Origin: Lacinutrix sp. Bg11-31
GTDB taxonomy: Bacteria > Bacteroidota > Bacteroidia > Flavobacteriales > Flavobacteriaceae
Assembly (NCBI RefSeq): GCF_002831665.1
Contig: NZ_CP025118.1
Span: 1-64,000 of the forward strand
Reading direction: 5' to 3'
Length of the DNA stretch: 64,000 nucleotides
Under the pieces are notes generated by a model, which was not told the origin of the DNA, searched no databases, and was given only the letters and a program-made list of their open reading frames with translations. Shown here in pieces: positions 1 to 64,000 of this stretch (positions are counted from its first letter, which is position 1; the number at the start of each line of letters is the position of its first letter). The position numbers and the translations under genes were made by a program.

Positions 1-65
1 GTTTTAAACCTTTTTTGAAATACTTTAACTATTTAGAATACCACAGACTTAAGTTGATAGGCCTT

Positions 66-164
66 GAGCGAGTGATAGCAGCGGCATCCTTTTTTTTGTT
101 GCACTTATGCAAAAAAAAAGATATAGCGGATAGCACAGTTTTTATTTTTATAAAAACGCACCAT
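66..164 (+). repeat. Flavobacterial-type intergenic repeat, copy 1 (upstream of retron cassette)
   Basis: The segment contains GCGGCATCC followed by a T-run, then an A-run and GATATAGCGGATAGC, and ends in a small stem of GTTTTTAT / ATAAAAAC with a TTTT loop (139-158) and CGCACCAT. The T-run and A-run can pair. The same head and tail occur at 6751-6908 with a different middle, so this is a dispersed repeat and not chance similarity. It contains no gene. Its function is unknown; position at gene ends suggests a transcript-end or REP-like element, which is inference. Confidence 0.6.
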
Positions 165-259
165 TAATAATTACATGAAGTTTTATGGGTATTTAAATTC
201 TAGTTATTATTTAATTACACTTTAGTTTTTGTTTATATTTACTTATAAAATCTTTATAG

Positions 260-3200
260 TTGAAAATAATTAAACAAAAAACATTATACTTTTCAGAAGG
301 TAAATCGGATAAAGTTTATGAAGTGGACCTTTGTGAATCGGGCTCAGATTTATTTATAGTCAATTTTAGATACGGTAGAAGAGGTGCTAGTTTGAGAGAA
401 GGTACTAAAACGGTATTTCCTATAGCTTATGATGAAGCACTTGTAATATTTAATAGTTTGGTTTCTTCTAAAAAGAAGAAAGGTTATAATGAGGAATTAT
501 CTTTGATTACTAACGAAACTCCTGAGGTTAATATTGAATTAAATGTAGGAAGAGAGGATACCATAATAAAATATTTAAAGGATGCTGTTTTAGGTGTATA
601 TGTTAGAGATTGGAAGGTTTCTAGAATTATAATGAGGGCTTCTTTTTTTAATATAGTTAAATCTATACCACATATAAATCACTTTATTGACTCTAAAGAT
701 GCTTTTGAACAATATGCTTCTATTTATTCATTATCTAAATTCAATGATGTTTCTAACATAGATAAGATTTTTGATGTATTTGATTCTAAAGGTTTTATTG
801 ATAAAGTTGGTCGTGTTTGTGCTTCTTATATTTTGAAGCTTGGTGATGAGAGCTCTAAATCTAAAGTTAGAGATCAAGCTTTAGTTAATTTACCTGAAGA
901 ACTTAAAATTCATATTAGAAACACCGATGCTTTTTTTAATGCATTATCAATTTACTTTTTAAAAGATAAGGATATTGATGGATCGGTATTATATTACTGT
1001 TATTTATTTTCTATTAATGATATTTCATTTAAAAAACAATTATATGCTTTTATAGATAAAGCTCCTTTAAAGGTAAACTTTTTTAAATCTATACGATATA
1101 TTTATAGGGCTTCGCATATTTTAAACGATGTTAGTTTTTTTGCGTTAACATCTAAAAGAATAGCCATTAGTAAACCAGGTTACACTTCTAATTATTTGTA
1201 TGTAAATAATGAATGGACTAATGCAGATACAGAGAAGCAAAAAACAAATCCTTCAATAGCGTTTTCTAAAAAAACAAAGAATTATTTTAATAAGACTACT
1301 TATCAGTTTATATACGACATAAGTAAAACTAATAAAACGTTATATGTTGAGTATGCTAAATCTCTTTTAGTGTCACTTGATGATGCATTAGATAATGCTA
1401 AAGAAGATGTTCAGTATCATTATAATTACAATAATGAAACGAGGAAATATAATACAGAGAAACGCGTTTTCCCAAAATATCATGAGTTTTTAGCATTGAT
1501 GTATATTGTTTACGGAAATTCTACTCGATTACAACACCAGAGTAATAAATGGTTTTATTTAGAAAGTGACACAAATAATTTAACAAGAGAAGACGCTCTT
1601 ACTAAGCTATGGGATTCTAAACCAGATGAAGTTGTTTATATATTAGCAAATGCTAAGAGTGAAATAGCTGTTGAATTTGCTTTAAGAATTATTAAAGACA
1701 ATAGTCATTTTTTAGAAAATATAGATGATGAGTTATTAGAACAGTTAGTATCTCATTATCATCCAAGAGTATTAGATATCATTTTAGATATTGTAGAACA
1801 AAGATTTCGATTAATTAAACCAGAAAGTTCTTTATTAATAGGATTAATTAAAGCCAATAATGACAGAGCAAATACTTTAGGATTTAATTGGTTGAAAAAA
1901 TATGAGTCTGATTTTTTCGCTGAAACTAGTTTTATAGAACGACTATTATTAATAGGTAAAGAAAATGTTATAGATTATTTAAAGGAAGTATTTGATAGAT
2001 CTATTAAATACAATCAACCTTTAAATATAGAAAACTTTAATAGTTTATTTAATTCACCTTCAATATTTACATTAGAATATCTTATTGAAGTAAATAACTT
2101 AATAGGAAATACTAACTTTGGAAAATTACTAAGCTCTGTTTCTGAAGAAAAGATAAAAGCGTTAGCAACCTCAAACATTGATATAAATAAATTATTCGCT
2201 GCAAATTTAGCTAAGCAAAATATTTTACCAACTTATCAATTATTTAAAGACACTGTTGATGGTTATATAAATTCGGAAAACCCACAATTGCGTCAAGTTG
2301 GAATCGAGTTATTATCTCATTTCCCAGATGAATTTCTTTTAGAAAATCATTATAGAATAAGTGCTTTTTGTTTTTCAGAATATGATGAAGTTAGAGAGGC
2401 TATTCAACCAACAGTTGAAAAACTAATTCGGTTAGATGAAAGCTTTAAAAATAATCTTTTTAAATCTTTAGTTCGAGCGGTTGAAACCTCTGAAACTTAT
2501 GAAGGATTGCATAAAAACTGTTACACTCTTTTAACATCTAATTACAAACAGTATTTAAGTAGTATATCTCAAGATAGTATATTTGGATTGCTACTATCTA
2601 ATTACGATTATGCCCAGAAATTGGGAGAACCTTTATTTAATGAGCATGTTGATATAGAAATACTATCTATAAACGCCATTGTTCAATTGGCAAATAGTGA
2701 CATTTTTACAATTAGAACTATTGTAAAGGACTATTTTAAAAATCATATACCTAAAATTAATTACGAATTAGAAACTGCATTATTAATTTTTAATTCCGAT
2801 TGGGAAGACATAATTACTTGGGCTTGTACTTATTTTGAAGAACATATTAAATCTGAAAATTGGTCAACAAACATGTTGCTTTATGCATGCGATCACACAA
2901 AAATGGAAGTTCAGTATTTTGGTCGTAAAATGATAACACAACATTTTAGTGATGAAAAAGGTTTGCCTTTATTATTGAAACTCCAAGAACATCCTACAAA
3001 AGCAATGCAATTTTTTGTAACGAATTATTTAGATAATTATGCAAAAGATAATGAAGAAATTATCCTAAAATTAGAAACCTATTTTAAAACATCCTTGTTT
3101 AATATTAATGAAAATAGAGTTGCAAAAACAAGAGTTTATACATTTTTGGAACAAGAGTCTATTAAAAACAAATCTGTTGCAATTATGACAACACGATTAG

Positions 3201-3319
3201 TAGAAGCCGTTTTAGGGACAAATACAATAACAGATACCAGTAATAATATAGACATACTGTTAACTATTGCCGAAGCATATCCAGATATTGAAATTCCATT
3301 ATTAATAAAACAGAATTAA
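260..3319 (+). CDS. Retron effector: WGR domain plus ARM/HEAT-like repeat protein
   Basis: This 1019-residue protein has a WGR-type domain at residues about 1-80, with the signature region FRYGRRG in which the usual Trp is Tyr. WGR domains bind nucleic acid ends or breaks, as in PARP proteins. The rest is long, all-helical and repetitive, consistent with ARM/HEAT-type repeats, with no visible catalytic motif. It starts with TTG at 260; the next in-frame ATG would remove the WGR domain. It is cytoplasmic, with no signal peptide. The stop is 4 bp from the next gene, so the two are co-transcribed, and a retron RNA and RT follow. By context it is one of the two effector/accessory proteins of a type XIII retron. 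Proposed role (inference): a nucleic-acid sensing scaffold held in check by the RT-msDNA complex. Confidence 0.8.
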   Translation: MKIIKQKTLYFSEGKSDKVYEVDLCESGSDLFIVNFRYGRRGASLREGTKTVFPIAYDEALVIFNSLVSSKKKKGYNEELSLITNETPEVNIELNVGREDTIIKYLKDAVLGVYVRDWKVSRIIMRASFFNIVKSIPHINHFIDSKDAFEQYASIYSLSKFNDVSNIDKIFDVFDSKGFIDKVGRVCASYILKLGDESSKSKVRDQALVNLPEELKIHIRNTDAFFNALSIYFLKDKDIDGSVLYYCYLFSINDISFKKQLYAFIDKAPLKVNFFKSIRYIYRASHILNDVSFFALTSKRIAISKPGYTSNYLYVNNEWTNADTEKQKTNPSIAFSKKTKNYFNKTTYQFIYDISKTNKTLYVEYAKSLLVSLDDALDNAKEDVQYHYNYNNETRKYNTEKRVFPKYHEFLALMYIVYGNSTRLQHQSNKWFYLESDTNNLTREDALTKLWDSKPDEVVYILANAKSEIAVEFALRIIKDNSHFLENIDDELLEQLVSHYHPRVLDIILDIVEQRFRLIKPESSLLIGLIKANNDRANTLGFNWLKKYESDFFAETSFIERLLLIGKENVIDYLKEVFDRSIKYNQPLNIENFNSLFNSPSIFTLEYLIEVNNLIGNTNFGKLLSSVSEEKIKALATSNIDINKLFAANLAKQNILPTYQLFKDTVDGYINSENPQLRQVGIELLSHFPDEFLLENHYRISAFCFSEYDEVREAIQPTVEKLIRLDESFKNNLFKSLVRAVETSETYEGLHKNCYTLLTSNYKQYLSSISQDSIFGLLLSNYDYAQKLGEPLFNEHVDIEILSINAIVQLANSDIFTIRTIVKDYFKNHIPKINYELETALLIFNSDWEDIITWACTYFEEHIKSENWSTNMLLYACDHTKMEVQYFGRKMITQHFSDEKGLPLLLKLQEHPTKAMQFFVTNYLDNYAKDNEEIILKLETYFKTSLFNINENRVAKTRVYTFLEQESIKNKSVAIMTTRLVEAVLGTNTITDTSNNIDILLTIAEAYPDIEIPLLIKQN

Positions 3320-3323
3320 TTGT

Positions 3324-4952
3324 ATGCAGTTTAATTATAAATATGGAGGATCGAGTAGTGTAAACAATGGAGTGTCTGCAACAGATGTAAGTTTTGCTCC
3401 AGACACTTTAAGAGAGCCAACATTTTTTGTTGGAACTTTAGATAAAAAAATCCCTTTTAGGGAAGCTATTTCAGCATTACATCATGTTGTAGTTGCCGAT
3501 TTTAATTTTCAGCCAAAAGATAATACTGAATATTTAGCTTGGTTAAAAAGCCAAGAAGAGATTTGGTTAGCCGAGGCGAGTTCAGATTTATCAACATTAC
3601 AAACAGAAATTCATAATGTGCGTTCGCAATTAGAAGGACTTCGTAAAGAACGCGATGTCATTATGAAACCTTACTATAAAGCACAACGTAACTATTTTAA
3701 TTATCTATACAAACGCGATATGGATGCTTGGATGGTATTGGATCCTGTAATTACAGTGCATCCAGACCAGGTGTTTTTTGAATGTTTTAGTAAAGATGAA
3801 TCCGTTTACGGAAAATTATCTTGCGGCTATGATATCTTTAATAATATAAGTGATTTTAAATGCGGTACAACCAACATTGATTATTCGAAGAAATTATATG
3901 AAGAATTTCAGAAAATAAGAACCTATAAGGAAACAGATTTAAAAATTGATCCTAAAGGTTTTGATGTAAAAACAACAGGAGAAGAAAACTACAGAGAAGT
4001 AAAAATAGATTTACCTGATAGTTGGGTTCGTGGATTTCTTCAAGTAAGTACAGCAATGACCTCTAAAAAAGTATCTTTTGAATTAGAAGCTATTGATATT
4101 GCTAATTTTATTTCAGTATTAAAAAGAAACAAAGAACGAAAAGGACCACGTTCTATAAAATATATATTAAAACCTGGCGAACCTATAATTGCTGTTTTCA
4201 AACCTTGGAATATAGAAGTAGTTTGTAAACAATCAATATATAATGGAGATTCGGCTCAAGAAATTAGAGTTTGGGGAAGACGTCGTATTCTACTTTTAGA
4301 ACGTTTATTACCAATAACGGACAGGTTTACAGTACACCTTTTAGGTAATGGAATGCCTTCGTTTTATACAGCACATTTAACTTCCGAAATGTATTTTACT
4401 TTAGGACTTTCTGGATGGACAGCTAATGATTGGACACAATCCAGCCAATTAGATTTATTATCTCCAAGAGGTCAAGTACCTGCAACAACAATGCAAAGTG
4501 TGTATTTAGAATTACGAAAACATTGGTTTGCAAGCGAAGCTGAAATTGCTAAAACTATGAACTTAGATGTATCGGTTGTAAATAAATCTTTAGAAACATT
4601 TACTCAAGCAGGTAAAGTTATTTTCGATTTAAAGAATAAAGTATACCGTATTCGCGAACTTAAAAGAGAAGGAATAGATATAGAATCTTTACGTTTTTCT
4701 AGTGAAACTGATAAAGAAGCTTATAAATTAATGGAGCAAAATGCGGTGTCCGATTTAAAAGTTGAAAATAGAAACGATAAAATTACACTTAAAAGTATTG
4801 TAAGTAATAAATACAAAGTTGTTGCAACAATAGACAACGATTTAAAAATTGTAGATGGTAGTTGCACATGCAGTTACTATTCTGAGAATAAAATGACAAA
4901 AGGACCTTGTGAGCATATATTAGCAACAAGAATCACTTTTGATAAAAAATAA
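3324..4952 (+). CDS. Retron effector: winged-helix and SWIM zinc-finger protein (WHSWIM)
   Basis: This 542-residue protein ends in a SWIM zinc finger, CxC...CxH, visible as CTCSYYSENKMTKGPCEH at residues about 515-532. It is preceded by a winged-helix-like segment at about 395-450 (EAEIAKTMNLDVSVVNKSLE, then a wing ending in YRIREL). Residues about 85-115 form a charged, coiled-coil-like stretch. The central 200 residues are not recognised. SWIM domains chelate zinc and bind DNA or protein. The gene follows the WGR/ARM gene by 4 bp and ends 18 bp before the retron RNA. That spacing leaves almost no room for a separate promoter, so effectors, RNA and RT are probably on one transcript. The pairing with an ARM protein and a retron RT is what I recall for retron type XIII. 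Confidence 0.82.
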   Translation: MQFNYKYGGSSSVNNGVSATDVSFAPDTLREPTFFVGTLDKKIPFREAISALHHVVVADFNFQPKDNTEYLAWLKSQEEIWLAEASSDLSTLQTEIHNVRSQLEGLRKERDVIMKPYYKAQRNYFNYLYKRDMDAWMVLDPVITVHPDQVFFECFSKDESVYGKLSCGYDIFNNISDFKCGTTNIDYSKKLYEEFQKIRTYKETDLKIDPKGFDVKTTGEENYREVKIDLPDSWVRGFLQVSTAMTSKKVSFELEAIDIANFISVLKRNKERKGPRSIKYILKPGEPIIAVFKPWNIEVVCKQSIYNGDSAQEIRVWGRRRILLLERLLPITDRFTVHLLGNGMPSFYTAHLTSEMYFTLGLSGWTANDWTQSSQLDLLSPRGQVPATTMQSVYLELRKHWFASEAEIAKTMNLDVSVVNKSLETFTQAGKVIFDLKNKVYRIRELKREGIDIESLRFSSETDKEAYKLMEQNAVSDLKVENRNDKITLKSIVSNKYKVVATIDNDLKIVDGSCTCSYYSENKMTKGPCEHILATRITFDKK

Positions 4953-4970
4953 TATTATATTTAAACCCAT

Positions 4971-5201
4971 GGTAGTGATAAGATAAAAACCTTGCATTTT
5001 GATTGGTGTATCGCCAATCTTGCTTAAAGACACCGAACGCATCACTGACTCGAACTTAACTTGTGAAATAGGTACTAGTGTACTATTTCCGGTTAGACTT
5101 CTGCGAAGTGAAATAATACACTAGTACCTATTTCACTGGAGTTGTTCAATTCAGTCTTGAGAATAGTACGAAGGGAATACAACATACATCTTATCGCTAC
5201 C
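4971..5201 (+). ncRNA. Retron msr-msd non-coding RNA
   Basis: Inverted repeats a1 (4971-4984, GGTAGTGATAAGAT) and a2 (5188-5201, ATCTTATCGCTACC) pair over 14 bp with one G-U. After a1 there is an msr-type hairpin: 5001-5008 with 5012-5019, TAT loop, one G-U. The msd-type hairpin is long: 5063-5082 pairs perfectly with 5117-5136 (20 bp), then one C-A mismatch, then 5084-5089 with 5110-5115 (6 bp), then a bulge at 5090-5096 and a terminal 5-bp stem 5097-5101/5105-5109 with a TGC loop. a2 ends 12 bases before the RT ATG. This is the standard retron layout of a1-msr-msd-a2-RT. The branching G cannot be assigned by eye. Confidence 0.88.
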
Positions 5202-5213
5202 TTTTTTTATTAT

Positions 5214-6716
5214 ATGAAAAATTCTACAGAAAGAAGACAGGAAATTTATGATAAAATAAAAGCGTCTTCTAAACAAGAATACATACTTTCTGAAATGAAA
5301 CGTTTGGGTTTTTGGAATCAAGAAGAGCTTGATTTTAAAAGTGTAAACGCATTTTTTAAAGAAGAATCTCAACTGTCTAAAGAATTACAAAAGCTTTTAA
5401 AGGAAAAACGAATTATTGAAGATCCTGAAGCTTTTTTAGCAAAAAAGCATCAAGAACGTAAATTAGCTTCTAAACAATCTCAAAAAGAAACTAAAGAAAG
5501 ACGAGAAAAAGAACGTTTAGAAAAAGCTGCACAATGGAAAGCCTCTAAAGAAAAAGAGATTCTTTACATAGGTTCTGGTTATTCTAATAACCTTAATCAA
5601 AACGAATCTGATGTTGCACGTTTAAAAACACAAAACTTACCAGTTTTAAATACTGCTCAAGATTTAGCATTAGCTATTGGTATTACGGTTGGTGAACTTC
5701 GGTTTTTGTCTTTTACTAGAAAGAACTCAAAGATTAGTCATTACAAACGATTTCAAATGCCTAAAAAATCTGGTGGTTATCGTTTAATTTCGGCACCAAT
5801 GCCAAAGCTTAAAAATGCGCAGCATTGGATTTTAGAACATATTTTAAATAATGTAAAAGTACACGACAATGCACACGGTTGTGTTATTGGTAAATCTATA
5901 AAAACCAATGCTATTCCGCATATTGGAAAATCGGTTGTTGTGAATCAAGATTTTAAAAATTTTTTTCCATCGGTAACTTATAACAGAATAAAAGGTGTGT
6001 TTATGGCTTTAGGTTACTCTAATCAAGTAGCTACTATTTTAGCATTAATATGTTCCGAACCTAAAATACTTGACGTTTCTTTATTAGGCGAAGATTATTA
6101 TGCGCAACGTGGAGAGCGTTTTTTACCACAAGGTTCGCCTTGCAGTCCTGCAATTACAAATATTTTATGCCAAAAATTAGATTACAGATTATCTGGTTTA
6201 GCAAAGAAATATAATTTCGATTATACAAGATATGTAGACGATATTACGTTTTCCGGAGCTAAGGAATGCTTACCTAAAATTACAGCATTGCTTAAATATT
6301 CTGGTAAAATTGTTAGAGATGAAAATTTCAAGTTGCATCCAGAAAAATTACGAGTAATGAAACGCAATGCCAAGCAAGAAGTTACTGGTGTTGTTGTAAA
6401 TGAGAAAGCTAATATTAGTAAAACGTCTTTAAAACGATTTAGAGCTTTATTACATCAAATAGAAAAAGAAGGAATAGAAGGTAAGTATTGGAACAAAGGC
6501 GGAAATGTCTTGGCTCAAATAGATGGTTATGCTAATTTTATTTTTCAGATTGACGAAGTAAAAGGAGCTATTTATAAAGAACGCGTAAATGCTATTCTTG
6601 TAAAATATAACTATAAGGAAGCGCATAAAAAACAATATGCACCAAATGCTAAAAAAGGAGGTTCTGGTTTATTAAGTGGTTTTATTAAAAAGGTATCTTC
6701 ATTTTTTAAGAAGTAA
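5214..6716 (+). CDS. Retron reverse transcriptase
   Basis: This is a 500-residue RT that reverse-transcribes the adjacent msd RNA into msDNA primed from a branching guanosine. Retron hallmarks are all present: NAxxH at 232-236 (NAIPH), the catalytic YVDD at 340-343, and VTG at 390-392. A QGSPCSP motif precedes the active site. Residues 1 to about 150 are an extra N-terminal part with a highly charged Lys/Glu helix at roughly 55-120. I chose the ATG at 5214 because an upstream in-frame TTG at 5142 lies inside the msd RNA. A repeat-like intergenic element follows the stop. The family assignment is firm; the retron type rests on the neighbours. Confidence 0.93.
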   Translation: MKNSTERRQEIYDKIKASSKQEYILSEMKRLGFWNQEELDFKSVNAFFKEESQLSKELQKLLKEKRIIEDPEAFLAKKHQERKLASKQSQKETKERREKERLEKAAQWKASKEKEILYIGSGYSNNLNQNESDVARLKTQNLPVLNTAQDLALAIGITVGELRFLSFTRKNSKISHYKRFQMPKKSGGYRLISAPMPKLKNAQHWILEHILNNVKVHDNAHGCVIGKSIKTNAIPHIGKSVVVNQDFKNFFPSVTYNRIKGVFMALGYSNQVATILALICSEPKILDVSLLGEDYYAQRGERFLPQGSPCSPAITNILCQKLDYRLSGLAKKYNFDYTRYVDDITFSGAKECLPKITALLKYSGKIVRDENFKLHPEKLRVMKRNAKQEVTGVVVNEKANISKTSLKRFRALLHQIEKEGIEGKYWNKGGNVLAQIDGYANFIFQIDEVKGAIYKERVNAILVKYNYKEAHKKQYAPNAKKGGSGLLSGFIKKVSSFFKK

Positions 6717-6750
6717 AGATTTTAGTTTTAATATTGGCCATAGTAAGTAG

Positions 6751-6908
6751 GAGCGCGAACGATAAAAACGGCATCCTTTTTTTATTATTCCCCAAAAAAT
6801 AAATATATAATAAAGCGCTTGCTTGAAAGCATTGACGCTTAAAGAAGTCCAGACTAAAAAAAGATATAGTGGATAGCGTGGTTTTTATTTTTCTTAAAAA
6901 CGCGCCAT
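6751..6908 (+). repeat. Flavobacterial-type intergenic repeat, copy 2 (downstream of retron cassette)
   Basis: This copy shares with 66-164 the head (GAGCG, CGGCATCC plus T-run) and the tail (AAAAAAAGATATAG, GGATAGC, GTTTTTATTTTT, CGCGCCAT). The middle differs and contains its own stem, AAGCG...CGCTT with inner TGCTT/AAGCA, at about 6813-6840. The rest of 6717-6958 shows no gene. It lies between the RT and the helicase and could act as a transcript end, which is inference. Confidence 0.6.
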
Positions 6909-6958
6909 AAAAACTATTCATTTTATTTATCTTGAGATTCTGTATTGAAATACTAAAA

Positions 6959-9397
6959 ATGACTACAAATAAGGAATTAGATTTAGCTTGGGATTTTATT
7001 AATAACACAAATAGAAATGTGTTTTTAACAGGAAAAGCGGGAACTGGAAAAACTACTTTTTTACATAAGCTAAAGATGAACTCTTTAAAGCGAATGGTAG
7101 TGGTAGCACCAACTGGTGTTGCGGCTATTAATGCTAAAGGTGTGACTATACATTCGTTTTTCCAGATGCCTTTTGGGCCTATTTTACCTAACGAAGATTT
7201 AAAAGGTTCGGGAGGTTTTAATAGAAAATTTGGGAAGACGAAGATCAATATTATTAAATCTATGGATTTATTGGTTATTGATGAAATTAGTATGGTTCGA
7301 GCAGATTTGCTTGACGGTATCGACAAAACGCTAAGAAGATTTAGAGATAGAACTAAAGTTTTTGGTGGTGTGCAGTTATTAATGATTGGTGATTTACAAC
7401 AATTATCGCCTGTTGTTAAGGATAATGAATGGCAATTATTAAAGCCTTTTTATGACAATGCTTTCTTTTTTAGCAGTATTGCTTATAAAGAGTCGTTGGC
7501 TATTACTGTTGAGTTAAAACATATTTACAGACAGGATAATCCTAAGTTTATAGATATTTTAAATGAAATAAGAACGAATACTTTATCGCAGGAATCTGCC
7601 GATGAATTAAATAAAAGTTACGATCCTAATTTTCAAGCTACAGAAGAGGAAGGTTACATTTCGTTAACGACACACAATTTTAAGGCAGAACAAACTAATA
7701 AGTCCGAATTAGAGAAACTGAAAGGAAAATCTGTTAATTATAAAGCTTCGGTAGAAGGTAAGTTTCCAGAATTTTCATATCCAACAAAAGAGGTTTTAAA
7801 CCTAAAAGTTGGTTCTCAAGTTATGTTTATTAAAAACGATAGCTCTGTAGAGAAACGTTATTTTAATGGAAAAATAGGTAAAGTTATTTTACTAGATAAG
7901 GACGAAGTTGTTGTAAAATGTCCGGACGACGAGTTTAATATTATTACAAAACCAGAGGTTTGGGATAATATAAATTATGATGTAGATAAGGAGACTAAAG
8001 CAATTACAGAAAACAAAATCGGCTCTTATACGCAAATGCCTTTACGTTTGGCTTGGTCTATTACAATTCATAAAAGTCAAGGTTTAACTTTTGAGAAAGC
8101 CATTATAGATGCCGAAGGTGCTTTTGCTCATGGGCAAACGTATGTTGCGTTAAGTCGTTGTAAAAGTTTGGAAGGTTTGGTGCTAAAAAGTAAAATTAGT
8201 TCTAATCAGATAATTAGCGATATTAATGTTATTTCGTTTAATAAAAGAGCCGAAGAAAATCAACCAGACGATGCTGTTTTGGCAAAATCGAAGTCCGATT
8301 TTCAATTAGATTTAATATCAGAGATTTTCAATTTTTATAAATTTTTATATCCTGTTAATCGCGTTTTAGATATCTATTATAAAAACAGAGGTAGCATAGA
8401 AGGTAATGTTGAAGCACCTTTAATTACAATTAAAGATTGTGCAGCTAGTTTACTTAAAGTTGCCAATGGTTTTAAAGCACAATTGAATGAGCTTTCTGAA
8501 ATTACACTTACACCAGAATCAAGTAAAGAAATACAAGCTCGTTTTATAAAAGCTTTAAATTATTATAAAAAAGAGGTAGAGGCAAAAATTCTTGAACCTT
8601 ATAAAACATTTAGTTTTACAACAGATAATAAGACTGTAGAAAAAGATATTGCAAAAGCTTTAGATTTATTTGAAGAGTTGCTAGCAGCAAAACAACTTTA
8701 TTTTAAAGGCTTGGCTGATGGTTTTAAAGTGAAACAATTTTTAGAGTTAAGAGCAAAGTCTGTTTTCTTGGCAAAAGAAGCACCAAAGAAACCTAGAAAA
8801 ACTATTATCGATGGTACTACAAATGTTGAGTTATTCGAGTTACTTCGTGAGTTAAGAAATACAATTGCGAAGGATCATGATTTGGTTCATTTTCAAATTT
8901 TCACACAAAAATCTTTATATGAAATGTGTGAGACCTTACCAACTAATTCTGCCGAATTACTTAAAGTAAACGGTTTTGGTAAAACCAGAGTAGAGAAGTA
9001 CGGAAGTGATATTTTAAAAGTAATACGAGAGTATTGCGATGAAAATGATATTGAAACAGCTAAGAAATCTGAAATTTTTGAAGAAGCAAAACCCAAACGA
9101 AAAGTAGGAGAAACTAAAAGAACGTCTCTAGATTTATTTAAATCGGGAAAAGCAATAGAACAAATAGCTATGGAACGCGATTTAAATGTCGCGACTATTA
9201 GCGGACATTTATCAAGTTTTATAGACACTGGAGAGATTAAGATATTAGACTTAATTTCTGAAAGACATTATAAAGAACTAAAAGCTATTATCCCAAAACA
9301 TAAGTTCGAAAACCTCTCAGACTTAAAACACCAAATAAATAATAAGTACACTTTTGGAGAAATAAGATTAGTGCTAGAGGATTTAGCAAGGAAATAA
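6959..9397 (+). CDS. PIF1-like SF1 DNA helicase with HRDC and HTH tail
   Basis: An ATP-dependent DNA helicase of the PIF1/RecD-like group, 812 residues from the ATG at 6959. The Walker A motif GKAGTGKT is near residue 24 and the Walker B motif DEISMV is near 105. The helicase core ends with the TIHKSQGLTF and YVALSRC motifs at about 360-400. A middle linker follows. An HRDC domain (LFELLRELRNTIAKDHD ... VNGFGKTRVEKYG) lies at about 625-695. The last 100 residues include a helix-turn-helix (IEQIAMERDLNVATISGHLS), as in the C-terminal HTH of Bacteroidota RecQ-like proteins. It probably acts in DNA repair or replication restart. A repeat element separates it from the retron, and I treat it as a neighbour and not part of that system. 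Confidence 0.9.
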   Translation: MTTNKELDLAWDFINNTNRNVFLTGKAGTGKTTFLHKLKMNSLKRMVVVAPTGVAAINAKGVTIHSFFQMPFGPILPNEDLKGSGGFNRKFGKTKINIIKSMDLLVIDEISMVRADLLDGIDKTLRRFRDRTKVFGGVQLLMIGDLQQLSPVVKDNEWQLLKPFYDNAFFFSSIAYKESLAITVELKHIYRQDNPKFIDILNEIRTNTLSQESADELNKSYDPNFQATEEEGYISLTTHNFKAEQTNKSELEKLKGKSVNYKASVEGKFPEFSYPTKEVLNLKVGSQVMFIKNDSSVEKRYFNGKIGKVILLDKDEVVVKCPDDEFNIITKPEVWDNINYDVDKETKAITENKIGSYTQMPLRLAWSITIHKSQGLTFEKAIIDAEGAFAHGQTYVALSRCKSLEGLVLKSKISSNQIISDINVISFNKRAEENQPDDAVLAKSKSDFQLDLISEIFNFYKFLYPVNRVLDIYYKNRGSIEGNVEAPLITIKDCAASLLKVANGFKAQLNELSEITLTPESSKEIQARFIKALNYYKKEVEAKILEPYKTFSFTTDNKTVEKDIAKALDLFEELLAAKQLYFKGLADGFKVKQFLELRAKSVFLAKEAPKKPRKTIIDGTTNVELFELLRELRNTIAKDHDLVHFQIFTQKSLYEMCETLPTNSAELLKVNGFGKTRVEKYGSDILKVIREYCDENDIETAKKSEIFEEAKPKRKVGETKRTSLDLFKSGKAIEQIAMERDLNVATISGHLSSFIDTGEIKILDLISERHYKELKAIIPKHKFENLSDLKHQINNKYTFGEIRLVLEDLARK

Positions 9398-9434
9398 AAA
9401 AAAGCGTAACCAAATAAAAGGTTACGCTTTTTTT
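9397..9434. terminator. Bidirectional terminator between helicase and acyl-CoA dehydrogenase
   Basis: AAAAAAAGCGTAACC and GGTTACGCTTTTTTT form a 15-bp perfect stem with an 8-base loop. The two flanking genes converge on it, and it has A/T runs on both sides, so it can serve both directions. Confidence 0.9.
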
Positions 9435-9453
9435 ATATAAATTAAAGATGTTA

Positions 9454-10596
9454 TTATCCTTTAATAAGGCCTCTTGAAATTACAATTTTCTGTATTTCAG
9501 AAGTTCCTTCATATATTTGTGTAATCTTAGCATCACGCATTAAACGCTCTACATGGTACTCTTTTACAAAACCATTACCACCATGTATTTGTACAGCTTC
9601 AACTGTATGTGTCATTGCAACTTGAGAAGCATATAATTTAGCCATAGCACTAGACATATCGTAATTGTTTCCTTGATCTTTATCCCAAGCAGCTTTCATT
9701 ACTAACATTCTAGCAGCTTCAATCTCAGTATACATGTCTGCTAACTTAAAAGCAATCGCTTGATGGTTACAAATCTCAGTTCCAAAAGCTTTACGCTCTT
9801 TAGAATATTTTAGAGCCAATTCATAAGCACCACCAGCAATACCTAAAGCTTGAGATGCTATACCAATACGTCCTCCAGATAAAGTTTTCATGGCAAATTT
9901 AAAACCAAAACCATCTTCACCAATTCTGTTTTCTTTTGGCACTTTAACATCGTTAAATTGTAACGTATGCGTATCACTACCACGTATTCCTAATTTATCT
10001 TCTTTAGGTCCAACATCAAAACCAGGAGTTCCTTTTTCAACTATAAAAGCATTAATACCTTTATGCCCTTTGTCTTTATCTGTTTGTGCAATTACTAAAT
10101 AAACATCAGCTCTTCCTCCACTAGTAATCCAGTTTTTTGTTCCGTTAATTACGTAGTGATCTCCTTTATCTATAGCAGTTGTTTTTTGCGATGTAGCATC
10201 ACTTCCTGCTTCTGGTTCACTTAAACAAAAAGCACCTACAAACTCACCAGTAGCAAGCTTAGTTAAGTATTTCTGTTTTTGTTCTTCATTAGCATAAGAT
10301 TCTAAACCATAACAAACTAAAGAATTGTTTACAGAAACAATTACAGAAGCAGAAGCATCGATTTTAGACAACTCTTCCATTATTAAAACGTAAGAAATAG
10401 CATCCATTCCGCTTCCACCATATTTAGGATCTACCATAATACCCATAAAACCTAAATCACCCATTTTTTTTACTAATTCTTGTGGGAATTCCTGTTTATT
10501 ATCACGTTCTATAACGCCTGGTAATAATTCGGTTTGTGCAAAATCACGAGCTGCGTCGCGTATCATTATATGCTCTTCGGTTAAGCTAAAATCCAT
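9454..10596 (-). CDS. Acyl-CoA dehydrogenase (short-chain/butyryl type)
   Basis: A 380-residue FAD enzyme that oxidises acyl-CoA to trans-2-enoyl-CoA in fatty or branched amino acid breakdown and passes electrons to ETF. The whole family fold is present at the usual length. Visible motifs are CLSEPEAGSDA (FAD/substrate region) near 130, the WITSGG segment, and the C-terminal IYEGTSEIQ. The Glu in that motif, E363, sits where short-chain members place the catalytic base. Substrate chain length cannot be told from the sequence. It is monocistronic, with a promoter-like pair upstream (10632-10662) and a terminator downstream. Confidence 0.93.
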   Translation of the reverse strand: MDFSLTEEHIMIRDAARDFAQTELLPGVIERDNKQEFPQELVKKMGDLGFMGIMVDPKYGGSGMDAISYVLIMEELSKIDASASVIVSVNNSLVCYGLESYANEEQKQKYLTKLATGEFVGAFCLSEPEAGSDATSQKTTAIDKGDHYVINGTKNWITSGGRADVYLVIAQTDKDKGHKGINAFIVEKGTPGFDVGPKEDKLGIRGSDTHTLQFNDVKVPKENRIGEDGFGFKFAMKTLSGGRIGIASQALGIAGGAYELALKYSKERKAFGTEICNHQAIAFKLADMYTEIEAARMLVMKAAWDKDQGNNYDMSSAMAKLYASQVAMTHTVEAVQIHGGNGFVKEYHVERLMRDAKITQIYEGTSEIQKIVISRGLIKG

Positions 10597-10631
10597 ATTT
10601 CTTATACTATTAATTTGATAAAATTAGACTG

Positions 10632-10662
10632 CAAATATAGCTTTTTAATAGTTTTCTTTCAA
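10632..10662 (-). promoter_or_regulatory. Bacteroidota-type promoter of the acyl-CoA dehydrogenase gene
   Basis: On the minus strand TATATTTG (10632-10639) matches the -7 consensus TAnnTTTG. TTG (10660-10662) lies 20 bases upstream as the -33 element. The start codon is about 36 bases downstream. Confidence 0.55.
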
Positions 10663-10686
10663 TAGATATTTCTATTTTTACAGAAT

Positions 10687-11751
10687 ATGATAAAAAAGGA
10701 ATACAATATTATTGGTGTTATGTCTGGGACCTCTTTAGACGGAATAGATTTAGCATTCATTAATTTTTATTTTAAAGAGAATTGGTCTTTTAAAATTGTT
10801 AAAGCCGAAACTATCGCTTACGCGGAAGAATGGCTTGGTAAATTGAAAACTTTAATAAAACATTCAAAAGAAGAACTAAAAGAATTAGACACAGATTATA
10901 CATTGTACTTAGCTGAAGTTATAGACAATTTTATCAAAATAAATAACATTTCTTCTATAGATGCTATCTGTTCTCATGGACACACTGCACTACATAAACC
11001 CGAAAACGGACTAACATACCAAATCGGGAACCTTCCTATTTTAGCAAAAATTTTAAACCAAACAATAGTTTGCGATTTTAGAGTTCAAGATGTCCAATTT
11101 GGAGGTCAAGGTGCACCTTTAGTTCCAATTGGAGATCAATTGTTGTTTTCAGAATATAACTATTGCGTAAACCTTGGAGGTTTTGCAAATGTTTCAACAG
11201 AAATTAAAGGACAAAGAATCGCTTTTGACATTTGTCCAGTAAATATCGTCCTTAATAGGTATGTTTCAATATTAGGTTTTGCTTACGATAATAAAGGTGC
11301 TTTAGCAAAAGAAGGAACAATAAATAACGATTTGTTAAATGAATTAAATAACCTTAAGTTTTATAATGAAACGTATCCAAAATCATTAGGATTAGAATGG
11401 GTTAATGAAATTATATTCCCAATTATTGATAGTTATAAGCTTTCAGTAAAAGATGTTTTAAGAACTTTTGTAGAGCATGTCGCTATTCAGATTTCTAATG
11501 TTTTAAATAGTCAGCAAAATGCATCAGTATTAATAACTGGAGGCGGCGTTTTTAACTCGTTTTTAATGTCAAGAATAGAATACTTATGTAACAATACAAT
11601 TCAAATACCTTCAAAAGAAATTATAGAATTTAAAGAAGCTTTAATTTTTGGCTTTTTAGGAGTTTTAAAACTTCGAGGAGAAAACAACAGTCTGGCTAGT
11701 GTTACAGGCGCAAAAAAGGACCATTCTTCAGGTGTAATCTTTCAATCGTAA
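10687..11751 (+). CDS. anmK: Anhydro-N-acetylmuramic acid kinase
   Basis: This enzyme converts 1,6-anhydro-MurNAc from cell-wall turnover to MurNAc-6-phosphate using ATP and water, the first cytoplasmic step of peptidoglycan recycling. The 354-residue length fits the family. The N-terminal phosphate-binding motif GVMSGTSLDGID is near residue 10. CSHGHTALHKPE (~96-107), FGGQGAPLVPIGD (~138) and NLGGFANVS (~161) are all typical AnmK segments, and ITGGGVFNSF (~281) is the adenosine-side motif. It diverges from the acyl-CoA dehydrogenase. No MurQ etherase gene is seen next to it. Confidence 0.95.
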   Translation: MIKKEYNIIGVMSGTSLDGIDLAFINFYFKENWSFKIVKAETIAYAEEWLGKLKTLIKHSKEELKELDTDYTLYLAEVIDNFIKINNISSIDAICSHGHTALHKPENGLTYQIGNLPILAKILNQTIVCDFRVQDVQFGGQGAPLVPIGDQLLFSEYNYCVNLGGFANVSTEIKGQRIAFDICPVNIVLNRYVSILGFAYDNKGALAKEGTINNDLLNELNNLKFYNETYPKSLGLEWVNEIIFPIIDSYKLSVKDVLRTFVEHVAIQISNVLNSQQNASVLITGGGVFNSFLMSRIEYLCNNTIQIPSKEIIEFKEALIFGFLGVLKLRGENNSLASVTGAKKDHSSGVIFQS

Positions 11752-11789
11752 AAAAAAATATTTTTTTACCTTATGCACCTTTAGTTTTT

Positions 11790-11797
11790 TATATTTG
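11790..11797 (+). promoter_or_regulatory. Possible -7 box upstream of the amino acid dehydrogenase gene
   Basis: TATATTTG matches TAnnTTTG exactly and lies about 105 bases before the start at 11902. No clear TTG -33 element is visible at the usual distance, so this is tentative. Confidence 0.35.
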
Positions 11798-11901
11798 TTA
11801 AACCAATAAATCAGCATTCAAATGAATCAACTTTAGCTACGTTTCAATTATATTCTCAGGAAAAAAATAAAATAAATTGATAACGTTACAACCAACTATA
11901 A

Positions 11902-13128
11902 ATGAAAGAATTACTTAAAATATACGAAAATAAAGAGCCAGAAATTGTTTTTAACTGGAAAGATGCAGAAACCGAAGCCGAAGGTTGGACAGTAATAAAC
12001 TCTCTTAGAGGAGGTGCTGCAGGTGGAGGAACAAGAATGCGTAAAGGATTAGATATGAACGAAGTGCTATCACTAGCAAAAACAATGGAAGTTAAATTTA
12101 CTGTTTCTGGACCAGCGATTGGTGGTGCAAAATCAGGAATTAATTTCGATCCTAAAGATCCAAGAAAAAAAGGAGTTTTAGAGCGTTGGTATAAAGCAGT
12201 CTCTCCATTACTTAAAAGTTATTATGGAACTGGAGGCGATTTAAATGTAGACGAAATCCATGAGGTAATTCCAATTACAGAACAATCTGGAGTTTGGCAT
12301 CCACAAGAAGGTGTGTTTAACGGACACTTTAAACCAACTGAAGCAGATAAAATTAATAGAATTGGACAATTACGTCAAGGTGTAATTAAAGTTATAGAAA
12401 ATCCAGGTTTTTCTCCAGATGTTGCAAGAAAGTATACAGTAGCAGATATGATTACAGGTTATGGCGTTGCCGAAGCTGTAAAACATTACTACGAAATTTA
12501 CGGAGGAAGTGTTGTTGGAAAACGCGCAGTAGTTCAAGGTTTTGGAAACGTAGGTTCTGCCGCAGCTTATTATTTAGCACAAATGGGTGCTAAAGTGGTG
12601 GGTATTATAGACATTTCTGGTGGTGTAATTAAAGAAGAAGGTTTTTCTTTCGATGAGATTACTAATTTCTTCTTAACAAAAAACGGAAACACTTTGCATA
12701 CAGATAACATGATTCCGTTTGCAGAAATGAACGAACGTATTTGGTCTCTAGAAACTGAGGTTTTTGCACCGTGTGCAGCATCGCGTTTAATAACTCAAGA
12801 TCAAATTAGCCAGATGATTAATACTGGACTTGAAGTTATTTCATGTGGAGCAAATGTGCCTTTTGCAGATAAAGAAATTTTCTTTGGAAGTATTATGGAA
12901 TCTACAGACGAGAAAGTAAGTCTTATACCAGATTTTATCTCAAACTGTGGAATGGCAAGAGTATTCGCATACTTTATGGAACGTAAAGTACAAATGACGG
13001 ATGATGCCATTTTCAACGATACTTCAAATATTATTAAAAAGGCAATTCAAAATACTTACGATAAAAACCCAAGTAAAACCGAAATTAGTAAAACAGCTTT
13101 CGAGATTGCATTAACTCAACTTGTTTAA
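11902..13128 (+). CDS. Glu/Leu/Phe/Val-type amino acid dehydrogenase
   Basis: An NAD(P)-dependent oxidative deaminase of 408 residues. The N-terminal half has the glycine-rich substrate segment (RGGAAGGGTRM) and SGPAIGGAKSGI, whose Lys matches the family's active-site Lys region; TGGDLNVDEI follows. The C-terminal Rossmann half contains VQGFGNVGSAAAY at about 213, the dinucleotide-binding GxGxxG motif, and CGANVPF. Whether the substrate is glutamate, leucine or another amino acid is not decidable by eye. The next gene, nhaD, starts 19 bp downstream, so a common transcript is likely. Confidence 0.9.
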   Translation: MKELLKIYENKEPEIVFNWKDAETEAEGWTVINSLRGGAAGGGTRMRKGLDMNEVLSLAKTMEVKFTVSGPAIGGAKSGINFDPKDPRKKGVLERWYKAVSPLLKSYYGTGGDLNVDEIHEVIPITEQSGVWHPQEGVFNGHFKPTEADKINRIGQLRQGVIKVIENPGFSPDVARKYTVADMITGYGVAEAVKHYYEIYGGSVVGKRAVVQGFGNVGSAAAYYLAQMGAKVVGIIDISGGVIKEEGFSFDEITNFFLTKNGNTLHTDNMIPFAEMNERIWSLETEVFAPCAASRLITQDQISQMINTGLEVISCGANVPFADKEIFFGSIMESTDEKVSLIPDFISNCGMARVFAYFMERKVQMTDDAIFNDTSNIIKKAIQNTYDKNPSKTEISKTAFEIALTQLV

Positions 13129-13147
13129 AAACCCTCATTAATAAAAT

Positions 13148-14551
13148 ATGGAAACAGCAATTATTCTAGTATTTGTCATTGGTTATTTAGCCATTACATT
13201 AGAGCACAGCATTAAAATCGATAAATTAATCCCTGCATTAGTCATGATGGCTATAAGTTGGGCATTAATTTCATTAGGTATAGATTCGTTTCCTAATTGG
13301 TTCGATTCTGCTAATCATGCATTAGTAGAAAATTTTCCTGCTTTAGGTCACGAAGCTAAAATGCACTTAATGGAAGAGACATTATTGCATCATCTAGGCA
13401 AAACAGCAGAAATTTTGGTGTTCTTATTAGGAGCAATGACAATTGTAGAGATTATTGATTACTTCGATGGTTTTTCAACAATTAAAAACTTTATTAAAAC
13501 AAAGAAGAAGTCTAAAATCCTTTGGATATTTTGTTGTTTAGCGTTTGTGCTTTCAGCAATTATAGACAACTTAACAGCAACGATAGTATTAATATCAATA
13601 CTTCAAAAAATTGTAAAAGATAGAAACGTACGTATTTGGTATGCAGGTTTAATAATCATTGCGGCAAATGCAGGTGGTGCTTTTTCTCCAATTGGAGACG
13701 TAACAACAACAATGCTTTGGATTGGTAAAAAAGTATCAACAGGTCACTTATTTGGTTACCTATTATTACCATCTTTAATATGTATGTTAGTACCTACTTT
13801 TATAGCTTCATTTTTACCAGCATTTAAAGGAAATTTGGATGTTGAAAAAAATACAGACGATAAACCAAAAAGTCGTTTCAGCGGTACAATGTTATATTTA
13901 GGATTAGGAGCAATTGTTTTTGTACCTATCTTTAAAATGGTAACGCACTTACCACCATATGTTGGAATGATGTTATCTTTAGGAGTTGTAGCTATTTTTG
14001 CGGAAATTTATAGTTCTTCAAAATTCAGTTTAACAGAGTATGATGGAGAAGAAAGTGATGCCCATGCAAACCACAGTCCTGTACATCATTCATTATCTAA
14101 AATCGAATTACCAAGTATCTTGTTTTTCTTAGGTATTTTAATGGCTGTAGCAGCTTTAGAATCTTTAGGAACATTATTTAATTTTGCAGATTCTTTACAA
14201 ACTTCTGTTCCTATGTTAGGAACTGAAATTCATGCAGGAGGCCACGAAGGTGTTTCAGATTTAGTAGTGATTCTATTAGGAATTGGTTCTGCAGTAATAG
14301 ACAACGTACCATTAGTTGCAGCAAGTTTAGGAATGTTCCATGAACCTATGGATAACGAGCTTTGGCACTTCATTGCATACGCAGCTGGAACAGGTGGAAG
14401 TATGTTAATTATTGGTTCTGCAGCAGGAGTTGTTGCTATGGGAATGGAGAAAATTGACTTTTTCTGGTATTTCAAAAAAATCTCTTGGTTAGCATTAGTA
14501 GGCTTTTTAGCAGGTACATTAGTCTTCTTTTGGACTAGAACACTTTTTTAA
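13148..14551 (+). CDS. nhaD: Na+/H+ antiporter NhaD family
   Basis: A 467-residue inner-membrane antiporter of the ion transporter superfamily (NhaD/ArsB). There are about 11-13 hydrophobic spans. The two inverted halves each carry the polar signature: AIIDNLTATIVLIS near residue 138 and AVIDNVPLVAASLG near 382. Further conserved segments are NAGGAFSPIGDVTTTMLW and GTGGSMLIIGSAAGVVAMG. It likely exports Na+ in exchange for protons, consistent with a marine life style and with proton/Na+-driven neighbours. A cytoplasmic His-rich loop (DAHANHSPVHHS) lies at about 303-314. Confidence 0.92.
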   Translation: METAIILVFVIGYLAITLEHSIKIDKLIPALVMMAISWALISLGIDSFPNWFDSANHALVENFPALGHEAKMHLMEETLLHHLGKTAEILVFLLGAMTIVEIIDYFDGFSTIKNFIKTKKKSKILWIFCCLAFVLSAIIDNLTATIVLISILQKIVKDRNVRIWYAGLIIIAANAGGAFSPIGDVTTTMLWIGKKVSTGHLFGYLLLPSLICMLVPTFIASFLPAFKGNLDVEKNTDDKPKSRFSGTMLYLGLGAIVFVPIFKMVTHLPPYVGMMLSLGVVAIFAEIYSSSKFSLTEYDGEESDAHANHSPVHHSLSKIELPSILFFLGILMAVAALESLGTLFNFADSLQTSVPMLGTEIHAGGHEGVSDLVVILLGIGSAVIDNVPLVAASLGMFHEPMDNELWHFIAYAAGTGGSMLIIGSAAGVVAMGMEKIDFFWYFKKISWLALVGFLAGTLVFFWTRTLF

Positions 14552-14602
14552 ATTATACGAGATTAAAAATATTAACGTTATACATTTATCTAAACACACA
14601 AT

Positions 14603-15304
14603 ATGTTAAGCACATTTTTACAAGACGCAGCACAAGATGCAGATTTATTAGTTGATGGAAAAGCAACTGAAAAAACATTATCAATAATCGAGTTAATTAC
14701 AACTGGAGGAACAGCAGGAATAATAATAATAGGTTTGCTATTTGTTTTATTTGTTGCCGCACTTTATATTTATTTTGAAAGAATAATGGCTATTAAAGAA
14801 GCTTCAAAGGTAGATGCTAATTTTATGAATCAAATTAAAGACTACGTTAGTAGTGGTAAAATTGACTCTGCTCAAAATTTATGTTCACAAACAAACTCAC
14901 CTGTATCAAGATTAATTAGTAAAGGTATTTCTAGAATAGGAAAACCTTTAGACGATATTAATACAGCAATAGAAAACGCAGGTCGTTTAGAAATTTATAG
15001 CCTAGAGAAAAACGTAAGTGTTTTAGCTACAATTTCTGGAGCCGCACCAATGATTGGTTTTCTTGGAACAGTTATTGGAATGATTCTTTCAATATTTGAA
15101 ATAGCAAACTCAGGTGGTTCTATCGATATTAAAACATTAGCAGATGGTTTATATACAGCAATGACAACAACCGTTGGAGGTTTAATTGTAGGAATTGTTG
15201 CTTATATAGCATATAATCATGTTGTTGTTAAAACAGATAAAGTGGTTTATCAAATGGAGGCAAATTCATTAGAATTTTTAGACCTTTTAAATGAACCAAT
15301 CTAA
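14603..15304 (+). CDS. exbB: MotA/TolQ/ExbB proton channel subunit
   Basis: A 233-residue inner-membrane channel subunit that uses proton motive force to energise TonB. The first hydrophobic span is about residues 35-60. The conserved MotA/ExbB block (ISGAAPMIGFLGTVIGMI) starts near 145, and the last span (TTTVGGLIVGIVAYIAYN) is at about 192-210. It is 51 bp after nhaD and 11 bp before exbD, forming an exbB-exbD-tonB-tonB cluster. Confidence 0.93.
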   Translation: MLSTFLQDAAQDADLLVDGKATEKTLSIIELITTGGTAGIIIIGLLFVLFVAALYIYFERIMAIKEASKVDANFMNQIKDYVSSGKIDSAQNLCSQTNSPVSRLISKGISRIGKPLDDINTAIENAGRLEIYSLEKNVSVLATISGAAPMIGFLGTVIGMILSIFEIANSGGSIDIKTLADGLYTAMTTTVGGLIVGIVAYIAYNHVVVKTDKVVYQMEANSLEFLDLLNEPI

Positions 15305-15315
15305 TAACTAATTTT

Positions 15316-15708
15316 ATGAATTTACGCGGAAGAAATAAAGTAACACCAGAATTCAATATGTCTTCTATGACAGATATTGTTTTCCTACTACTTATCTTTT
15401 TTATGATTGCTTCTACGCTAGTTTCAGCTGAAGCCATAGATCTGTTATTACCAAAATCAACAAGTAAAACAACACAAACAAAAAGTGTGTCTGTAAGTGT
15501 GGATAAAAATAATAGCTACTATATAGACCTAAAAAAAGTATCAAAAGAAACATTAGAATCTGAGTTATTAGCAAAAATTGGTGGAGTAGAATCTCCAACA
15601 ATTACCATTCGTTCAGATCAAGATGTCGAAATGAAACACGTAGTCTACATAATGGACATAGCAAATAGAAACAAGATAAAATCAACTTTAGCAGTTAAGT
15701 CTCAATAA
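15316..15708 (+). CDS. exbD: Biopolymer transport protein ExbD
   Basis: A 130-residue single-span partner of ExbB. The N-terminal membrane span starts at about residue 14 (SSMTDIVFLLLIFFMIAST). It contains the conserved Asp (D18) that carries the proton. The periplasmic domain follows, with the ITIRSDQDVEMKHVVYIMD segment typical of ExbD/TolR. The downstream TTG of the first TonB gene begins one base after this stop. Confidence 0.93.
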   Translation: MNLRGRNKVTPEFNMSSMTDIVFLLLIFFMIASTLVSAEAIDLLLPKSTSKTTQTKSVSVSVDKNNSYYIDLKKVSKETLESELLAKIGGVESPTITIRSDQDVEMKHVVYIMDIANRNKIKSTLAVKSQ

Positions 15709-15709
15709 T

Positions 15710-16864
15710 TTGAAATACCTACAAACAAAACACGAACAGAATTCAGCTAAAATCACAACTCTAATAGTTGTGATTGTTGTGTTGTTATGCTTTGTAGTTG
15801 GTCAAGACTATCAAGATTTACCAGAAGAATATGGTGTTGCTATTAATTTTGGAGACGCAAGTGCTGTTAGTGACAATACACCACCAAACACATCAGCTAA
15901 AGTTCAAGAATCAGAATTAGAAGAATCAGAAGAAGAAATTGTTGAAGAAGAAATTGTTGAAGAAGTTGTAGAAGAAGAAAATCTCGAAGAAGAAATAGAG
16001 GAAGCAGCATTAGAAGCTAAAAAAGAAGAGGAAGAAGCCGAAAAACAACTTCAAGAAGAATTAGCAGAAAAGGAAGATGCAGAAGAAGCTGCTGCCAAAG
16101 CCGCTGAAGCTGAAAAAGCTGAAAAGGCAGCCGAAGCAGAAAAATTATTAGCGCAAGAAGAAGAGGAAGCGTTAAGAGTGAAAAATGAAAAGATTGCAAA
16201 AGAAGCTAAAGAGGTAAAGGACGCTAAAGAAAAATTAGAAAAAGAAACTAAGGCTAAGGCAGATAAAATTGAAGCAGAAAAAAAAGCAGCAGAAACTAAG
16301 GCGAGTGCTGATAAAGCTGCAAAAGAAGCTAAAGCCAAAGCAGATGTAGCTGCTAAAGTAAAATCTCGAAAAGCGGCTGCGGATAAAGCAGCAAAAGCAA
16401 AGTCAGCAGCGGAAGCAAAAGCTAAAGCCGCTAAGGCAGCTGCAGCAAAAGTCGCGAGTGATAAAGCAGCAGCAGCAGCAGCAGCAAAAAAGAAAAGCGA
16501 AGGCAATAAAAGTGTTTCTTTTAAACTTGTAGAAAACTCACCTATTTATCCAGGTTGCGAATCAGGTAATAATAACGCAAGAAAAAAGTGCATGAACGAT
16601 AAAATCAATCAATTCATTGCTAAGAATTTTAATACAATATTAATATCTGACTTAGGGTTATCCGGTAAGCAAGAAATATTTATTCGTTTTACAATTAACC
16701 AATCTGGGAATATTACTGGAATTAGAGTAAAAGGGCCACATGCTCAATTAGAAGAAGAAGCAAAACGAGTAACAAAGTTATTGCCAAAAATGAAACCAGG
16801 AATACAACAAGGAAGACCAGTATCAGTGTCTTTTAATTTACCAATTAGTGTAAATGGTAATTAA
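15710..16864 (+). CDS. tonB: TonB-like energy transducer (first tandem copy)
   Basis: This 384-residue protein transmits ExbBD energy to outer-membrane receptors. One N-terminal membrane span lies at about 15-32. A very long Glu-rich then Ala/Lys-rich charged rod (about 60-265) would bridge the periplasm. A TonB C-terminal domain follows at about 275-384 (YPGCE ... FIRFTINQSGNITGIRV ... VSFNLPI). The start is TTG, with no nearby ATG that would preserve the membrane anchor; the second copy has ATG at the same place. Its first roughly 45 residues are nearly identical to the next gene. Confidence 0.88.
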   Translation: MKYLQTKHEQNSAKITTLIVVIVVLLCFVVGQDYQDLPEEYGVAINFGDASAVSDNTPPNTSAKVQESELEESEEEIVEEEIVEEVVEEENLEEEIEEAALEAKKEEEEAEKQLQEELAEKEDAEEAAAKAAEAEKAEKAAEAEKLLAQEEEEALRVKNEKIAKEAKEVKDAKEKLEKETKAKADKIEAEKKAAETKASADKAAKEAKAKADVAAKVKSRKAAADKAAKAKSAAEAKAKAAKAAAAKVASDKAAAAAAAKKKSEGNKSVSFKLVENSPIYPGCESGNNNARKKCMNDKINQFIAKNFNTILISDLGLSGKQEIFIRFTINQSGNITGIRVKGPHAQLEEEAKRVTKLLPKMKPGIQQGRPVSVSFNLPISVNGN

Positions 16865-16871
16865 TAACTAA

Positions 16872-17771
16872 ATGAAATATTTAAAAACAAAACACGAACA
16901 GAATTCAGCTAAGATAACAGCGTTAATAGTAGTTATCTTAATCTTGTTGTGCTTTGTCGTTGGCCAAGACTATCAAGATCCTCCTGAAGAATATGGAGTA
17001 GCAGTAAACTTTGGTAATTCGGCAGTTGGAAGCGGTAACATGCAACCAGACAAGCCTGTTAAATCAGAAGACTTAGACATAAATAAACAGCCTCAAGAGG
17101 CACAGTCAGAACCAAACAAAGCAGAGGAACAAACAGATGAGACTCAAGAAGCAGCAGCTTCAGAGGAAATTAAAGAAGATGCCCTAACTCAAGACATAGA
17201 AGAGGCAATAGCTATAAAAAAAACTGAGGCGTTAAAAAAGGCTAAAGCAGAAGCAGATGCTAAAGCAAAAGAAGCAGCAGCAAAAAAAGCTAAAGCAAAA
17301 GTAGATGCAGAAGTAAAAAAGAAAGCAGAAGAAGCTAAGAAGCGAGCAGAAATAGATGCAATGATGGGAGGAATGAATAATTCCGATGGAGAGTCAAGTG
17401 GTAGTGAAGGTAACGATAATGAAGCTGGAGATAAAGGACAACTCGATGGTAATCCTTATGCACCAAGTTATTTTGGAGGAGGAAAAGGTAATGGAGGAGT
17501 AGGTTCTGGTCTTGGTGGGCGTGGTCAAGGAAAATTTAGTGAGGTTAAACAAGATTGTAACGAAGAAGGATTGGTTGTTGTATTAGTTGAAGTAGATAGA
17601 AATGGTAAAGTGGTTAAGGCAACGCCTGGAGTACAAGGAACAGAAAATACAGCACCTTGTTTATTAGAGCCAGCAAGAAAGATTGCAGAATCAGGTAAAT
17701 GGCCAGCAGATTCAAAAGCACCTACAAGACAAATAGGTTTTGTAAGTATAGACTTCAAATTAGGACAATAA
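16872..17771 (+). CDS. TonB-like energy transducer (second tandem copy)
   Basis: This is a 299-residue paralogue of the preceding gene, starting 7 bp after it. The N-terminal anchor, MKYLKTKHEQNSAKITALI and the following FVVGQDYQ region, is almost the same as in copy one. The periplasmic linker is shorter, acidic then Lys/Ala-rich, and continues into a Gly-rich stretch (about 165-215). The C-terminal domain (GLVVVLVEVDRNGKVVKA ... IGFVSIDFKLGQ) is TonB-like but differs strongly from copy one and has no YPGC motif. It ends 3 bp before folC. The two copies probably serve different partners, which is inference. Confidence 0.85.
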   Translation: MKYLKTKHEQNSAKITALIVVILILLCFVVGQDYQDPPEEYGVAVNFGNSAVGSGNMQPDKPVKSEDLDINKQPQEAQSEPNKAEEQTDETQEAAASEEIKEDALTQDIEEAIAIKKTEALKKAKAEADAKAKEAAAKKAKAKVDAEVKKKAEEAKKRAEIDAMMGGMNNSDGESSGSEGNDNEAGDKGQLDGNPYAPSYFGGGKGNGGVGSGLGGRGQGKFSEVKQDCNEEGLVVVLVEVDRNGKVVKATPGVQGTENTAPCLLEPARKIAESGKWPADSKAPTRQIGFVSIDFKLGQ

Positions 17772-17774
17772 AAA

Positions 17775-18992
17775 ATGACATATCAAGATACTGTTAACTG
17801 GATGTTTTCTCAACTTCCAATGTATCAAAATCAAGGTAAAAGTGCTTATAAAGTAGACTTAAGTAATACTATTCTATTAGCTAAACATCTCGATAATCCA
17901 GAAAATAAATTCAAATCTATTCATGTTGCTGGAACCAATGGTAAAGGTTCAACAAGTCATATGTTAGCTTCAGTTTTACAAGAGGCTGGTTATAAAGTAG
18001 GTTTGTATACTTCACCACATTTAAAAGATTATAGAGAGCGCGTAAAGATTAATGGTAAAGAAATTAGTAAGCAGTTTGTAATTCAGTTTGTTAAGCGTAA
18101 CAAGTCTTTTTTTGAGGAGAATGCGTTATCTTTTTTTGAAATGACTGTTGGTTTAGCTTTCGAATATTTTGCTAAGCAGAAAGTAGATGTAGCAATAATT
18201 GAAGTCGGTTTAGGTGGTAGATTAGATTCTACAAACATTATCACGCCAGAAGTTTCTGTAATTACAAATATAGGATTAGATCACACACAGTTTCTAGGAA
18301 ACACTCTTGAGTCAATAGCTAAAGAGAAAGCCGGAATTATTAAATCTAATATTCCAGTTGTAATAGGTGAAACCCAAATAGAAACTAAAGAGGTCTTTAA
18401 TAAAATAGCACGTAATAATAATGCTAAAATTATTTTCGCAGATAATGCTGAAACAAAAAAGTATGAAAGCGATTTAAAAGGAAACTATCAAGATAAAAAT
18501 ATCAAAACGGTAGTTCAAACAATAAATGAAATACAATTAAAAGGCTTTAATGTTTCAAAACAAAGTATTAAAGATGGATTATTAAAGGTAGTCAATAATA
18601 CAGGATTACTTGGTAGATGGCAAATATTAAATGAGAACCCAAAAGTTATTTGCGATACTGCTCATAATAGAGAAGGACTAAAAATTGTGATGGATCAGTT
18701 ACAAAATGAAGAATATAACAACTTACATATAATATTTGGAGTAGTAAATGATAAAGATTTAGACTTAATTATTGACCTTTTACCAATAAATGCAATTTAT
18801 TACTTATGCAAACCAAATATTTCACGAGGATTAAATATAAAAAAACTTGAAGACTATTTTAAGTCTAATAATTTGATTTTTAAAGCTTATAATTCTGTAA
18901 ATGAAGCATATAAAAACGCAAAACTAAGCGCAGATATTAAAGATTTAATATACATTGGAGGTAGTACTTTTGTTGTTGCAGAAATTATTTAA
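17775..18992 (+). CDS. folC: Folylpolyglutamate synthase / dihydrofolate synthase
   Basis: A Mur-ligase-family enzyme of 405 residues that adds glutamate to dihydropteroate/folates using ATP. The P-loop GTNGKGSTSHMLASVL is near residue 54. GLYTSPHLKDYRER, the ExGLGGRLDSTN block at about 148 and ITNIGLDHTQFLG follow in the FolC order. The C-terminal ligase domain has DTAHNREGL near 295. It starts 3 bp after the second TonB gene and so belongs to the same operon. It ends before the tRNA-Val promoter. Confidence 0.94.
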   Translation: MTYQDTVNWMFSQLPMYQNQGKSAYKVDLSNTILLAKHLDNPENKFKSIHVAGTNGKGSTSHMLASVLQEAGYKVGLYTSPHLKDYRERVKINGKEISKQFVIQFVKRNKSFFEENALSFFEMTVGLAFEYFAKQKVDVAIIEVGLGGRLDSTNIITPEVSVITNIGLDHTQFLGNTLESIAKEKAGIIKSNIPVVIGETQIETKEVFNKIARNNNAKIIFADNAETKKYESDLKGNYQDKNIKTVVQTINEIQLKGFNVSKQSIKDGLLKVVNNTGLLGRWQILNENPKVICDTAHNREGLKIVMDQLQNEEYNNLHIIFGVVNDKDLDLIIDLLPINAIYYLCKPNISRGLNIKKLEDYFKSNNLIFKAYNSVNEAYKNAKLSADIKDLIYIGGSTFVVAEII

Positions 18993-19011
18993 AAATTTTC
19001 TCAAAAAAACT

Positions 19012-19041
19012 TTTGTGTATTCAAAATCTAATGTATATTTG
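19012..19041 (+). promoter_or_regulatory. Promoter of tRNA-Val
   Basis: TTTG (19012-19015) and TATATTTG (19034-19041) are separated by 18 bases and match the Bacteroidota -33/-7 consensus. The tRNA begins 15 bases after the -7 box. Confidence 0.65.
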
Positions 19042-19056
19042 CACACCGAATAAATA

Positions 19057-19131
19057 GGGCGACTAGCTCAGTTGGTTCAGAGCACTTGGTTTACACCCAA
19101 GGGGTCAGGGGTTCGAATCCCTTGTCGCCCA
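19057..19131 (+). tRNA. tRNA-Val (anticodon TAC)
   Basis: GGGCGAC and GTCGCCC form a 7-bp acceptor stem with discriminator A. The anticodon arm is CTTGG-TTTACAC-CCAAG, giving anticodon TAC (Val, GTA codons). The T arm carries GTTCGAAT. CCA is not encoded, which agrees with the CCA-adding-type enzyme at the window's right end. Confidence 0.96.
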
Positions 19132-19233
19132 CTTAAATTTAAAAATCTCAATGATATATTCATTGGGATTTTTTGTTTCTATTCATTTCGTTTCAAAAAC
19201 AATATTTCTCTACCTTTATTTCAAATTTTAACA

Positions 19234-20034
19234 ATGAAAAAATCAATTACTTTATTTTCTGTAATCTTAATAATTCTATCTTGTAAAAACAACAAGGAGT
19301 CTTTGGTTGTAGATACAAAAGAAACAGTTTTAGATAGTTCTAGCGCTAATATAAAAACAAAACAAATGATTAAAGAAACCATAACGTTTCCATCTCAAGA
19401 TGGTTTAAGTATTACTGCAGATGTTTATAAGGTAGATGATAATCCAGTTACTATTTTGCTGTGTCACCAAGCTGGTTTCAGCAGAGGCGAGTATAAAGAC
19501 ACCGCTTTACTTTTAAATAGTTATGGCTATTCTGTTATGGCAATAGATCAGCGTTCTGGTGATCGTGTTAATGCTGTTGTAAATGAAACCGCTAAGTTGG
19601 CAACCTCTAAAAATTTAGAAACAAATTATATCGATGCTAAGCCAGATATTATTGCTGCTATTGATTATGTCTATAACGATAACGGAAATAAGCAGCTATT
19701 ACTTGTAGGAAGCTCGTACTCTGCAACTTTAGCACTATTGATTGGAGGTAGTAATAATAAAATTAAAGCTGTTGCTGCTTTTAGTCCAGGAGAATACTAT
19801 AAAGATAGAAATATTCAAACTGAAATTAAAGATTTAAACAAACCAACTTTTGTTACTGCTTCTCTTTCGGAAACCCAAGATTTAACGACTTTAGTAAGTG
19901 AAATGAAAACAGATAACCTTACACATTATAAAACACCAGAAGAAGGTATTCATGGTTCAAGAGCACTTTGGGATGCTACAAATGGATATATAGGTTATAG
20001 AAAAGCGTTTAAATCCTTCTTAGATAGTATTTAA
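19234..20034 (+). CDS. Alpha/beta hydrolase lipoprotein
   Basis: A 266-residue predicted lipoprotein. The signal peptide ends in LIILSC with lipobox Cys17. The mature part has an alpha/beta-hydrolase pattern: LLCHQAGFSRGEY as oxyanion strand, GYSVMAIDQRSGD, then the nucleophile elbow GSSYSA with Ser as probable nucleophile. A His near the C-terminus (EEGIHGSRALW) would complete the triad. It resembles dienelactone-hydrolase-like proteins; the substrate is unknown. I start at 19234 because a longer frame would run back into the tRNA. Confidence 0.82.
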   Translation: MKKSITLFSVILIILSCKNNKESLVVDTKETVLDSSSANIKTKQMIKETITFPSQDGLSITADVYKVDDNPVTILLCHQAGFSRGEYKDTALLLNSYGYSVMAIDQRSGDRVNAVVNETAKLATSKNLETNYIDAKPDIIAAIDYVYNDNGNKQLLLVGSSYSATLALLIGGSNNKIKAVAAFSPGEYYKDRNIQTEIKDLNKPTFVTASLSETQDLTTLVSEMKTDNLTHYKTPEEGIHGSRALWDATNGYIGYRKAFKSFLDSI

Positions 20035-20041
20035 GACTTGT

Positions 20042-21325
20042 TTATAGTAAATCTAGAATACGTTCTAATGCCATTCCTCGAGAGCCTTTAATTAAAAGCG
20101 TAGCATTTTTTATATCAATTGAATTGAAGTTTTCTTTTAAAATATTAAAAGAGGCGTATTGATTTACTTTAGTTGCATTGTTTTCAATTTGAAAAAAGTT
20201 GTCTCCAATTAAATAAACAACATCAATATTTAAGTTAGTTGATAAATTAGAAATAGCTTGATGCTCTTGTTTAGCACTGTCACCTAATTCGAACATATCT
20301 CCTAAAAAAGCTATTTTCTTTTCATCTTTTAAATCGCTAAAATTTTCTAAAGCAGCTTTCATACTTGTTGGATTAGCGTTATATGCATCTAAAATAATTT
20401 TATTACTGCCTTTTTCTATAATTTGAGAGCGGTTGTTTGATGGTGTATAGTTTTCTAAAGCGTTTTTAATGTCTTTTAAGTCAATATTAAAATATTTTCC
20501 AATTATTGAAGCAGCACAGAGATTCGTGAAATTGTATTTCCCAATAAGTTGAGAGTTAATTAAAGTGTCTTCAATTTTAAAACTCACAAACGGATTAGCT
20601 TCAGTAAATTCTATTTTATAATAGTTAGAATCTGTTTGAGAGAATCCAAACTTTTTAATATAAGTATTTAGCTTTTCTTTTTGAATAGTATCATCTGCAT
20701 TTAAGAAGATGTGCTTATTGCTTTTGGTTAAATAGGTATATAACTCGCTTTTTCCATTAATAACGCCTTGAGCACTTCCAAAACCTTCTAGATGTGCTTT
20801 TCCAAAATTAGTTATATATCCATAATCTGGTTTAGCAATGTTGCAGAGAAACTCAATTTCTTTTACATGATTTGCTCCCATTTCTACAATACCAATTTGG
20901 GTAGAGCTAGTCATAGAAAGTAACGTTAATGGAACTCCAATATGATTATTCAAATTCCCTATTGTTGCAGTAGTTTTATATTTTTTTAATAGTACTGTAT
21001 TGATTAATTCTTTAGTTGTAGTTTTTCCATTACTACCGGTTAATGCTATTATTGGAATGTTTAGATACATTCTGTGATGCGATGCTAAAGCTTGTAAAGT
21101 TTCCAATACATTGTCTACTAGAATCGTTTTATCTGAAGTTTTAAATTCAACTTCATCTATTACTACATATTTTGCTCCTATATCTAATGCCTTTTGGGCA
21201 AATGTGTTACCATTAAAATTGTCGCCTTTTAAAGCGAAAAACATATTTCCGTTTGAAACTTTTCTAGTATCTGTAGAAATGCCTTTGCATTCTAAAAACA
21301 AGCTGTGAAGTTGTTCTATTTTCAT
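20042..21325 (-). CDS. murF: UDP-MurNAc-tripeptide--D-Ala-D-Ala ligase
   Basis: A cytoplasmic ATP-dependent ligase that adds D-Ala-D-Ala to the peptidoglycan precursor. At 427 residues it is close to the usual length. Visible motifs: N-terminal ISTDTRKVSNGNMFFALKGDNFNG, the P-loop LTGSNGKTTTKELI near 95, VEMGANHVKEIEFL, the carbamate-Lys region FGSAQGVINGKSELY, and DAYNANPTSMKAALENF with the C-terminal FLGDMFELG. It lies on the strand opposite the hydrolase, tail to tail, with only 7 bp between the stops. Confidence 0.96.
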   Translation of the reverse strand: MKIEQLHSLFLECKGISTDTRKVSNGNMFFALKGDNFNGNTFAQKALDIGAKYVVIDEVEFKTSDKTILVDNVLETLQALASHHRMYLNIPIIALTGSNGKTTTKELINTVLLKKYKTTATIGNLNNHIGVPLTLLSMTSSTQIGIVEMGANHVKEIEFLCNIAKPDYGYITNFGKAHLEGFGSAQGVINGKSELYTYLTKSNKHIFLNADDTIQKEKLNTYIKKFGFSQTDSNYYKIEFTEANPFVSFKIEDTLINSQLIGKYNFTNLCAASIIGKYFNIDLKDIKNALENYTPSNNRSQIIEKGSNKIILDAYNANPTSMKAALENFSDLKDEKKIAFLGDMFELGDSAKQEHQAISNLSTNLNIDVVYLIGDNFFQIENNATKVNQYASFNILKENFNSIDIKNATLLIKGSRGMALERILDLL

Positions 21326-21423
21326 GTGTTTTAATTTTTAACTAGCATATACTGTTAGTTATTAATGATTCCTTTAGGTTATAGTGTTTTTAACATGCTA
21401 GCTTTATAAAATAAAAGTATAAA

Positions 21424-21453
21424 AAAAGTCCTAACTAAACGTTAGGACTTTTA
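21424..21453. terminator. Terminator downstream of gldJ
   Basis: AAAGTCCTAAC pairs with GTTAGGACTTT around a short TAAAC-containing loop, with A/T runs on both flanks. It lies 20 bp past the gldJ stop, on the path of minus-strand transcription before murF. Confidence 0.85.
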
Positions 21454-21473
21454 AAATTATTTTAAAACTAATA

Positions 21474-23138
21474 TTAGTTTTTAGTTTTGTTTTTGTTTTT
21501 AGATTTTGAACCTACTCTAGACATTGCGCATCTAAATCCAATATAGTCTGTAGCCATATTTTGTGGGAAGTAACGTCTTTGTGCTGGATCTAACCAGTAC
21601 TCTCTATCTTTCCAAGATCCTCCTTTAAATACACGAGCTTCGTCGTTAATTAAAGATGTTCTTTTGCTACTCTTATCCCATTCTCTAATTGTGTTTCCGG
21701 CTGAATCAACTTCGGTAGAATGTTTAGGTGAGTTGTACATTTTACTCGTCGTAGCATTTTCTTCTCCTTCAATTTCATCAAAATCGTCATAACCACGAGA
21801 AGAACGTTTGTCTCCATCTCTAAAATTACGGTTATCACTCCTGTCAAAATTTGTTCTTAAATAAGTTTCGTCTTCATCTATAGGGACTTGAGCAATTTCT
21901 CCTGGTAAGTCTCTTGCAATTACTTTTCCGTTTGGAAGTGTATCGAAAACAATTTCATCTGTAGTTACAATCTTAACAGTTCCATCTTCTGTAATAGCGT
22001 TTTTAGTATAAACGTTACCTCTATAGTAGTTAAAATCATTAAATTCATCATCAACAATAGGTCTGTAAACATCTGCAACCCATTCTGCAACGTTTCCTGC
22101 CATGTCATATAAACCATAGTCGTTAGGAGCATAAGATTTTACTTGTGCTGTAATATCTGCACCATCGTCAGACCATCCTGCTATTCCACCGTAATCACCT
22201 TTTCCTTGTTTAAAGTTGGCTAATTGATCTCCTTTTATCTTACGTTTACCAGAGCGAGTATACTGTCCATCCCAAGGGTATTTTTTACGTCCTCTATATA
22301 CATTATAGCTTCTAATTTCAGATAAACCTAATGCCGCATATTCCCATTCTGTTTCAGTAGGAAGTCTATACTTTGGAGATATAATACCTGTTTGTCTTGA
22401 AGCATAAACATTAATTTCTTCACCATTAGCGTCAGTTTGAGGTTTTAATTTTCCGCCTTTTAAAATATCCTCATTACCACCAAAAGTTTGAGTTGGGGCA
22501 TTAATATAAGTGTCTGTACTAAAGTTAGCATCTGCAGTAGCTTCGTATTGGCTATCTTGTTTTAAGTAACCTTCTTGTTGTAATGCTTTTTCTTGAACTC
22601 TATCCGATCTCCAATTAGCATATTCAACAGCTTGAATCCAACTTACACCAACTACAGGATATTGTCCGTAACCTGGATGACGTAAATAGTTTTCTGTCAT
22701 TACTTCGTTGTAACCTAAACGGTTTCTCCAAACTAGAGTATCTGGTACAACACCTTCGTATATTTTTCTAAAATTCTCGTCTTCTGGTGGATAAACTTGC
22801 TTAATCCAATCTAAATACATTAAGTAGTTTTGATTAGTTACTTCAGTTTCATCCATATAAAAAGACTGAATATGTTGTTGATTAGGTGTGTTGTTCCAAT
22901 CATGCATAACATCATCTTGAACACGTCCCATTGTAAAAGTACCTCCTTCTACAAATACAGTTCCAGGAGGTGTCTCCTGTTCTTTGAATTTTGTGTTGTA
23001 TTGAAACCCGCCTTCTTTAGCATTGATTTCCCAACCAGTGGCACTATCTACATTTGATCCTCCAGATCTACCACATCCAACCAAGGTTAATGAGACTGCT
23101 AATAGCATTAAAATCCTTGATACAATTACTTTTTTCAT
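21474..23138 (-). CDS. gldJ: Gliding motility / T9SS lipoprotein GldJ
   Basis: A 554-residue outer-membrane-associated lipoprotein needed for gliding motility and type IX secretion in flavobacteria. The signal peptide ends with lipobox Cys22 (SLTLVGCG). The mature protein is a formylglycine-generating-enzyme-like (SUMF1/FGE) fold without evident enzymatic role: GTVFVEGGTFTMG near 60, YMDETEVTNQNY, PVVGVSWIQAVEYANWRS, YRLPTETEWEYAA, NVAEWVADV and the terminal FKGGSWKDREYWL ... IGFRCAMS. It is divergent from porU, the arrangement I know from this family. Confidence 0.95.
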   Translation of the reverse strand: MKKVIVSRILMLLAVSLTLVGCGRSGGSNVDSATGWEINAKEGGFQYNTKFKEQETPPGTVFVEGGTFTMGRVQDDVMHDWNNTPNQQHIQSFYMDETEVTNQNYLMYLDWIKQVYPPEDENFRKIYEGVVPDTLVWRNRLGYNEVMTENYLRHPGYGQYPVVGVSWIQAVEYANWRSDRVQEKALQQEGYLKQDSQYEATADANFSTDTYINAPTQTFGGNEDILKGGKLKPQTDANGEEINVYASRQTGIISPKYRLPTETEWEYAALGLSEIRSYNVYRGRKKYPWDGQYTRSGKRKIKGDQLANFKQGKGDYGGIAGWSDDGADITAQVKSYAPNDYGLYDMAGNVAEWVADVYRPIVDDEFNDFNYYRGNVYTKNAITEDGTVKIVTTDEIVFDTLPNGKVIARDLPGEIAQVPIDEDETYLRTNFDRSDNRNFRDGDKRSSRGYDDFDEIEGEENATTSKMYNSPKHSTEVDSAGNTIREWDKSSKRTSLINDEARVFKGGSWKDREYWLDPAQRRYFPQNMATDYIGFRCAMSRVGSKSKNKNKTKN

Positions 23139-23412
23139 ACTAATATGTTTATGTAAGCTAATTATGTTTTTTTTGCTGACGCAATATAATAATTCTACCT
23201 AACTCTACAAGCTATTTCGTAAAATTAACTTAAAAATAAATAGCGCTTCAACCTGTTTATTTACTTTACATCGATGCTTAATTTGTTTATTAGCGATGTT
23301 TTGAAATATTATAACGCACGTTCTTTTAATTTATTATTGTAATTTTGAAACGTTTTTATTAAAATGTTAATATTATAATAATAACATCGAAATAATCGCG
23401 TTATTTAAAGCA
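23139..23412. promoter_or_regulatory. Divergent gldJ / porU intergenic region
   Basis: This 274-bp AT-rich spacer must hold promoters for both directions. TAATTTTG at 23340-23347 fits the -7 consensus TAnnTTTG and would serve porU, with a long leader. I see no clear -33 TTG partner and no convincing minus-strand box. No coding potential was seen. Confidence 0.4.
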
Positions 23413-26400
23413 ATGAAAAAGATATTATTTGGTATTTCAGTACTACTATGTACTCTAGCCTATTCGCAACAAAAGAAATTTAACATCACCTGGAATACAG
23501 CTAAAGCCTTAAGTACAGGAGGTTCTAGCATAACAGTGCCTGATTTTTCGCCTAAAGAACACTATAACTTTAGTTTTAGTAATGGTGTTAATTTTGTAGC
23601 TCAATGGGAAACTAATTCTAATATTAAGCAGAGTAGTGTAACTTTAACAAATGTTAAATACGTTACTATTTCTAAATTAGATTTAAAAGATTTAGATTTA
23701 AAAACGATTCCTTCATCAATTGAATACAGCTTGGAAAATACTCAAGCTCGTGAAGATAAATATGCTTTTTTAACAGTTTCGGCAATTGTAAAGACAGGAA
23801 GTAATTCATATAAAAAGGTAACTTCTTTTACAGTTAATTATGAAAACTCTAGTTCGTCTTTTAGAACAAGTAATAGTCCGCCTATTTCAAACTCTATATT
23901 AAGTTCCGGTACTTGGTATAAATTTGGAATTAATAAAACAGGAGTGTTTAAATTATCTAAAAATTTCCTTAATAGTTTAGGTATTAATACCAATTCAATA
24001 GATCCAAGAGGTATAAGTGTTTATGGTAATGGAGGAAAAATGATTCCTTATTTAAATAATGATAGTTATCCTATTGATCCTGTAGAGAATGCTATAAAAG
24101 TTGTTGGAGAAGAAGATGGTGTCTTTAATGATGGTGATTACGTTATGTTTTATGGAGTTGGACCTGAGGGTATTGTGGACGATCCTTTAATTGGTACTAA
24201 TATTAATGCATATCAAGATATTACATATTATTATATAAATATTGGGTTTGGTAGTGGTAAAAGAATTCAAAACATGATGGAGCCTTCTGGTAATGTAACA
24301 ACTACCATTTCAACTTTTCAAGATTACCAATTTCATGAAGTAGATGAGTTTAATCTTGCTTTTGTAGGTAGAAGATGGTTTGGAGATGAATTGGATATTG
24401 AAACTACAAAAACTTTCGATTTTAATTTTCCTAACCTTATAACTACAGAACCTGTTAAATTTGTTTTTAATGGAGCATCTACTTCAGGTAGTGATGCTAA
24501 TTGGACTGTTAGTGTAAATAGTGACGAGGTTGCAACAATTACAACTCTTGGTATTAGTGGAGATGTTTATGGTGTAGGTGCATATTATGCTAATAATGTA
24601 TCTGTAACTTCGGATAACATTAATGTAAAAGTTGATTACGATAAGTTAGGAGTGCCAAGTGCTGTTGGGTATGTTGATTATATTTCAATAGAAGCCACAA
24701 GGTCTTTAGAATTTAATGGAAATCAATTTCAGTTTTTTAATCGAGCTTCCGCTCAGGCATCAGGTGTTGGAATGTATACATTAACTAATGCATCAAATGT
24801 GTCAGAAATATGGGAAATAACAGATGCAAACAATATTACTAATAAGCTAAATACGGAAACTACTTTAAATTTTAATGCAAACTTAGGGAGCTTAAAAAAG
24901 TATATAGCAGTTACAACTTTAGACTTATACGAACCAATTAAACTAGGGACCTCTTCAGTAGTAAATCAAAATATTAAAGGTACTATATTTGAAAATAGTC
25001 AAGGCGATTTTCAAGATATAGACTATGTTATGGTTACACCTAGATCTCATCTAGGTCAGGCAAATCGCTTAGCACAAATAAATAGAGATCAAAATAATTT
25101 AAACGTTAAAGTAGTTACATTAGAATCTATTTACAATGAATTTAGTACTGGAAATAGAGATATAGCTGCTATTCGAAATTTGGTGAAATATGTATATGAT
25201 AATGCAAGTTCACCAGATAAAAGACTAAAATATTTATGCCTTTTTGGTGATAGCTCATTCGATTATAAAAGTAGGATATCATCAAACACTTACAATACAC
25301 CTTCTTGGCATGCCTATAATAGTTATTTGTTAACAGATTCATATGTTTCTGATGATTTTTATGGTATGATGGATCCAAATGAAGGTACTATGGTTGCTGC
25401 TGATAGATTAGACATAGCGGTAGGTAGAATATTAGCAGATTCTCCAGAACGAGCAAAGGAAATGGTAGATAAGGTAGCTGTGTATTATTCTAATGAGGCT
25501 TTTGGTAGTTGGAGAAATAATTTTATAGCAATTTCAGATGATGTAGATGCGGTTTATGAAAGTATTCTTCAAGAAACAACAGATGAAATTTCAGATGAAA
25601 TTACAGCTGCTAAACCGTTCTTAAATGCAATTAAAATTCATGCAGATTCATACCAACAACAAGCTTCTGCTGGAGGAGATCGTTATCCAGGAGTTGCTAC
25701 AGCAATTGCCAATGCTATAGAAAATGGAGCATTAGTTGTTAATTATTTCGGGCATGGAGGAGAAGATGGTTGGGCATTCGAAAGGTTGTTTCAAAAGCCA
25801 GATGTTCAAGCGCTTAGGAACGATTGCAAGTTAGCTTGTTTTGTAACTGTAACTTGTGAATATACGAGATTCGATAACCCATTTCGCGTTACTGCAGGTG
25901 AATTAGTGTACTGGAATAAAAATGGAGGCGCAATTTCTTTAATATCAACAACACGTCAAATTTTTGTATCTGTTGGAGTTGAATTTAATATTAAATTAGA
26001 AGAGTATCTGTTTTCGTATAATGATTCTGATAGTTATGCAGATCATGAATATCCATCAATGGCAGAAGCGCTTAGACTTACAAAAAACAGTAACAGTATT
26101 GCTGGAATTGGTCAAAAATATTTAGTGTTTTATATTGGAGATCCAGCATTAAAATTAGCATTTCCAAAACCAAACGTTAAATTAACCAAAATAAACGATA
26201 TGCCAGTTGCTGGTAATACAGAAGTTCTTGAGGCTTTAAGCTATACAAAATTATCTGGAGAAGTTACAGATGTTGCAGGTAATGTACTAACTAATTATAA
26301 TGGTAAAGTAGAAACAACTATTTACGATAAACCAATACAAAGAGAAACATTAGCAAACGATAATACTTATGATGGAGGCGAACTCATTAAATTAGAATAC

Positions 26401-27285
26401 GAAACCTTAGGTGAAGTTATTTTTAGAGGTCAATCTACTGTTACAAATGGAGAATTCGAATTCGATTTTATTGTACCTAGAGATATTGGAATTCCTGTTG
26501 GTTTTGGTAAAATTAATTTCTATGCATCCACAGAGAATCCAGTAAGTGATCAATCTGGTGGTGATATAAATATACTTCAAATTGGAGGTATAAATGAAAA
26601 TGCAGCCGAAGATAATCTTGGCCCAAACATAAATTTGTATATGAACGACGAAAATTTCGTTTCCGGTGGAATAACAAACGAATCACCAACGTTGTTAGTG
26701 AAACTGCAAGACGAAAACGGAATTAATACAGCTAGTGGTATTGGTCATGATATAGTTGCTCTTTTAGATGGAGATGAAGTAAACCCATATGTGCTTAATA
26801 ATTACTATGTAACCGAGTTAGACGATTATACAAGAGGAGGTTTAAGCTATCCTTTTAGAGAATTAGAACCTGGATTACATACTTTAACAGTTAAAGCTTG
26901 GGATGTGTACAATAATTCATCAACTGCAGAGTTACAGTTTAGGGTTTTCGACGAAAAACAAAGCTTAGTAATAGAAAACGTACTAAACTATCCAAATCCA
27001 TTTGTAAACTATACCGAGTTTTGGTTTAGCCATAACAGTTCTGAAGTCTTAGATGTTTCTGTGCAAATATTTACCGTATCTGGTAAAATAGTTAGAACAT
27101 TAAATGGACAAACAACTGGAGTTGGTACAAAATCCACAAGCTCAACATCTCGAGATATTGTATGGGATGGTAGAGACGATTTTGGAGATAAAATAGGGAA
27201 AGGGACTTATGTTTATAAGCTAAAAGTACACTCTAGTGCTACTAATAAAACAGTAGAAAAAATTGAAAAACTTGTAATCCTATAA
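23413..27285 (+). CDS. porU: T9SS sortase PorU (C25 gingipain-like)
   Basis: A 1290-residue secreted protease/transpeptidase that removes the C-terminal sorting domain of T9SS cargo and attaches it to the cell surface. A signal peptide (about 1-18) is followed by an N-terminal beta-rich region. The C25-type caspase-like domain spans about 540-920. NYFGHGGEDGW carries the catalytic His781 and TVTCEYTRFD carries Cys815. The C-terminus has a FlgD-like Ig fold (NYPNPFVNYTEFWF ... WDGRDDFGDKIGKGTYVYKL). porV follows after 33 bp; the two proteins work as an attachment complex. Confidence 0.95.
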   Translation: MKKILFGISVLLCTLAYSQQKKFNITWNTAKALSTGGSSITVPDFSPKEHYNFSFSNGVNFVAQWETNSNIKQSSVTLTNVKYVTISKLDLKDLDLKTIPSSIEYSLENTQAREDKYAFLTVSAIVKTGSNSYKKVTSFTVNYENSSSSFRTSNSPPISNSILSSGTWYKFGINKTGVFKLSKNFLNSLGINTNSIDPRGISVYGNGGKMIPYLNNDSYPIDPVENAIKVVGEEDGVFNDGDYVMFYGVGPEGIVDDPLIGTNINAYQDITYYYINIGFGSGKRIQNMMEPSGNVTTTISTFQDYQFHEVDEFNLAFVGRRWFGDELDIETTKTFDFNFPNLITTEPVKFVFNGASTSGSDANWTVSVNSDEVATITTLGISGDVYGVGAYYANNVSVTSDNINVKVDYDKLGVPSAVGYVDYISIEATRSLEFNGNQFQFFNRASAQASGVGMYTLTNASNVSEIWEITDANNITNKLNTETTLNFNANLGSLKKYIAVTTLDLYEPIKLGTSSVVNQNIKGTIFENSQGDFQDIDYVMVTPRSHLGQANRLAQINRDQNNLNVKVVTLESIYNEFSTGNRDIAAIRNLVKYVYDNASSPDKRLKYLCLFGDSSFDYKSRISSNTYNTPSWHAYNSYLLTDSYVSDDFYGMMDPNEGTMVAADRLDIAVGRILADSPERAKEMVDKVAVYYSNEAFGSWRNNFIAISDDVDAVYESILQETTDEISDEITAAKPFLNAIKIHADSYQQQASAGGDRYPGVATAIANAIENGALVVNYFGHGGEDGWAFERLFQKPDVQALRNDCKLACFVTVTCEYTRFDNPFRVTAGELVYWNKNGGAISLISTTRQIFVSVGVEFNIKLEEYLFSYNDSDSYADHEYPSMAEALRLTKNSNSIAGIGQKYLVFYIGDPALKLAFPKPNVKLTKINDMPVAGNTEVLEALSYTKLSGEVTDVAGNVLTNYNGKVETTIYDKPIQRETLANDNTYDGGELIKLEYETLGEVIFRGQSTVTNGEFEFDFIVPRDIGIPVGFGKINFYASTENPVSDQSGGDINILQIGGINENAAEDNLGPNINLYMNDENFVSGGITNESPTLLVKLQDENGINTASGIGHDIVALLDGDEVNPYVLNNYYVTELDDYTRGGLSYPFRELEPGLHTLTVKAWDVYNNSSTAELQFRVFDEKQSLVIENVLNYPNPFVNYTEFWFSHNSSEVLDVSVQIFTVSGKIVRTLNGQTTGVGTKSTSSTSRDIVWDGRDDFGDKIGKGTYVYKLKVHSSATNKTVEKIEKLVIL

Positions 27286-27301
27286 TAAAAATTTATATTT
27301 G
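27272..27301 (+). promoter_or_regulatory. Possible porV promoter
   Basis: TTG (27272-27274) and TATATTTG (27294-27301) are spaced 19 bases apart, matching the Bacteroidota consensus. They overlap the end of porU and lie 18 bases before porV, so porV may have its own transcript besides read-through. Confidence 0.5.
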
Positions 27302-27318
27302 CCTAATAAAATTGATTT

Positions 27319-28557
27319 ATGAAAAAGAATATTTTAATAATAATCGTGTTTGTTTTTGCTTTTAATAGTAACGCACAAAGTTCATTTCAAATAGAACCTT
27401 ATCAAGATACTAGAGTAATAACAACTGGAGTACCATTTCTTTTAATAGCTCCAGATGCTCGAGCAGCAGCGATGGGAGATATGGGAGTTGCAACATCACC
27501 AGATGCATTTTCACAACAATGGAATCCTGCTAAGTACGTTTTTTCTACAGCAAAATCTGGTGTTGCAGTAAGTTATACACCATACTTAAGTAAACTAGTT
27601 AACGATATTTTTTTAGGAAACGTTACCTACTTTAATAGGTTAAACGACCAAAGTGCCTTTGCAGCAAGTTTTAAATATTTTTCGTTAGGAGATATTGAGT
27701 TTGTTGAAGACGAGAATTCAACACCGCTTTTACAGTCTCCAAATGAGTTAACAGTAGACTTGTCTTATAGCTTAAGGTTAAGCGACCAATTTGGTATGGC
27801 AGTAGCCATGCGTTACTTAAGATCAGATTTAAAATTAAATTTTGGCGATAATGATGTTACAGCTGGAAGTACTTTTGGTGTAGATATTACAGGTTATTAT
27901 CAAAGTGAAGAAGAAGCTTATAACGATTTTAATGGTCGTTGGAGAGGAGGTTTTGCGCTTCAAAACTTAGGACCTAAATTCAAATATGACGAAGGAGGGC
28001 AAGAAAATTTCCAACCAACAACATTGCGTTTAGGAGGTGGTTTCGACTTTATCTTCGATCAATACAATAAATTAGGAGCAACAGTAGAATTTGCGAAGTT
28101 GCTTGTCCCAACACCTCCAGTTCGTGGAAAAAGAACAGAATATATAGAAAGTGGTGATAACGAAGGATATCAATCCGGAGAGGATGAATTTGTTGCTGAA
28201 GAACCAGACTATATTATCGAAGGTCAAGATAATAATGTAGATTTCATGTCAGGTGTTTTTCAATCTTTTGGTGATGCGCCAGGAGGAGGGAAAGAAGAAT
28301 TACAAGAATTTACTTACGCAGTAGGTTTAGAATATTTATATCAAGACTCCTTTGCTTTTAGAGCAGGTTATTTTAATGAGCACGAAACAAAAGGAGCGCG
28401 TAAGTTCTTTGCTTTAGGAGCAGGTTTTAAATACAATGTTCTTAATATAGATTTATCATACCTATTCTCTGCATCAAAAGTGCAAAGTCCACTAGAAAGT
28501 ACATTACGTTTTTCTTTAACGTTTAATCTTGGAGAAGGAGAGTATACAGAGTATTAA
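27319..28557 (+). CDS. porV: T9SS outer membrane protein PorV (LptO)
   Basis: A 412-residue outer-membrane beta-barrel of the FadL/PorV family that shuttles T9SS cargo from the translocon to the PorU sortase. A signal peptide (about 1-19, ending NSNA) precedes the family's N-terminal segment TGVPFLLIAPDARAAAMGDMG and ATSPDAFSQQWNPAKYVF. Alternating amphipathic strands continue to the end. Length and gene order (porU-porV) are as expected. It is followed by a strong terminator. Confidence 0.95.
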   Translation: MKKNILIIIVFVFAFNSNAQSSFQIEPYQDTRVITTGVPFLLIAPDARAAAMGDMGVATSPDAFSQQWNPAKYVFSTAKSGVAVSYTPYLSKLVNDIFLGNVTYFNRLNDQSAFAASFKYFSLGDIEFVEDENSTPLLQSPNELTVDLSYSLRLSDQFGMAVAMRYLRSDLKLNFGDNDVTAGSTFGVDITGYYQSEEEAYNDFNGRWRGGFALQNLGPKFKYDEGGQENFQPTTLRLGGGFDFIFDQYNKLGATVEFAKLLVPTPPVRGKRTEYIESGDNEGYQSGEDEFVAEEPDYIIEGQDNNVDFMSGVFQSFGDAPGGGKEELQEFTYAVGLEYLYQDSFAFRAGYFNEHETKGARKFFALGAGFKYNVLNIDLSYLFSASKVQSPLESTLRFSLTFNLGEGEYTEY

Positions 28558-28578
28558 AATATATAATATTTCAAAAAC

Positions 28579-28611
28579 AAAAAACTATTGCTTAAAAGCA
28601 ATAGTTTTTTT
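28579..28611. terminator. Terminator after porV
   Basis: AAAAACTATTGCTT pairs with AAGCAATAGTTTTT across a 2-base centre, followed by more T. It closes the porU-porV unit. Confidence 0.88.
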
Positions 28612-28645
28612 GCCTAAATTAGTTTGTGTTTATTAAATTGAGCCT

Positions 28646-29128
28646 ATGAAAGAAGTCAAGATTGAATCTAAACTATATGTTTTCGATACTTTAGAAGAAA
28701 CACCAAAAGACATCCAAAGTCTAATGCAAAATGCAATTGAAGCTAGAAATAATGCTTATGCACCTTATTCTAAGTTTCATGTTGGTACTGCTATATTACT
28801 CGATAATGGTGAAATAATTTCAGGTAGTAATCAAGAAAACGCTTCTTATCCTTCAGGATTATGTGCAGAGCGAACAGCTATTTTTTATGCAGGAGCAAAA
28901 TATCCAAAAGCAAAAATTATAAAAATGGCTATTACAGCAGCTTCTCAAAATCAAAAAACAGATTCGCCAATTCCACCTTGTGGAGCCTGTAGGCAGTCTA
29001 TTGCTGAATATGAAACCAAGCAAGATCAATTCATAGAAATTTATTTTATGGGAGAGATTGGAAAGGTTATGAAATCTAATTCATTAGCCAATTTGTTACC
29101 TTTTGGATTCGATTCTTCAAATCTATAA
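28646..29128 (+). CDS. cdd: Cytidine deaminase
   Basis: A zinc-dependent pyrimidine salvage enzyme that converts cytidine/deoxycytidine to uridine/deoxyuridine. At 160 residues it is the short, tetrameric type. The zinc ligands and catalytic Glu are in CAERTA near residue 76 and in PCGACRQ near 114. Substrate-side motifs are APYSKFHVGTA and GSNQENASYPSGL. It is a single gene between two terminators. Confidence 0.95.
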   Translation: MKEVKIESKLYVFDTLEETPKDIQSLMQNAIEARNNAYAPYSKFHVGTAILLDNGEIISGSNQENASYPSGLCAERTAIFYAGAKYPKAKIIKMAITAASQNQKTDSPIPPCGACRQSIAEYETKQDQFIEIYFMGEIGKVMKSNSLANLLPFGFDSSNL

Positions 29129-29251
29129 CGTTTTCGTAAATAATAAGTTAATTTTCACTTTTGGAATACCAATTCAAAGTGTTACTTTTGTTAGTGAAAC
29201 TAATTTTAAGAAATTTGTTTTTCAAATTATTAAAATTTATTAGTTGAACTA

Positions 29252-29279
29252 ATACCAATTTTATATTGGTATCTTTTTT
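29252..29279 (+). terminator. Terminator-like hairpin between cdd and pdhA
   Basis: ATACCAAT pairs with ATTGGTAT around TTTAT, followed by CTTTTTT. The T-run lies downstream on the plus strand, so it fits cdd termination. It is only 25 bases before pdhA and could also act as a leader structure. Confidence 0.65.
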
Positions 29280-29304
29280 AATTTACCGAAATGAAACACC
29301 AAAA

Positions 29305-30306
29305 ATGCAGAAAATAACTAAAGAAGTTTACCTTAAATGGTATGAAGACATGTATTTCTGGAGGAAGTTTGAAGACAAACTTGCTGCAGTTTATATCCAA
29401 CAAAAAGTTAGAGGATTCCTTCACTTATATAATGGTCAAGAAGCAGTATTAGCAGGCGCTTTACATGCAATGGATCTAACCAAAGATAAAATGATTACTG
29501 CATATCGTAATCACGTGCAACCTATAGGTATGGGAGTAGATCCTAAACGTGTAATGGCAGAATTGTTTGGTAAAGCAACAGGAACGTCTCAAGGTTTAGG
29601 TGGTTCTATGCATATTTTTTCTAAAGAACATCGTTTTTATGGAGGACATGGTATTGTTGGAGGTCAAATTCCACTAGGAGCAGGAATGGCTTTTGGAGAT
29701 AAATACCACAATATAGATGCAGTGACTATTTGCTGTTTTGGTGATGGTGCAGCTAGACAAGGTTCGCTTCACGAAACATTTAATATGGCAATGCTTTGGA
29801 ATTTACCTGTAGTATTCGTTTGCGAAAACAACGGTTATGCCATGGGAACAAGTGTGGATCGTACTGCAAACCATACAGATATTTGGAAACTAGGCCGTGG
29901 ATACGAAATGCCTTGTGGACCTGTAGATGGAATGAACCCTATTAAAGTTGCCGAAGCTTTTGATGAAGCAATTACTCGTGCAAGAACAGGTGGAGGACCA
30001 ACTTTTTTAGAAGTAAAAACATACAGATATAGAGGTCACTCTATGTCTGATGCACAACATTATAGAACAAAAGCTGAGGTAGAGGAATATAAGAAAATTG
30101 ATCCTATCAAGCAGGTTAAAGATATTATTCTTAAAGAAAAATATGCTACCGAAGACGATTTAAAAGCAATTGATAAACGCGTTAAGGTTTCTGTAGCTGA
30201 ATGTGAGAAGTTCGCAGACGAATCTCCATATCCAGAAAAAAGCTTAATGTATGATGCAGTATACGAGCAAGAAGATTATCCATTTATAGAGCATAAAATA
30301 AAATAA
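29305..30306 (+). CDS. pdhA: Pyruvate dehydrogenase E1 component, alpha subunit
   Basis: The TPP-dependent subunit of the pyruvate dehydrogenase complex, 333 residues from the ATG at 29305. An earlier in-frame start would overlap the hairpin. The TPP-binding motif GDGAARQGSLHETFN...NLPVVFVCENN is at about 151-180. The phosphorylation-loop-like segment YRYRGHSMSD is near 255. The E1-beta gene is not adjacent; E2 follows after 3 bp, so E1-beta must be elsewhere, as is common in this family. Confidence 0.94.
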   Translation: MQKITKEVYLKWYEDMYFWRKFEDKLAAVYIQQKVRGFLHLYNGQEAVLAGALHAMDLTKDKMITAYRNHVQPIGMGVDPKRVMAELFGKATGTSQGLGGSMHIFSKEHRFYGGHGIVGGQIPLGAGMAFGDKYHNIDAVTICCFGDGAARQGSLHETFNMAMLWNLPVVFVCENNGYAMGTSVDRTANHTDIWKLGRGYEMPCGPVDGMNPIKVAEAFDEAITRARTGGGPTFLEVKTYRYRGHSMSDAQHYRTKAEVEEYKKIDPIKQVKDIILKEKYATEDDLKAIDKRVKVSVAECEKFADESPYPEKSLMYDAVYEQEDYPFIEHKIK

Positions 30307-30309
30307 GCT

Positions 30310-31905
30310 ATGGCTGAAGTAATAAACATGCCGCGTTTAAGCGACACAATGGAAGAAGGAACTGTAGCAAGTTGGCTTAAAAAAGTAGGCGATAAAATAG
30401 AGGAAGGCGATATTTTAGCTGAAATTGAAACAGATAAGGCTACTATGGAATTTGAGTCTTTTAACGAAGGAGTCTTATTATATATTGGTATCCAAGAAGG
30501 TGAAACAGCAAAAGTTGATACGCTTTTAGCTATTATCGGTGATGCAAATGAGGATATTTCGGGTTTAATAAACGGGAATACTTCTGAAGAAAAAACAGAA
30601 GAAACTACTAAGAGCGTAAGCGAAGAACCTAAACAAGAAGAAGCATTACCAGAAGGTGTAATAGTAGTAACTATGCCACGTTTAAGTGATACAATGGAAG
30701 AAGGAACTGTGGCAACATGGTTAAAAAAAATAGGTGATACTGTAGAAGAAGGCGATATTTTAGCCGAAATTGAAACAGATAAAGCCACAATGGAATTCGA
30801 ATCTTTTCAATCTGGAACGTTATTGTTTATAGGTTTAGAAGAAGGAGCTTCAGCAAAAGTAGATTCTTTATTAGCTATTATTGGTCCTGCAGGTACAGAT
30901 GTTTCATCTATTGTTAAAAACTTTGCAGCCGAAGGTTCATCAGCTAAAAAAGAAGAAGCACCAAAGCAAGAGGCTCCAAAAGAAGAAGTAAAGAAAGCAG
31001 CGCCTAAGCAACAAGCTAAAGCACCTGTTTCAACATCAAATTCAGATTCTGGTAGAGTCTTTATTTCTCCTTTAGCTAAAAAAATGGCAGAAGAGAAAGG
31101 TATACAACTTAGTCAAGTTAAAGGTTCTGGAGAAAATGGACGTATTGTTAAGCGTGATATCGAAAACTTTACACCATCTGCATCAGCATCTGCTTCAACA
31201 GCTAAATTTGTAGCAATTGGTCAAGAAGATTTCGACGAAATACCAAACTCAAACATGCGTAAAGCAATTGCTAAAAACTTAGCGAAGTCTAAATTTTCGG
31301 CACCACATTATTATTTAAATGTTGAGTTTGATATGGAAAATGCAATAGCATTTAGAGAGCAATACAACTCGATTCCAGATATAAAAATTTCTTATAACGA
31401 TATTATTGTTAAAGCATGTGCTTTAGCATTAAAAGAGCATCCACAAGTTAACTCTCAGTGGTTCGACGATAGAATGCAATTAAACAATCACGTACATATT
31501 GGTGTTGCAGTAGCAGTGCCAGATGGATTGTTAGTACCTGTAGTTAAATTTGCAAACGAGCAAAGTTTACCTCAAATTGGTGCAGCTGTTAGAGAATATG
31601 CTGGTAAAGCAAGAAGTAAAAAATTAGCTTTAGACGAAATGGAAGGTAGTACATTTACTATTTCTAATTTAGGAATGTTCGGTATCGATAGTTTTACGTC
31701 GATTATTAATCAACCTAATTCAGCAATTTTATCTGTTGGTAATATTGTTGAAAAACCAGTAGTTAAAAACGGACAAATTGTAGTTGGTAACACTATGAAA
31801 TTATGTTTAGCTTGCGATCATAGAACGGTCGATGGAGCAACTGGAGCAAAATTTTTACAAACATTAAAAGGATATATTGAAAGCCCTGTTACAATGCTAG
31901 TCTAA
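30310..31905 (+). CDS. pdhC: Pyruvate dehydrogenase E2, dihydrolipoamide acetyltransferase
   Basis: A 531-residue core of the pyruvate dehydrogenase complex that transfers acetyl from lipoamide to CoA. There are two lipoyl domains, at about 2-75 and 120-195. Each contains EIETDKATMEFES, whose Lys is lipoylated. Pro/Ala/Lys/Glu linkers join them to an E3-binding domain (FISPLAKKMAEEKGIQLSQV) at about 250-285. The catalytic domain, from about 305, ends with DHRTVDGATGAKFL, which holds the active-site His. It is translationally close to pdhA. Confidence 0.95.
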   Translation: MAEVINMPRLSDTMEEGTVASWLKKVGDKIEEGDILAEIETDKATMEFESFNEGVLLYIGIQEGETAKVDTLLAIIGDANEDISGLINGNTSEEKTEETTKSVSEEPKQEEALPEGVIVVTMPRLSDTMEEGTVATWLKKIGDTVEEGDILAEIETDKATMEFESFQSGTLLFIGLEEGASAKVDSLLAIIGPAGTDVSSIVKNFAAEGSSAKKEEAPKQEAPKEEVKKAAPKQQAKAPVSTSNSDSGRVFISPLAKKMAEEKGIQLSQVKGSGENGRIVKRDIENFTPSASASASTAKFVAIGQEDFDEIPNSNMRKAIAKNLAKSKFSAPHYYLNVEFDMENAIAFREQYNSIPDIKISYNDIIVKACALALKEHPQVNSQWFDDRMQLNNHVHIGVAVAVPDGLLVPVVKFANEQSLPQIGAAVREYAGKARSKKLALDEMEGSTFTISNLGMFGIDSFTSIINQPNSAILSVGNIVEKPVVKNGQIVVGNTMKLCLACDHRTVDGATGAKFLQTLKGYIESPVTMLV

Positions 31906-31957
31906 GCTAGTTTTATAAAAATTGTTTATTAATCTATTATAAAAAAATCAAATTAAA

Positions 31958-32698
31958 ATGAAGAACATTAAAGCTGTAGTACTAATGACGTTTCTTACAT
32001 TATCAATGTTAATTGGTAATGCTCAAAAAAAGAAAGTTGCAGTAATTACTTTTTATGCAGATAAAACAATTGATTTGTCAGCACTAAGTGCATCAGCAGA
32101 TTTAATTGCTAAAAACACAAATCTAAGTGATGATCCTGATTTTAATTTAACAGAGCCACTAAAAAAATTACACAATGCTTTTTTTAGTGAATACTCTAAG
32201 AACTTCGATTTCGAAATTATTGATGAAAAAGAAGTGTTATCTAACGACGTCTATAAGGAATTTGTACCAACTTATCAAGAAGGAAAAACATTTTTAACAA
32301 ATGTAGAAACAACTACAGCTATAGAAGGTTATAATGTAATTCCTACCTATAGGAAAAATGTTAAAGATTTAAAACCAGTAGCAGAAGCTTTAGGAGTAGA
32401 TGCTATTATGTTTATTAATTTATCATTTGGATTTGTTAAAACAGGAATTGGAAGTATGGGCTATGTTAGTGTTCAAGCTAGATATAGTATGGATCTATTT
32501 ACAAAAGACAATAACAGTATTTTTCAATTTAACGAGATTGCAGGTTCTAAAAAGAAAGCTGTAATGGTAGGAGGTATCCCTGTAATGAATACAAGTAAAA
32601 TACAACCAATGTGCGAAAGTGCTGTAGAGAAATTAATGAAAGATTTAAATAAAAAAGTACAGCGTTTAGCAAAAAAAGCAAATAAAAAAATGAAATAG
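31958..32698 (+). CDS. Secreted protein of unknown function
   Basis: This 246-residue protein begins with a clear signal peptide (about 1-22, ending GNA before QKKK). There is no lipobox. The mature start KKKVAVITFYADKTIDL looks like the first strand of an alpha/beta fold. EALGVDAIMFINLSFGF and VQARYSMDLFTKDN resemble the curli-assembly/TolB-like family of secreted proteins, but I cannot name the family. The C-terminus is a basic helix (KVQRLAKKANKKMK). It is 52 bp after pdhC and is followed by a terminator. Likely periplasmic. Confidence 0.7.
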   Translation: MKNIKAVVLMTFLTLSMLIGNAQKKKVAVITFYADKTIDLSALSASADLIAKNTNLSDDPDFNLTEPLKKLHNAFFSEYSKNFDFEIIDEKEVLSNDVYKEFVPTYQEGKTFLTNVETTTAIEGYNVIPTYRKNVKDLKPVAEALGVDAIMFINLSFGFVKTGIGSMGYVSVQARYSMDLFTKDNNSIFQFNEIAGSKKKAVMVGGIPVMNTSKIQPMCESAVEKLMKDLNKKVQRLAKKANKKMK

Positions 32699-32725
32699 GT
32701 CTCAACCTTTTTTTATGTACATATT

Positions 32726-32763
32726 AAAAAGCCTGAATCAAGAATTTGATTCAGGTTTTTTTT
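32726..32763 (+). terminator. Terminator before the M28 peptidase gene
   Basis: CCTGAATCAA and TTGATTCAGG pair around GAAT and are followed by eight T, with an A-run upstream. It closes the unit ending at 32698. Confidence 0.88.
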
Positions 32764-32791
32764 ATCTTTAAACTCAAATAAAAAATATCAA

Positions 32792-33790
32792 ATGAAAATA
32801 CTTTCAATCCTTAGCCTTTTAACCTTGTTTATAAGTTGCGATTCTACAAAAAAAAGAGCAGAAACAAATACTGAAACAACTCAAGAGACTGTTATAACAA
32901 AACCAGTAGCCAAAACTATAGATTTTGTTAGTCCAGAAGAATTAAAAAGTATTGTTTCGTTTTTGGCTTCCGATGAGTTAGACGGAAGAGACACTGGAAG
33001 CGAAGGTATAAACGAAGCTGCAAATTATATAGAAACCAAGTTTAAGGCTTATGGTTTAAAACCGTATTTAGAAACGTATAGAGATAATTTTAAATTTGGA
33101 GAACTAGATGCATACAATGTTATTGGTTATCTAGAAGGAACAGATCCAAAACTTAAAGACGAGTTTATTATTATTGGCGCACATTACGATCATATTGGTA
33201 CTGCAAAAGATGTTAATGGAGACACGATTGCAAATGGAGCAAACGATAATGCTGCAGGAACAAGTGGTGTATTATCTTTTGCAAAGTATTTTTCTGAAAA
33301 GAAAACCAATAAAAGAAGTATCATTTTTGCAACCTTTACTGCTGAAGAAAAAGGTTTATTAGGTTCTAAGCATTTAGCTGAAAGATTAAAAGAAAGTGAT
33401 ATCAATCTATATACAATGATTAATATTGAAATGATTGGTGTACCATTTGTAGGTAGAGATTACGAAGCCTTTATTACTGGTTACGAACTATCTAATCTAG
33501 CCCAAAAAATGAATGATTATGCGGGTGAAAAACTTATTGGGGCTTCAGATGTAGCAAAAAAATATGGATTATTTAAGCGCTCAGATAATTATGCTTTTTA
33601 TCAAGAATTTAAAGTGCCAAGTCATACAGTATCATCTTGCGATTTAACAAACTTCGATTTTTATCATCACGTAGACGATGAGGTCGATAAGTTAGATTAC
33701 AACTTTATGGCAAGATTAATAAACAAATTAGCGCCAGTTTTAGAGCAAATGGCTAATGCTCCAACACAAGATATTAAAATGAATGAGTAA
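32792..33790 (+). CDS. M28 family zinc aminopeptidase, lipoprotein
   Basis: A 332-residue predicted lipoprotein: signal peptide with lipobox LFISC, Cys16. The M28 di-zinc site is visible in order: GAHYDHIG (His and Asp), GANDNAAGTSG (bridging Asp), TAEEKGLLGS (catalytic Glu plus ligand), INIEMIG, and HHVDDEVDKLD near the end (final His). It probably removes N-terminal residues from peptides in the periplasm or at the surface. The next gene starts 8 bp inside this one, so the two are translationally coupled. Confidence 0.9.
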   Translation: MKILSILSLLTLFISCDSTKKRAETNTETTQETVITKPVAKTIDFVSPEELKSIVSFLASDELDGRDTGSEGINEAANYIETKFKAYGLKPYLETYRDNFKFGELDAYNVIGYLEGTDPKLKDEFIIIGAHYDHIGTAKDVNGDTIANGANDNAAGTSGVLSFAKYFSEKKTNKRSIIFATFTAEEKGLLGSKHLAERLKESDINLYTMINIEMIGVPFVGRDYEAFITGYELSNLAQKMNDYAGEKLIGASDVAKKYGLFKRSDNYAFYQEFKVPSHTVSSCDLTNFDFYHHVDDEVDKLDYNFMARLINKLAPVLEQMANAPTQDIKMNE

Positions 33791-34466
33791 GAATATAATT
33801 ATTACAGGAACAAGTAGAGGTATTGGTTTTGAGTTGGTACATTTATTAGCCAATCAAGGTCATAATGTGTTAGCATTATCAAGAAACGCACAACCAGTTA
33901 GTAATTTGCATTTCGATAATATAGAGTCTTTTGCTTTCGATCTAGGTAAAAAAGAAGACTACAAAAAAGTAGAAGCGTATGTTTCTAAAGAGTGGAAACA
34001 TGTAGATATACTTATTAATAATGCAGGTGCTTTATTAAATAAACCATTTGCAGAAACTACGATGGAAGATTTCGAGTATGTTTATAAAACTAACGTTTTT
34101 GGAGTTGCAGAGATGACACGTTGTGTTTTGCCTTTCATGAAAAAAGAAAGCCACGTTATTACCATAAGTTCTATGGGTGGCGTGCAAGGTAGCGTTAAGT
34201 TCCCAGGTTTATCTGCTTACAGTTCTAGTAAAGGTGCTGTAGTAACTTTAACAGAGCTCTTAGCCGAAGAATATAAAGAAACTGGACCAAGCTTTAATGT
34301 GCTTGCCTTAGGAGCTGTACAGACCGAAATGCTAGAAGAGGCCTTCCCTGGTTATCAAGCACCAACAACGGCATTAGAAATAGCGAAATATATAGCAGAT
34401 TTTTCTTTAAATGGGAATAAATATTATAATGGGAAAATGTTACAGGTCTCTAATTCAACACCTTAA
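33783..34466 (+). CDS. Short-chain dehydrogenase/reductase
   Basis: A 227-residue classical SDR. The cofactor motif TGTSRGIG is near residue 8, NNAG near 79, and the catalytic Ser and YxxxK are seen as ISSMGG (about 128) and AYSSSK (about 144). There is no signal peptide. It overlaps the M28 peptidase gene by 8 bp. Substrate unknown. Its stop abuts the accessory region with the transposase relic, so it marks the left edge of that region. Confidence 0.9.
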   Translation: MSKNIIITGTSRGIGFELVHLLANQGHNVLALSRNAQPVSNLHFDNIESFAFDLGKKEDYKKVEAYVSKEWKHVDILINNAGALLNKPFAETTMEDFEYVYKTNVFGVAEMTRCVLPFMKKESHVITISSMGGVQGSVKFPGLSAYSSSKGAVVTLTELLAEEYKETGPSFNVLALGAVQTEMLEEAFPGYQAPTTALEIAKYIADFSLNGNKYYNGKMLQVSNSTP

Positions 34467-34484
34467 TTTTAGAGCATTTCTAAA

Positions 34485-34803
34485 TTAATCTTCTGTATTA
34501 TTAAAGCCTGATTTATTACGACTTTCTCTACATGTTTTACCATCAATAGCAATATGTTTATCCTTAATATCAATAAGACCTGACATCCATTCTGCGAAAA
34601 TTAATTAAAAAGACTTTGGGTTATAAAGCGAGAAAAAACGATTAAAAGCATCGTGTGATGGAATCCCGTTTTTTAAATCTAAATACTTAGAAAAAAAAAT
34701 CGATTCTTGCATTGCTAAAACCTTCTATTTATTCCCAATCTTGAGCATTACAAGTTACAGCCAACATTGTTATAAAAACGATAATTCCTACAGGATCTAG
34801 TTT
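34485..34803 (-). pseudogene. Decayed ISAs1-family transposase fragment
   Basis: On the minus strand, conceptual translation with at least one frameshift and two in-frame stops gives LDPVGIIVFITMLAVTCNAQ, then LKNGIPSHDAFNRFFSLYNP, then HIAIDGKTCRES. These match the ISAs1/H-repeat transposase order (the L-AVLCGADGWEDIEEF region, GIPSHDTF, IAIDGKTLRGS). The catalytic domain after IDGKT is missing; a stop follows within about 12 residues. No terminal inverted repeats were found. It lies in the 584-bp stretch without a working gene between 34467 and 35050. Confidence 0.8.
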
Positions 34804-34991
34804 TTTTCGATTTAGTCAAAAATCTTTAATACTTTTTTAAAAATCGAGTAATTTATTTTTATTCATATTCACCTGGTAATCAGACGTGTATATAAAATTT
34901 ATCACTAAAAAAAATCATAAATACTTGATTTTTAGCACATTAAATGAGTGGGGCAAGAATGCGTTTAGCCTGGTTATAAATAAATATGGCT

Positions 34992-34999
34992 TATATTTG
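34992..34999 (+). promoter_or_regulatory. -7 box for the ice-binding-like gene
   Basis: TATATTTG matches TAnnTTTG and lies 51 bases before the ATG at 35051. A -33 TTG at the right distance is not clear. It supports the ATG at 35051 over a longer frame beginning at 34886. Confidence 0.4.
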
Positions 35000-35050
35000 C
35001 ATAATATAAGGCTTTTCTTTCTCATTAAAAATATTTATTTAAAAAAAAAT

Positions 35051-36331
35051 ATGAAATTTATTTTAATTCGTTTATTGCTGCCGCTTATTTTATTTCTTTC
35101 GGGCATTGCTTATGGCCAAGTTGGTATAGGAACAACAACACCTGATCTTTCTTCTGCTTTGGATATTTCTTCTACCACTCAAGGAATTTTAATACCGCGA
35201 TTATCTACGGTGCAAAGAGATGCTATTGTACTTCCTGCAATAGGTTTAATGATTTACAATTACACTTTAGATGATGGTCAATTAAATATTGGAACTCCCA
35301 CGACTCCCAACTGGATAGGAATGAAAAGAGAAGAGGTACCTATGATTCAATCTATAACTGAGAACAGCATTATTAGCACCACATCCACTACTGATTTATT
35401 AATAACAGGGATGACATTATCACCTGCTTCTGGTACATACTTAACTTTCTTTAATGCTCAATTAGTTAGCAGTAAAACATTTAGCTCCGAACAAGGTGTT
35501 ACTGATGCATCAAATTTATATAATGAATTAATGGCATACCCTGGCGGTGTACCTCATGCTTTAGCATTTGGTAGCGGTGAAACTTTGCTGCCAGGTGTCT
35601 ATGACGTAGCTGGTGCTCCCTCTATTGCTGGAATCCTTACATTAGATGGTGGTGGAGACCCAAATTCAGTCTTTATTATTAGGGGTCCTGGTGCATTTAC
35701 TACTGGTGTCGGCACAACGGTAAACTTGATTGGAAATGCAAAAGCCGAAAATATATTCTGGGTATCTAATGCCGCTATGTCAACAGCTGCTAATACTATG
35801 ATGAAAGGAACTATGCTTGGTGGAGGAACAGGTGCTGGAGCTGTTTCATTAGGAGCTGATTCGAACCTTGAAGGAAGGCTACTCACAAAGTTAGGAGCAG
35901 TAACACTTGGAGCGAACGTTGTTATCACAGTTCCAACAGGTATTGCGCCCGTTAATTTGGGAGTTCTTGCTTCATTTGCTATGTGGAGTTCTTCGGGAGC
36001 AGTCTCAGACACTGCAACTTCTACAACCACGGGAGATGTGGGTACTGCATTAGGAACTTTAACTATGACTGGTACACATATTGGGGAAGAATATCCTGCT
36101 GGAACAATAAGTAGCACCAGTACTACTACGTATAGTATTTATAAAAATGGTGCAGAAGTGCTAAATTCGAGTAGAACCCATAATGTACAAATCTCAACAG
36201 TATCTCTTCAGGAGATGGTTACTGTAACCGCAGGCGATACTATTGAAATTAGGTGGAAAGTTGATGCTGGTGAGGCGATACTTAACCATAGAGTTTTATC
36301 TTTAATTCGTTCGGGAAATGGATCGTTTTAA
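35051..36331 (+). CDS. Secreted ice-binding-like (DUF3494) protein inserted in a jelly-roll domain
   Basis: 426 residues with a signal peptide at about 1-22 (ending AYGQ). Residues 23-95 are the VGIGTTTPDLSSALDIS ... GLMIYNY segment common in Bacteroidota surface proteins. A C1q/TNF-like jelly-roll appears split: GTYLTFFNAQLVSS at about 128-140 and YSIYKNGAEVLNSS ... IEIRWKVDAGEAILNHRVLSLI at about 358-420. Between them lies an ice-binding (DUF3494) domain whose halves are in reversed order. DASNLYNELM ... VFIIRGPGAFTTG ... AENIFWVSNAA ... LGANVVITVP comes first. NLGVLASFAMWSSSGAVSDT ... TTGDVGTALG follows. Its likely role is ice or surface binding outside the cell. No T9SS sorting domain is seen. 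It lies in an accessory patch next to an IS relic. Confidence 0.75.
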   Translation: MKFILIRLLLPLILFLSGIAYGQVGIGTTTPDLSSALDISSTTQGILIPRLSTVQRDAIVLPAIGLMIYNYTLDDGQLNIGTPTTPNWIGMKREEVPMIQSITENSIISTTSTTDLLITGMTLSPASGTYLTFFNAQLVSSKTFSSEQGVTDASNLYNELMAYPGGVPHALAFGSGETLLPGVYDVAGAPSIAGILTLDGGGDPNSVFIIRGPGAFTTGVGTTVNLIGNAKAENIFWVSNAAMSTAANTMMKGTMLGGGTGAGAVSLGADSNLEGRLLTKLGAVTLGANVVITVPTGIAPVNLGVLASFAMWSSSGAVSDTATSTTTGDVGTALGTLTMTGTHIGEEYPAGTISSTSTTTYSIYKNGAEVLNSSRTHNVQISTVSLQEMVTVTAGDTIEIRWKVDAGEAILNHRVLSLIRSGNGSF

Positions 36332-36512
36332 ATTTTAGAAAAGGATTCGTGGTTCATCATTTAAATTACTTATATCGTTTATGTATACGGAAAGTTGCGT
36401 GTTTGACTGCGAGGATTTTTCGAAGGAAAATCAGACGTAACAAAATTGCACTAACCTTTGATTAAGCACTAAACTACTCATTATTTTATACGTTGTTGTG
36501 AAACGTATTTTT
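36332..36512. other. Non-coding spacer with a small hairpin
   Basis: GATTTT (36414-36419) pairs with AAAATC (36427-36432). ACGTTGTTGTGAAACGT-like sequence lies near 36491-36509. No coding frame was seen. I could not match it to an attachment site or a terminator with confidence. Confidence 0.3.
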
Positions 36513-36917
36513 TCATTCCATTATTTTTTGAATGATAATACTGTCAATCAGAAAAGGTAAAATCAATGTTCCCATAACAACTATTAGAGTTGGTATAATA
36601 TCAATCAATTTTTCAGGATATTGATTAATTTCTGGTTCACGTTTAAAAATCAAATAATATGGAATTCGAATTATTTTAAATAAAATCAAAAATATTAATG
36701 TCATTTGTGAGCCAAAGTAAACAAGGGATTTATCTTCTGTATCAGAGTATTTTTGATAAAGGATTCCGATAATTAAAATTCCGATTGAGATTAATAAATA
36801 CTTAAAAAAACAGTTCGATATTTTAGTTTTTCTTGGTCAAATATTATAATCCATAGGAATGGAATGAACAATAGAAAATATATTACTTTATCTATATTTA
36901 TTTGTAGTTCAGAGTGT
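36513..36917 (-). pseudogene. Frameshifted small membrane protein gene
   Basis: On the minus strand two adjacent frames both read like transmembrane protein. The upstream frame gives VIYFLLFIPFLWIIIFDQEK ... YRTVF and ends in a stop. The next frame continues KYLLISIGILIIGILYQKYS through a remaining stretch ending IIIQKIME. They join at the A7 run on the plus strand (36804-36810), so one base of slippage would restore one protein of about 130 residues with three or four membrane spans. No ATG was found for the upstream part. Function unknown. Confidence 0.55.
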
Positions 36918-36974
36918 TTTTATATTTTTTCAGATACTTTTCGTGCTCATTCAGCAAGTCAGATTGATAATTAA

Positions 36975-37787
36975 TTAAAAGCTCTGTTTTTCCAGATAAG
37001 ATTTTGACTCTTTTAAATTCTCTTTTTCAACGAAAGATTTTGTCAATAATAAATTCATTCCAATTGCTCCATCCATTATCTGTGGTCTTGGTCTATTCCA
37101 TTCAAGGTTTACTTTAAATTCGTCATTTTCTCTTGTTAAATTATTTGATAATATATCTTGCCAATTTCCGTGAATTGAATGACTTCCGATACCATAAAAA
37201 ATATTATAAAACTGGTGTCCTGCAACACTTTCTGCTCTTTTTGAAATTGACTTCCATTTTGAACTTCTGTTTACGTTTTCTAAATCAAAATCCGAAGAGT
37301 CGAAACTCCTTTCAATTGATTTTTGCATTCTTTCTTCAATATGTAATTTTTCATCATTTCTATCCTTTACATTTTCTTTAATGGTATTCCACAATTGCTT
37401 TTCGGTTATGAGTGAATATTTAATGTAATTCTTCAATACATTTTCTTCTCCTTCAACTATCATGAATTGTGTGTTAATAGCCGTTTCAGCAATACATCTA
37501 TTAATAATGCAACATATTTCTAATTTACCATTGCAAATATTTTCAAGAAATGAAGTGTTTAATTTTATTAACCGAGTTAGGTTTCCACCAATTATGGCTT
37601 CATTCCGATTAATTTTTCTTGGAACTCCTTCTTTTCCTTCGCAATATCTGTCTCCAACTATTAGGAATAATAAAGTAATAGTTTGCTTTAATAATTCAAC
37701 ATAAGCATCCATAAACTGATTTTTATCTTTGAATTTAGTTAATTCAGTTTTTGAATATTTTGGTTCTATTTTATGAAGTTCGTTCAA
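36975..37787 (-). CDS. DUF5677-like protein
   Basis: 270 residues, all-helical in appearance and cytoplasmic. The arrangement LIKLNTSFLENICN ... IINRCIAETAINTQFMI ... SLITEKQLWNTIKE and the later FYGIGSHSIHGNWQD resemble DUF5677 (helical proteins with a Y...S..xHG ending and an RxxxE-type helix). The biochemical role is unknown; members often sit in accessory or defence-rich regions. It is next to the frameshifted gene, so both may be part of a recent insertion. The match is by eye and moderate. Confidence 0.6.
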   Translation of the reverse strand: MNELHKIEPKYSKTELTKFKDKNQFMDAYVELLKQTITLLFLIVGDRYCEGKEGVPRKINRNEAIIGGNLTRLIKLNTSFLENICNGKLEICCIINRCIAETAINTQFMIVEGEENVLKNYIKYSLITEKQLWNTIKENVKDRNDEKLHIEERMQKSIERSFDSSDFDLENVNRSSKWKSISKRAESVAGHQFYNIFYGIGSHSIHGNWQDILSNNLTRENDEFKVNLEWNRPRPQIMDGAIGMNLLLTKSFVEKENLKESKSYLEKQSF

Positions 37788-37853
37788 GGTTCGGGTTTAA
37801 ATGAATGCCAACTCCTTACATAAGGAAGTTCAACACTAAAATACAATACCAAA

Positions 37854-40199
37854 CTATCTCACCAAACTAAAATGACCTTTTAAAACCGTACCATCTTTTA
37901 ATTCGATAACATACCAATAATCTGAAGTTGGCATCAATCGGCCTTTAAAAGTACCATCCCAACGTTTTGTCGCTTTTAATTGTGTTAGTAGTTTACCATA
38001 ACGATTAAAAATAGAAGTCCTTTTAATTTTGTTTTTATTATCGATAATACCCCAAGTTTCGTGCACGTTATCTCCATTTGGTGTAAAATATTGTAAAAAA
38101 CCTAAAAGCGAAAATTCTATAAACGTATTGCCACAGTCATTTTTATCGCGAACATAGATAGTATGAAAACCAGGTTCTAGGTTCGAAAATGTGTTTTCGT
38201 TTTGATAAAAACCATTTTCGTTATCAATAGCAAATTCGTAATCACCTTCACCAGAAACTGTAATTGTTGCAGTGTTATTTGTTGTAAGTTCGGTAAATTC
38301 TAAATTATCTATTGTTGGTTCGTTAGAAGGTACTAGGGTTAAATCTCTAGTGTTAGAGCAACCGTTAGGGTCTGTAACTATTACTGTGTAGACTCCAATT
38401 TGGTTAGCTTCAAAAAAAGGAGTTGTAATTCCTGTGTCTGTTCCATTAAATAACCATTGGTAGTAGTGATTGTTAGCAATATCGTTTGTAACACCACCAA
38501 CTAAATTTATGGTGTTTGGAAAACTATTTAAGCAATATAAAAACGATTCGTCTTCCGGTAATTGTGGAGTAAATAGAATATTAAGTGTTAATTCTGAAAT
38601 GGCATAACACTGGTTTGTATCTGTAACTACTTTTACAAAAATGGTTTGAGAATCTTGAATTGTATTGCTGAAGTTTCCGTTTATGCTATTTGTTTCAGTA
38701 AAAGCATCAGCACTAGAGGTGTAAAATGTTATCGTTGCATTTGCCGGAACTTGAAATTGTAAAGTAGTTCTAACGTCATTCAAATTAAAGGTTGAAAAAC
38801 CATCTACTATTTCATCATCGCAAGCATTAACATCTTGTAAGGTTAGCGTATTTGTTGAGATATCTAAAATCACTTCAGCTATAGCTTTACAACCAGATGT
38901 TTGGCTAACCACTAAAGCATAAACAGGCTGTGTAACCGAAGTGTTATTAAAATTATTTGGATTTGTAATGGGATTAGTTTCCAAATTGGCATCTGCAGAA
39001 GATGTGTAGAAATCTAAAACACCTAAATCTGTATCATTATTTGTAACACTATCTGAGGCATCATATAGGTTATAAGTCGTAAAACCATCTTGATTGGCAT
39101 CACATTCAAAAAGTGTTGTATTAGAAATATTTGGAAGTGGAGCATATTCTAGAGTAATTTCTCCATAAGAAATACAACCATTATCCAAGGTTACTTCCAC
39201 ATTATAAGTTCCAGTTCCTACAACATCAAGTGTATTTGATGTTTCTGTAGTTTGCTGGACACCATCTTGAAACCAAGTGTAAGTTGGTATTCCAGTTTGT
39301 GTAGCATCTAGAGTAATCGTTTCTGTGCCACAAACAGGGTTATTGGTTGCTAATAGTCTGTCTGGACCTAAATCTGTATTTAACTCAAAACTTCCAGCTT
39401 CTAGAAAAACAGCAGAATCGAAACGGTAATTTTGCTCGTCTGCAATTACCAGTTTCACATGGTAAGTAACATTAGGGATAGTAGTTGCTGTTGCAGTTAA
39501 TATAGTCGTTTGACCATTAAAATTTATTGAAGAAGTTGATGTTGCAGATTCAGGATTCCATCCTTCAAAATAAGTTTCATTAATAGGATTGCAAGCACCA
39601 GGAATTCCAGAGTGAACTGTTGTTACTTTTACAGGTGTTTGTGTACCAGGAACTAATGCTATATTTTCATAATCTGAAACTTGAGCACTTGCTGGTTTTA
39701 TTAAAAAGCCAAATAAATCTGAATATTGGCATGTGTTTGAATCTCCTTCTTGATATTCTTCTGAAGCAAAAAGATAACGAAAACTAATTTGATCTGCCAG
39801 CGTAATAAAATCGAATTCTATAATAGTAGCATTTGTAGTGTTAGATTCTTGTAATGCCGTTTCTAAATCGATATCTCCAGTCCAATTTGTAGCATCGTCA
39901 TCACTCAAATTAGCATTAGGCCCTGGAACATTACTTAGTCTTCCTGTGCTTAAAACTACACCACTTTGAAAAGGAAACGTTGTGCCAGTAGCATCAAAAT
40001 AACCATAGCTCTGGTCTGTTCCTCCAAAGTCTCCACCAACCACAGAGATATTATTTATACTAGAAATACAATCGCTATCTATTAAAATGTCTTCAATAAG
40101 TTGTTGTGGAGTATAGGTTTGACTATCTACTGAGATGTTCTGTGCGTTTACAGACATTACGGTAAGCAAGGTAAATAATATAAGGATTCTCTTTATCAT
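37854..40199 (-). CDS. T9SS type B surface protein, choice-of-anchor L, 2 repeats
   Basis: 781 residues from the ATG at 40199, which puts a signal peptide (ending SVNAQ) directly at the start. The N-terminal part has a choice-of-anchor L domain (YGYFDATGTTFPFQSGVVLS ... FRYLFASEEYQEGD ... FGFLIKPA). An Ig-like TLDATQTGIPTYTWFQDGVQ segment follows, then two copies of the Cys-Asp repeat (LFECDANQDGFTTYNL and VNACDDEIVDGFSTFNL). The end is the gliding-associated type B sorting domain: FTPNGDNVHETW ... FNRYGKLL ... WDGTFKGRLMPTSDYWYV. It would be exported by T9SS and anchored at the surface. Ligand unknown. Confidence 0.88.
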   Translation of the reverse strand: MIKRILILFTLLTVMSVNAQNISVDSQTYTPQQLIEDILIDSDCISSINNISVVGGDFGGTDQSYGYFDATGTTFPFQSGVVLSTGRLSNVPGPNANLSDDDATNWTGDIDLETALQESNTTNATIIEFDFITLADQISFRYLFASEEYQEGDSNTCQYSDLFGFLIKPASAQVSDYENIALVPGTQTPVKVTTVHSGIPGACNPINETYFEGWNPESATSTSSINFNGQTTILTATATTIPNVTYHVKLVIADEQNYRFDSAVFLEAGSFELNTDLGPDRLLATNNPVCGTETITLDATQTGIPTYTWFQDGVQQTTETSNTLDVVGTGTYNVEVTLDNGCISYGEITLEYAPLPNISNTTLFECDANQDGFTTYNLYDASDSVTNNDTDLGVLDFYTSSADANLETNPITNPNNFNNTSVTQPVYALVVSQTSGCKAIAEVILDISTNTLTLQDVNACDDEIVDGFSTFNLNDVRTTLQFQVPANATITFYTSSADAFTETNSINGNFSNTIQDSQTIFVKVVTDTNQCYAISELTLNILFTPQLPEDESFLYCLNSFPNTINLVGGVTNDIANNHYYQWLFNGTDTGITTPFFEANQIGVYTVIVTDPNGCSNTRDLTLVPSNEPTIDNLEFTELTTNNTATITVSGEGDYEFAIDNENGFYQNENTFSNLEPGFHTIYVRDKNDCGNTFIEFSLLGFLQYFTPNGDNVHETWGIIDNKNKIKRTSIFNRYGKLLTQLKATKRWDGTFKGRLMPTSDYWYVIELKDGTVLKGHFSLVR

Positions 40200-40278
40200 A
40201 ATAACAGCATACAAAGATAAAGAAGTCTTTAAATATTTAAAGAGGAAATAATGTTAAAGGTGTTATTAAGTGAGGCTA

Positions 40279-43200
40279 TTAATATCGTAAAGCAAAATGC
40301 CCTGTAACTTGAAATTTCTCGTTGCCATTAACAACATCTGCAACAAACCAATAATCGTTTGCTGGCATTAAATGGCCATTGTAACGCCCATTCCAGCCAT
40401 AATCGTTATGTTTTAGAACTTTTAAAAGTTTTCCGTAGCGATCAAAAACAGTAACAACAGTGCCTTTTAATTGGCTAACACCAGTAATATGCCAAGTGTC
40501 AAAATAGCCATCACCATTTGGAGTTACAAATTGTGGTGCATCGATTACAAACACTTTTTTAGGAGGCGTTGGCTCGCAACCATTAAGATCTATTACTGTA
40601 ATATAATGTACACCAATTGGTACATTATTAAATATGTTAGAGGCTTGTGGATCGTTATTGTTTAACTGATAGACGTAGTTTCCTATTCCTGAAGTTTCCA
40701 CAATTATAGTATGTGGATCTTGAAAATCAGGCGAAACCTCGAAATCTACTAAAGCTTGTTGTGAAGCTGTAACACTAAAGCTTGAGGTTGTTGTGCAGCC
40801 AAAAGCAGTTGTTACTGTTACCCAATAGTTTCCAATGGTTGTAATATCTATAATTGCTGTTGTGTCTCCTGTAGACCATAAATAACCATCTGAAGGTATA
40901 TTAGTTTCTGCAGTAACTACCAACGGTAAATTATCTATACAAACCACTTGGTCTGTAATATCTACTTCTGGTTTTCTGTTTATGTAAACATTAAAGCTTC
41001 CTGTTGAAAAACAATTAGTAGTTGTATTCTCTAAAGAGACATAAAGTACTTGCTCGTTTTCTGCATTATAGTTTAAATCTGAAATTGCATTAGTGTTATT
41101 TAAAGCATCGTTTTCTGTTTCAAAATAATTAATGATGAAATTATTTGAGTTTTGACTACCAAGAATAATAGGTGTTTGTTGTGCTAAATCGAAAATCAAG
41201 AAGCCATCAAAATCATCATCACAAGCTTCTAAGTCTTGAAGGTTTAAAGCAGGTAAGGAATTCACTATTAAAGAAAAAGAGCTTGTGCTAAAGCAACCAG
41301 TAGCAGCAAACTCTGCTCTAACAAAAATAATGTCGTTGCTAGAGGTGTAATTATAATTAGTATCTAATGTGTTTTGAGGTGTTTGCGCATCTGTAAAATT
41401 AGAGTGGAAGGTAAGTATCACATTTTGTTGTGTCCCAATTAGTGCTTCGGTAGTTTCGGTTAAATCAAAAATAGCACCTGTTGTTTCGCAAATAGGATAT
41501 TCTGTAATTGGTTCAATCTCTGGAGATAAATTTACTATTAACTGAAAAGGAACCGAAGCTCCACAGTTAGAAATTGTATTGTAAACTTCTATATAAACCG
41601 TTTGCGGATTCGAAATATTAGTATAATTTTCAGGATTTGTAATTTGGTTTGTATTAGCTAATAAATCGGTTTCATTTGAATAAAAATTTACTATCGTATT
41701 ATCTTGTCTTATTGCAAGAACATCAACTTCAACTTGCGTTAAATCGAATATAACACTACCATCCATATCTGTGTCACAATCTGTTAAGTTTGGAGCAGTC
41801 CCAATAATAGGCACTTGTATAACATTATACTCGTAAGTTGCAATGCCTTTACAAAAAGTGCCATTATCTATACTCGCAAAAAGTTGTTGAGGGTTTACGG
41901 TATTTGTAAACGAATCTCCAACAATTGCATTTGTTTCGTTTTGCGCATCGTCTAAAGTTACGTAGTAAGTAACCGTTAAAGTATCTGTACTATTTGCTAT
42001 AATTTCTTGGGTTTTATTGTTTAAACTGAAGGTTTCAATGCCATCATTAGAATTATCATCGCACACATTTACATCTCCTGGTGCATTGTAAATTGGCTCT
42101 GATCCTACTTCTAAAAGAAAAGAGGAAACACCAAAACAATTAGTGTCTGTTATGTTTTCTACAAGTACATAAATGATTTGTAATTGCGATGTGTTATTGT
42201 ATATGCTATTTTTATCTATGCTAATAGTTAAAGCTGAATCTTCAAAATAAGAAACTTCTTTTCCTGTTTGCCCATTTAAAATTTCGGCATCTTTATCTAT
42301 AAGAATAAAATCTGAAACTTGGTTGCCATCGGTTTCACAATTTCTAAAATTAGAAATTACTGGAAAATTTGGTAATGTGTTTACAAGAATATTAATAGGC
42401 ACTAAGTCGTAACAACCGGTTGTATTATTTTCAACTTTAGCAAAAACTGTAGAAGTTTCAGCATTGTAATTTGCACTATCTATAATTTCGTTACTAGAAT
42501 TATTTGCATCTGCTTGAGTTAAGTAATATGAAATAACCGTTGTTGCATCCGTATTAATTTGAGTATTTCTAGTGGTTAAATCTATTATAGAAAAACCGTA
42601 TTGATTGTTGTCGCAAATAATAAAGTCAGATGCTGGATTAACAGAAGGAGCAGGTAGTACCTCTATTTGTAAAGGTTTTACATCGTAACATCCAGTTACA
42701 CCATCTGCAACTCTTACAAATAGAGTAAGTGGGTTTACAGTGTTATTGTAAAAAGGAGGTAATATGTTTGTGCTAGCTTCTGCATCTATTTCAGTTTCAA
42801 AATAAGAAACCATTGGACTATCAATGCCAATATTAACAATAGAATTGAAAGTAGCAAGTTCAATAGATGTTAAACTATCATCGTTTGTATCGCAATATGT
42901 TACAGGAGCATCGTTTAGTATCGTTACAGAGTCGTTAACATTTAATTGTATTTCGGTAGTATTTGTACAGTCTGGATCTTCAATTAAAAGATATAGTTGT
43001 TGAAAACTGTTTTGCACTGTATAAAGTATTGTATCGTCAATAGGGTTTGTGTTGTTGTTTAAATCTACTTCGGTTTCGTAATATGTAATTATAATATCTT
43101 GTAAATCATTTGCAATAACATCTGTAATAGCTGTTAAATCGAAAGTGGCTTGACCATCGTCTGGAGCTTCATCACAGGCTCCAAAGTTTCTAATATTAGT

Positions 43201-45078
43201 ACCTGTTTCTAAGATGTTAGCATGTAGTTCTATAGGGACTATTTCGTAGCATGAATTGTTATCGTTCTCAATTCTAATAAAAACAATTTGAAAATCTGGA
43301 GTTGTATTTTGAAACTGTGTAGGATTTGCAATAGGATTTACATCGTTGTCTGCATCTTGCTGTGTAATATGATAGCTAACAGTTACATTTGTTACGCCTT
43401 GTAAAACATTAACAATAACACTTGTTAAATCGAATATTTCTAAACCATCGTCATCTAGCTCACAGGCATTTATTTGTTGAGGTGTATTGTCAACATCTGG
43501 GCTTTCTAAAACTTCAACAGTTATATTTGTGAAAATTGCACAACCAGTTGTAACATCTATAACTCTAATAAATAATTGTTCTGTTGTATTAGTTGGTGTG
43601 TAAGGAGATGGGATTGCATTTGTGCCACTATCTGCATCTACTTGTGAATAGTGATAGGTAACACTATAATTTGCGTTGTTATTTGTAATTTCAGAATCAC
43701 TATCTGTTAACATTGCTTCGCTACTTCCATTACTACAAATTTCTATATTAGAAGGTGCTGTTATTGTAGGCATTGGGTTTACAATTAATACTACTGTAGA
43801 AATATAAACACAACCGGAATTAATATCTAAAGAGCGAATATGAATAGTTTGTGGGTTTGTAGTGTTATCTATAGTGTTAAAGCCGTTTATTACGTCCGTT
43901 GCGTTTTGATTTGAAATATGATAGGTTATCGTGTAATTTGAATCAGGTATACTAGACTCAATTTGAGTGTTTAATGTTGTTAAATCAAAATTCTCAATAC
44001 CATCGTTACTTGCATCGTCACATTGAGAGAAGTTGCCTAACTGAGGAAAAGTTTGTATAGAATTTAAAACAATATTTATTTCATCTTCAAAAGTGCAATT
44101 GGTTCCATTTAATGGCACTGTAATTAATACAGAGTAAGCTCCCGAGCTTGTTGCAGTTAAAGTACTGGTAGTTTCTCCATTAATAATATTTTGATTTAAA
44201 AACCATTCATAACTTGCTTGTGGATTATTAGTTTCTGCAGTTAAGGTAGTCGAAGCATCACATGTTGAAAGATCTGTGCCTAAATCTACACTATTAGTAA
44301 AACTGTTGGCTTCTATAAATACTGCGGAGTCGAAGTTTCTGTCGGTTTGATCTGCAATTATTAATTTAATATTATATTCTACATTTGGAGAGATGCTTGC
44401 AGATGCAGACATTACTGTGGTTCTTCCATTAAAATTGGTGTCTCCAATATTATAACCCTCAAAAAAACTTTCGTTTTCTGCATCACAAAATCCAACAATT
44501 TCTTCGTGAATAGTACTTGTGTTTACAGGAGTTGTTGTTCCAGAAATAACAGCTAAGTTTTGGTATGGTTGGGTTGTGCCAGCTTCTTTTATTAAAAAAG
44601 CAAAACCATCTGAATAGTTACATGGGTAATCGGCAAAATATTCTTCGGATGCTAATATGTAATTAAAATTGATGCTACTTGTTGCAGATGTAAAATTGAA
44701 TTCTATAGAAGTAGCGTTTAAAGTATTGTTAATTCCTAAGGCAGTTTCTAAATCTGGATCTGTTTGCCATGCAGTATCACCTTCGTTAAGTGCATTCGTG
44801 TTTAGCGTATTTCCTGCGGAGTTTACGTTTCCAGAAGATAAGACTATTCCATTTTCGAAAGGGAAATTAGAGTTTCCTCTCTGAAAAAAACCATAACTAG
44901 TAAAACCGTTAACACTTCCATTTATGGAGCTTGATATGTTAGAAACTTCTACACAGCCTTCAATTAAGGAGTTAATTAACTGATCAGGAGTTTGGGTGTC
45001 GTCGATTGTTATTTGCTGTGCATAAGCTACTTGCAGAGTAAAGGCCAAAAGGAATAATGTAGGTAGGTAGTTTTTCAT
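40279..45078 (-). CDS. T9SS type B surface protein, choice-of-anchor L, 11 repeats
   Basis: 1599 residues with a signal peptide ending AYAQ. Choice-of-anchor L (YGFFQRGNSNFPFENGIVLS ... YILASEEYFADYPCNYSDGF) is followed by an Ig-like segment. Then come about eleven repeats of about 80-90 residues, each opening with a Cys-Asp head such as CDDASNDGIENFDL and closing with NPQT-type, FVRV and TGCY-type strands. A VCIDNLPLVVTAETN ... SDGYLWSTGD module and the type B sorting domain (FVTPNGDGYFDTW ... FDRYGKLLKVL ... MPANDYWFVAD) end the protein. It looks adhesin-like. It lies 79 bp upstream of the 2-repeat paralogue in the same direction. Confidence 0.9.
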   Translation of the reverse strand: MKNYLPTLFLLAFTLQVAYAQQITIDDTQTPDQLINSLIEGCVEVSNISSSINGSVNGFTSYGFFQRGNSNFPFENGIVLSSGNVNSAGNTLNTNALNEGDTAWQTDPDLETALGINNTLNATSIEFNFTSATSSINFNYILASEEYFADYPCNYSDGFAFLIKEAGTTQPYQNLAVISGTTTPVNTSTIHEEIVGFCDAENESFFEGYNIGDTNFNGRTTVMSASASISPNVEYNIKLIIADQTDRNFDSAVFIEANSFTNSVDLGTDLSTCDASTTLTAETNNPQASYEWFLNQNIINGETTSTLTATSSGAYSVLITVPLNGTNCTFEDEINIVLNSIQTFPQLGNFSQCDDASNDGIENFDLTTLNTQIESSIPDSNYTITYHISNQNATDVINGFNTIDNTTNPQTIHIRSLDINSGCVYISTVVLIVNPMPTITAPSNIEICSNGSSEAMLTDSDSEITNNNANYSVTYHYSQVDADSGTNAIPSPYTPTNTTEQLFIRVIDVTTGCAIFTNITVEVLESPDVDNTPQQINACELDDDGLEIFDLTSVIVNVLQGVTNVTVSYHITQQDADNDVNPIANPTQFQNTTPDFQIVFIRIENDNNSCYEIVPIELHANILETGTNIRNFGACDEAPDDGQATFDLTAITDVIANDLQDIIITYYETEVDLNNNTNPIDDTILYTVQNSFQQLYLLIEDPDCTNTTEIQLNVNDSVTILNDAPVTYCDTNDDSLTSIELATFNSIVNIGIDSPMVSYFETEIDAEASTNILPPFYNNTVNPLTLFVRVADGVTGCYDVKPLQIEVLPAPSVNPASDFIICDNNQYGFSIIDLTTRNTQINTDATTVISYYLTQADANNSSNEIIDSANYNAETSTVFAKVENNTTGCYDLVPINILVNTLPNFPVISNFRNCETDGNQVSDFILIDKDAEILNGQTGKEVSYFEDSALTISIDKNSIYNNTSQLQIIYVLVENITDTNCFGVSSFLLEVGSEPIYNAPGDVNVCDDNSNDGIETFSLNNKTQEIIANSTDTLTVTYYVTLDDAQNETNAIVGDSFTNTVNPQQLFASIDNGTFCKGIATYEYNVIQVPIIGTAPNLTDCDTDMDGSVIFDLTQVEVDVLAIRQDNTIVNFYSNETDLLANTNQITNPENYTNISNPQTVYIEVYNTISNCGASVPFQLIVNLSPEIEPITEYPICETTGAIFDLTETTEALIGTQQNVILTFHSNFTDAQTPQNTLDTNYNYTSSNDIIFVRAEFAATGCFSTSSFSLIVNSLPALNLQDLEACDDDFDGFLIFDLAQQTPIILGSQNSNNFIINYFETENDALNNTNAISDLNYNAENEQVLYVSLENTTTNCFSTGSFNVYINRKPEVDITDQVVCIDNLPLVVTAETNIPSDGYLWSTGDTTAIIDITTIGNYWVTVTTAFGCTTTSSFSVTASQQALVDFEVSPDFQDPHTIIVETSGIGNYVYQLNNNDPQASNIFNNVPIGVHYITVIDLNGCEPTPPKKVFVIDAPQFVTPNGDGYFDTWHITGVSQLKGTVVTVFDRYGKLLKVLKHNDYGWNGRYNGHLMPANDYWFVADVVNGNEKFQVTGHFALRY

Positions 45079-45197
45079 TTTTTGGGATATTTAGAACCTT
45101 CATAGTTAACCAGGGCTGATTAAATAACGGTTTAAAGGTATAAAAATAACGATAATTAGTTTAAAAGCAAATTTAATCGACAAAATACGTCATTATT

Positions 45198-47042
45198 TTA
45201 GCGATTTAAGTAAACCCAACCAGTATAATTACGATAATTAGGGTCGTTTGGTCTTAATAAGTAAAAATAAGTTCCAGTAGGTACTAATTTTCCTTTGTTT
45301 AAGCCTTGGTTAGAAATGCCATACCATTTTAAATCGTCGCTGCCTTTAAAAATAAGGTTCCCATATCTGCTGTAGATTAATAATTCATGCTCTTCGAAGA
45401 TTGTATAGAGGCCTTGAATATTGAAAAAATCATTATATCCATCATTGTTTGGCGAGAAGCCTTCTGGAATATATGGTGGACAATTTTCTGTGTTTAGTTG
45501 AAATGTGAAGATGTCGTAACAATTATTTTTTTCTGCATTTATATATATAATTTGTGGAGTAGTTAGCGATTGGTAATTTTCTGGATTTAAAATACTACTT
45601 GTATTCTGTTGCAAGTTTTGAAGCGACTCAAAAAAACTGAAGCTTATATAATTAGTTTCATCGATTTCTAACAATGCATCATATAAATTGAAGATTGCTG
45701 TGTTAAAGCCTATATCGCATAATTCTAAATTTGATAAATTGGTAATTGTTGGTTCTGGGAATAAATTAATTACTGTTTCGTCTGTATTGTTTGTTTCTAT
45801 AATTTCAATAACTGTACTGTTTCCGTTGCCATCATCATCTATAATAATATTTAGTAAAAAATTATCTGGAATAGATATTGGAATGTTGATGGAAATGACT
45901 CCATTTTCACTACCATTAATTGGTATGCTATTTTCCGTTTGAGTTTGTGCTAATAATTGTCCTTCCGCATAAATAGCAATTGGTGTATTTGCAGGCAATG
46001 GATCTGTACTATTAGTATTGTAAACTGTATAATTAATTGTGATTTCTCTTGTGGCACAACTTACATCTACAGTGTCTATTGTAACTGTAGCATCTGGTAA
46101 CTGACTATTTAAAACAGTGATAATGTTGTTAATTATTATTAAATCTGCACTAAATCCGCCAGTATTTGGGTTTATAGCACCTGTTGTTAGTTTTATTTCT
46201 ACTTGAGTGTCACCAATTGCAATATTATTTTCTATGCTGTATACATCTAAATCTGCATTATAAAATGTTGTAGAATTAGTAAAAGAGTTTGTGCCGTTAA
46301 AAGCATTGTCTGCTAAATTTAATGGCGGATTTGAGATGATATTTCCGTTTATAGATAGGCTTTCTCCAAAGTTTAGGGCATTATCTCCTTCCCAAGTCAA
46401 GAAACCAATTTTTGCATTGTCGTTATCAAGTACATTTACATTCTCAAGTAAAATAGTTTTTTCGGTGACGTTTCTATTTATGATTTCTAAACCTTGAAAT
46501 AGGTTTACTTGATTTAATGGCAATGCACTATTTTCGAAAATGACATATAAACTCCAGCCTGCGAAATTTGTTCGATTGCCGCAATAACCAGGGTTATTTG
46601 CTAAAGTTTGAGAGATGTCTAAGTCCGAAAGTGTGTATATTGTATTGCCTTCTGCTATAATTTGATTTGTTACATCTGCATAACAAGAGAAGTAATTTAA
46701 ATCGCCAAAGCTAAAATCAGAATAAATGGTGTTGTAAGTTGCTGTAGCAATAATTTGAGTGCCATTAAAAGACACCTCTGTGTCTCCTAACCCAGAACCA
46801 GCCCAATATAAATAGGCTGCTATTATAGTAGAAGAATTATCTAGATTAAGATTTGCTTGAGAGGAAGGTAGCGTTTCGCAAAAACTTCCAGAAATGTTGT
46901 TTTCTGCTTCATTTAATGTATTACCTATTGCTAAATAATCATAATGACCATTAAACTGTTGAAATATAGAAATGTCTTGTGCTTTTGCTTCAAAATGAAG
47001 AAAAAAGACAGTAAGCAATATGATTAAATTTCTATTTAGCAT
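45198..47042 (-). CDS. T9SS type B surface protein, 1 repeat
   Basis: 614 residues with a signal peptide ending KAQ. The N-terminal part is a beta-rich module (IIAAYLYWAGSGLGDTEVSF ... FAGWSLYVIFENSA), different from the anchor L domain. A CARDB-like segment (ATREITINYTVYNTNSTD) follows, then one Cys-Asp repeat (LELCDIGFNTAIFNL). The type B end is IPEGFSPNNDGYNDFFNI ... IYSRYGNLIFKG ... VPTGTYFYLLR. It is probably surface-anchored via T9SS. 119 bp separate it from the 11-repeat gene. Confidence 0.87.
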   Translation of the reverse strand: MLNRNLIILLTVFFLHFEAKAQDISIFQQFNGHYDYLAIGNTLNEAENNISGSFCETLPSSQANLNLDNSSTIIAAYLYWAGSGLGDTEVSFNGTQIIATATYNTIYSDFSFGDLNYFSCYADVTNQIIAEGNTIYTLSDLDISQTLANNPGYCGNRTNFAGWSLYVIFENSALPLNQVNLFQGLEIINRNVTEKTILLENVNVLDNDNAKIGFLTWEGDNALNFGESLSINGNIISNPPLNLADNAFNGTNSFTNSTTFYNADLDVYSIENNIAIGDTQVEIKLTTGAINPNTGGFSADLIIINNIITVLNSQLPDATVTIDTVDVSCATREITINYTVYNTNSTDPLPANTPIAIYAEGQLLAQTQTENSIPINGSENGVISINIPISIPDNFLLNIIIDDDGNGNSTVIEIIETNNTDETVINLFPEPTITNLSNLELCDIGFNTAIFNLYDALLEIDETNYISFSFFESLQNLQQNTSSILNPENYQSLTTPQIIYINAEKNNCYDIFTFQLNTENCPPYIPEGFSPNNDGYNDFFNIQGLYTIFEEHELLIYSRYGNLIFKGSDDLKWYGISNQGLNKGKLVPTGTYFYLLRPNDPNYRNYTGWVYLNR

Positions 47043-47096
47043 TCCAATTTTATAATGATATAAACTTACGAATATTTTAGCTTATAATTTGTAAAC

Positions 47097-47129
47097 AAAA
47101 ACGCCTGAACTAATGTTCAGGCGTTTTTT
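47097..47129. terminator. Terminator after the 17-repeat surface protein gene
   Basis: AAAAACGCCTGAAC pairs with GTTCAGGCGTTTTT around TAAT. It lies between the stop of the 17-repeat gene and the start of the 1-repeat gene, both on the minus strand, so it ends the former. Confidence 0.88.
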
Positions 47130-47155
47130 AGTTTTAAAGACTTACTACGTGTCCT

Positions 47156-50100
47156 TTAGCGTTTCAAAGTAAAGTGTCTACGAATAGATTTTTTCTCATC
47201 TGTACTTGGTTCTCTATATTCTAAAGTAAACCAATAATCACTTGTTGGCATTGGGTTACCGTTGTAAGTACCATCCCATCCTGCTCCTGTTGGACTCAAC
47301 TGTTTTAATAGTTTGCCATAACGATCGAAGATATAAATAACAGCGTCTGGCTGTCTTCCAATATCGTAAACATTCCATGTGTCGTGGTAACCATCTCCAT
47401 TTGGTGTAAAGTATAATGGGTAATCCATAACCATAACTGGAATTGTTGTTTCTCCACAACCTACCGTGTCTCTTACTGTTACCATGTGTTCTCCTGCTGC
47501 AACATCTGTAAAGGTATACACATATGCTCCTGCTGCATTTAACGTTCCTAATTCCCAACTGCCGCCATCGATACTAAACTCGTATACTGCTATTGAGGTC
47601 GTTGTTGTACCTGTTGCTGTTACTAATATATCGTGTTGATCTGCAAAAGCTAAGCTTGTTATCTCATAAGCTACTGCTGGTGGCTCGCTTACTGTTACGA
47701 AAGTGTTAACTTCAATACTTGGACATCCTGTTGCAATATCTGTTGCTATAACTCCATAAGTTCCGCCTTCGGTTGGCTCTATAAACTCAGCTGTTTCTCC
47801 TGGTATATCTGTACCATTTAAGTTCCATACAAAAGTATAGAATGCTGGGTCTAATCCTGTGTCTATTACTGGTGAGTTAATTACTTCTGTACCATTTGTG
47901 TTGATACATAATAAATATTCGGCCTCTAATGTAAACGATGGCATTGGGTTTACTTGTAAAGTAACTTCTGCTGTTTCATAACAAGCAGATGTATCGTTGT
48001 CTACTTCTCCATCGTTGTTTAAATCTACTAAATCACCAAGACCATCGCCATCTAAGTCGATGTAATCTATAATGCCATCTGCATTGGTATCAAATCCTTC
48101 TGCTACTCCATCACCATTAATATCTACAATATCAAATATGCCATCTGCTGGTACAGTGGTGTCGATTGTATCTATTGTGCCATCGCCATTAACATCTAAT
48201 CCTACAGTTAATGTAGTAAGATCTAAATTTAGTGTGCCTGGAATATCATTATCTACTCTTACAATAATTACTTGTGGGTTTACTGTATTGGTATATGTAA
48301 ATGGTAGCGGATTTGTACCTGCATCTGCATCGACTTGATTATCGTAATACGTTACCGTGTAATTTAATGGGTCTTGGCCATCTAATACAAAAGGATTTTG
48401 TGTTGCTAAATCAAACTCAACCATGTCGTTTGTTGTATCGTTATCAAACTCCATAGTATCGTCACATACTTGGTAAAGTATTGCAACACCATCTGGATTG
48501 GCTTGTGCTGCTTCGTCTACTACTAAATTGAAGGTTAATGCTGTGGTATCACATCCTGTTACTGTGTTTGTAATGTTTACGTAAATAGTTTGTGGATCAC
48601 TAGTATTCGTGTAATCGCCACTTGCTGTTAAATCGTTCATTGAAGCATCTGCTTCGCCTTGCGTTTCATGGTAAGTGACTGTAAATATTGCTGGATCTTG
48701 TCCGTTTAATATCGCTGCTGTCATCGTTGTTAAATCGAAGTCTGCAACGTTGTCTGTATTCAGCTCACAAATAACATAGTCGTTTACTGGTGTAACTACT
48801 GGTAATGGGTTTACAATAACATCGAAGCTTACTAAACTGTAACAGCCTGTTCCATTTAATCCTGTAGCATCTGTACCATTGGTAAGACGTACAAAAATAG
48901 TTTGTGGTGTTACTGCTACGTTTGGATTTCCAGGATCTTCGTTAATATGCATGGTTGGGTCTGCTATCGCATTGTTACCCATTACAGCATCGTCTTGTGT
49001 AATGTAGTAACTTGCTGTTACACCTACTTCTCCATTGATAATGAAGCCTTCGTTTTGTGTTAAATCGAATGTTTCTAATAAATCGTTTGGTCCTACAATG
49101 TCTATATCGTCACACAATTCTAAATCTACTGGATTTGGACTTGGTGATGGGTTTGGGATCACTCTAATAGTTACGGTTGTAAAGCTAAAGCAGCCTGTGT
49201 CGCTATCGGTTACTCTTACGTATAGGGTTTGTGGTCCTGTCATCGTATTTTCATACGCTGTTGGATCTGCTATGGCATTAATATCTGCTTGAGCATCGGC
49301 TAATGCTTCGTAATAAGTAACTATCCAACTCACGTTTGTAACACCTGTGATTTCGATGTCTTCAACCGTTAAATCGAAAAATGTAATGCCATCGTTAGCT
49401 TCCATGTAATTGGCATCTAAATCGTCACATTGGGTTAATTCATTATCATAATTAGCAGCGATTACTGGTGGGAATTCTACCCTTATAATAAAGCTTCCTG
49501 TAGTTACACAACCGTTAGCATTGCTTACTAAACGTATATATATCGTTTGTGGATTAGCGACATTAGTATAGTTACTTGTGTTTACTATTGGGTTGTTTCC
49601 TGAGTCTGCTAGTGCTTGTGTTGTGTGGTAGCTTAGCGTGAAATCTGCTGCTGTTTGTCCTCCTGTAAAAATTTGTGGTGTGATTACGGCATCAAAATCA
49701 AACTGGTTAACACCATCGTTATCATCATCACAAATAATATAGTCGTCGATTGCAATTGGTACTACTGGTGAAGGTAATACTACTAAATCCATAGTTACAA
49801 TGGTAAAACAACCGGTAATATCGTTTTCTGCTAATACATAAATAGTTTGCAGATTAGCAACGATGTTTGCGTATGGACTTACTAATGGATTTGTCATGCT
49901 CATCGCATCGGCTTCTGTTTCGTAGTAGCTAATAGTGATGTCTGGCTCGCCATTGGCTATTATTGCAGATTGACCGTCTAGATCGAACATATCGTAAAAA
50001 CCATCGTTATCGTCATCACATTCGTCTGATGGTAACGGCATTGCTACTGGTGATGGTAATGGGTTTACTCTTAAATCTAGAGTAATCGTACTTACACATC

Positions 50101-53100
50101 CTGTAACATTGTTTGTTGCTCTAACGTAAACCGTTTGTGCATTGCTTGTGTTAGAATATGGACTAACGATTTCTACTGTTGCGTCGTTAGTGTCTGCTCC
50201 TGCTTGTGTGCTAAAGTAAGTTAAAGTAATACCTGTTTGTCCGGCTAGTATTTGTGCATTAGCATCTTCTAAGTTGAAGGCTTCTACTTCATCGCCTGGA
50301 TTATTAACATCGCATAAACTTAGTGGTGTTGGCTGTACTAATACTGGCAATGGATTTACTATTAATTCTAAGGCTACTGTTTTATAACAAGCTGTAGCAT
50401 TATCTTCTACTCGTACCCAAATGGTTTGCATGTTTGCCGTTGTATTTACATAGGCGTTTGGTGTTGCAATAGCATTGGTTGGTGCTTCAGCATTAGCTTC
50501 TGAGGTGTAATACGTAATAGTGTATAATGTTGGGTCTAAATCGTTAGAAGTATCTGCATCTAATAGGTTTAGAATTTCTGGATCTTTGGTTGGTAAATCG
50601 AACGTAGCAAAACCATCGGCATTATCATCACAAACTTCTAGTGGTGTTAATACTAATGCTGTTGTTATTTGTGGTGTTGGATTGACAATAAGTACTAAGT
50701 CTACAAATGTTGCACAGTCGGTTGCAATTGTAGAACTTTCTACACGCACGTAAATGGTTTGCATGTTGACTACAATGTTATTATAAGGACTTGCTAATGC
50801 ATTAACATTGTTGTCTGCATCTGACATCGTTTCATGGTAAGTTACCGTAAGTCCTGGTGCGCCTCCTGTGATTTCTGCTTCCGAATCGGTAAGTGTAAAG
50901 ACGCCAAATCCATCACTGTCTGGATCGCAATATTCTAAATTCGCTGGTGTAAAAGCTACTGGTGCTTGCTCTACTACTAGATCTAATGTTGTTGTGTCGT
51001 AGCATCCTGTATTTACATCTTGTACGCCTACAAAAATAGTTTGCATGTTAGGCACAACGTTAGTGTACGGGCTCGCTAATGGATTAGCTTGTGCATCTGC
51101 ATCTGCTTGTGAAAAGTAATACGTTACAGCGTATGCTGGATTACCTCCTGAAATTTCGTTGTTTTTTAGGGTTAGGTTGAATGCATTGATTCCATCAGTT
51201 GTGGCATCATCACATATTTCGAGTGGAGTAGGAACTACAACCGTTGGATTAATATTTACTACTATTTCAAAATTAATACTAGTAATTAGACAGCTATTTG
51301 TATTGTTTTCAACTCTAACAAAAAGAGGTTGAGGATTATTTGTATTAGTATAAGGACTTGTTAATGCATTTGTGTTATTGTCTGCATCAGTTTGTGTTTC
51401 AAAATAATTAATTGTGAAATTAGTTGCATTTTGTGTTCCTAATACTTCAGCATTAAATTGTGTTAAGTCTATGTTTGTAAGTGTTGGTGTATCGCTACAA
51501 ACCACTAAATCATTTACTGTATTGTTTAGAGGTAAAGGATCTACAGTGATATCCATATTTGCAATACCAAAACAGTCGTTGGCGTTTTCTACACGAATAA
51601 AAATAGTTTGTACAAAAGGTGTTGTGTTGGTATATAAATTTGGAAGTTGGTTTATTTCTAATTGCGCATCGTTTGCAGTTGCGTAATATGCAACGGTTAG
51701 ACCAGGAGGTAAGGTTGCTAGTATTATTGGATCAGCATCAGAAAGCGTAAACTCTGTAAAACCATCATAATTATCATCACATGTGTTTAATCCTGCATTA
51801 TTAATATCTGTTGCAGTAACGTCTAAAATATATTCAGCAGTACGAAAACAGCCAGTTGTTGCATTTTCTACACGAACATATATGGTTTGTGGGTTTGTGG
51901 TATTTGTAAATGGAGCTGGAGTTAAAGCATTCATTGCACCTTCTGCATCTGCTAAGTTTAAATGGTGTGTGTAATTAAAACCTGCGGTGTTACCACTAAT
52001 CATTACGTTTACATTAGCTTCATCTAAGTTATATTCGGTAAAACCATCTGGTACTCCATCTTCGTCACATTGTACTAAAGTTGCATTTTGTACTTCGGGC
52101 AATTCATCTACAAAAATATTAAACTGTGTAACGGTAAAACAATCCATAACTGCACCATTTAATCTCACATTAATTACCTGTGTAGTTGCAGTTGTGTTGG
52201 TGTAGGTAGTAGGATTTAAAATTGGGTTTGTATTGTTTTGTGCATCTAGAGGAGTTTCAAAATAAGTAACGGTTGTATTTGCTTGACCATTAATTAGCGC
52301 TGCATCTTGTGTTGTTAAGTCGAATTCTGAAAATCCGTTAGTATCATCTCCATCTGTATTATTATCACAAACATGGTAATCTTGAATAGGTGTAGCTATT
52401 GGTTGTGCTTGTGCAACAATATTAAAGGATGTTGTAACAAAGCAAGTACTTGTTGTATTTTGTAATCTTACAAAAACCTCCTGCATATTGGCACTAGTAT
52501 TTGTGTAAGTTGTAGGATTTGGTATAGCACCAGTATTCGCTATAGCATCTGTTTGATTTTCAAAATAAGTTGCTACAACATTTGCTTGACTATTAATTAA
52601 CGCAGCATCTTGTGTAGATAAATCAAATTCGGCAAAGCCATCACCATCTGGATCGCAGATCCCATAATCAGGAATAGCAGTTACTTGTGGTTGCGCATTT
52701 ACTATTAAGTTAAAAGGTGTTGTAGAGAAAGCATAACAGCTGTTATTTGTGTCGTTTGGTGTAACACGAATAAATATCTCGTCTGGATTTGTTGCATTAG
52801 GAAACGGGCTTGCTAAAGCATTATTTCCGGTATCTGCATCTGCAGCAGTTTCATGATAGGTTACTGTATAGTCTAAAGGATTTTGCGCGCCTAAAATAGC
52901 ATTTGTTTGCGCTTCTAAATTAAAAAGTTCTATTTGGTCGTTTAAACCATCGTCACACACTTCCAGGTCTGGAGGTGTATTTATTACAGGAATAGGATCT
53001 AGAAATAAATTGAATTCTTGAATTGAAAAACAACCTGTAATGGTATTTGTAATTGCTGCATATATGGTTAGTCCATTTGTTAAGTTAGGGTATGGACTTG

Positions 53101-53854
53101 TTATAGCATTTGCACCAATGTTAGCATCACTTTCGCTTTCGTAATAGGCTACAACAACATCTGTTTGTGTGCCAATAATAAGAGGTGTGTTTTGTTCTAA
53201 ATTAAATGAAGATGAATTACCTGTGTTGCATATAGTGATGTCTAAAGCGTTTCCAACTGGATCTGTTTCACTAGTTGGTGCTTCACTAAATTGTGCTGTT
53301 CCTGTCCAATCTAAACTAAAAGGACTGTTTCCAAATGGTCTGTCTATTACTATGAAATAGGACTCTCCAGCTAAAGCATCAATTTCAGTGACAAAACTAT
53401 TACCAAGCATACCTGGACCATCAGAAGTTGGAGAGCCTTCGGCAGCAGCAATAGCATTATTCATTCCGGTAAGGTTATTACCTTGGTTTGCAGCGTCAGG
53501 ATTGGTTGTGTTACAACGAATAGTTTGTCCTAAGTTACCGCAACTAACATTAGGTCCAAAAACAAAAAAATCATAATCTTCAGTTATTGCTGTACTACTT
53601 GGAGTTAAAGTAAAAGCTAAAGTTCCATTTGTTACAACTGTTACTTCTAGCCATAGACTATTGTTCTCATTACTACTACATGAATCGGCAAACTCGTTAC
53701 TGTTATTTCCTGCTCCATTTACATCTAAGACCACATCAGAATCTCCACAAACAACAAGAGCATTTACGCAGTCGTTAGGTTGTTGAGCTATTACTGAAAC
53801 AGATTGAAATAATAAAACAAGAGTTAATATTGTTTTTAAAGTATTCTTTAACAT
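47156..53854 (-). CDS. Giant T9SS type B surface protein, 17 repeats
   Basis: About 2232 residues from the ATG near 53854, chosen because it puts the signal peptide (ending SVIAQ) at the N-terminus. The N-terminal domain (NDCVNALVVCGDSDVVLDVN ... SYFIVIDRPFGNSPFSLDW) looks like a secreted beta-sandwich. I count 17 Cys-Asp repeats of 80-100 residues each (pattern CDDxxDGxxxFDLTxxD, VTYYxTxxDA, NPQTIYVRV, TGCY). Copy 17 contains a D-x-N-x-D-G rich insertion (47998-48210). The end is the type B sorting domain YFTPNGDGYHDTW ... FDRYGKLLKQL ... MPTSDYWFTLEYR. It is likely a long surface fibre or adhesin exported by T9SS. Confidence 0.9.
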   Translation of the reverse strand: MLKNTLKTILTLVLLFQSVSVIAQQPNDCVNALVVCGDSDVVLDVNGAGNNSNEFADSCSSNENNSLWLEVTVVTNGTLAFTLTPSSTAITEDYDFFVFGPNVSCGNLGQTIRCNTTNPDAANQGNNLTGMNNAIAAAEGSPTSDGPGMLGNSFVTEIDALAGESYFIVIDRPFGNSPFSLDWTGTAQFSEAPTSETDPVGNALDITICNTGNSSSFNLEQNTPLIIGTQTDVVVAYYESESDANIGANAITSPYPNLTNGLTIYAAITNTITGCFSIQEFNLFLDPIPVINTPPDLEVCDDGLNDQIELFNLEAQTNAILGAQNPLDYTVTYHETAADADTGNNALASPFPNATNPDEIFIRVTPNDTNNSCYAFSTTPFNLIVNAQPQVTAIPDYGICDPDGDGFAEFDLSTQDAALINSQANVVATYFENQTDAIANTGAIPNPTTYTNTSANMQEVFVRLQNTTSTCFVTTSFNIVAQAQPIATPIQDYHVCDNNTDGDDTNGFSEFDLTTQDAALINGQANTTVTYFETPLDAQNNTNPILNPTTYTNTTATTQVINVRLNGAVMDCFTVTQFNIFVDELPEVQNATLVQCDEDGVPDGFTEYNLDEANVNVMISGNTAGFNYTHHLNLADAEGAMNALTPAPFTNTTNPQTIYVRVENATTGCFRTAEYILDVTATDINNAGLNTCDDNYDGFTEFTLSDADPIILATLPPGLTVAYYATANDAQLEINQLPNLYTNTTPFVQTIFIRVENANDCFGIANMDITVDPLPLNNTVNDLVVCSDTPTLTNIDLTQFNAEVLGTQNATNFTINYFETQTDADNNTNALTSPYTNTNNPQPLFVRVENNTNSCLITSINFEIVVNINPTVVVPTPLEICDDATTDGINAFNLTLKNNEISGGNPAYAVTYYFSQADADAQANPLASPYTNVVPNMQTIFVGVQDVNTGCYDTTTLDLVVEQAPVAFTPANLEYCDPDSDGFGVFTLTDSEAEITGGAPGLTVTYHETMSDADNNVNALASPYNNIVVNMQTIYVRVESSTIATDCATFVDLVLIVNPTPQITTALVLTPLEVCDDNADGFATFDLPTKDPEILNLLDADTSNDLDPTLYTITYYTSEANAEAPTNAIATPNAYVNTTANMQTIWVRVEDNATACYKTVALELIVNPLPVLVQPTPLSLCDVNNPGDEVEAFNLEDANAQILAGQTGITLTYFSTQAGADTNDATVEIVSPYSNTSNAQTVYVRATNNVTGCVSTITLDLRVNPLPSPVAMPLPSDECDDDNDGFYDMFDLDGQSAIIANGEPDITISYYETEADAMSMTNPLVSPYANIVANLQTIYVLAENDITGCFTIVTMDLVVLPSPVVPIAIDDYIICDDDNDGVNQFDFDAVITPQIFTGGQTAADFTLSYHTTQALADSGNNPIVNTSNYTNVANPQTIYIRLVSNANGCVTTGSFIIRVEFPPVIAANYDNELTQCDDLDANYMEANDGITFFDLTVEDIEITGVTNVSWIVTYYEALADAQADINAIADPTAYENTMTGPQTLYVRVTDSDTGCFSFTTVTIRVIPNPSPSPNPVDLELCDDIDIVGPNDLLETFDLTQNEGFIINGEVGVTASYYITQDDAVMGNNAIADPTMHINEDPGNPNVAVTPQTIFVRLTNGTDATGLNGTGCYSLVSFDVIVNPLPVVTPVNDYVICELNTDNVADFDLTTMTAAILNGQDPAIFTVTYHETQGEADASMNDLTASGDYTNTSDPQTIYVNITNTVTGCDTTALTFNLVVDEAAQANPDGVAILYQVCDDTMEFDNDTTNDMVEFDLATQNPFVLDGQDPLNYTVTYYDNQVDADAGTNPLPFTYTNTVNPQVIIVRVDNDIPGTLNLDLTTLTVGLDVNGDGTIDTIDTTVPADGIFDIVDINGDGVAEGFDTNADGIIDYIDLDGDGLGDLVDLNNDGEVDNDTSACYETAEVTLQVNPMPSFTLEAEYLLCINTNGTEVINSPVIDTGLDPAFYTFVWNLNGTDIPGETAEFIEPTEGGTYGVIATDIATGCPSIEVNTFVTVSEPPAVAYEITSLAFADQHDILVTATGTTTTSIAVYEFSIDGGSWELGTLNAAGAYVYTFTDVAAGEHMVTVRDTVGCGETTIPVMVMDYPLYFTPNGDGYHDTWNVYDIGRQPDAVIYIFDRYGKLLKQLSPTGAGWDGTYNGNPMPTSDYWFTLEYREPSTDEKKSIRRHFTLKR

Positions 53855-53999
53855 TGAGGATGTTTTTAAAGTTTTGGATGATAGTTTAACTGAAATAAAT
53901 ATAATTTTTGAAGGCAAATTTACTACTATTATAACAACTGAAAGCAGAAAAGACCTACATAGCTTATTGAAAAAATATATAAGAGCTAAATATTAAGGC

Positions 54000-56900
54000 T
54001 TAACGTTTTAATGTAAAGTGATTTTTATACAGACGTCCATCTTGTAAAGTTACAGAAAACCAATAGTCGCTTTGTGGTAAAGGAATACCTTTAAAAGTAC
54101 CATCCCAACCTTTGCTATTTGGTTTTATTTGAGCAATAAGTTTTCCAAAACGATCGAAAATTAAAATTTCAGAATTTGGTTGAAATATTTTTGACACACC
54201 ATAAACCTGCCAAGTGTCATTAAAAGTATCACCGTTTGGAGTGAAAAATAAAGGAAAACCAATAACAGAAATATCCTGATTAATTTCACCACAATTATTT
54301 TTAATGTCTCTAATAGTTACGCTGTAAATTCCTGGTGATAAATGTGAGAAAATAGTACTAGTTTGAAAAGGTGTTGTGTTCCCTTCTTGATCTGTTAGTG
54401 CATATTGGTATTCACCTTCACCACTAGTTAAAATAGTAACTAGGTTGTTATTTAGACTACCATCGTTAATTTCAATATTTTCTATTGTCGCGATATTAGA
54501 TGGTTCAACAATAATAGTTCTTGTACTGTTACAAAAAGTCGTATTGTTTGTAACTGTTACAGTGTATGTTCCTACTGTGTTTATAACTATAGTTTCTGTG
54601 TTTTCAGAATTTGGTAACCAGCTAAAACTATAGTTTGTTGCATTATCATTTAATCCAGCATCTAAAGTTATGGTATCTGGGAAATCGTTTAAGCAATAAG
54701 GTACAATCTCATCATTGTCTAGTTGTGGCCTTGGGTCTATAGTTAAAAAGACTTCGTTTATTCCATAACATGCATTGTCGTTTTCAACACGAACATAAAT
54801 AGTTTGCGAGTATGGAATAGTGTTTTGGTATGGTGAACTTAGTGGATTGTTTTCTAATAGCGCATCGTTAGCATTTTCATAATATGTGATGTCTAATCCA
54901 GCTGGTAATCCAAGTAAAATACCTGCAGAGAAATCGTCTAAATAAAAAGTGTTTAAGCCATCTTCACTACCTAATTCGTCGCAAACAGATTGTGCAGTGT
55001 AATCATTAATTTGTGTGTCGCTTGTTTCCAATTCTAACTCTGAGAAATTAAAACACCCTGTACTATTATTGGTAACTCTTACATAAATGGTCTGCGGATT
55101 TACAGTGTTGTTAAACGCATTGCCATCGATGGCATTTATGTTCCCTAAAGCATTTATTTCAGAAATAAAAAATTGTGTTGTAACATCTGCAGCGCTTCCT
55201 GTAATTGCACTATTTGCTTGGGTTAAATTAAAAGTTGTAAAACCATCAACCATTCCATCTTCATCACATTGGTAAATTTCAGTATCAAAAGCTTCAGGAA
55301 TTGGATTAATTACTAAATTAAGGCTTCCTATAGTAAAGCAATTTGAGTTATCATTATTTTCAATTCTAATAAAAAGTGTTTCGTTTATTGGTGTTTGGTT
55401 GGTGTAATTATTAGAATGATTATTAGTTGCAGTAGTAGCATCTACTTGTGATCCATAATAGGTAATAGTGAATTGTGCTGGGTTTTGAGAGCCAAGAATA
55501 TCGGTATCAAAGTCTGATAATATTAATGCTGTCTGTCCATCCATTGGATTTGTATCTGTATCACAAACATTGAGATCATTAGTAGAGGTAATTGAAGGCG
55601 TGGCAAATACTTTAATTTCAAAATTAGTAATATCAAAACAATTGGTATTGTTCTTGTTTTCTATTCTAGCAAATATAGTTTGTGGATTTAGGGTGTTTTG
55701 AAATAGGCCATTAATAGCATTAGAACCTGCTTGAGCATCAATTGTCGATTCGAAATATTTTACTTCAAAAACACTACTGTCTTGACCATTTAATAGAGCG
55801 TTAGTTTGTGTTGAAAAGTCAAAGCTCTCCATACCATCGTTATCTGTATCACAAGTAAACATGTTAGTTGGTTGGTTTGCAACAGGAACATTATAATATG
55901 TAACATTGGCTTCCCCTATAATTAAGCCGCAATTGGCTCCATTAACTTCAATTTCTACTCTGTATATACCAGAGGTAGTAATAATTAAATCAAAATCACT
56001 TTCTGCTAAAGGCAGGCCATCTTTTGTCCAAGTGTAGATGGCTCCTGGAATATTGTCTGCCATTAAGGTGTAAGTGTCACCAGTACAAAGCGGTAAATTA
56101 GTTGTGCTATTACCATTTTGGATTATATCTATATCTTCACTAAAAAAAGAAGTGATAAAAGGCGGTAAACCTTGTCTCGAATTACTTGTTAACGCAATGG
56201 CATTATGCTGGTAATTACAAGCTGTGCCAATTTGATTAGGTTCATTAACAACAGATAAAAATGGAACTCCTATTTGATAATTGTCGCTCATGGCTCGATA
56301 TATTTTACCATCTGGACCTAGTTGTAATCCTCCTCTGTAGGTTTCTCTACCGTCTATTAGAGTTTGAGATCCACTAATATTTGCTGCATTTAAATTAAAC
56401 TGTAGTAGAGCTCCATATTGGTTGTTAGAACTATTCGCGTTTGTATTGCTGTTAAAAACCGATACATAAAGTAAATTGTTGTTAGGAGAAAACTCTACAC
56501 CATAAGAGCGTAAAAGCGTTCCGTCTGGAGCGCTAAAACTAGTATTGATTGTTTGTGCATTACTAACTGTTCCAGTATCTGTGTCAAAATCGTAAAGAAA
56601 AAGCCCTTGTCCAATATTTGCACTTACCAATTTTGTACCATCCGGAGAGAATTTTAAATAACCTCTAGCTTCACTAATACCATTTCCTATTGTAGTTATT
56701 ACAGGTGTTGTAATAACACCTGTGCTTGTTACTTGGTAAGCATAAAATGCGTTATTGTTATTGCCTCCAGAATTATCTGCATAAGTAATTACCCAAACAT
56801 CTTGCGTTTGGCAATCTTTTAAAACTGCACTTAATTTCTCAGAGGTATTACTAAGTAATTGGGTTTCAGAACCTGTTACAACATTACCTAATCCACCATT

Positions 56901-57314
56901 TAAGGTCATATTTACTTCATAAAAATGAAAACCTAGATCTTCATTATCTAACGAAGGTGTATCTACTGTAAAAACATAATAGATGTTGGTGTCTTGTGGT
57001 TTCGGAATTATTATGGCAGATTGCGTACTCGATGGGTCACCTTTTAAACCAATACCATTTGGCATTACTAAATGGTTGGCATTGTAAACTGTTCTTCCGT
57101 CTGTATAGAATAATAAATTACCATTAGCATCCGAAATACTTGTGCAACCTTCGTCTGTTGCTAATTGCCCATTATTAACAGCAGTAACAGTATCTGTGTC
57201 TAAATTAAAATTTATACCAGCATTGTCTCCAAAGTACCAATTGGAGGCTTCTTTTTGAGCATTAGAAAACGCACAACATAAAAGTGTGGTAAGTATTATT
57301 ACAATTTTTTTCAT
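54000..57314 (-). CDS. T9SS type B surface protein with propeller-like N-terminus, 4 repeats
   Basis: 1104 residues from the ATG at 57314, which sits directly at a signal peptide (ending AFSNAQ). The first 380 residues are propeller-like, with repeated strands such as WYFGDNAGINFN, LLFYTDGRTVYNANH, YLKFSPDGTKLVSAN and VEFSPNNNLLYVSVF. An Ig-like module is followed by four Cys-Asp repeats (CDTDNDGMESFDF, CDTDTNPMDGQ, CDEDGMVDGFTTFNL, CDELGSEDGLNTFYL). The type B sorting domain is FFTPNGDTFNDTW ... FDRFGKLIAQI ... PQSDYWFSVTL. It is the first gene of the five-gene minus-strand array. Confidence 0.88.
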   Translation of the reverse strand: MKKIVIILTTLLCCAFSNAQKEASNWYFGDNAGINFNLDTDTVTAVNNGQLATDEGCTSISDANGNLLFYTDGRTVYNANHLVMPNGIGLKGDPSSTQSAIIIPKPQDTNIYYVFTVDTPSLDNEDLGFHFYEVNMTLNGGLGNVVTGSETQLLSNTSEKLSAVLKDCQTQDVWVITYADNSGGNNNNAFYAYQVTSTGVITTPVITTIGNGISEARGYLKFSPDGTKLVSANIGQGLFLYDFDTDTGTVSNAQTINTSFSAPDGTLLRSYGVEFSPNNNLLYVSVFNSNTNANSSNNQYGALLQFNLNAANISGSQTLIDGRETYRGGLQLGPDGKIYRAMSDNYQIGVPFLSVVNEPNQIGTACNYQHNAIALTSNSRQGLPPFITSFFSEDIDIIQNGNSTTNLPLCTGDTYTLMADNIPGAIYTWTKDGLPLAESDFDLIITTSGIYRVEIEVNGANCGLIIGEANVTYYNVPVANQPTNMFTCDTDNDGMESFDFSTQTNALLNGQDSSVFEVKYFESTIDAQAGSNAINGLFQNTLNPQTIFARIENKNNTNCFDITNFEIKVFATPSITSTNDLNVCDTDTNPMDGQTALILSDFDTDILGSQNPAQFTITYYGSQVDATTATNNHSNNYTNQTPINETLFIRIENNDNSNCFTIGSLNLVINPIPEAFDTEIYQCDEDGMVDGFTTFNLTQANSAITGSAADVTTQFFISEINALGNINAIDGNAFNNTVNPQTIYVRVTNNSTGCFNFSELELETSDTQINDYTAQSVCDELGSEDGLNTFYLDDFSAGILLGLPAGLDITYYENANDALLENNPLSSPYQNTIPYSQTIYVRVENDNACYGINEVFLTIDPRPQLDNDEIVPYCLNDFPDTITLDAGLNDNATNYSFSWLPNSENTETIVINTVGTYTVTVTNNTTFCNSTRTIIVEPSNIATIENIEINDGSLNNNLVTILTSGEGEYQYALTDQEGNTTPFQTSTIFSHLSPGIYSVTIRDIKNNCGEINQDISVIGFPLFFTPNGDTFNDTWQVYGVSKIFQPNSEILIFDRFGKLIAQIKPNSKGWDGTFKGIPLPQSDYWFSVTLQDGRLYKNHFTLKR

Positions 57315-57408
57315 CTTATTATAGGCAATAGCTATCAAAGATATTGTAAAAACCTTTAGTTAACTATAGTATAAGTGTTAAAATAAAACAGATTATAATG
57401 TCATTTTA

Positions 57409-58242
57409 TTATAAATCCCTTTTTAATAATAACCTATAAGATAGGTAGATGAATAGTGCAGACCAACATAATACAATTGCAATTTCGTACCAATGTACAG
57501 CATAATCGTAACTTAAGTCTTGTCCAGCAACACTAGCAATTTCTTTTACGGCACCAAGTCTCGAACCTGGTTCGTCTATTAAATTCCAAAGCGATTTAAA
57601 AGGTAAGAAATTATAAATGTTATCTACAATATCAGACTCTCTATAAAAGCCTTTAAATATTAAATAGCTAAAAAACTCAACAAAAAAGTAAACAACAATG
57701 GCACCTATAGCAAAAGCAGAACGTTTAATTAGCATTCCAGCAAAAAGCCCCAAACAAAAGAAACCAAAGAGCTTAACAAAAAATGCTATAAGATATTCTA
57801 AATCAGAAAAAATGATATTTGGTTCTGTATAACTCGAAAAAATAAGACCTAAAATTAAAGAGATAACAAAGACAAATACGGTAGAAATAAATGCAAAAAC
57901 AACGACGGTATAAACTTTAGATAAAATCCATTCTTTTTTACTTAAGCCATCAATTAAATTCTGTTTAATTGTTTTGTTACTGTACTCATTTGCAACCATA
58001 GATACAATTACAATAAGTAAGAAAAATTTTAATAATCCTGCAACAAACGTGTTAAAATGCCAGATGTATGGGAAGTTAAAAATACCCTGTTCTGCTAAAT
58101 GGAATTTAAACATTCCGAAATCGAATTTTATAGCAGAAATTAATGCAATAGATGATAGAAGAATAAAATAAGCTAGTATTAATACTTTACTTGCCTTGTT
58201 ATTCCACAGTTTTATAAATTCTATATTTAAAAGTCTTAACAT
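57409..58242 (-). CDS. ABC transporter permease
   Basis: A 277-residue inner-membrane permease of the ABC-2 type, with six hydrophobic spans (starting ASKVLILAYFILLSSIALISA and ending IVLCWSALFIYLSYRLL). It lies 49 bp after the ATPase gene on the same strand, so the two form one transporter. Substrate unknown; such pairs export drugs, lipids or peptides. Confidence 0.87.
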   Translation of the reverse strand: MLRLLNIEFIKLWNNKASKVLILAYFILLSSIALISAIKFDFGMFKFHLAEQGIFNFPYIWHFNTFVAGLLKFFLLIVIVSMVANEYSNKTIKQNLIDGLSKKEWILSKVYTVVVFAFISTVFVFVISLILGLIFSSYTEPNIIFSDLEYLIAFFVKLFGFFCLGLFAGMLIKRSAFAIGAIVVYFFVEFFSYLIFKGFYRESDIVDNIYNFLPFKSLWNLIDEPGSRLGAVKEIASVAGQDLSYDYAVHWYEIAIVLCWSALFIYLSYRLLLKRDL

Positions 58243-58291
58243 GATCTTTTGGTTTTATTCTGAAGTGATTTCAGTGATGTTTTTGTGAGAA

Positions 58292-59191
58292 TTATTTTTT
58301 ATTATCTGTAAGTTGAAGAAATTGTTCTTCCAAACTTTCTTTTCGCATCACTAAATGAGAAATATAAATGCCGCTTTCTACTAACTCCTTATTAAATGCT
58401 GAAGCAGATAAAGGCGCGTTTAAAAAAGCGGTAATTAAACCTTCCTTTATAATTGTTTTTTCAATAGAAGCATGCTGCTCTAAAAATTGAAGCAGTTTAG
58501 TTTCATCTTCACATTTTAATTCAAAGAAACCTTCACTAGAAATCATTTCGTCTACACGACCAGAATATAGCTTTTCTCCTTTTCTAAGTACTACAACATG
58601 CGTACAAACTTTTTCAACTTCGTCTAATAAATGCGACGCTAAAAGTATGGTTGTGCCTTCACTTGCAATTTGTTGTATTATCGCTCTAATTTGGTGAATA
58701 CCTTGAGGGTCTAAACCATTTGTTGGTTCATCTAAAATTAATATTTCTGGATCGTTAAGTAAGGCAGAAGCAATTGCTAAACGTTGCTTCATACCTAGCG
58801 AATACGTGCTAAACTTACTATGTTTTCTTTCTGTTAGACCAACTACTTCTAGTTTTTCGTCTATTTTAGAATAATCAATACCTTTAATCTTACAAACCAA
58901 TTTAAGGTTCTTGTATGCAGACATGTAAGGGTAAAAGTTTGGACGCTCGATAATTGCTCCAACTTTCTTTAAAGCTTCATGTGTAGAAATAGTACCATCA
59001 AACCATTTAAAGTCTCCACTAGTTTTATTTACAACATTTAAGGTGATACCTAGCGTTGTAGATTTCCCACTTCCGTTTGGTCCTAAAATGCCATAAACAT
59101 TACCTTTTTTTATTGTAAAAGATAAATCTTTTACAGCTGTTAAATTACCGTACTTTTTTGTGAGGTTACTAATTTGAAGAATGGTTTCCAA
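58292..59191 (-). CDS. ABC transporter ATP-binding protein
   Basis: A 299-residue ATPase: Walker A GPNGSGKST near residue 38, signature YSLGMKQR near 129, Walker B ILILDEPTNGLDP near 150, and ASHLLDEVEKVC with the switch His. It belongs to the single-domain type that pairs with ABC-2 permeases. It is first in the minus-strand operon with the permease. The last 90 residues are a short regulatory tail typical of this group. Confidence 0.94.
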   Translation of the reverse strand: METILQISNLTKKYGNLTAVKDLSFTIKKGNVYGILGPNGSGKSTTLGITLNVVNKTSGDFKWFDGTISTHEALKKVGAIIERPNFYPYMSAYKNLKLVCKIKGIDYSKIDEKLEVVGLTERKHSKFSTYSLGMKQRLAIASALLNDPEILILDEPTNGLDPQGIHQIRAIIQQIASEGTTILLASHLLDEVEKVCTHVVVLRKGEKLYSGRVDEMISSEGFFELKCEDETKLLQFLEQHASIEKTIIKEGLITAFLNAPLSASAFNKELVESGIYISHLVMRKESLEEQFLQLTDNKK

Positions 59192-59327
59192 GATGATTGA
59201 TTTTTAGATGCTAAAACGTTTATAAATTGAATACGTAGTATAGATTGATTTAAAAGTAAGACGAAGCTAGCAAACTTTTGTTACAACATTAGTATTAAAT
59301 TTTATAAATTTGAGCATTATTGAAGTT

Positions 59328-60386
59328 ATGAAAGATTTAAAAATTTCCAAAAAGAAACCGTCCTATCCAATTAATAGTAGATTGCATAGTTATTTAGACG
59401 AGTATAATAGAAACACGCGTGCTTCTATGGATTACGACGACCTTTTAAGGTTTCAAGGCTCTATAACTGTTTATGATAAAGATGATAAAGACACACTTTG
59501 GATTCGTGTTTACTATAGCGATTCTGATAGAGCAGAAATAGATTTAAGCCTCAAACGAGTCTATACAAGGTTGCATAGTGATGGAAACGATAAAACAATT
59601 CCTTTTTTAAATGTTGATGCTGTAGATTATTGCACTTTTGGTAATTCTAAGCCTTTTCGTGTGAAAATTAGAAATATTTTAAATGATAATTACACTTATT
59701 TCTATGTAAAAAAAGCAGATGCTTCTCGTATTTATGGTCTAGAGTTAGAGCATATGTTGTCGCCTTATAATCTTAATTTTATGGTATATAAAGATACACT
59801 TATAGAAGAGCATATTACAGGAATTCCAGGAGATGAATTTATAGAAAATAAGCTATCAAGTTGTACAGCATCTGAAAAATCGCAAATAGCAAAAGAATTT
59901 GTGAAGTTTAACGAACGCTGTATGATTAGGTTGCTTGGCGATATGCGAGCTTACAATTATGTTATTGTCCCAACGCATGATTTTGATCAGGTTATTTATA
60001 ATATTCGAGCAATAGATTTCGATCAGCAAAGTTACGAAGGGAAGTTTAACGTGTATAGGCCACAATTTTTTAAAGAAAATTTAAAAATGGTGCAATTGGT
60101 TTCTGGGAGGTTTCAAAAAGAATCTATAGATCAATATAAAATGGAAGAGCGCTCTATTATAGCAAAAAGAATGATAAGCTTTCACGATAGGATAGATGCG
60201 CTTTTAGATTGTATGATAAACGATACCATTTCTACGCAAGAAAATATAGACTTACTTAAAAGTAGGATTTACGATCATACCTTAGATATAAAGTTTAAGA
60301 ATAGTGATAATATGGGACACATTCTAAAAAGTGCTTTGCAATTTGTAAAGCGTAATTATGAAGATGTAAACCTTAAAGATTTATAA
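59328..60386 (+). CDS. Conserved protein with kinase-like motifs, function unknown
   Basis: 352 residues from the ATG at 59328; an in-frame TTG at 59310 would add six. There is no signal peptide and no membrane span. Residues about 200-240 read LLGDMRAYNYVIV ... YNIRAIDFDQQSYEGK. The GD-x4-5-N spacing and IDFD resemble the catalytic loop and metal-binding segment of kinase-like phosphotransferases, but the N-lobe signature was not recognised, so this is only a hint. The C-terminal 100 residues are helical. It is divergent from the ABC genes and monocistronic. I do not recognise the family. Confidence 0.6.
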   Translation: MKDLKISKKKPSYPINSRLHSYLDEYNRNTRASMDYDDLLRFQGSITVYDKDDKDTLWIRVYYSDSDRAEIDLSLKRVYTRLHSDGNDKTIPFLNVDAVDYCTFGNSKPFRVKIRNILNDNYTYFYVKKADASRIYGLELEHMLSPYNLNFMVYKDTLIEEHITGIPGDEFIENKLSSCTASEKSQIAKEFVKFNERCMIRLLGDMRAYNYVIVPTHDFDQVIYNIRAIDFDQQSYEGKFNVYRPQFFKENLKMVQLVSGRFQKESIDQYKMEERSIIAKRMISFHDRIDALLDCMINDTISTQENIDLLKSRIYDHTLDIKFKNSDNMGHILKSALQFVKRNYEDVNLKDL

Positions 60387-60529
60387 TCTAAAAGAAGTTT
60401 AAGTTTTTTAGGTTTGAATTGAAATTATTTTGAAGAAAACATTGATTTTTCTTTTGATTTTGAAGTTTAATTAAGGTTGGCGTGTTCAGTCTTACAGTTA
60501 ACTATAGACTGATTACTGCCTGCTTAAAG

Positions 60530-61045
60530 TTAATTCCAGTGTTCGTCGAAATCTAAATTGTCGTAATCGTTAACATCAAAATCGTCGTCGAATTCGTCAT
60601 AGTCTTCGTCTTTTTCAGCTTCAAATATTTTTTCTGGAGCATCATCTGGCACTTGACCTTGAACAAACATTAAATTAGGGTAATCTACACCTTCGTCTTC
60701 TTCAGCAATTTCAGCAAGTTCTACGTAAAATGTCCACATGCTTAAAAAGTCGTAAACATAAATAAGCTTTGTTTGTGCTTCGTGTACAGTATTAGATAAA
60801 GAGGTTTCATTCATTAAACGTACTTGATTCATGCCTTCACTCATGTCAAAAAGTGAAAATTCTTCACCTTGATTCCATTGGTCGTCACTTAAATAAAAGG
60901 AAGCCATTTCTGTACCATCAAAACCAAAAGATTGCGTAATAATATTATGCAAATCTTCCATTGTATCTGTTTCTTTGATTTCTAAATCGCGAAAGATATC
61001 GTCTTCTGTATCGTTGTCTAAAATGACTCTAAATCTGTAAATCAT
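60530..61045 (-). CDS. Plasmid pRiA4b ORF-3-like protein
   Basis: 171 residues. The start MIYRFRVILDNDTEDDIFRDLEI and the segments DTMEDLHNIITQSFGFDGTEMASFYL and WNQGEEFSLFDM match the pRiA4b ORF-3-like family (IS1096 TnpR-like passenger fold). The last 25 residues are nearly all Asp/Glu (EDYDEFDDDFDVNDYDNLDF). It is cytoplasmic and its function is unsettled. It lies 41 bp upstream of ctaA on the same strand, probably as a neighbour of the following genes. Confidence 0.82.
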   Translation of the reverse strand: MIYRFRVILDNDTEDDIFRDLEIKETDTMEDLHNIITQSFGFDGTEMASFYLSDDQWNQGEEFSLFDMSEGMNQVRLMNETSLSNTVHEAQTKLIYVYDFLSMWTFYVELAEIAEEDEGVDYPNLMFVQGQVPDDAPEKIFEAEKDEDYDEFDDDFDVNDYDNLDFDEHWN

Positions 61046-61086
61046 GCTTATATAAAATAGGATTGCAAAGGTATGCGTTTTTATAC

Positions 61087-62100
61087 TTACTTGCTAAATC
61101 TGTGTAAAGTAAATGTCATGGCGCTTAATAAGAAAAAAGCACCAATTTGGTGTGCTACACCTAACCATAAAGGGACTTGGTATATAATAGTTAAAACACC
61201 TAATAAAAATTGAAAACCAACTAGTATTAGTAACGCGTTAATACCTTTTATTTGGTAATTAGTGCGTGTTAATTTTTTAGATTGAACCCAAATAATTAGT
61301 ATTATAATAACGACAAGGTAGGCAAATGTTCTGTGTACAAACTGAATACCACTTGGGTTTTCTATAAGGTTTTTATAAAACGGATTAAGTACATAAACGG
61401 TTTCGTGCATAAATTTTCCTTCGTTCATTAAAGGCCAATGGTTATGTAGTAATCCAGCTTTTAAACCTGCAACAAAAGCTCCATAAATAATTTGAAAAAC
61501 TAATATAACGTAACCAACAATAATAAGATTTTTAAACTTTTTGTCGATAGCCTTTCTTTCTGGGAATATTAAATCTAGCGCAACCCATAATGTTGCAGCA
61601 AATGTTAAGAATGCCGTTGTTAGGTGTGCAGCTAGTCTAAAGTGGCTTACATCTGGTTTGTCTACCAATCCGCTTTTTACCATATACCAACCTAAAAAGC
61701 CTTGAAAACCGCCAAGAAGAAGAAGGGCAATGCATTTTTTAATTGTTTTTCTTGTGAGTTGTTTAGTGGCTAAAAAGTATAAAAATGGAATAATAAAAAC
61801 CATACCAATTAATCTACCAATTACTCTGTGTAGCCATTCCCAGAAATAGATGCTTTTAAAATCGTCTAAAGTAAAATGTGCATGCAGCTTTTGAAACTCT
61901 GGATATTGTTGATACAATGCAAAAGCTTCTTGCCACGCAGCTTCTCCAATAGGAGGAATAGTACCTGTTATTAATTTGTAATTAGAAATAGATAAACCAG
62001 AATCTGTTAGTCTTGTAATACCTCCAACAATTACCATGATGAAGATTAAAATACAGCCAGTAAAAAGCCAGTAAATTACTTTTTTGTTATCTTTTTTCAT
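61087..62100 (-). CDS. ctaA: Heme A synthase (COX15/CtaA family)
   Basis: An inner-membrane enzyme of 337 residues that oxidises the heme O methyl group to give heme A for cytochrome oxidase. There are eight hydrophobic spans. Conserved His-bearing segments are WLHRVIGRLIG near 107, SHFRLAAHLTTAFLTF near 157, LHNHWPLMNEGKF, FVHRTFAYLVV near 255 and GVAHQIGAFFLLSAM near 315. N-terminal GGITRLTDSGLSI is diagnostic of the family. It starts directly after the GNAT gene stop. Confidence 0.94.
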   Translation of the reverse strand: MKKDNKKVIYWLFTGCILIFIMVIVGGITRLTDSGLSISNYKLITGTIPPIGEAAWQEAFALYQQYPEFQKLHAHFTLDDFKSIYFWEWLHRVIGRLIGMVFIIPFLYFLATKQLTRKTIKKCIALLLLGGFQGFLGWYMVKSGLVDKPDVSHFRLAAHLTTAFLTFAATLWVALDLIFPERKAIDKKFKNLIIVGYVILVFQIIYGAFVAGLKAGLLHNHWPLMNEGKFMHETVYVLNPFYKNLIENPSGIQFVHRTFAYLVVIIILIIWVQSKKLTRTNYQIKGINALLILVGFQFLLGVLTIIYQVPLWLGVAHQIGAFFLLSAMTFTLHRFSK

Positions 62101-62556
62101 TTAATCCAATATTTTTTTAAAGCACAGGCTGTTTTCCATGTCTTTGTATTGTCCGTAATTTGGAATAATACTGTACTCACAATTTTTATAAAATGAAACA
62201 GCTTCAACTTGTCGAATGCCAGTTTCTAGAACTAAAGATGAAAACCCACTTTCTTTAGCCCAAAGTTCTAATGTTTTTAGAATATTGCCAGCAATACCTT
62301 GCCCTCTATAACCCTGTGCTGTAAACATGCGTTTAATTTCAGCAGAAGTATTGTTGTTAAAAGGTTTGAAAGCGCCACAGCCAACAGGTATATTGTCCTT
62401 GTAAGCAATAATAACATGTTTTAAAACATCGATATTATTAAACTGATTATAAAAATCATGCTCATCACCATCAGTAATTTTTAAGTAACTGTCGAGTGCT
62501 TTTACTAGAGCAATAAAATCTGGATTTTCAGAATCTGTTTTTATAATATTCAGCAT
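62101..62556 (-). CDS. GNAT family N-acetyltransferase
   Basis: A 151-residue acetyltransferase. The acetyl-CoA-binding motif QGYRGQGIAGNILKTLE is near 79 (R/QxxGxG/A). The C-terminal strand pattern LVLETGIRQVEAVSFYKNCEY and GQYKDMENSLCFKK is typical of the fold. Substrate unknown. It is packed between the cca gene (2 bp) and ctaA (0 bp), so the three are co-transcribed. Confidence 0.9.
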   Translation of the reverse strand: MLNIIKTDSENPDFIALVKALDSYLKITDGDEHDFYNQFNNIDVLKHVIIAYKDNIPVGCGAFKPFNNNTSAEIKRMFTAQGYRGQGIAGNILKTLELWAKESGFSSLVLETGIRQVEAVSFYKNCEYSIIPNYGQYKDMENSLCFKKILD

Positions 62557-62558
62557 AA

Positions 62559-63977
62559 TTAATCTGAAATTTTTAAACCTAAAGCTTTTCCTTTTTCTAA
62601 CATTAAATTAAAAGCAGCTTCGTGTTCGTTTGGTATGTCTCCTTCTAAAATGGCTTCTTTTATAGCTTCTTTAATAAGGCCTATTTCTCTTGAAGGTTTT
62701 ATGTTAAAAGTTTCCATAATTTCTTCACCAGAAACTGGTGGCTGAAAATTACGAACGCTATCTTTCTCTTCAACTTCAACTATTTTCTCTCTAACAATTT
62801 TAAAATTGTTGTGATACTTGTTAAACTTCTTTGGGTTCTTTGTAGTAATATCTGCTTCACAAAGCGTCATTAAATCTTCTACGTAATCACCAGCATCGAA
62901 CACTAAACGTCTCACGGCAGAATCTGTTACAATATCCTGAGCCAAGACAATTGGCCGCGAGCTCATAAATACTAATTTTTGTACAAATTTCATTTTGTCA
63001 TTAAGCGGCATTTTTAAACGCTTAAATAAATGATACACCATTTTAGAGCCTTCAAATTCATGAGCATGAAATGTCCAACCTACTTTTTTGCTAAATCTTT
63101 TTGTTGGTGCTTTTCCAATATCATGGAGTAGTGCAGCCCAACGTAACCACACATCGTTTGTGTGTTTTGCAATATTATCTACAACTTCTAAGGTGTGGTA
63201 AAAGTTATCTTTATGTTTTTGTCCTTCAACTTCATCTATGCCTTTTAAGGCTGTTAACTCTGGAAGGATATATTTTAATAATCCTGTTTCTTCTAAAAGT
63301 AAAAAGCCAATAGATGGTACTTTGCTTTCTAAAATTTTATTAAGCTCTACAACAATACGCTCGTTAGTAATTATCTTAATACGTTCGTTATTTCTTGTTA
63401 TAGCTTCAAGCGATTCTTTTTCAATTATGAATCCTAGTTGCGTAGCGAAACGAATAGCTCGCATCATACGTAAAGGATCATCGCTGTAGGTGATGTCTGG
63501 ATCTAAAGGTGTACGAATTATTTTGTACTCTAAATCTTCAACACCATTGAAAGGGTCTAATAAATCACCAAAATTAACTTCAGATAAATCAAGTGCTAAT
63601 GCATTAATACTAAAATCGCGACGGTTTTGGTCGTCTTTCAACGTGCCATTTTCTACTACAGGATTTCTGCTGTTTTCGTTGTAAGACTCTTTGCGTGCTC
63701 CAACAAATTCGACTTCTATATCGTCAAGTTTTAGCATTGCAGTTCCGTACGTTTTAAAAACTTGAACTTTTGGTTTGTTGGGAAGGTTTTTAGCAACTTG
63801 TTTTGCTAAAGCAATACCGCTTCCAATGGCAACTACATCTATATCTTTTGCATCACCACGTTTTAATAAATAATCGCGTACAAAACCTCCAATAACGTAG
63901 CTGTCGAGATTTAATTCGGCAGCAGATTTGGAAATTGTTATAAAAATAGTGTGGTTTAGTGCTTCTTTGTGATTCAT
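62559..63977 (-). CDS. cca: CCA tRNA nucleotidyltransferase / polyA polymerase family, HD domain
   Basis: A 472-residue class II nucleotidyltransferase. The active site GGFVRDYLL and KDIDVVAIG at about 26-46 carries the metal-binding Asp pair. [13 protein letters not shown] is near 139 and [18 protein letters not shown] near 166, in the family order. A C-terminal HD domain has [10 protein letters not shown] near 285. It probably adds the CCA end to tRNAs, consistent with tRNA-Val lacking an encoded CCA. It is first of the three-gene minus-strand operon; the promoter lies beyond 63977. Confidence 0.92.
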
Positions 63978-64000
63978 TCTCTTTGCTAACTAGCTATTCG

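What the first reader, a model, noticed from the sequence alone, without database searches (positions are those of the whole stretch)
260..6716. Complete retron cassette of apparent type XIII (WGR/ARM + WHSWIM + ncRNA + RT)
The sequence shows four parts in one direction with gaps of 4, 18 and 12 bases: WGR plus helical-repeat protein, winged-helix/SWIM protein, structured RNA, and RT with NAxxH, YVDD and VTG. Retrons are tripartite anti-phage systems; from memory type XIII is defined by ARM and WHSWIM partners. Few members have been studied, so mechanism, trigger and toxicity are open. Inference: msDNA-RT restrains the two effectors until a phage disturbs it.
Basis: partly seen in the sequence, partly recalled or inferred. 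Interest (0 to 1): 0.9.

Follow-up and report, generated by a model that had tools for sequence, protein, structure and literature searches.

The report
Complete type XIII retron defence cassette
A marine bacterium carries a complete, apparently intact copy of a known but little-studied kind of gene set, thought to defend against viruses, that makes a small DNA hairpin from an RNA template; comparison with relatives shows where the RNA ends, that the hairpin stem is conserved as DNA would be, and that one partner protein has full-length relatives in gene pairs that lack the hairpin-making enzyme.

Summary
Window 260-6716 holds a WGR + HEAT/ARM protein, a SWIM protein, a structured RNA and a retron RT on one strand; the gaps of 4, 18 and 12 bases fit a1 at 4971, a2 ending at 5201 and the RT starting at ATG 5214. 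PADLOC gives WGR_XIII (1.2e-302), SWIM_XIII (1.7e-222) and RT_XIII (1.4e-179; next model 3.2e-90): a type XIII retron, a known kind. The RNA is well supported: 11 of 69 pairs change on both sides over 16 loci, 0 of 500 shuffles reaching that. The 27-pair core of the msd stem evolves like DNA (G.U in 0 of 432 cells, against 18 of 224 in a1/a2); 15 of 16 stems keep one C.A mismatch, a G.T in the copied DNA. Relatives show two other layouts (RNA-RT-WGR-SWIM; RNA upstream of a WGR-less operon). The SWIM protein has full-length homologues (hhalign 99.8%) paired with another WGR protein without an adjoining RT, sometimes beside MoxR-vWA-beta-propeller genes. Likely mechanism, inferred: an RT-msDNA complex holds the SWIM and WGR proteins inactive until a phage factor engages the hairpin. 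Activity, toxicity and trigger are untested.

The parts
260..3319 (+). WGR + HEAT/ARM solenoid protein (WGR_XIII), 1019 aa, TTG start
   Evidence: PADLOC WGR_XIII 1.2e-302; Pfam WGR 22.5 bits, cut-off 22; predicted N-terminal strands then a helical solenoid, mean pLDDT 74, only general HEAT/ARM matches among the rows shown for PDB; TTG at the start in 8 of 8 close loci with sequence there
3324..4952 (+). SWIM protein (SWIM_XIII), 542 aa; the winged helix is from the type's name, not shown here by a model
   Evidence: PADLOC SWIM_XIII 1.7e-222; Pfam SWIM 23.1 bits, cut-off 19.6; C514, C516, C529, H531 invariant in 10 of 10 diverse relatives
4971..5201 (+). Retron non-coding RNA (msr-msd), a1 to a2
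   Evidence: z -7.79; covariation over 16 loci
4971..4984 (+). a1 strand of the a1/a2 helix (14 pairs)
   Evidence: 100% of cells paired, 2 pairs with two-sided changes
4991..4995 (+). CTTGC motif just after a1, within 40 bases before the msr hairpin in 29 of 32 type XIII RNAs; possible neighbourhood of the priming guanosine (inferred)
5001..5019 (+). msr hairpin GATTGGTGTATCGCCAATC; core pattern found in 31 of 32 type XIII RNAs
5044..5155 (+). msd long hairpin (outer helices included)
5063..5089 (+). left arm of the 27-base core of the msd stem, with GTAC-N4-GTAC; C of the single C.A mismatch at 5083
5110..5136 (+). right arm of the core of the msd stem; A of the C.A mismatch at 5116
5188..5201 (+). 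a2 strand
5214..6716 (+). Retron reverse transcriptase (RT_XIII), 500 aa, ATG start, with about 135 residues before the part that matches solved retron RTs
   Evidence: PADLOC RT_XIII 1.4e-179 against 3.2e-90 for the next model; Pfam RVT_1 6.7e-20; retron Ec86 RT 1.2e-40, residues 135-416
63..144 (+). Flavo-1 RNA element, left flank of the cassette
   Evidence: Rfam RF01705 52.7 bits, gathering 42
6732..6887 (+). Flavo-1-like element, right flank, below the gathering score
   Evidence: 39.1 bits

Best explanation
It is an apparently intact type XIII retron. The transcript 4971-5201 folds; the a1/a2 helix presents a priming guanosine; the RT copies the msd into a hairpin DNA (established for retrons in general, not shown for this one). 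The msDNA-RT complex binds the winged-helix/SWIM protein, which reads the hairpin stem, and through it the WGR-HEAT/ARM protein, keeping the pair inactive. A phage factor that binds, cuts or changes the hairpin, or meets the fast-evolving solenoid, frees the pair and stops the infected cell. Shown here: the parts, their conservation, the DNA-like evolution of the stem core, and co-inheritance. Inferred: every binding and activation step.
For: Family identity of all three proteins. RNA structure by covariation. In the inner msd helix all 9 pairs that vary among standard pairs do so on both sides, and the 27-pair core has G.U in 0 of 432 cells, against 18 of 224 in a1/a2, as expected if the stem works as DNA. 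Partners stay with the RT over order changes. All three genes are under purifying selection in the pairs computed: dN/dS SWIM 0.04-0.08, RT 0.05-0.10, WGR 0.12-0.21. By analogy, in type IX retron-Kva2 the winged-helix protein holds the msDNA stem loop and a phage helix-turn-helix protein is the trigger (PMC13405049, abstract and passages).
Against: No enzyme domain was recognised in either window partner protein, so what would stop the cell is unknown. The SWIM model was too poor to use (mean pLDDT 40.7), so a winged helix that binds the hairpin is not shown. The outer part of the msd hairpin does hold an invariant U.G pair (16 of 144 cells), so DNA-like evolution is seen only in the core and the apical helix. 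No msDNA, toxicity or phage data. The usual TAGC/AGC priming sequence (PMC6868368, passages) is not at the end of a1 and the priming base is not identified.
Confidence: 0.6

Rival explanations
1. The WGR-SWIM pair is the working unit of an older conflict module that does not need an RT, and the retron part is only its sensor; the effect is on nucleic acid or transcription by binding, not by an enzyme.
For: SWIM_XIII and a second SWIM family are homologous over 431 columns (hhalign 99.8%, 1.5e-28; BLASTP 21% over 409 aa). 17 of 20 such SWIM genes have the other WGR gene next to them, and no RT match was seen in 8 of 8 larger regions examined. No enzyme domain found in the window proteins.
Against: The two WGR proteins align only in the WGR domain (73 columns, probability 84). 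bpX/MoxR genes were seen in only 2 of 8 larger regions, besides L100, so a joint system is not general. Direction of exchange unknown.
Confidence: 0.3
2. The msDNA acts mainly by titrating a host repair protein such as MutS through its conserved G.T mismatch, and defence is secondary.
For: One C.A mismatch and no other in 15 of 16 close loci and in 19 of 32 over the type XIII RNAs examined. Mismatched msDNA is reported to sequester MutS when overproduced (PMC6868368, passages).
Against: 13 of 32 stems have no mismatch, among them 9 of 10 of the RT-WGR-SWIM group and L051 in the close group. PMC6868368 says msd stems generally contain mismatched or wobble pairs, so a mismatch is not special to this type. 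Does not explain the conserved partner proteins.
Confidence: 0.07
3. The cassette is a decayed or inactive remnant.
For: Not found at the same site in 5 of 9 genus members examined.
Against: All frames open, RT YVDD present, purifying selection on all three genes, compensatory changes in the RNA.
Confidence: 0.03

Closest known systems
Type XIII retrons (PADLOC-DB 2.0.0 models RT_XIII, SWIM_XIII, WGR_XIII, HEAT-ARM_XIII)
   Same: All three protein models match as best hits over nearly their whole length.
   Different: No difference in kind. In relatives: order RT-WGR-SWIM with the RNA still before the RT (10 loci), and a WGR-less form with a like RNA upstream of the operon (L053, L054).
Type IX retron (retron-Kva2; HEPN + winged helix)
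   Same: Two partner proteins, one a winged-helix DNA binder, with RNA and RT in one operon (PMC13405049, abstract and passages).
   Different: The partner here is WGR-HEAT/ARM, not a HEPN RNase; the winged helix is joined to a SWIM zinc finger. The RT scores 8e-48 on RT_IX and 1.4e-179 on RT_XIII.
WGR (DUF6493/DUF7824/DUF7825) + SWIM gene pairs without an adjoining RT, some beside MoxR-vWA-beta-propeller ternary systems
   Same: SWIM protein homologous along its length, WGR partner next to it (17 of 20).
   Different: No RT seen in 8 of 8 larger regions; the WGR partner shares only the WGR domain.

Membership tests
Type XIII retron | RT of the type XIII clade | tested here: met
   RT_XIII 596 bits against 301.6 for the next model; tree, 16-member clade 100/100. 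The join to the WGR-less form (3 rows) is not resolved.
Type XIII retron | WGR/HEAT-ARM partner | tested here: met
   WGR_XIII 1.2e-302
Type XIII retron | winged-helix/SWIM partner | tested here: met
   SWIM_XIII 1.7e-222; SWIM ligands invariant in 10 of 10. The winged helix itself is not shown by a usable model.
Retron | msr-msd RNA with a1/a2 repeats next to the RT | tested here: met
   14-pair a1/a2 helix, 11 of 69 pairs with two-sided changes, 0 of 500 shuffles reaching that
Retron | priming guanosine in AGC or a near variant at the inner end of a1 | tested here: inconclusive
   No TAGC/CAGC there; TAAGAT ends a1 and CTTGC follows. The WGR-less form has GTTAGC.
Retron | RT motifs NAxxH, YXDD, VTG | tested here: met
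   TNAIPH, YVDD, VTG in the translation; that these motifs mark retron RTs is recalled
Retron | msDNA is produced | not testable with these tools
   needs RT-DNA sequencing
Anti-phage defence system | protects against phage | not testable with these tools
   needs phage challenge

The most novel reading that the evidence does not exclude
The WGR-SWIM pair is a transferable conflict module of its own that works with different sensors: an msDNA-RT in type XIII retrons, and none or a MoxR-vWA-beta-propeller machine elsewhere. Type XIII retrons then arose when a retron RT and RNA were joined to such a pair, and the hairpin, held as DNA with a GTAC-spaced site and often one G.T mismatch, is the element the SWIM protein reads.
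Probability: 0.3. Interest if true: 0.65.

Novelty: new member of a known kind. Interest (0 to 1): 0.45.

Why it matters
Type XIII is a catalogued retron type, and the searches of the held library found no study of its mechanism; one paper lists it as a PADLOC call (PMC11953036, passage). Subscription papers are mostly not in that library. A set of 33 loci with defined RNA ends, gene-order variants and a fast-evolving solenoid gives concrete constructs to test. If the SWIM-WGR pair is a module shared with RT-less gene pairs, its effect can be studied without the RT.

Full report
WHAT IS THERE. The window is the start of the contig of a Flavobacteriaceae genome close to Lacinutrix (nearest relatives L002, L003, L009). 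Frames 260-3319, 3324-4952 and an RT ending at 6716 lie on the + strand. The PADLOC best hits are WGR_XIII 1.2e-302, SWIM_XIII 1.7e-222 and RT_XIII 1.4e-179, the next RT model being 3.2e-90. Pfam adds WGR, SWIM and RVT_1. The NCBIfam retron models match below their cut-offs. The RT starts at ATG 5214: the PADLOC match starts there, and 8 relatives offer only one start in that stretch.

THE RNA. Over 16 close loci (window, L002-L009, L046-L048, L050-L052, L057; L049 is the same contig as L004 and was left out) the mean column identity is 91%. The structure has 69 pairs in 5 helices: 98.6% of 1104 cells paired, 11 pairs and 29 cells with changes on both sides, against 3.8 and 7.2 in shuffles, 0 of 500 reaching either. 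Slid versions fall to 32-46% paired. The measure 'further pair types' is not above shuffles (92 of 500). The structure was taken from the window's own fold, which favours it in the slide control. RNAalifold gives a similar structure of 79 pairs, also with 11 such pairs.

THE STEM CORE EVOLVES LIKE DNA. In the 27-pair core of the msd stem G.U occurs in 0 of 432 cells, in a1/a2 in 18 of 224 (Fisher 2.5e-9; rows are related, so not a true probability). Elsewhere: msr hairpin 16 of 128 and outer msd helices 13 of 112 and 16 of 144, each from a single pair; apical msd helix 0 of 80. In the inner msd helix 9 pairs vary on both sides and none on one side only; in a1/a2, 4 vary on one side only. This fits selection on reverse-transcribed DNA, where G.U would become a mismatch. 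15 of 16 stems have exactly one non-Watson-Crick pair, always C.A at one of two neighbouring positions; L051 has none. Over 32 loci, 19 have one C.A, 13 have none, and none has any other (the script penalises mismatches, so longer imperfect stems could be cut short).

RELATIVES AND LAYOUTS. 33 type XIII loci were examined. (a) WGR-SWIM-RNA-RT: 16 close loci, and L059 (Methylobacterium plasmid), L066 and L067; L065 shows SWIM-gap-RT on a 3066-base contig. (b) RNA-RT-WGR-SWIM: 10 of 10 loci of one genus. (c) A WGR-less long protein, then SWIM, then RT with no room for an RNA between the last two: L053, L054, L058. Its first protein matches HEAT-ARM_XIII 2.1e-12 and WGR_XIII 2.7e-12 in L053 and only WGR_XIII, 6e-8, in L058, with no Pfam WGR match in either; L054 was not scanned but is 63% identical to L053. 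In L053 and L054 a like RNA lies upstream of the operon. The msr hairpin pattern is in 31 of 32 RNAs, TACGAAG in 29 (shuffled 0.001 and 0.021), CTTGC before the hairpin in 29. 14 other RTs found with the same model (L020-L033) showed no SWIM or WGR match at 1e-5, but only about 1.5 kb or less of flank was held. In a 38-row tree the 16 close RTs form a 100/100 clade; the 21 WGR-bearing type XIII RTs join at 84/91, which is below the tool's mark; the WGR-less form stands apart with its place open.

FREQUENCY. RT_XIII: 10 of 397 genomes of the family at E <= 1e-144 (23 at 1e-60, the rest being other RTs), 6 of 395 of the phylum at 1e-90 (2 of these also), 9 of 299 of one genus and 2 of 13 of another family at 1e-120. 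SWIM_XIII: 4 of 395 of the class at 1e-30. 0 of 14 control genomes in each of these five searches.

SELECTION AND SITE. dN/dS over seven pairs (six for WGR, one being saturated): WGR 0.12-0.21, SWIM 0.04-0.08, RT 0.05-0.10; the neighbouring helicase, three pairs, 0.02-0.05. The WGR domain and the C-terminal part (about 881-960) are better kept than most of the solenoid. The C-terminal part is also what the WGR-less form shares (157 columns, probability 93.8). Of 9 genus members looked at before the helicase gene, 4 (window included) have the cassette there and 5 do not; of those 5, L086 and L087 hold only 121 and 615 bases upstream. In L083 the cassette follows 23S and 5S rRNA. In L085 the 5S gene is followed directly by the helicase gene, in L087 by a Flavo-1-like stretch, in L088 by other DNA; L084 shows no 5S. 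dS between window and L009 is similar for cassette (0.57-0.76) and helicase (0.52), so the cassette is unlikely to be a recent arrival.

THE WGR-SWIM PAIR WITHOUT AN ADJOINING RT. In L100 a second WGR (DUF6493) + SWIM pair stands between the retron and bpX genes. Its SWIM protein aligns to the window's over most of its length, and profiles align over 431 columns at 99.8%. Such SWIM genes are in 19 of 199 genomes of that genus, and 17 of the 20 loci held have the WGR gene beside them (two of these at 27-32% identity). In 8 larger regions no RT match was seen and 2 show bpX/MoxR genes. The WGR proteins are alike only in the WGR domain. The window's own genome has no other WGR match and no other SWIM match at 0.01. 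The beta-propeller ternary systems are described in PMC7159879 (passages); WGR does not occur in its text and 'swim' has 0 in the listing.

MECHANISM. Inferred as stated in the best explanation. The nearest worked example is type IX retron-Kva2 (PMC13405049, abstract and passages). The retron priming rule and MutS titration are from PMC6868368 (passages). The 2020 paper that defined the types was not held and is recalled.

VERDICT. The new value lies in the comparative facts above.

Noticed in passing
window 63-144 and 6732-6887: Two Flavo-1 elements in the same orientation flank the cassette; the genome has at least 44 matches, 40 over the cut-off (150 of 844 candidates scored). L087, without the cassette, shows one Flavo-1-like stretch by eye at the site, not reported by Rfam at the gathering score.
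   Followed up: partly
L003 5909-6837: An insert of about 930 bases with a lipoprotein-like frame lies between SWIM and the RNA, with TATTATATTTAAACCATGGTA at both ends.
   Followed up: no
L060 7510-11812, L099 9041-15840: bpX3, bpX0, bpX2, bpMoxR and bpX4 genes of a MoxR-vWA-beta-propeller system (Pfam) lie convergent to the retron; bpX matches in 7 of 10 loci, one of them a piece.
   Followed up: partly
L060 upstream of 934: In the RT-WGR-SWIM layout a terminator-like hairpin stands between the RNA and the RT gene (by eye in the sequences).
   Followed up: no
window 260: The WGR gene starts with TTG in 8 of 8 close loci with sequence there.
   Followed up: no
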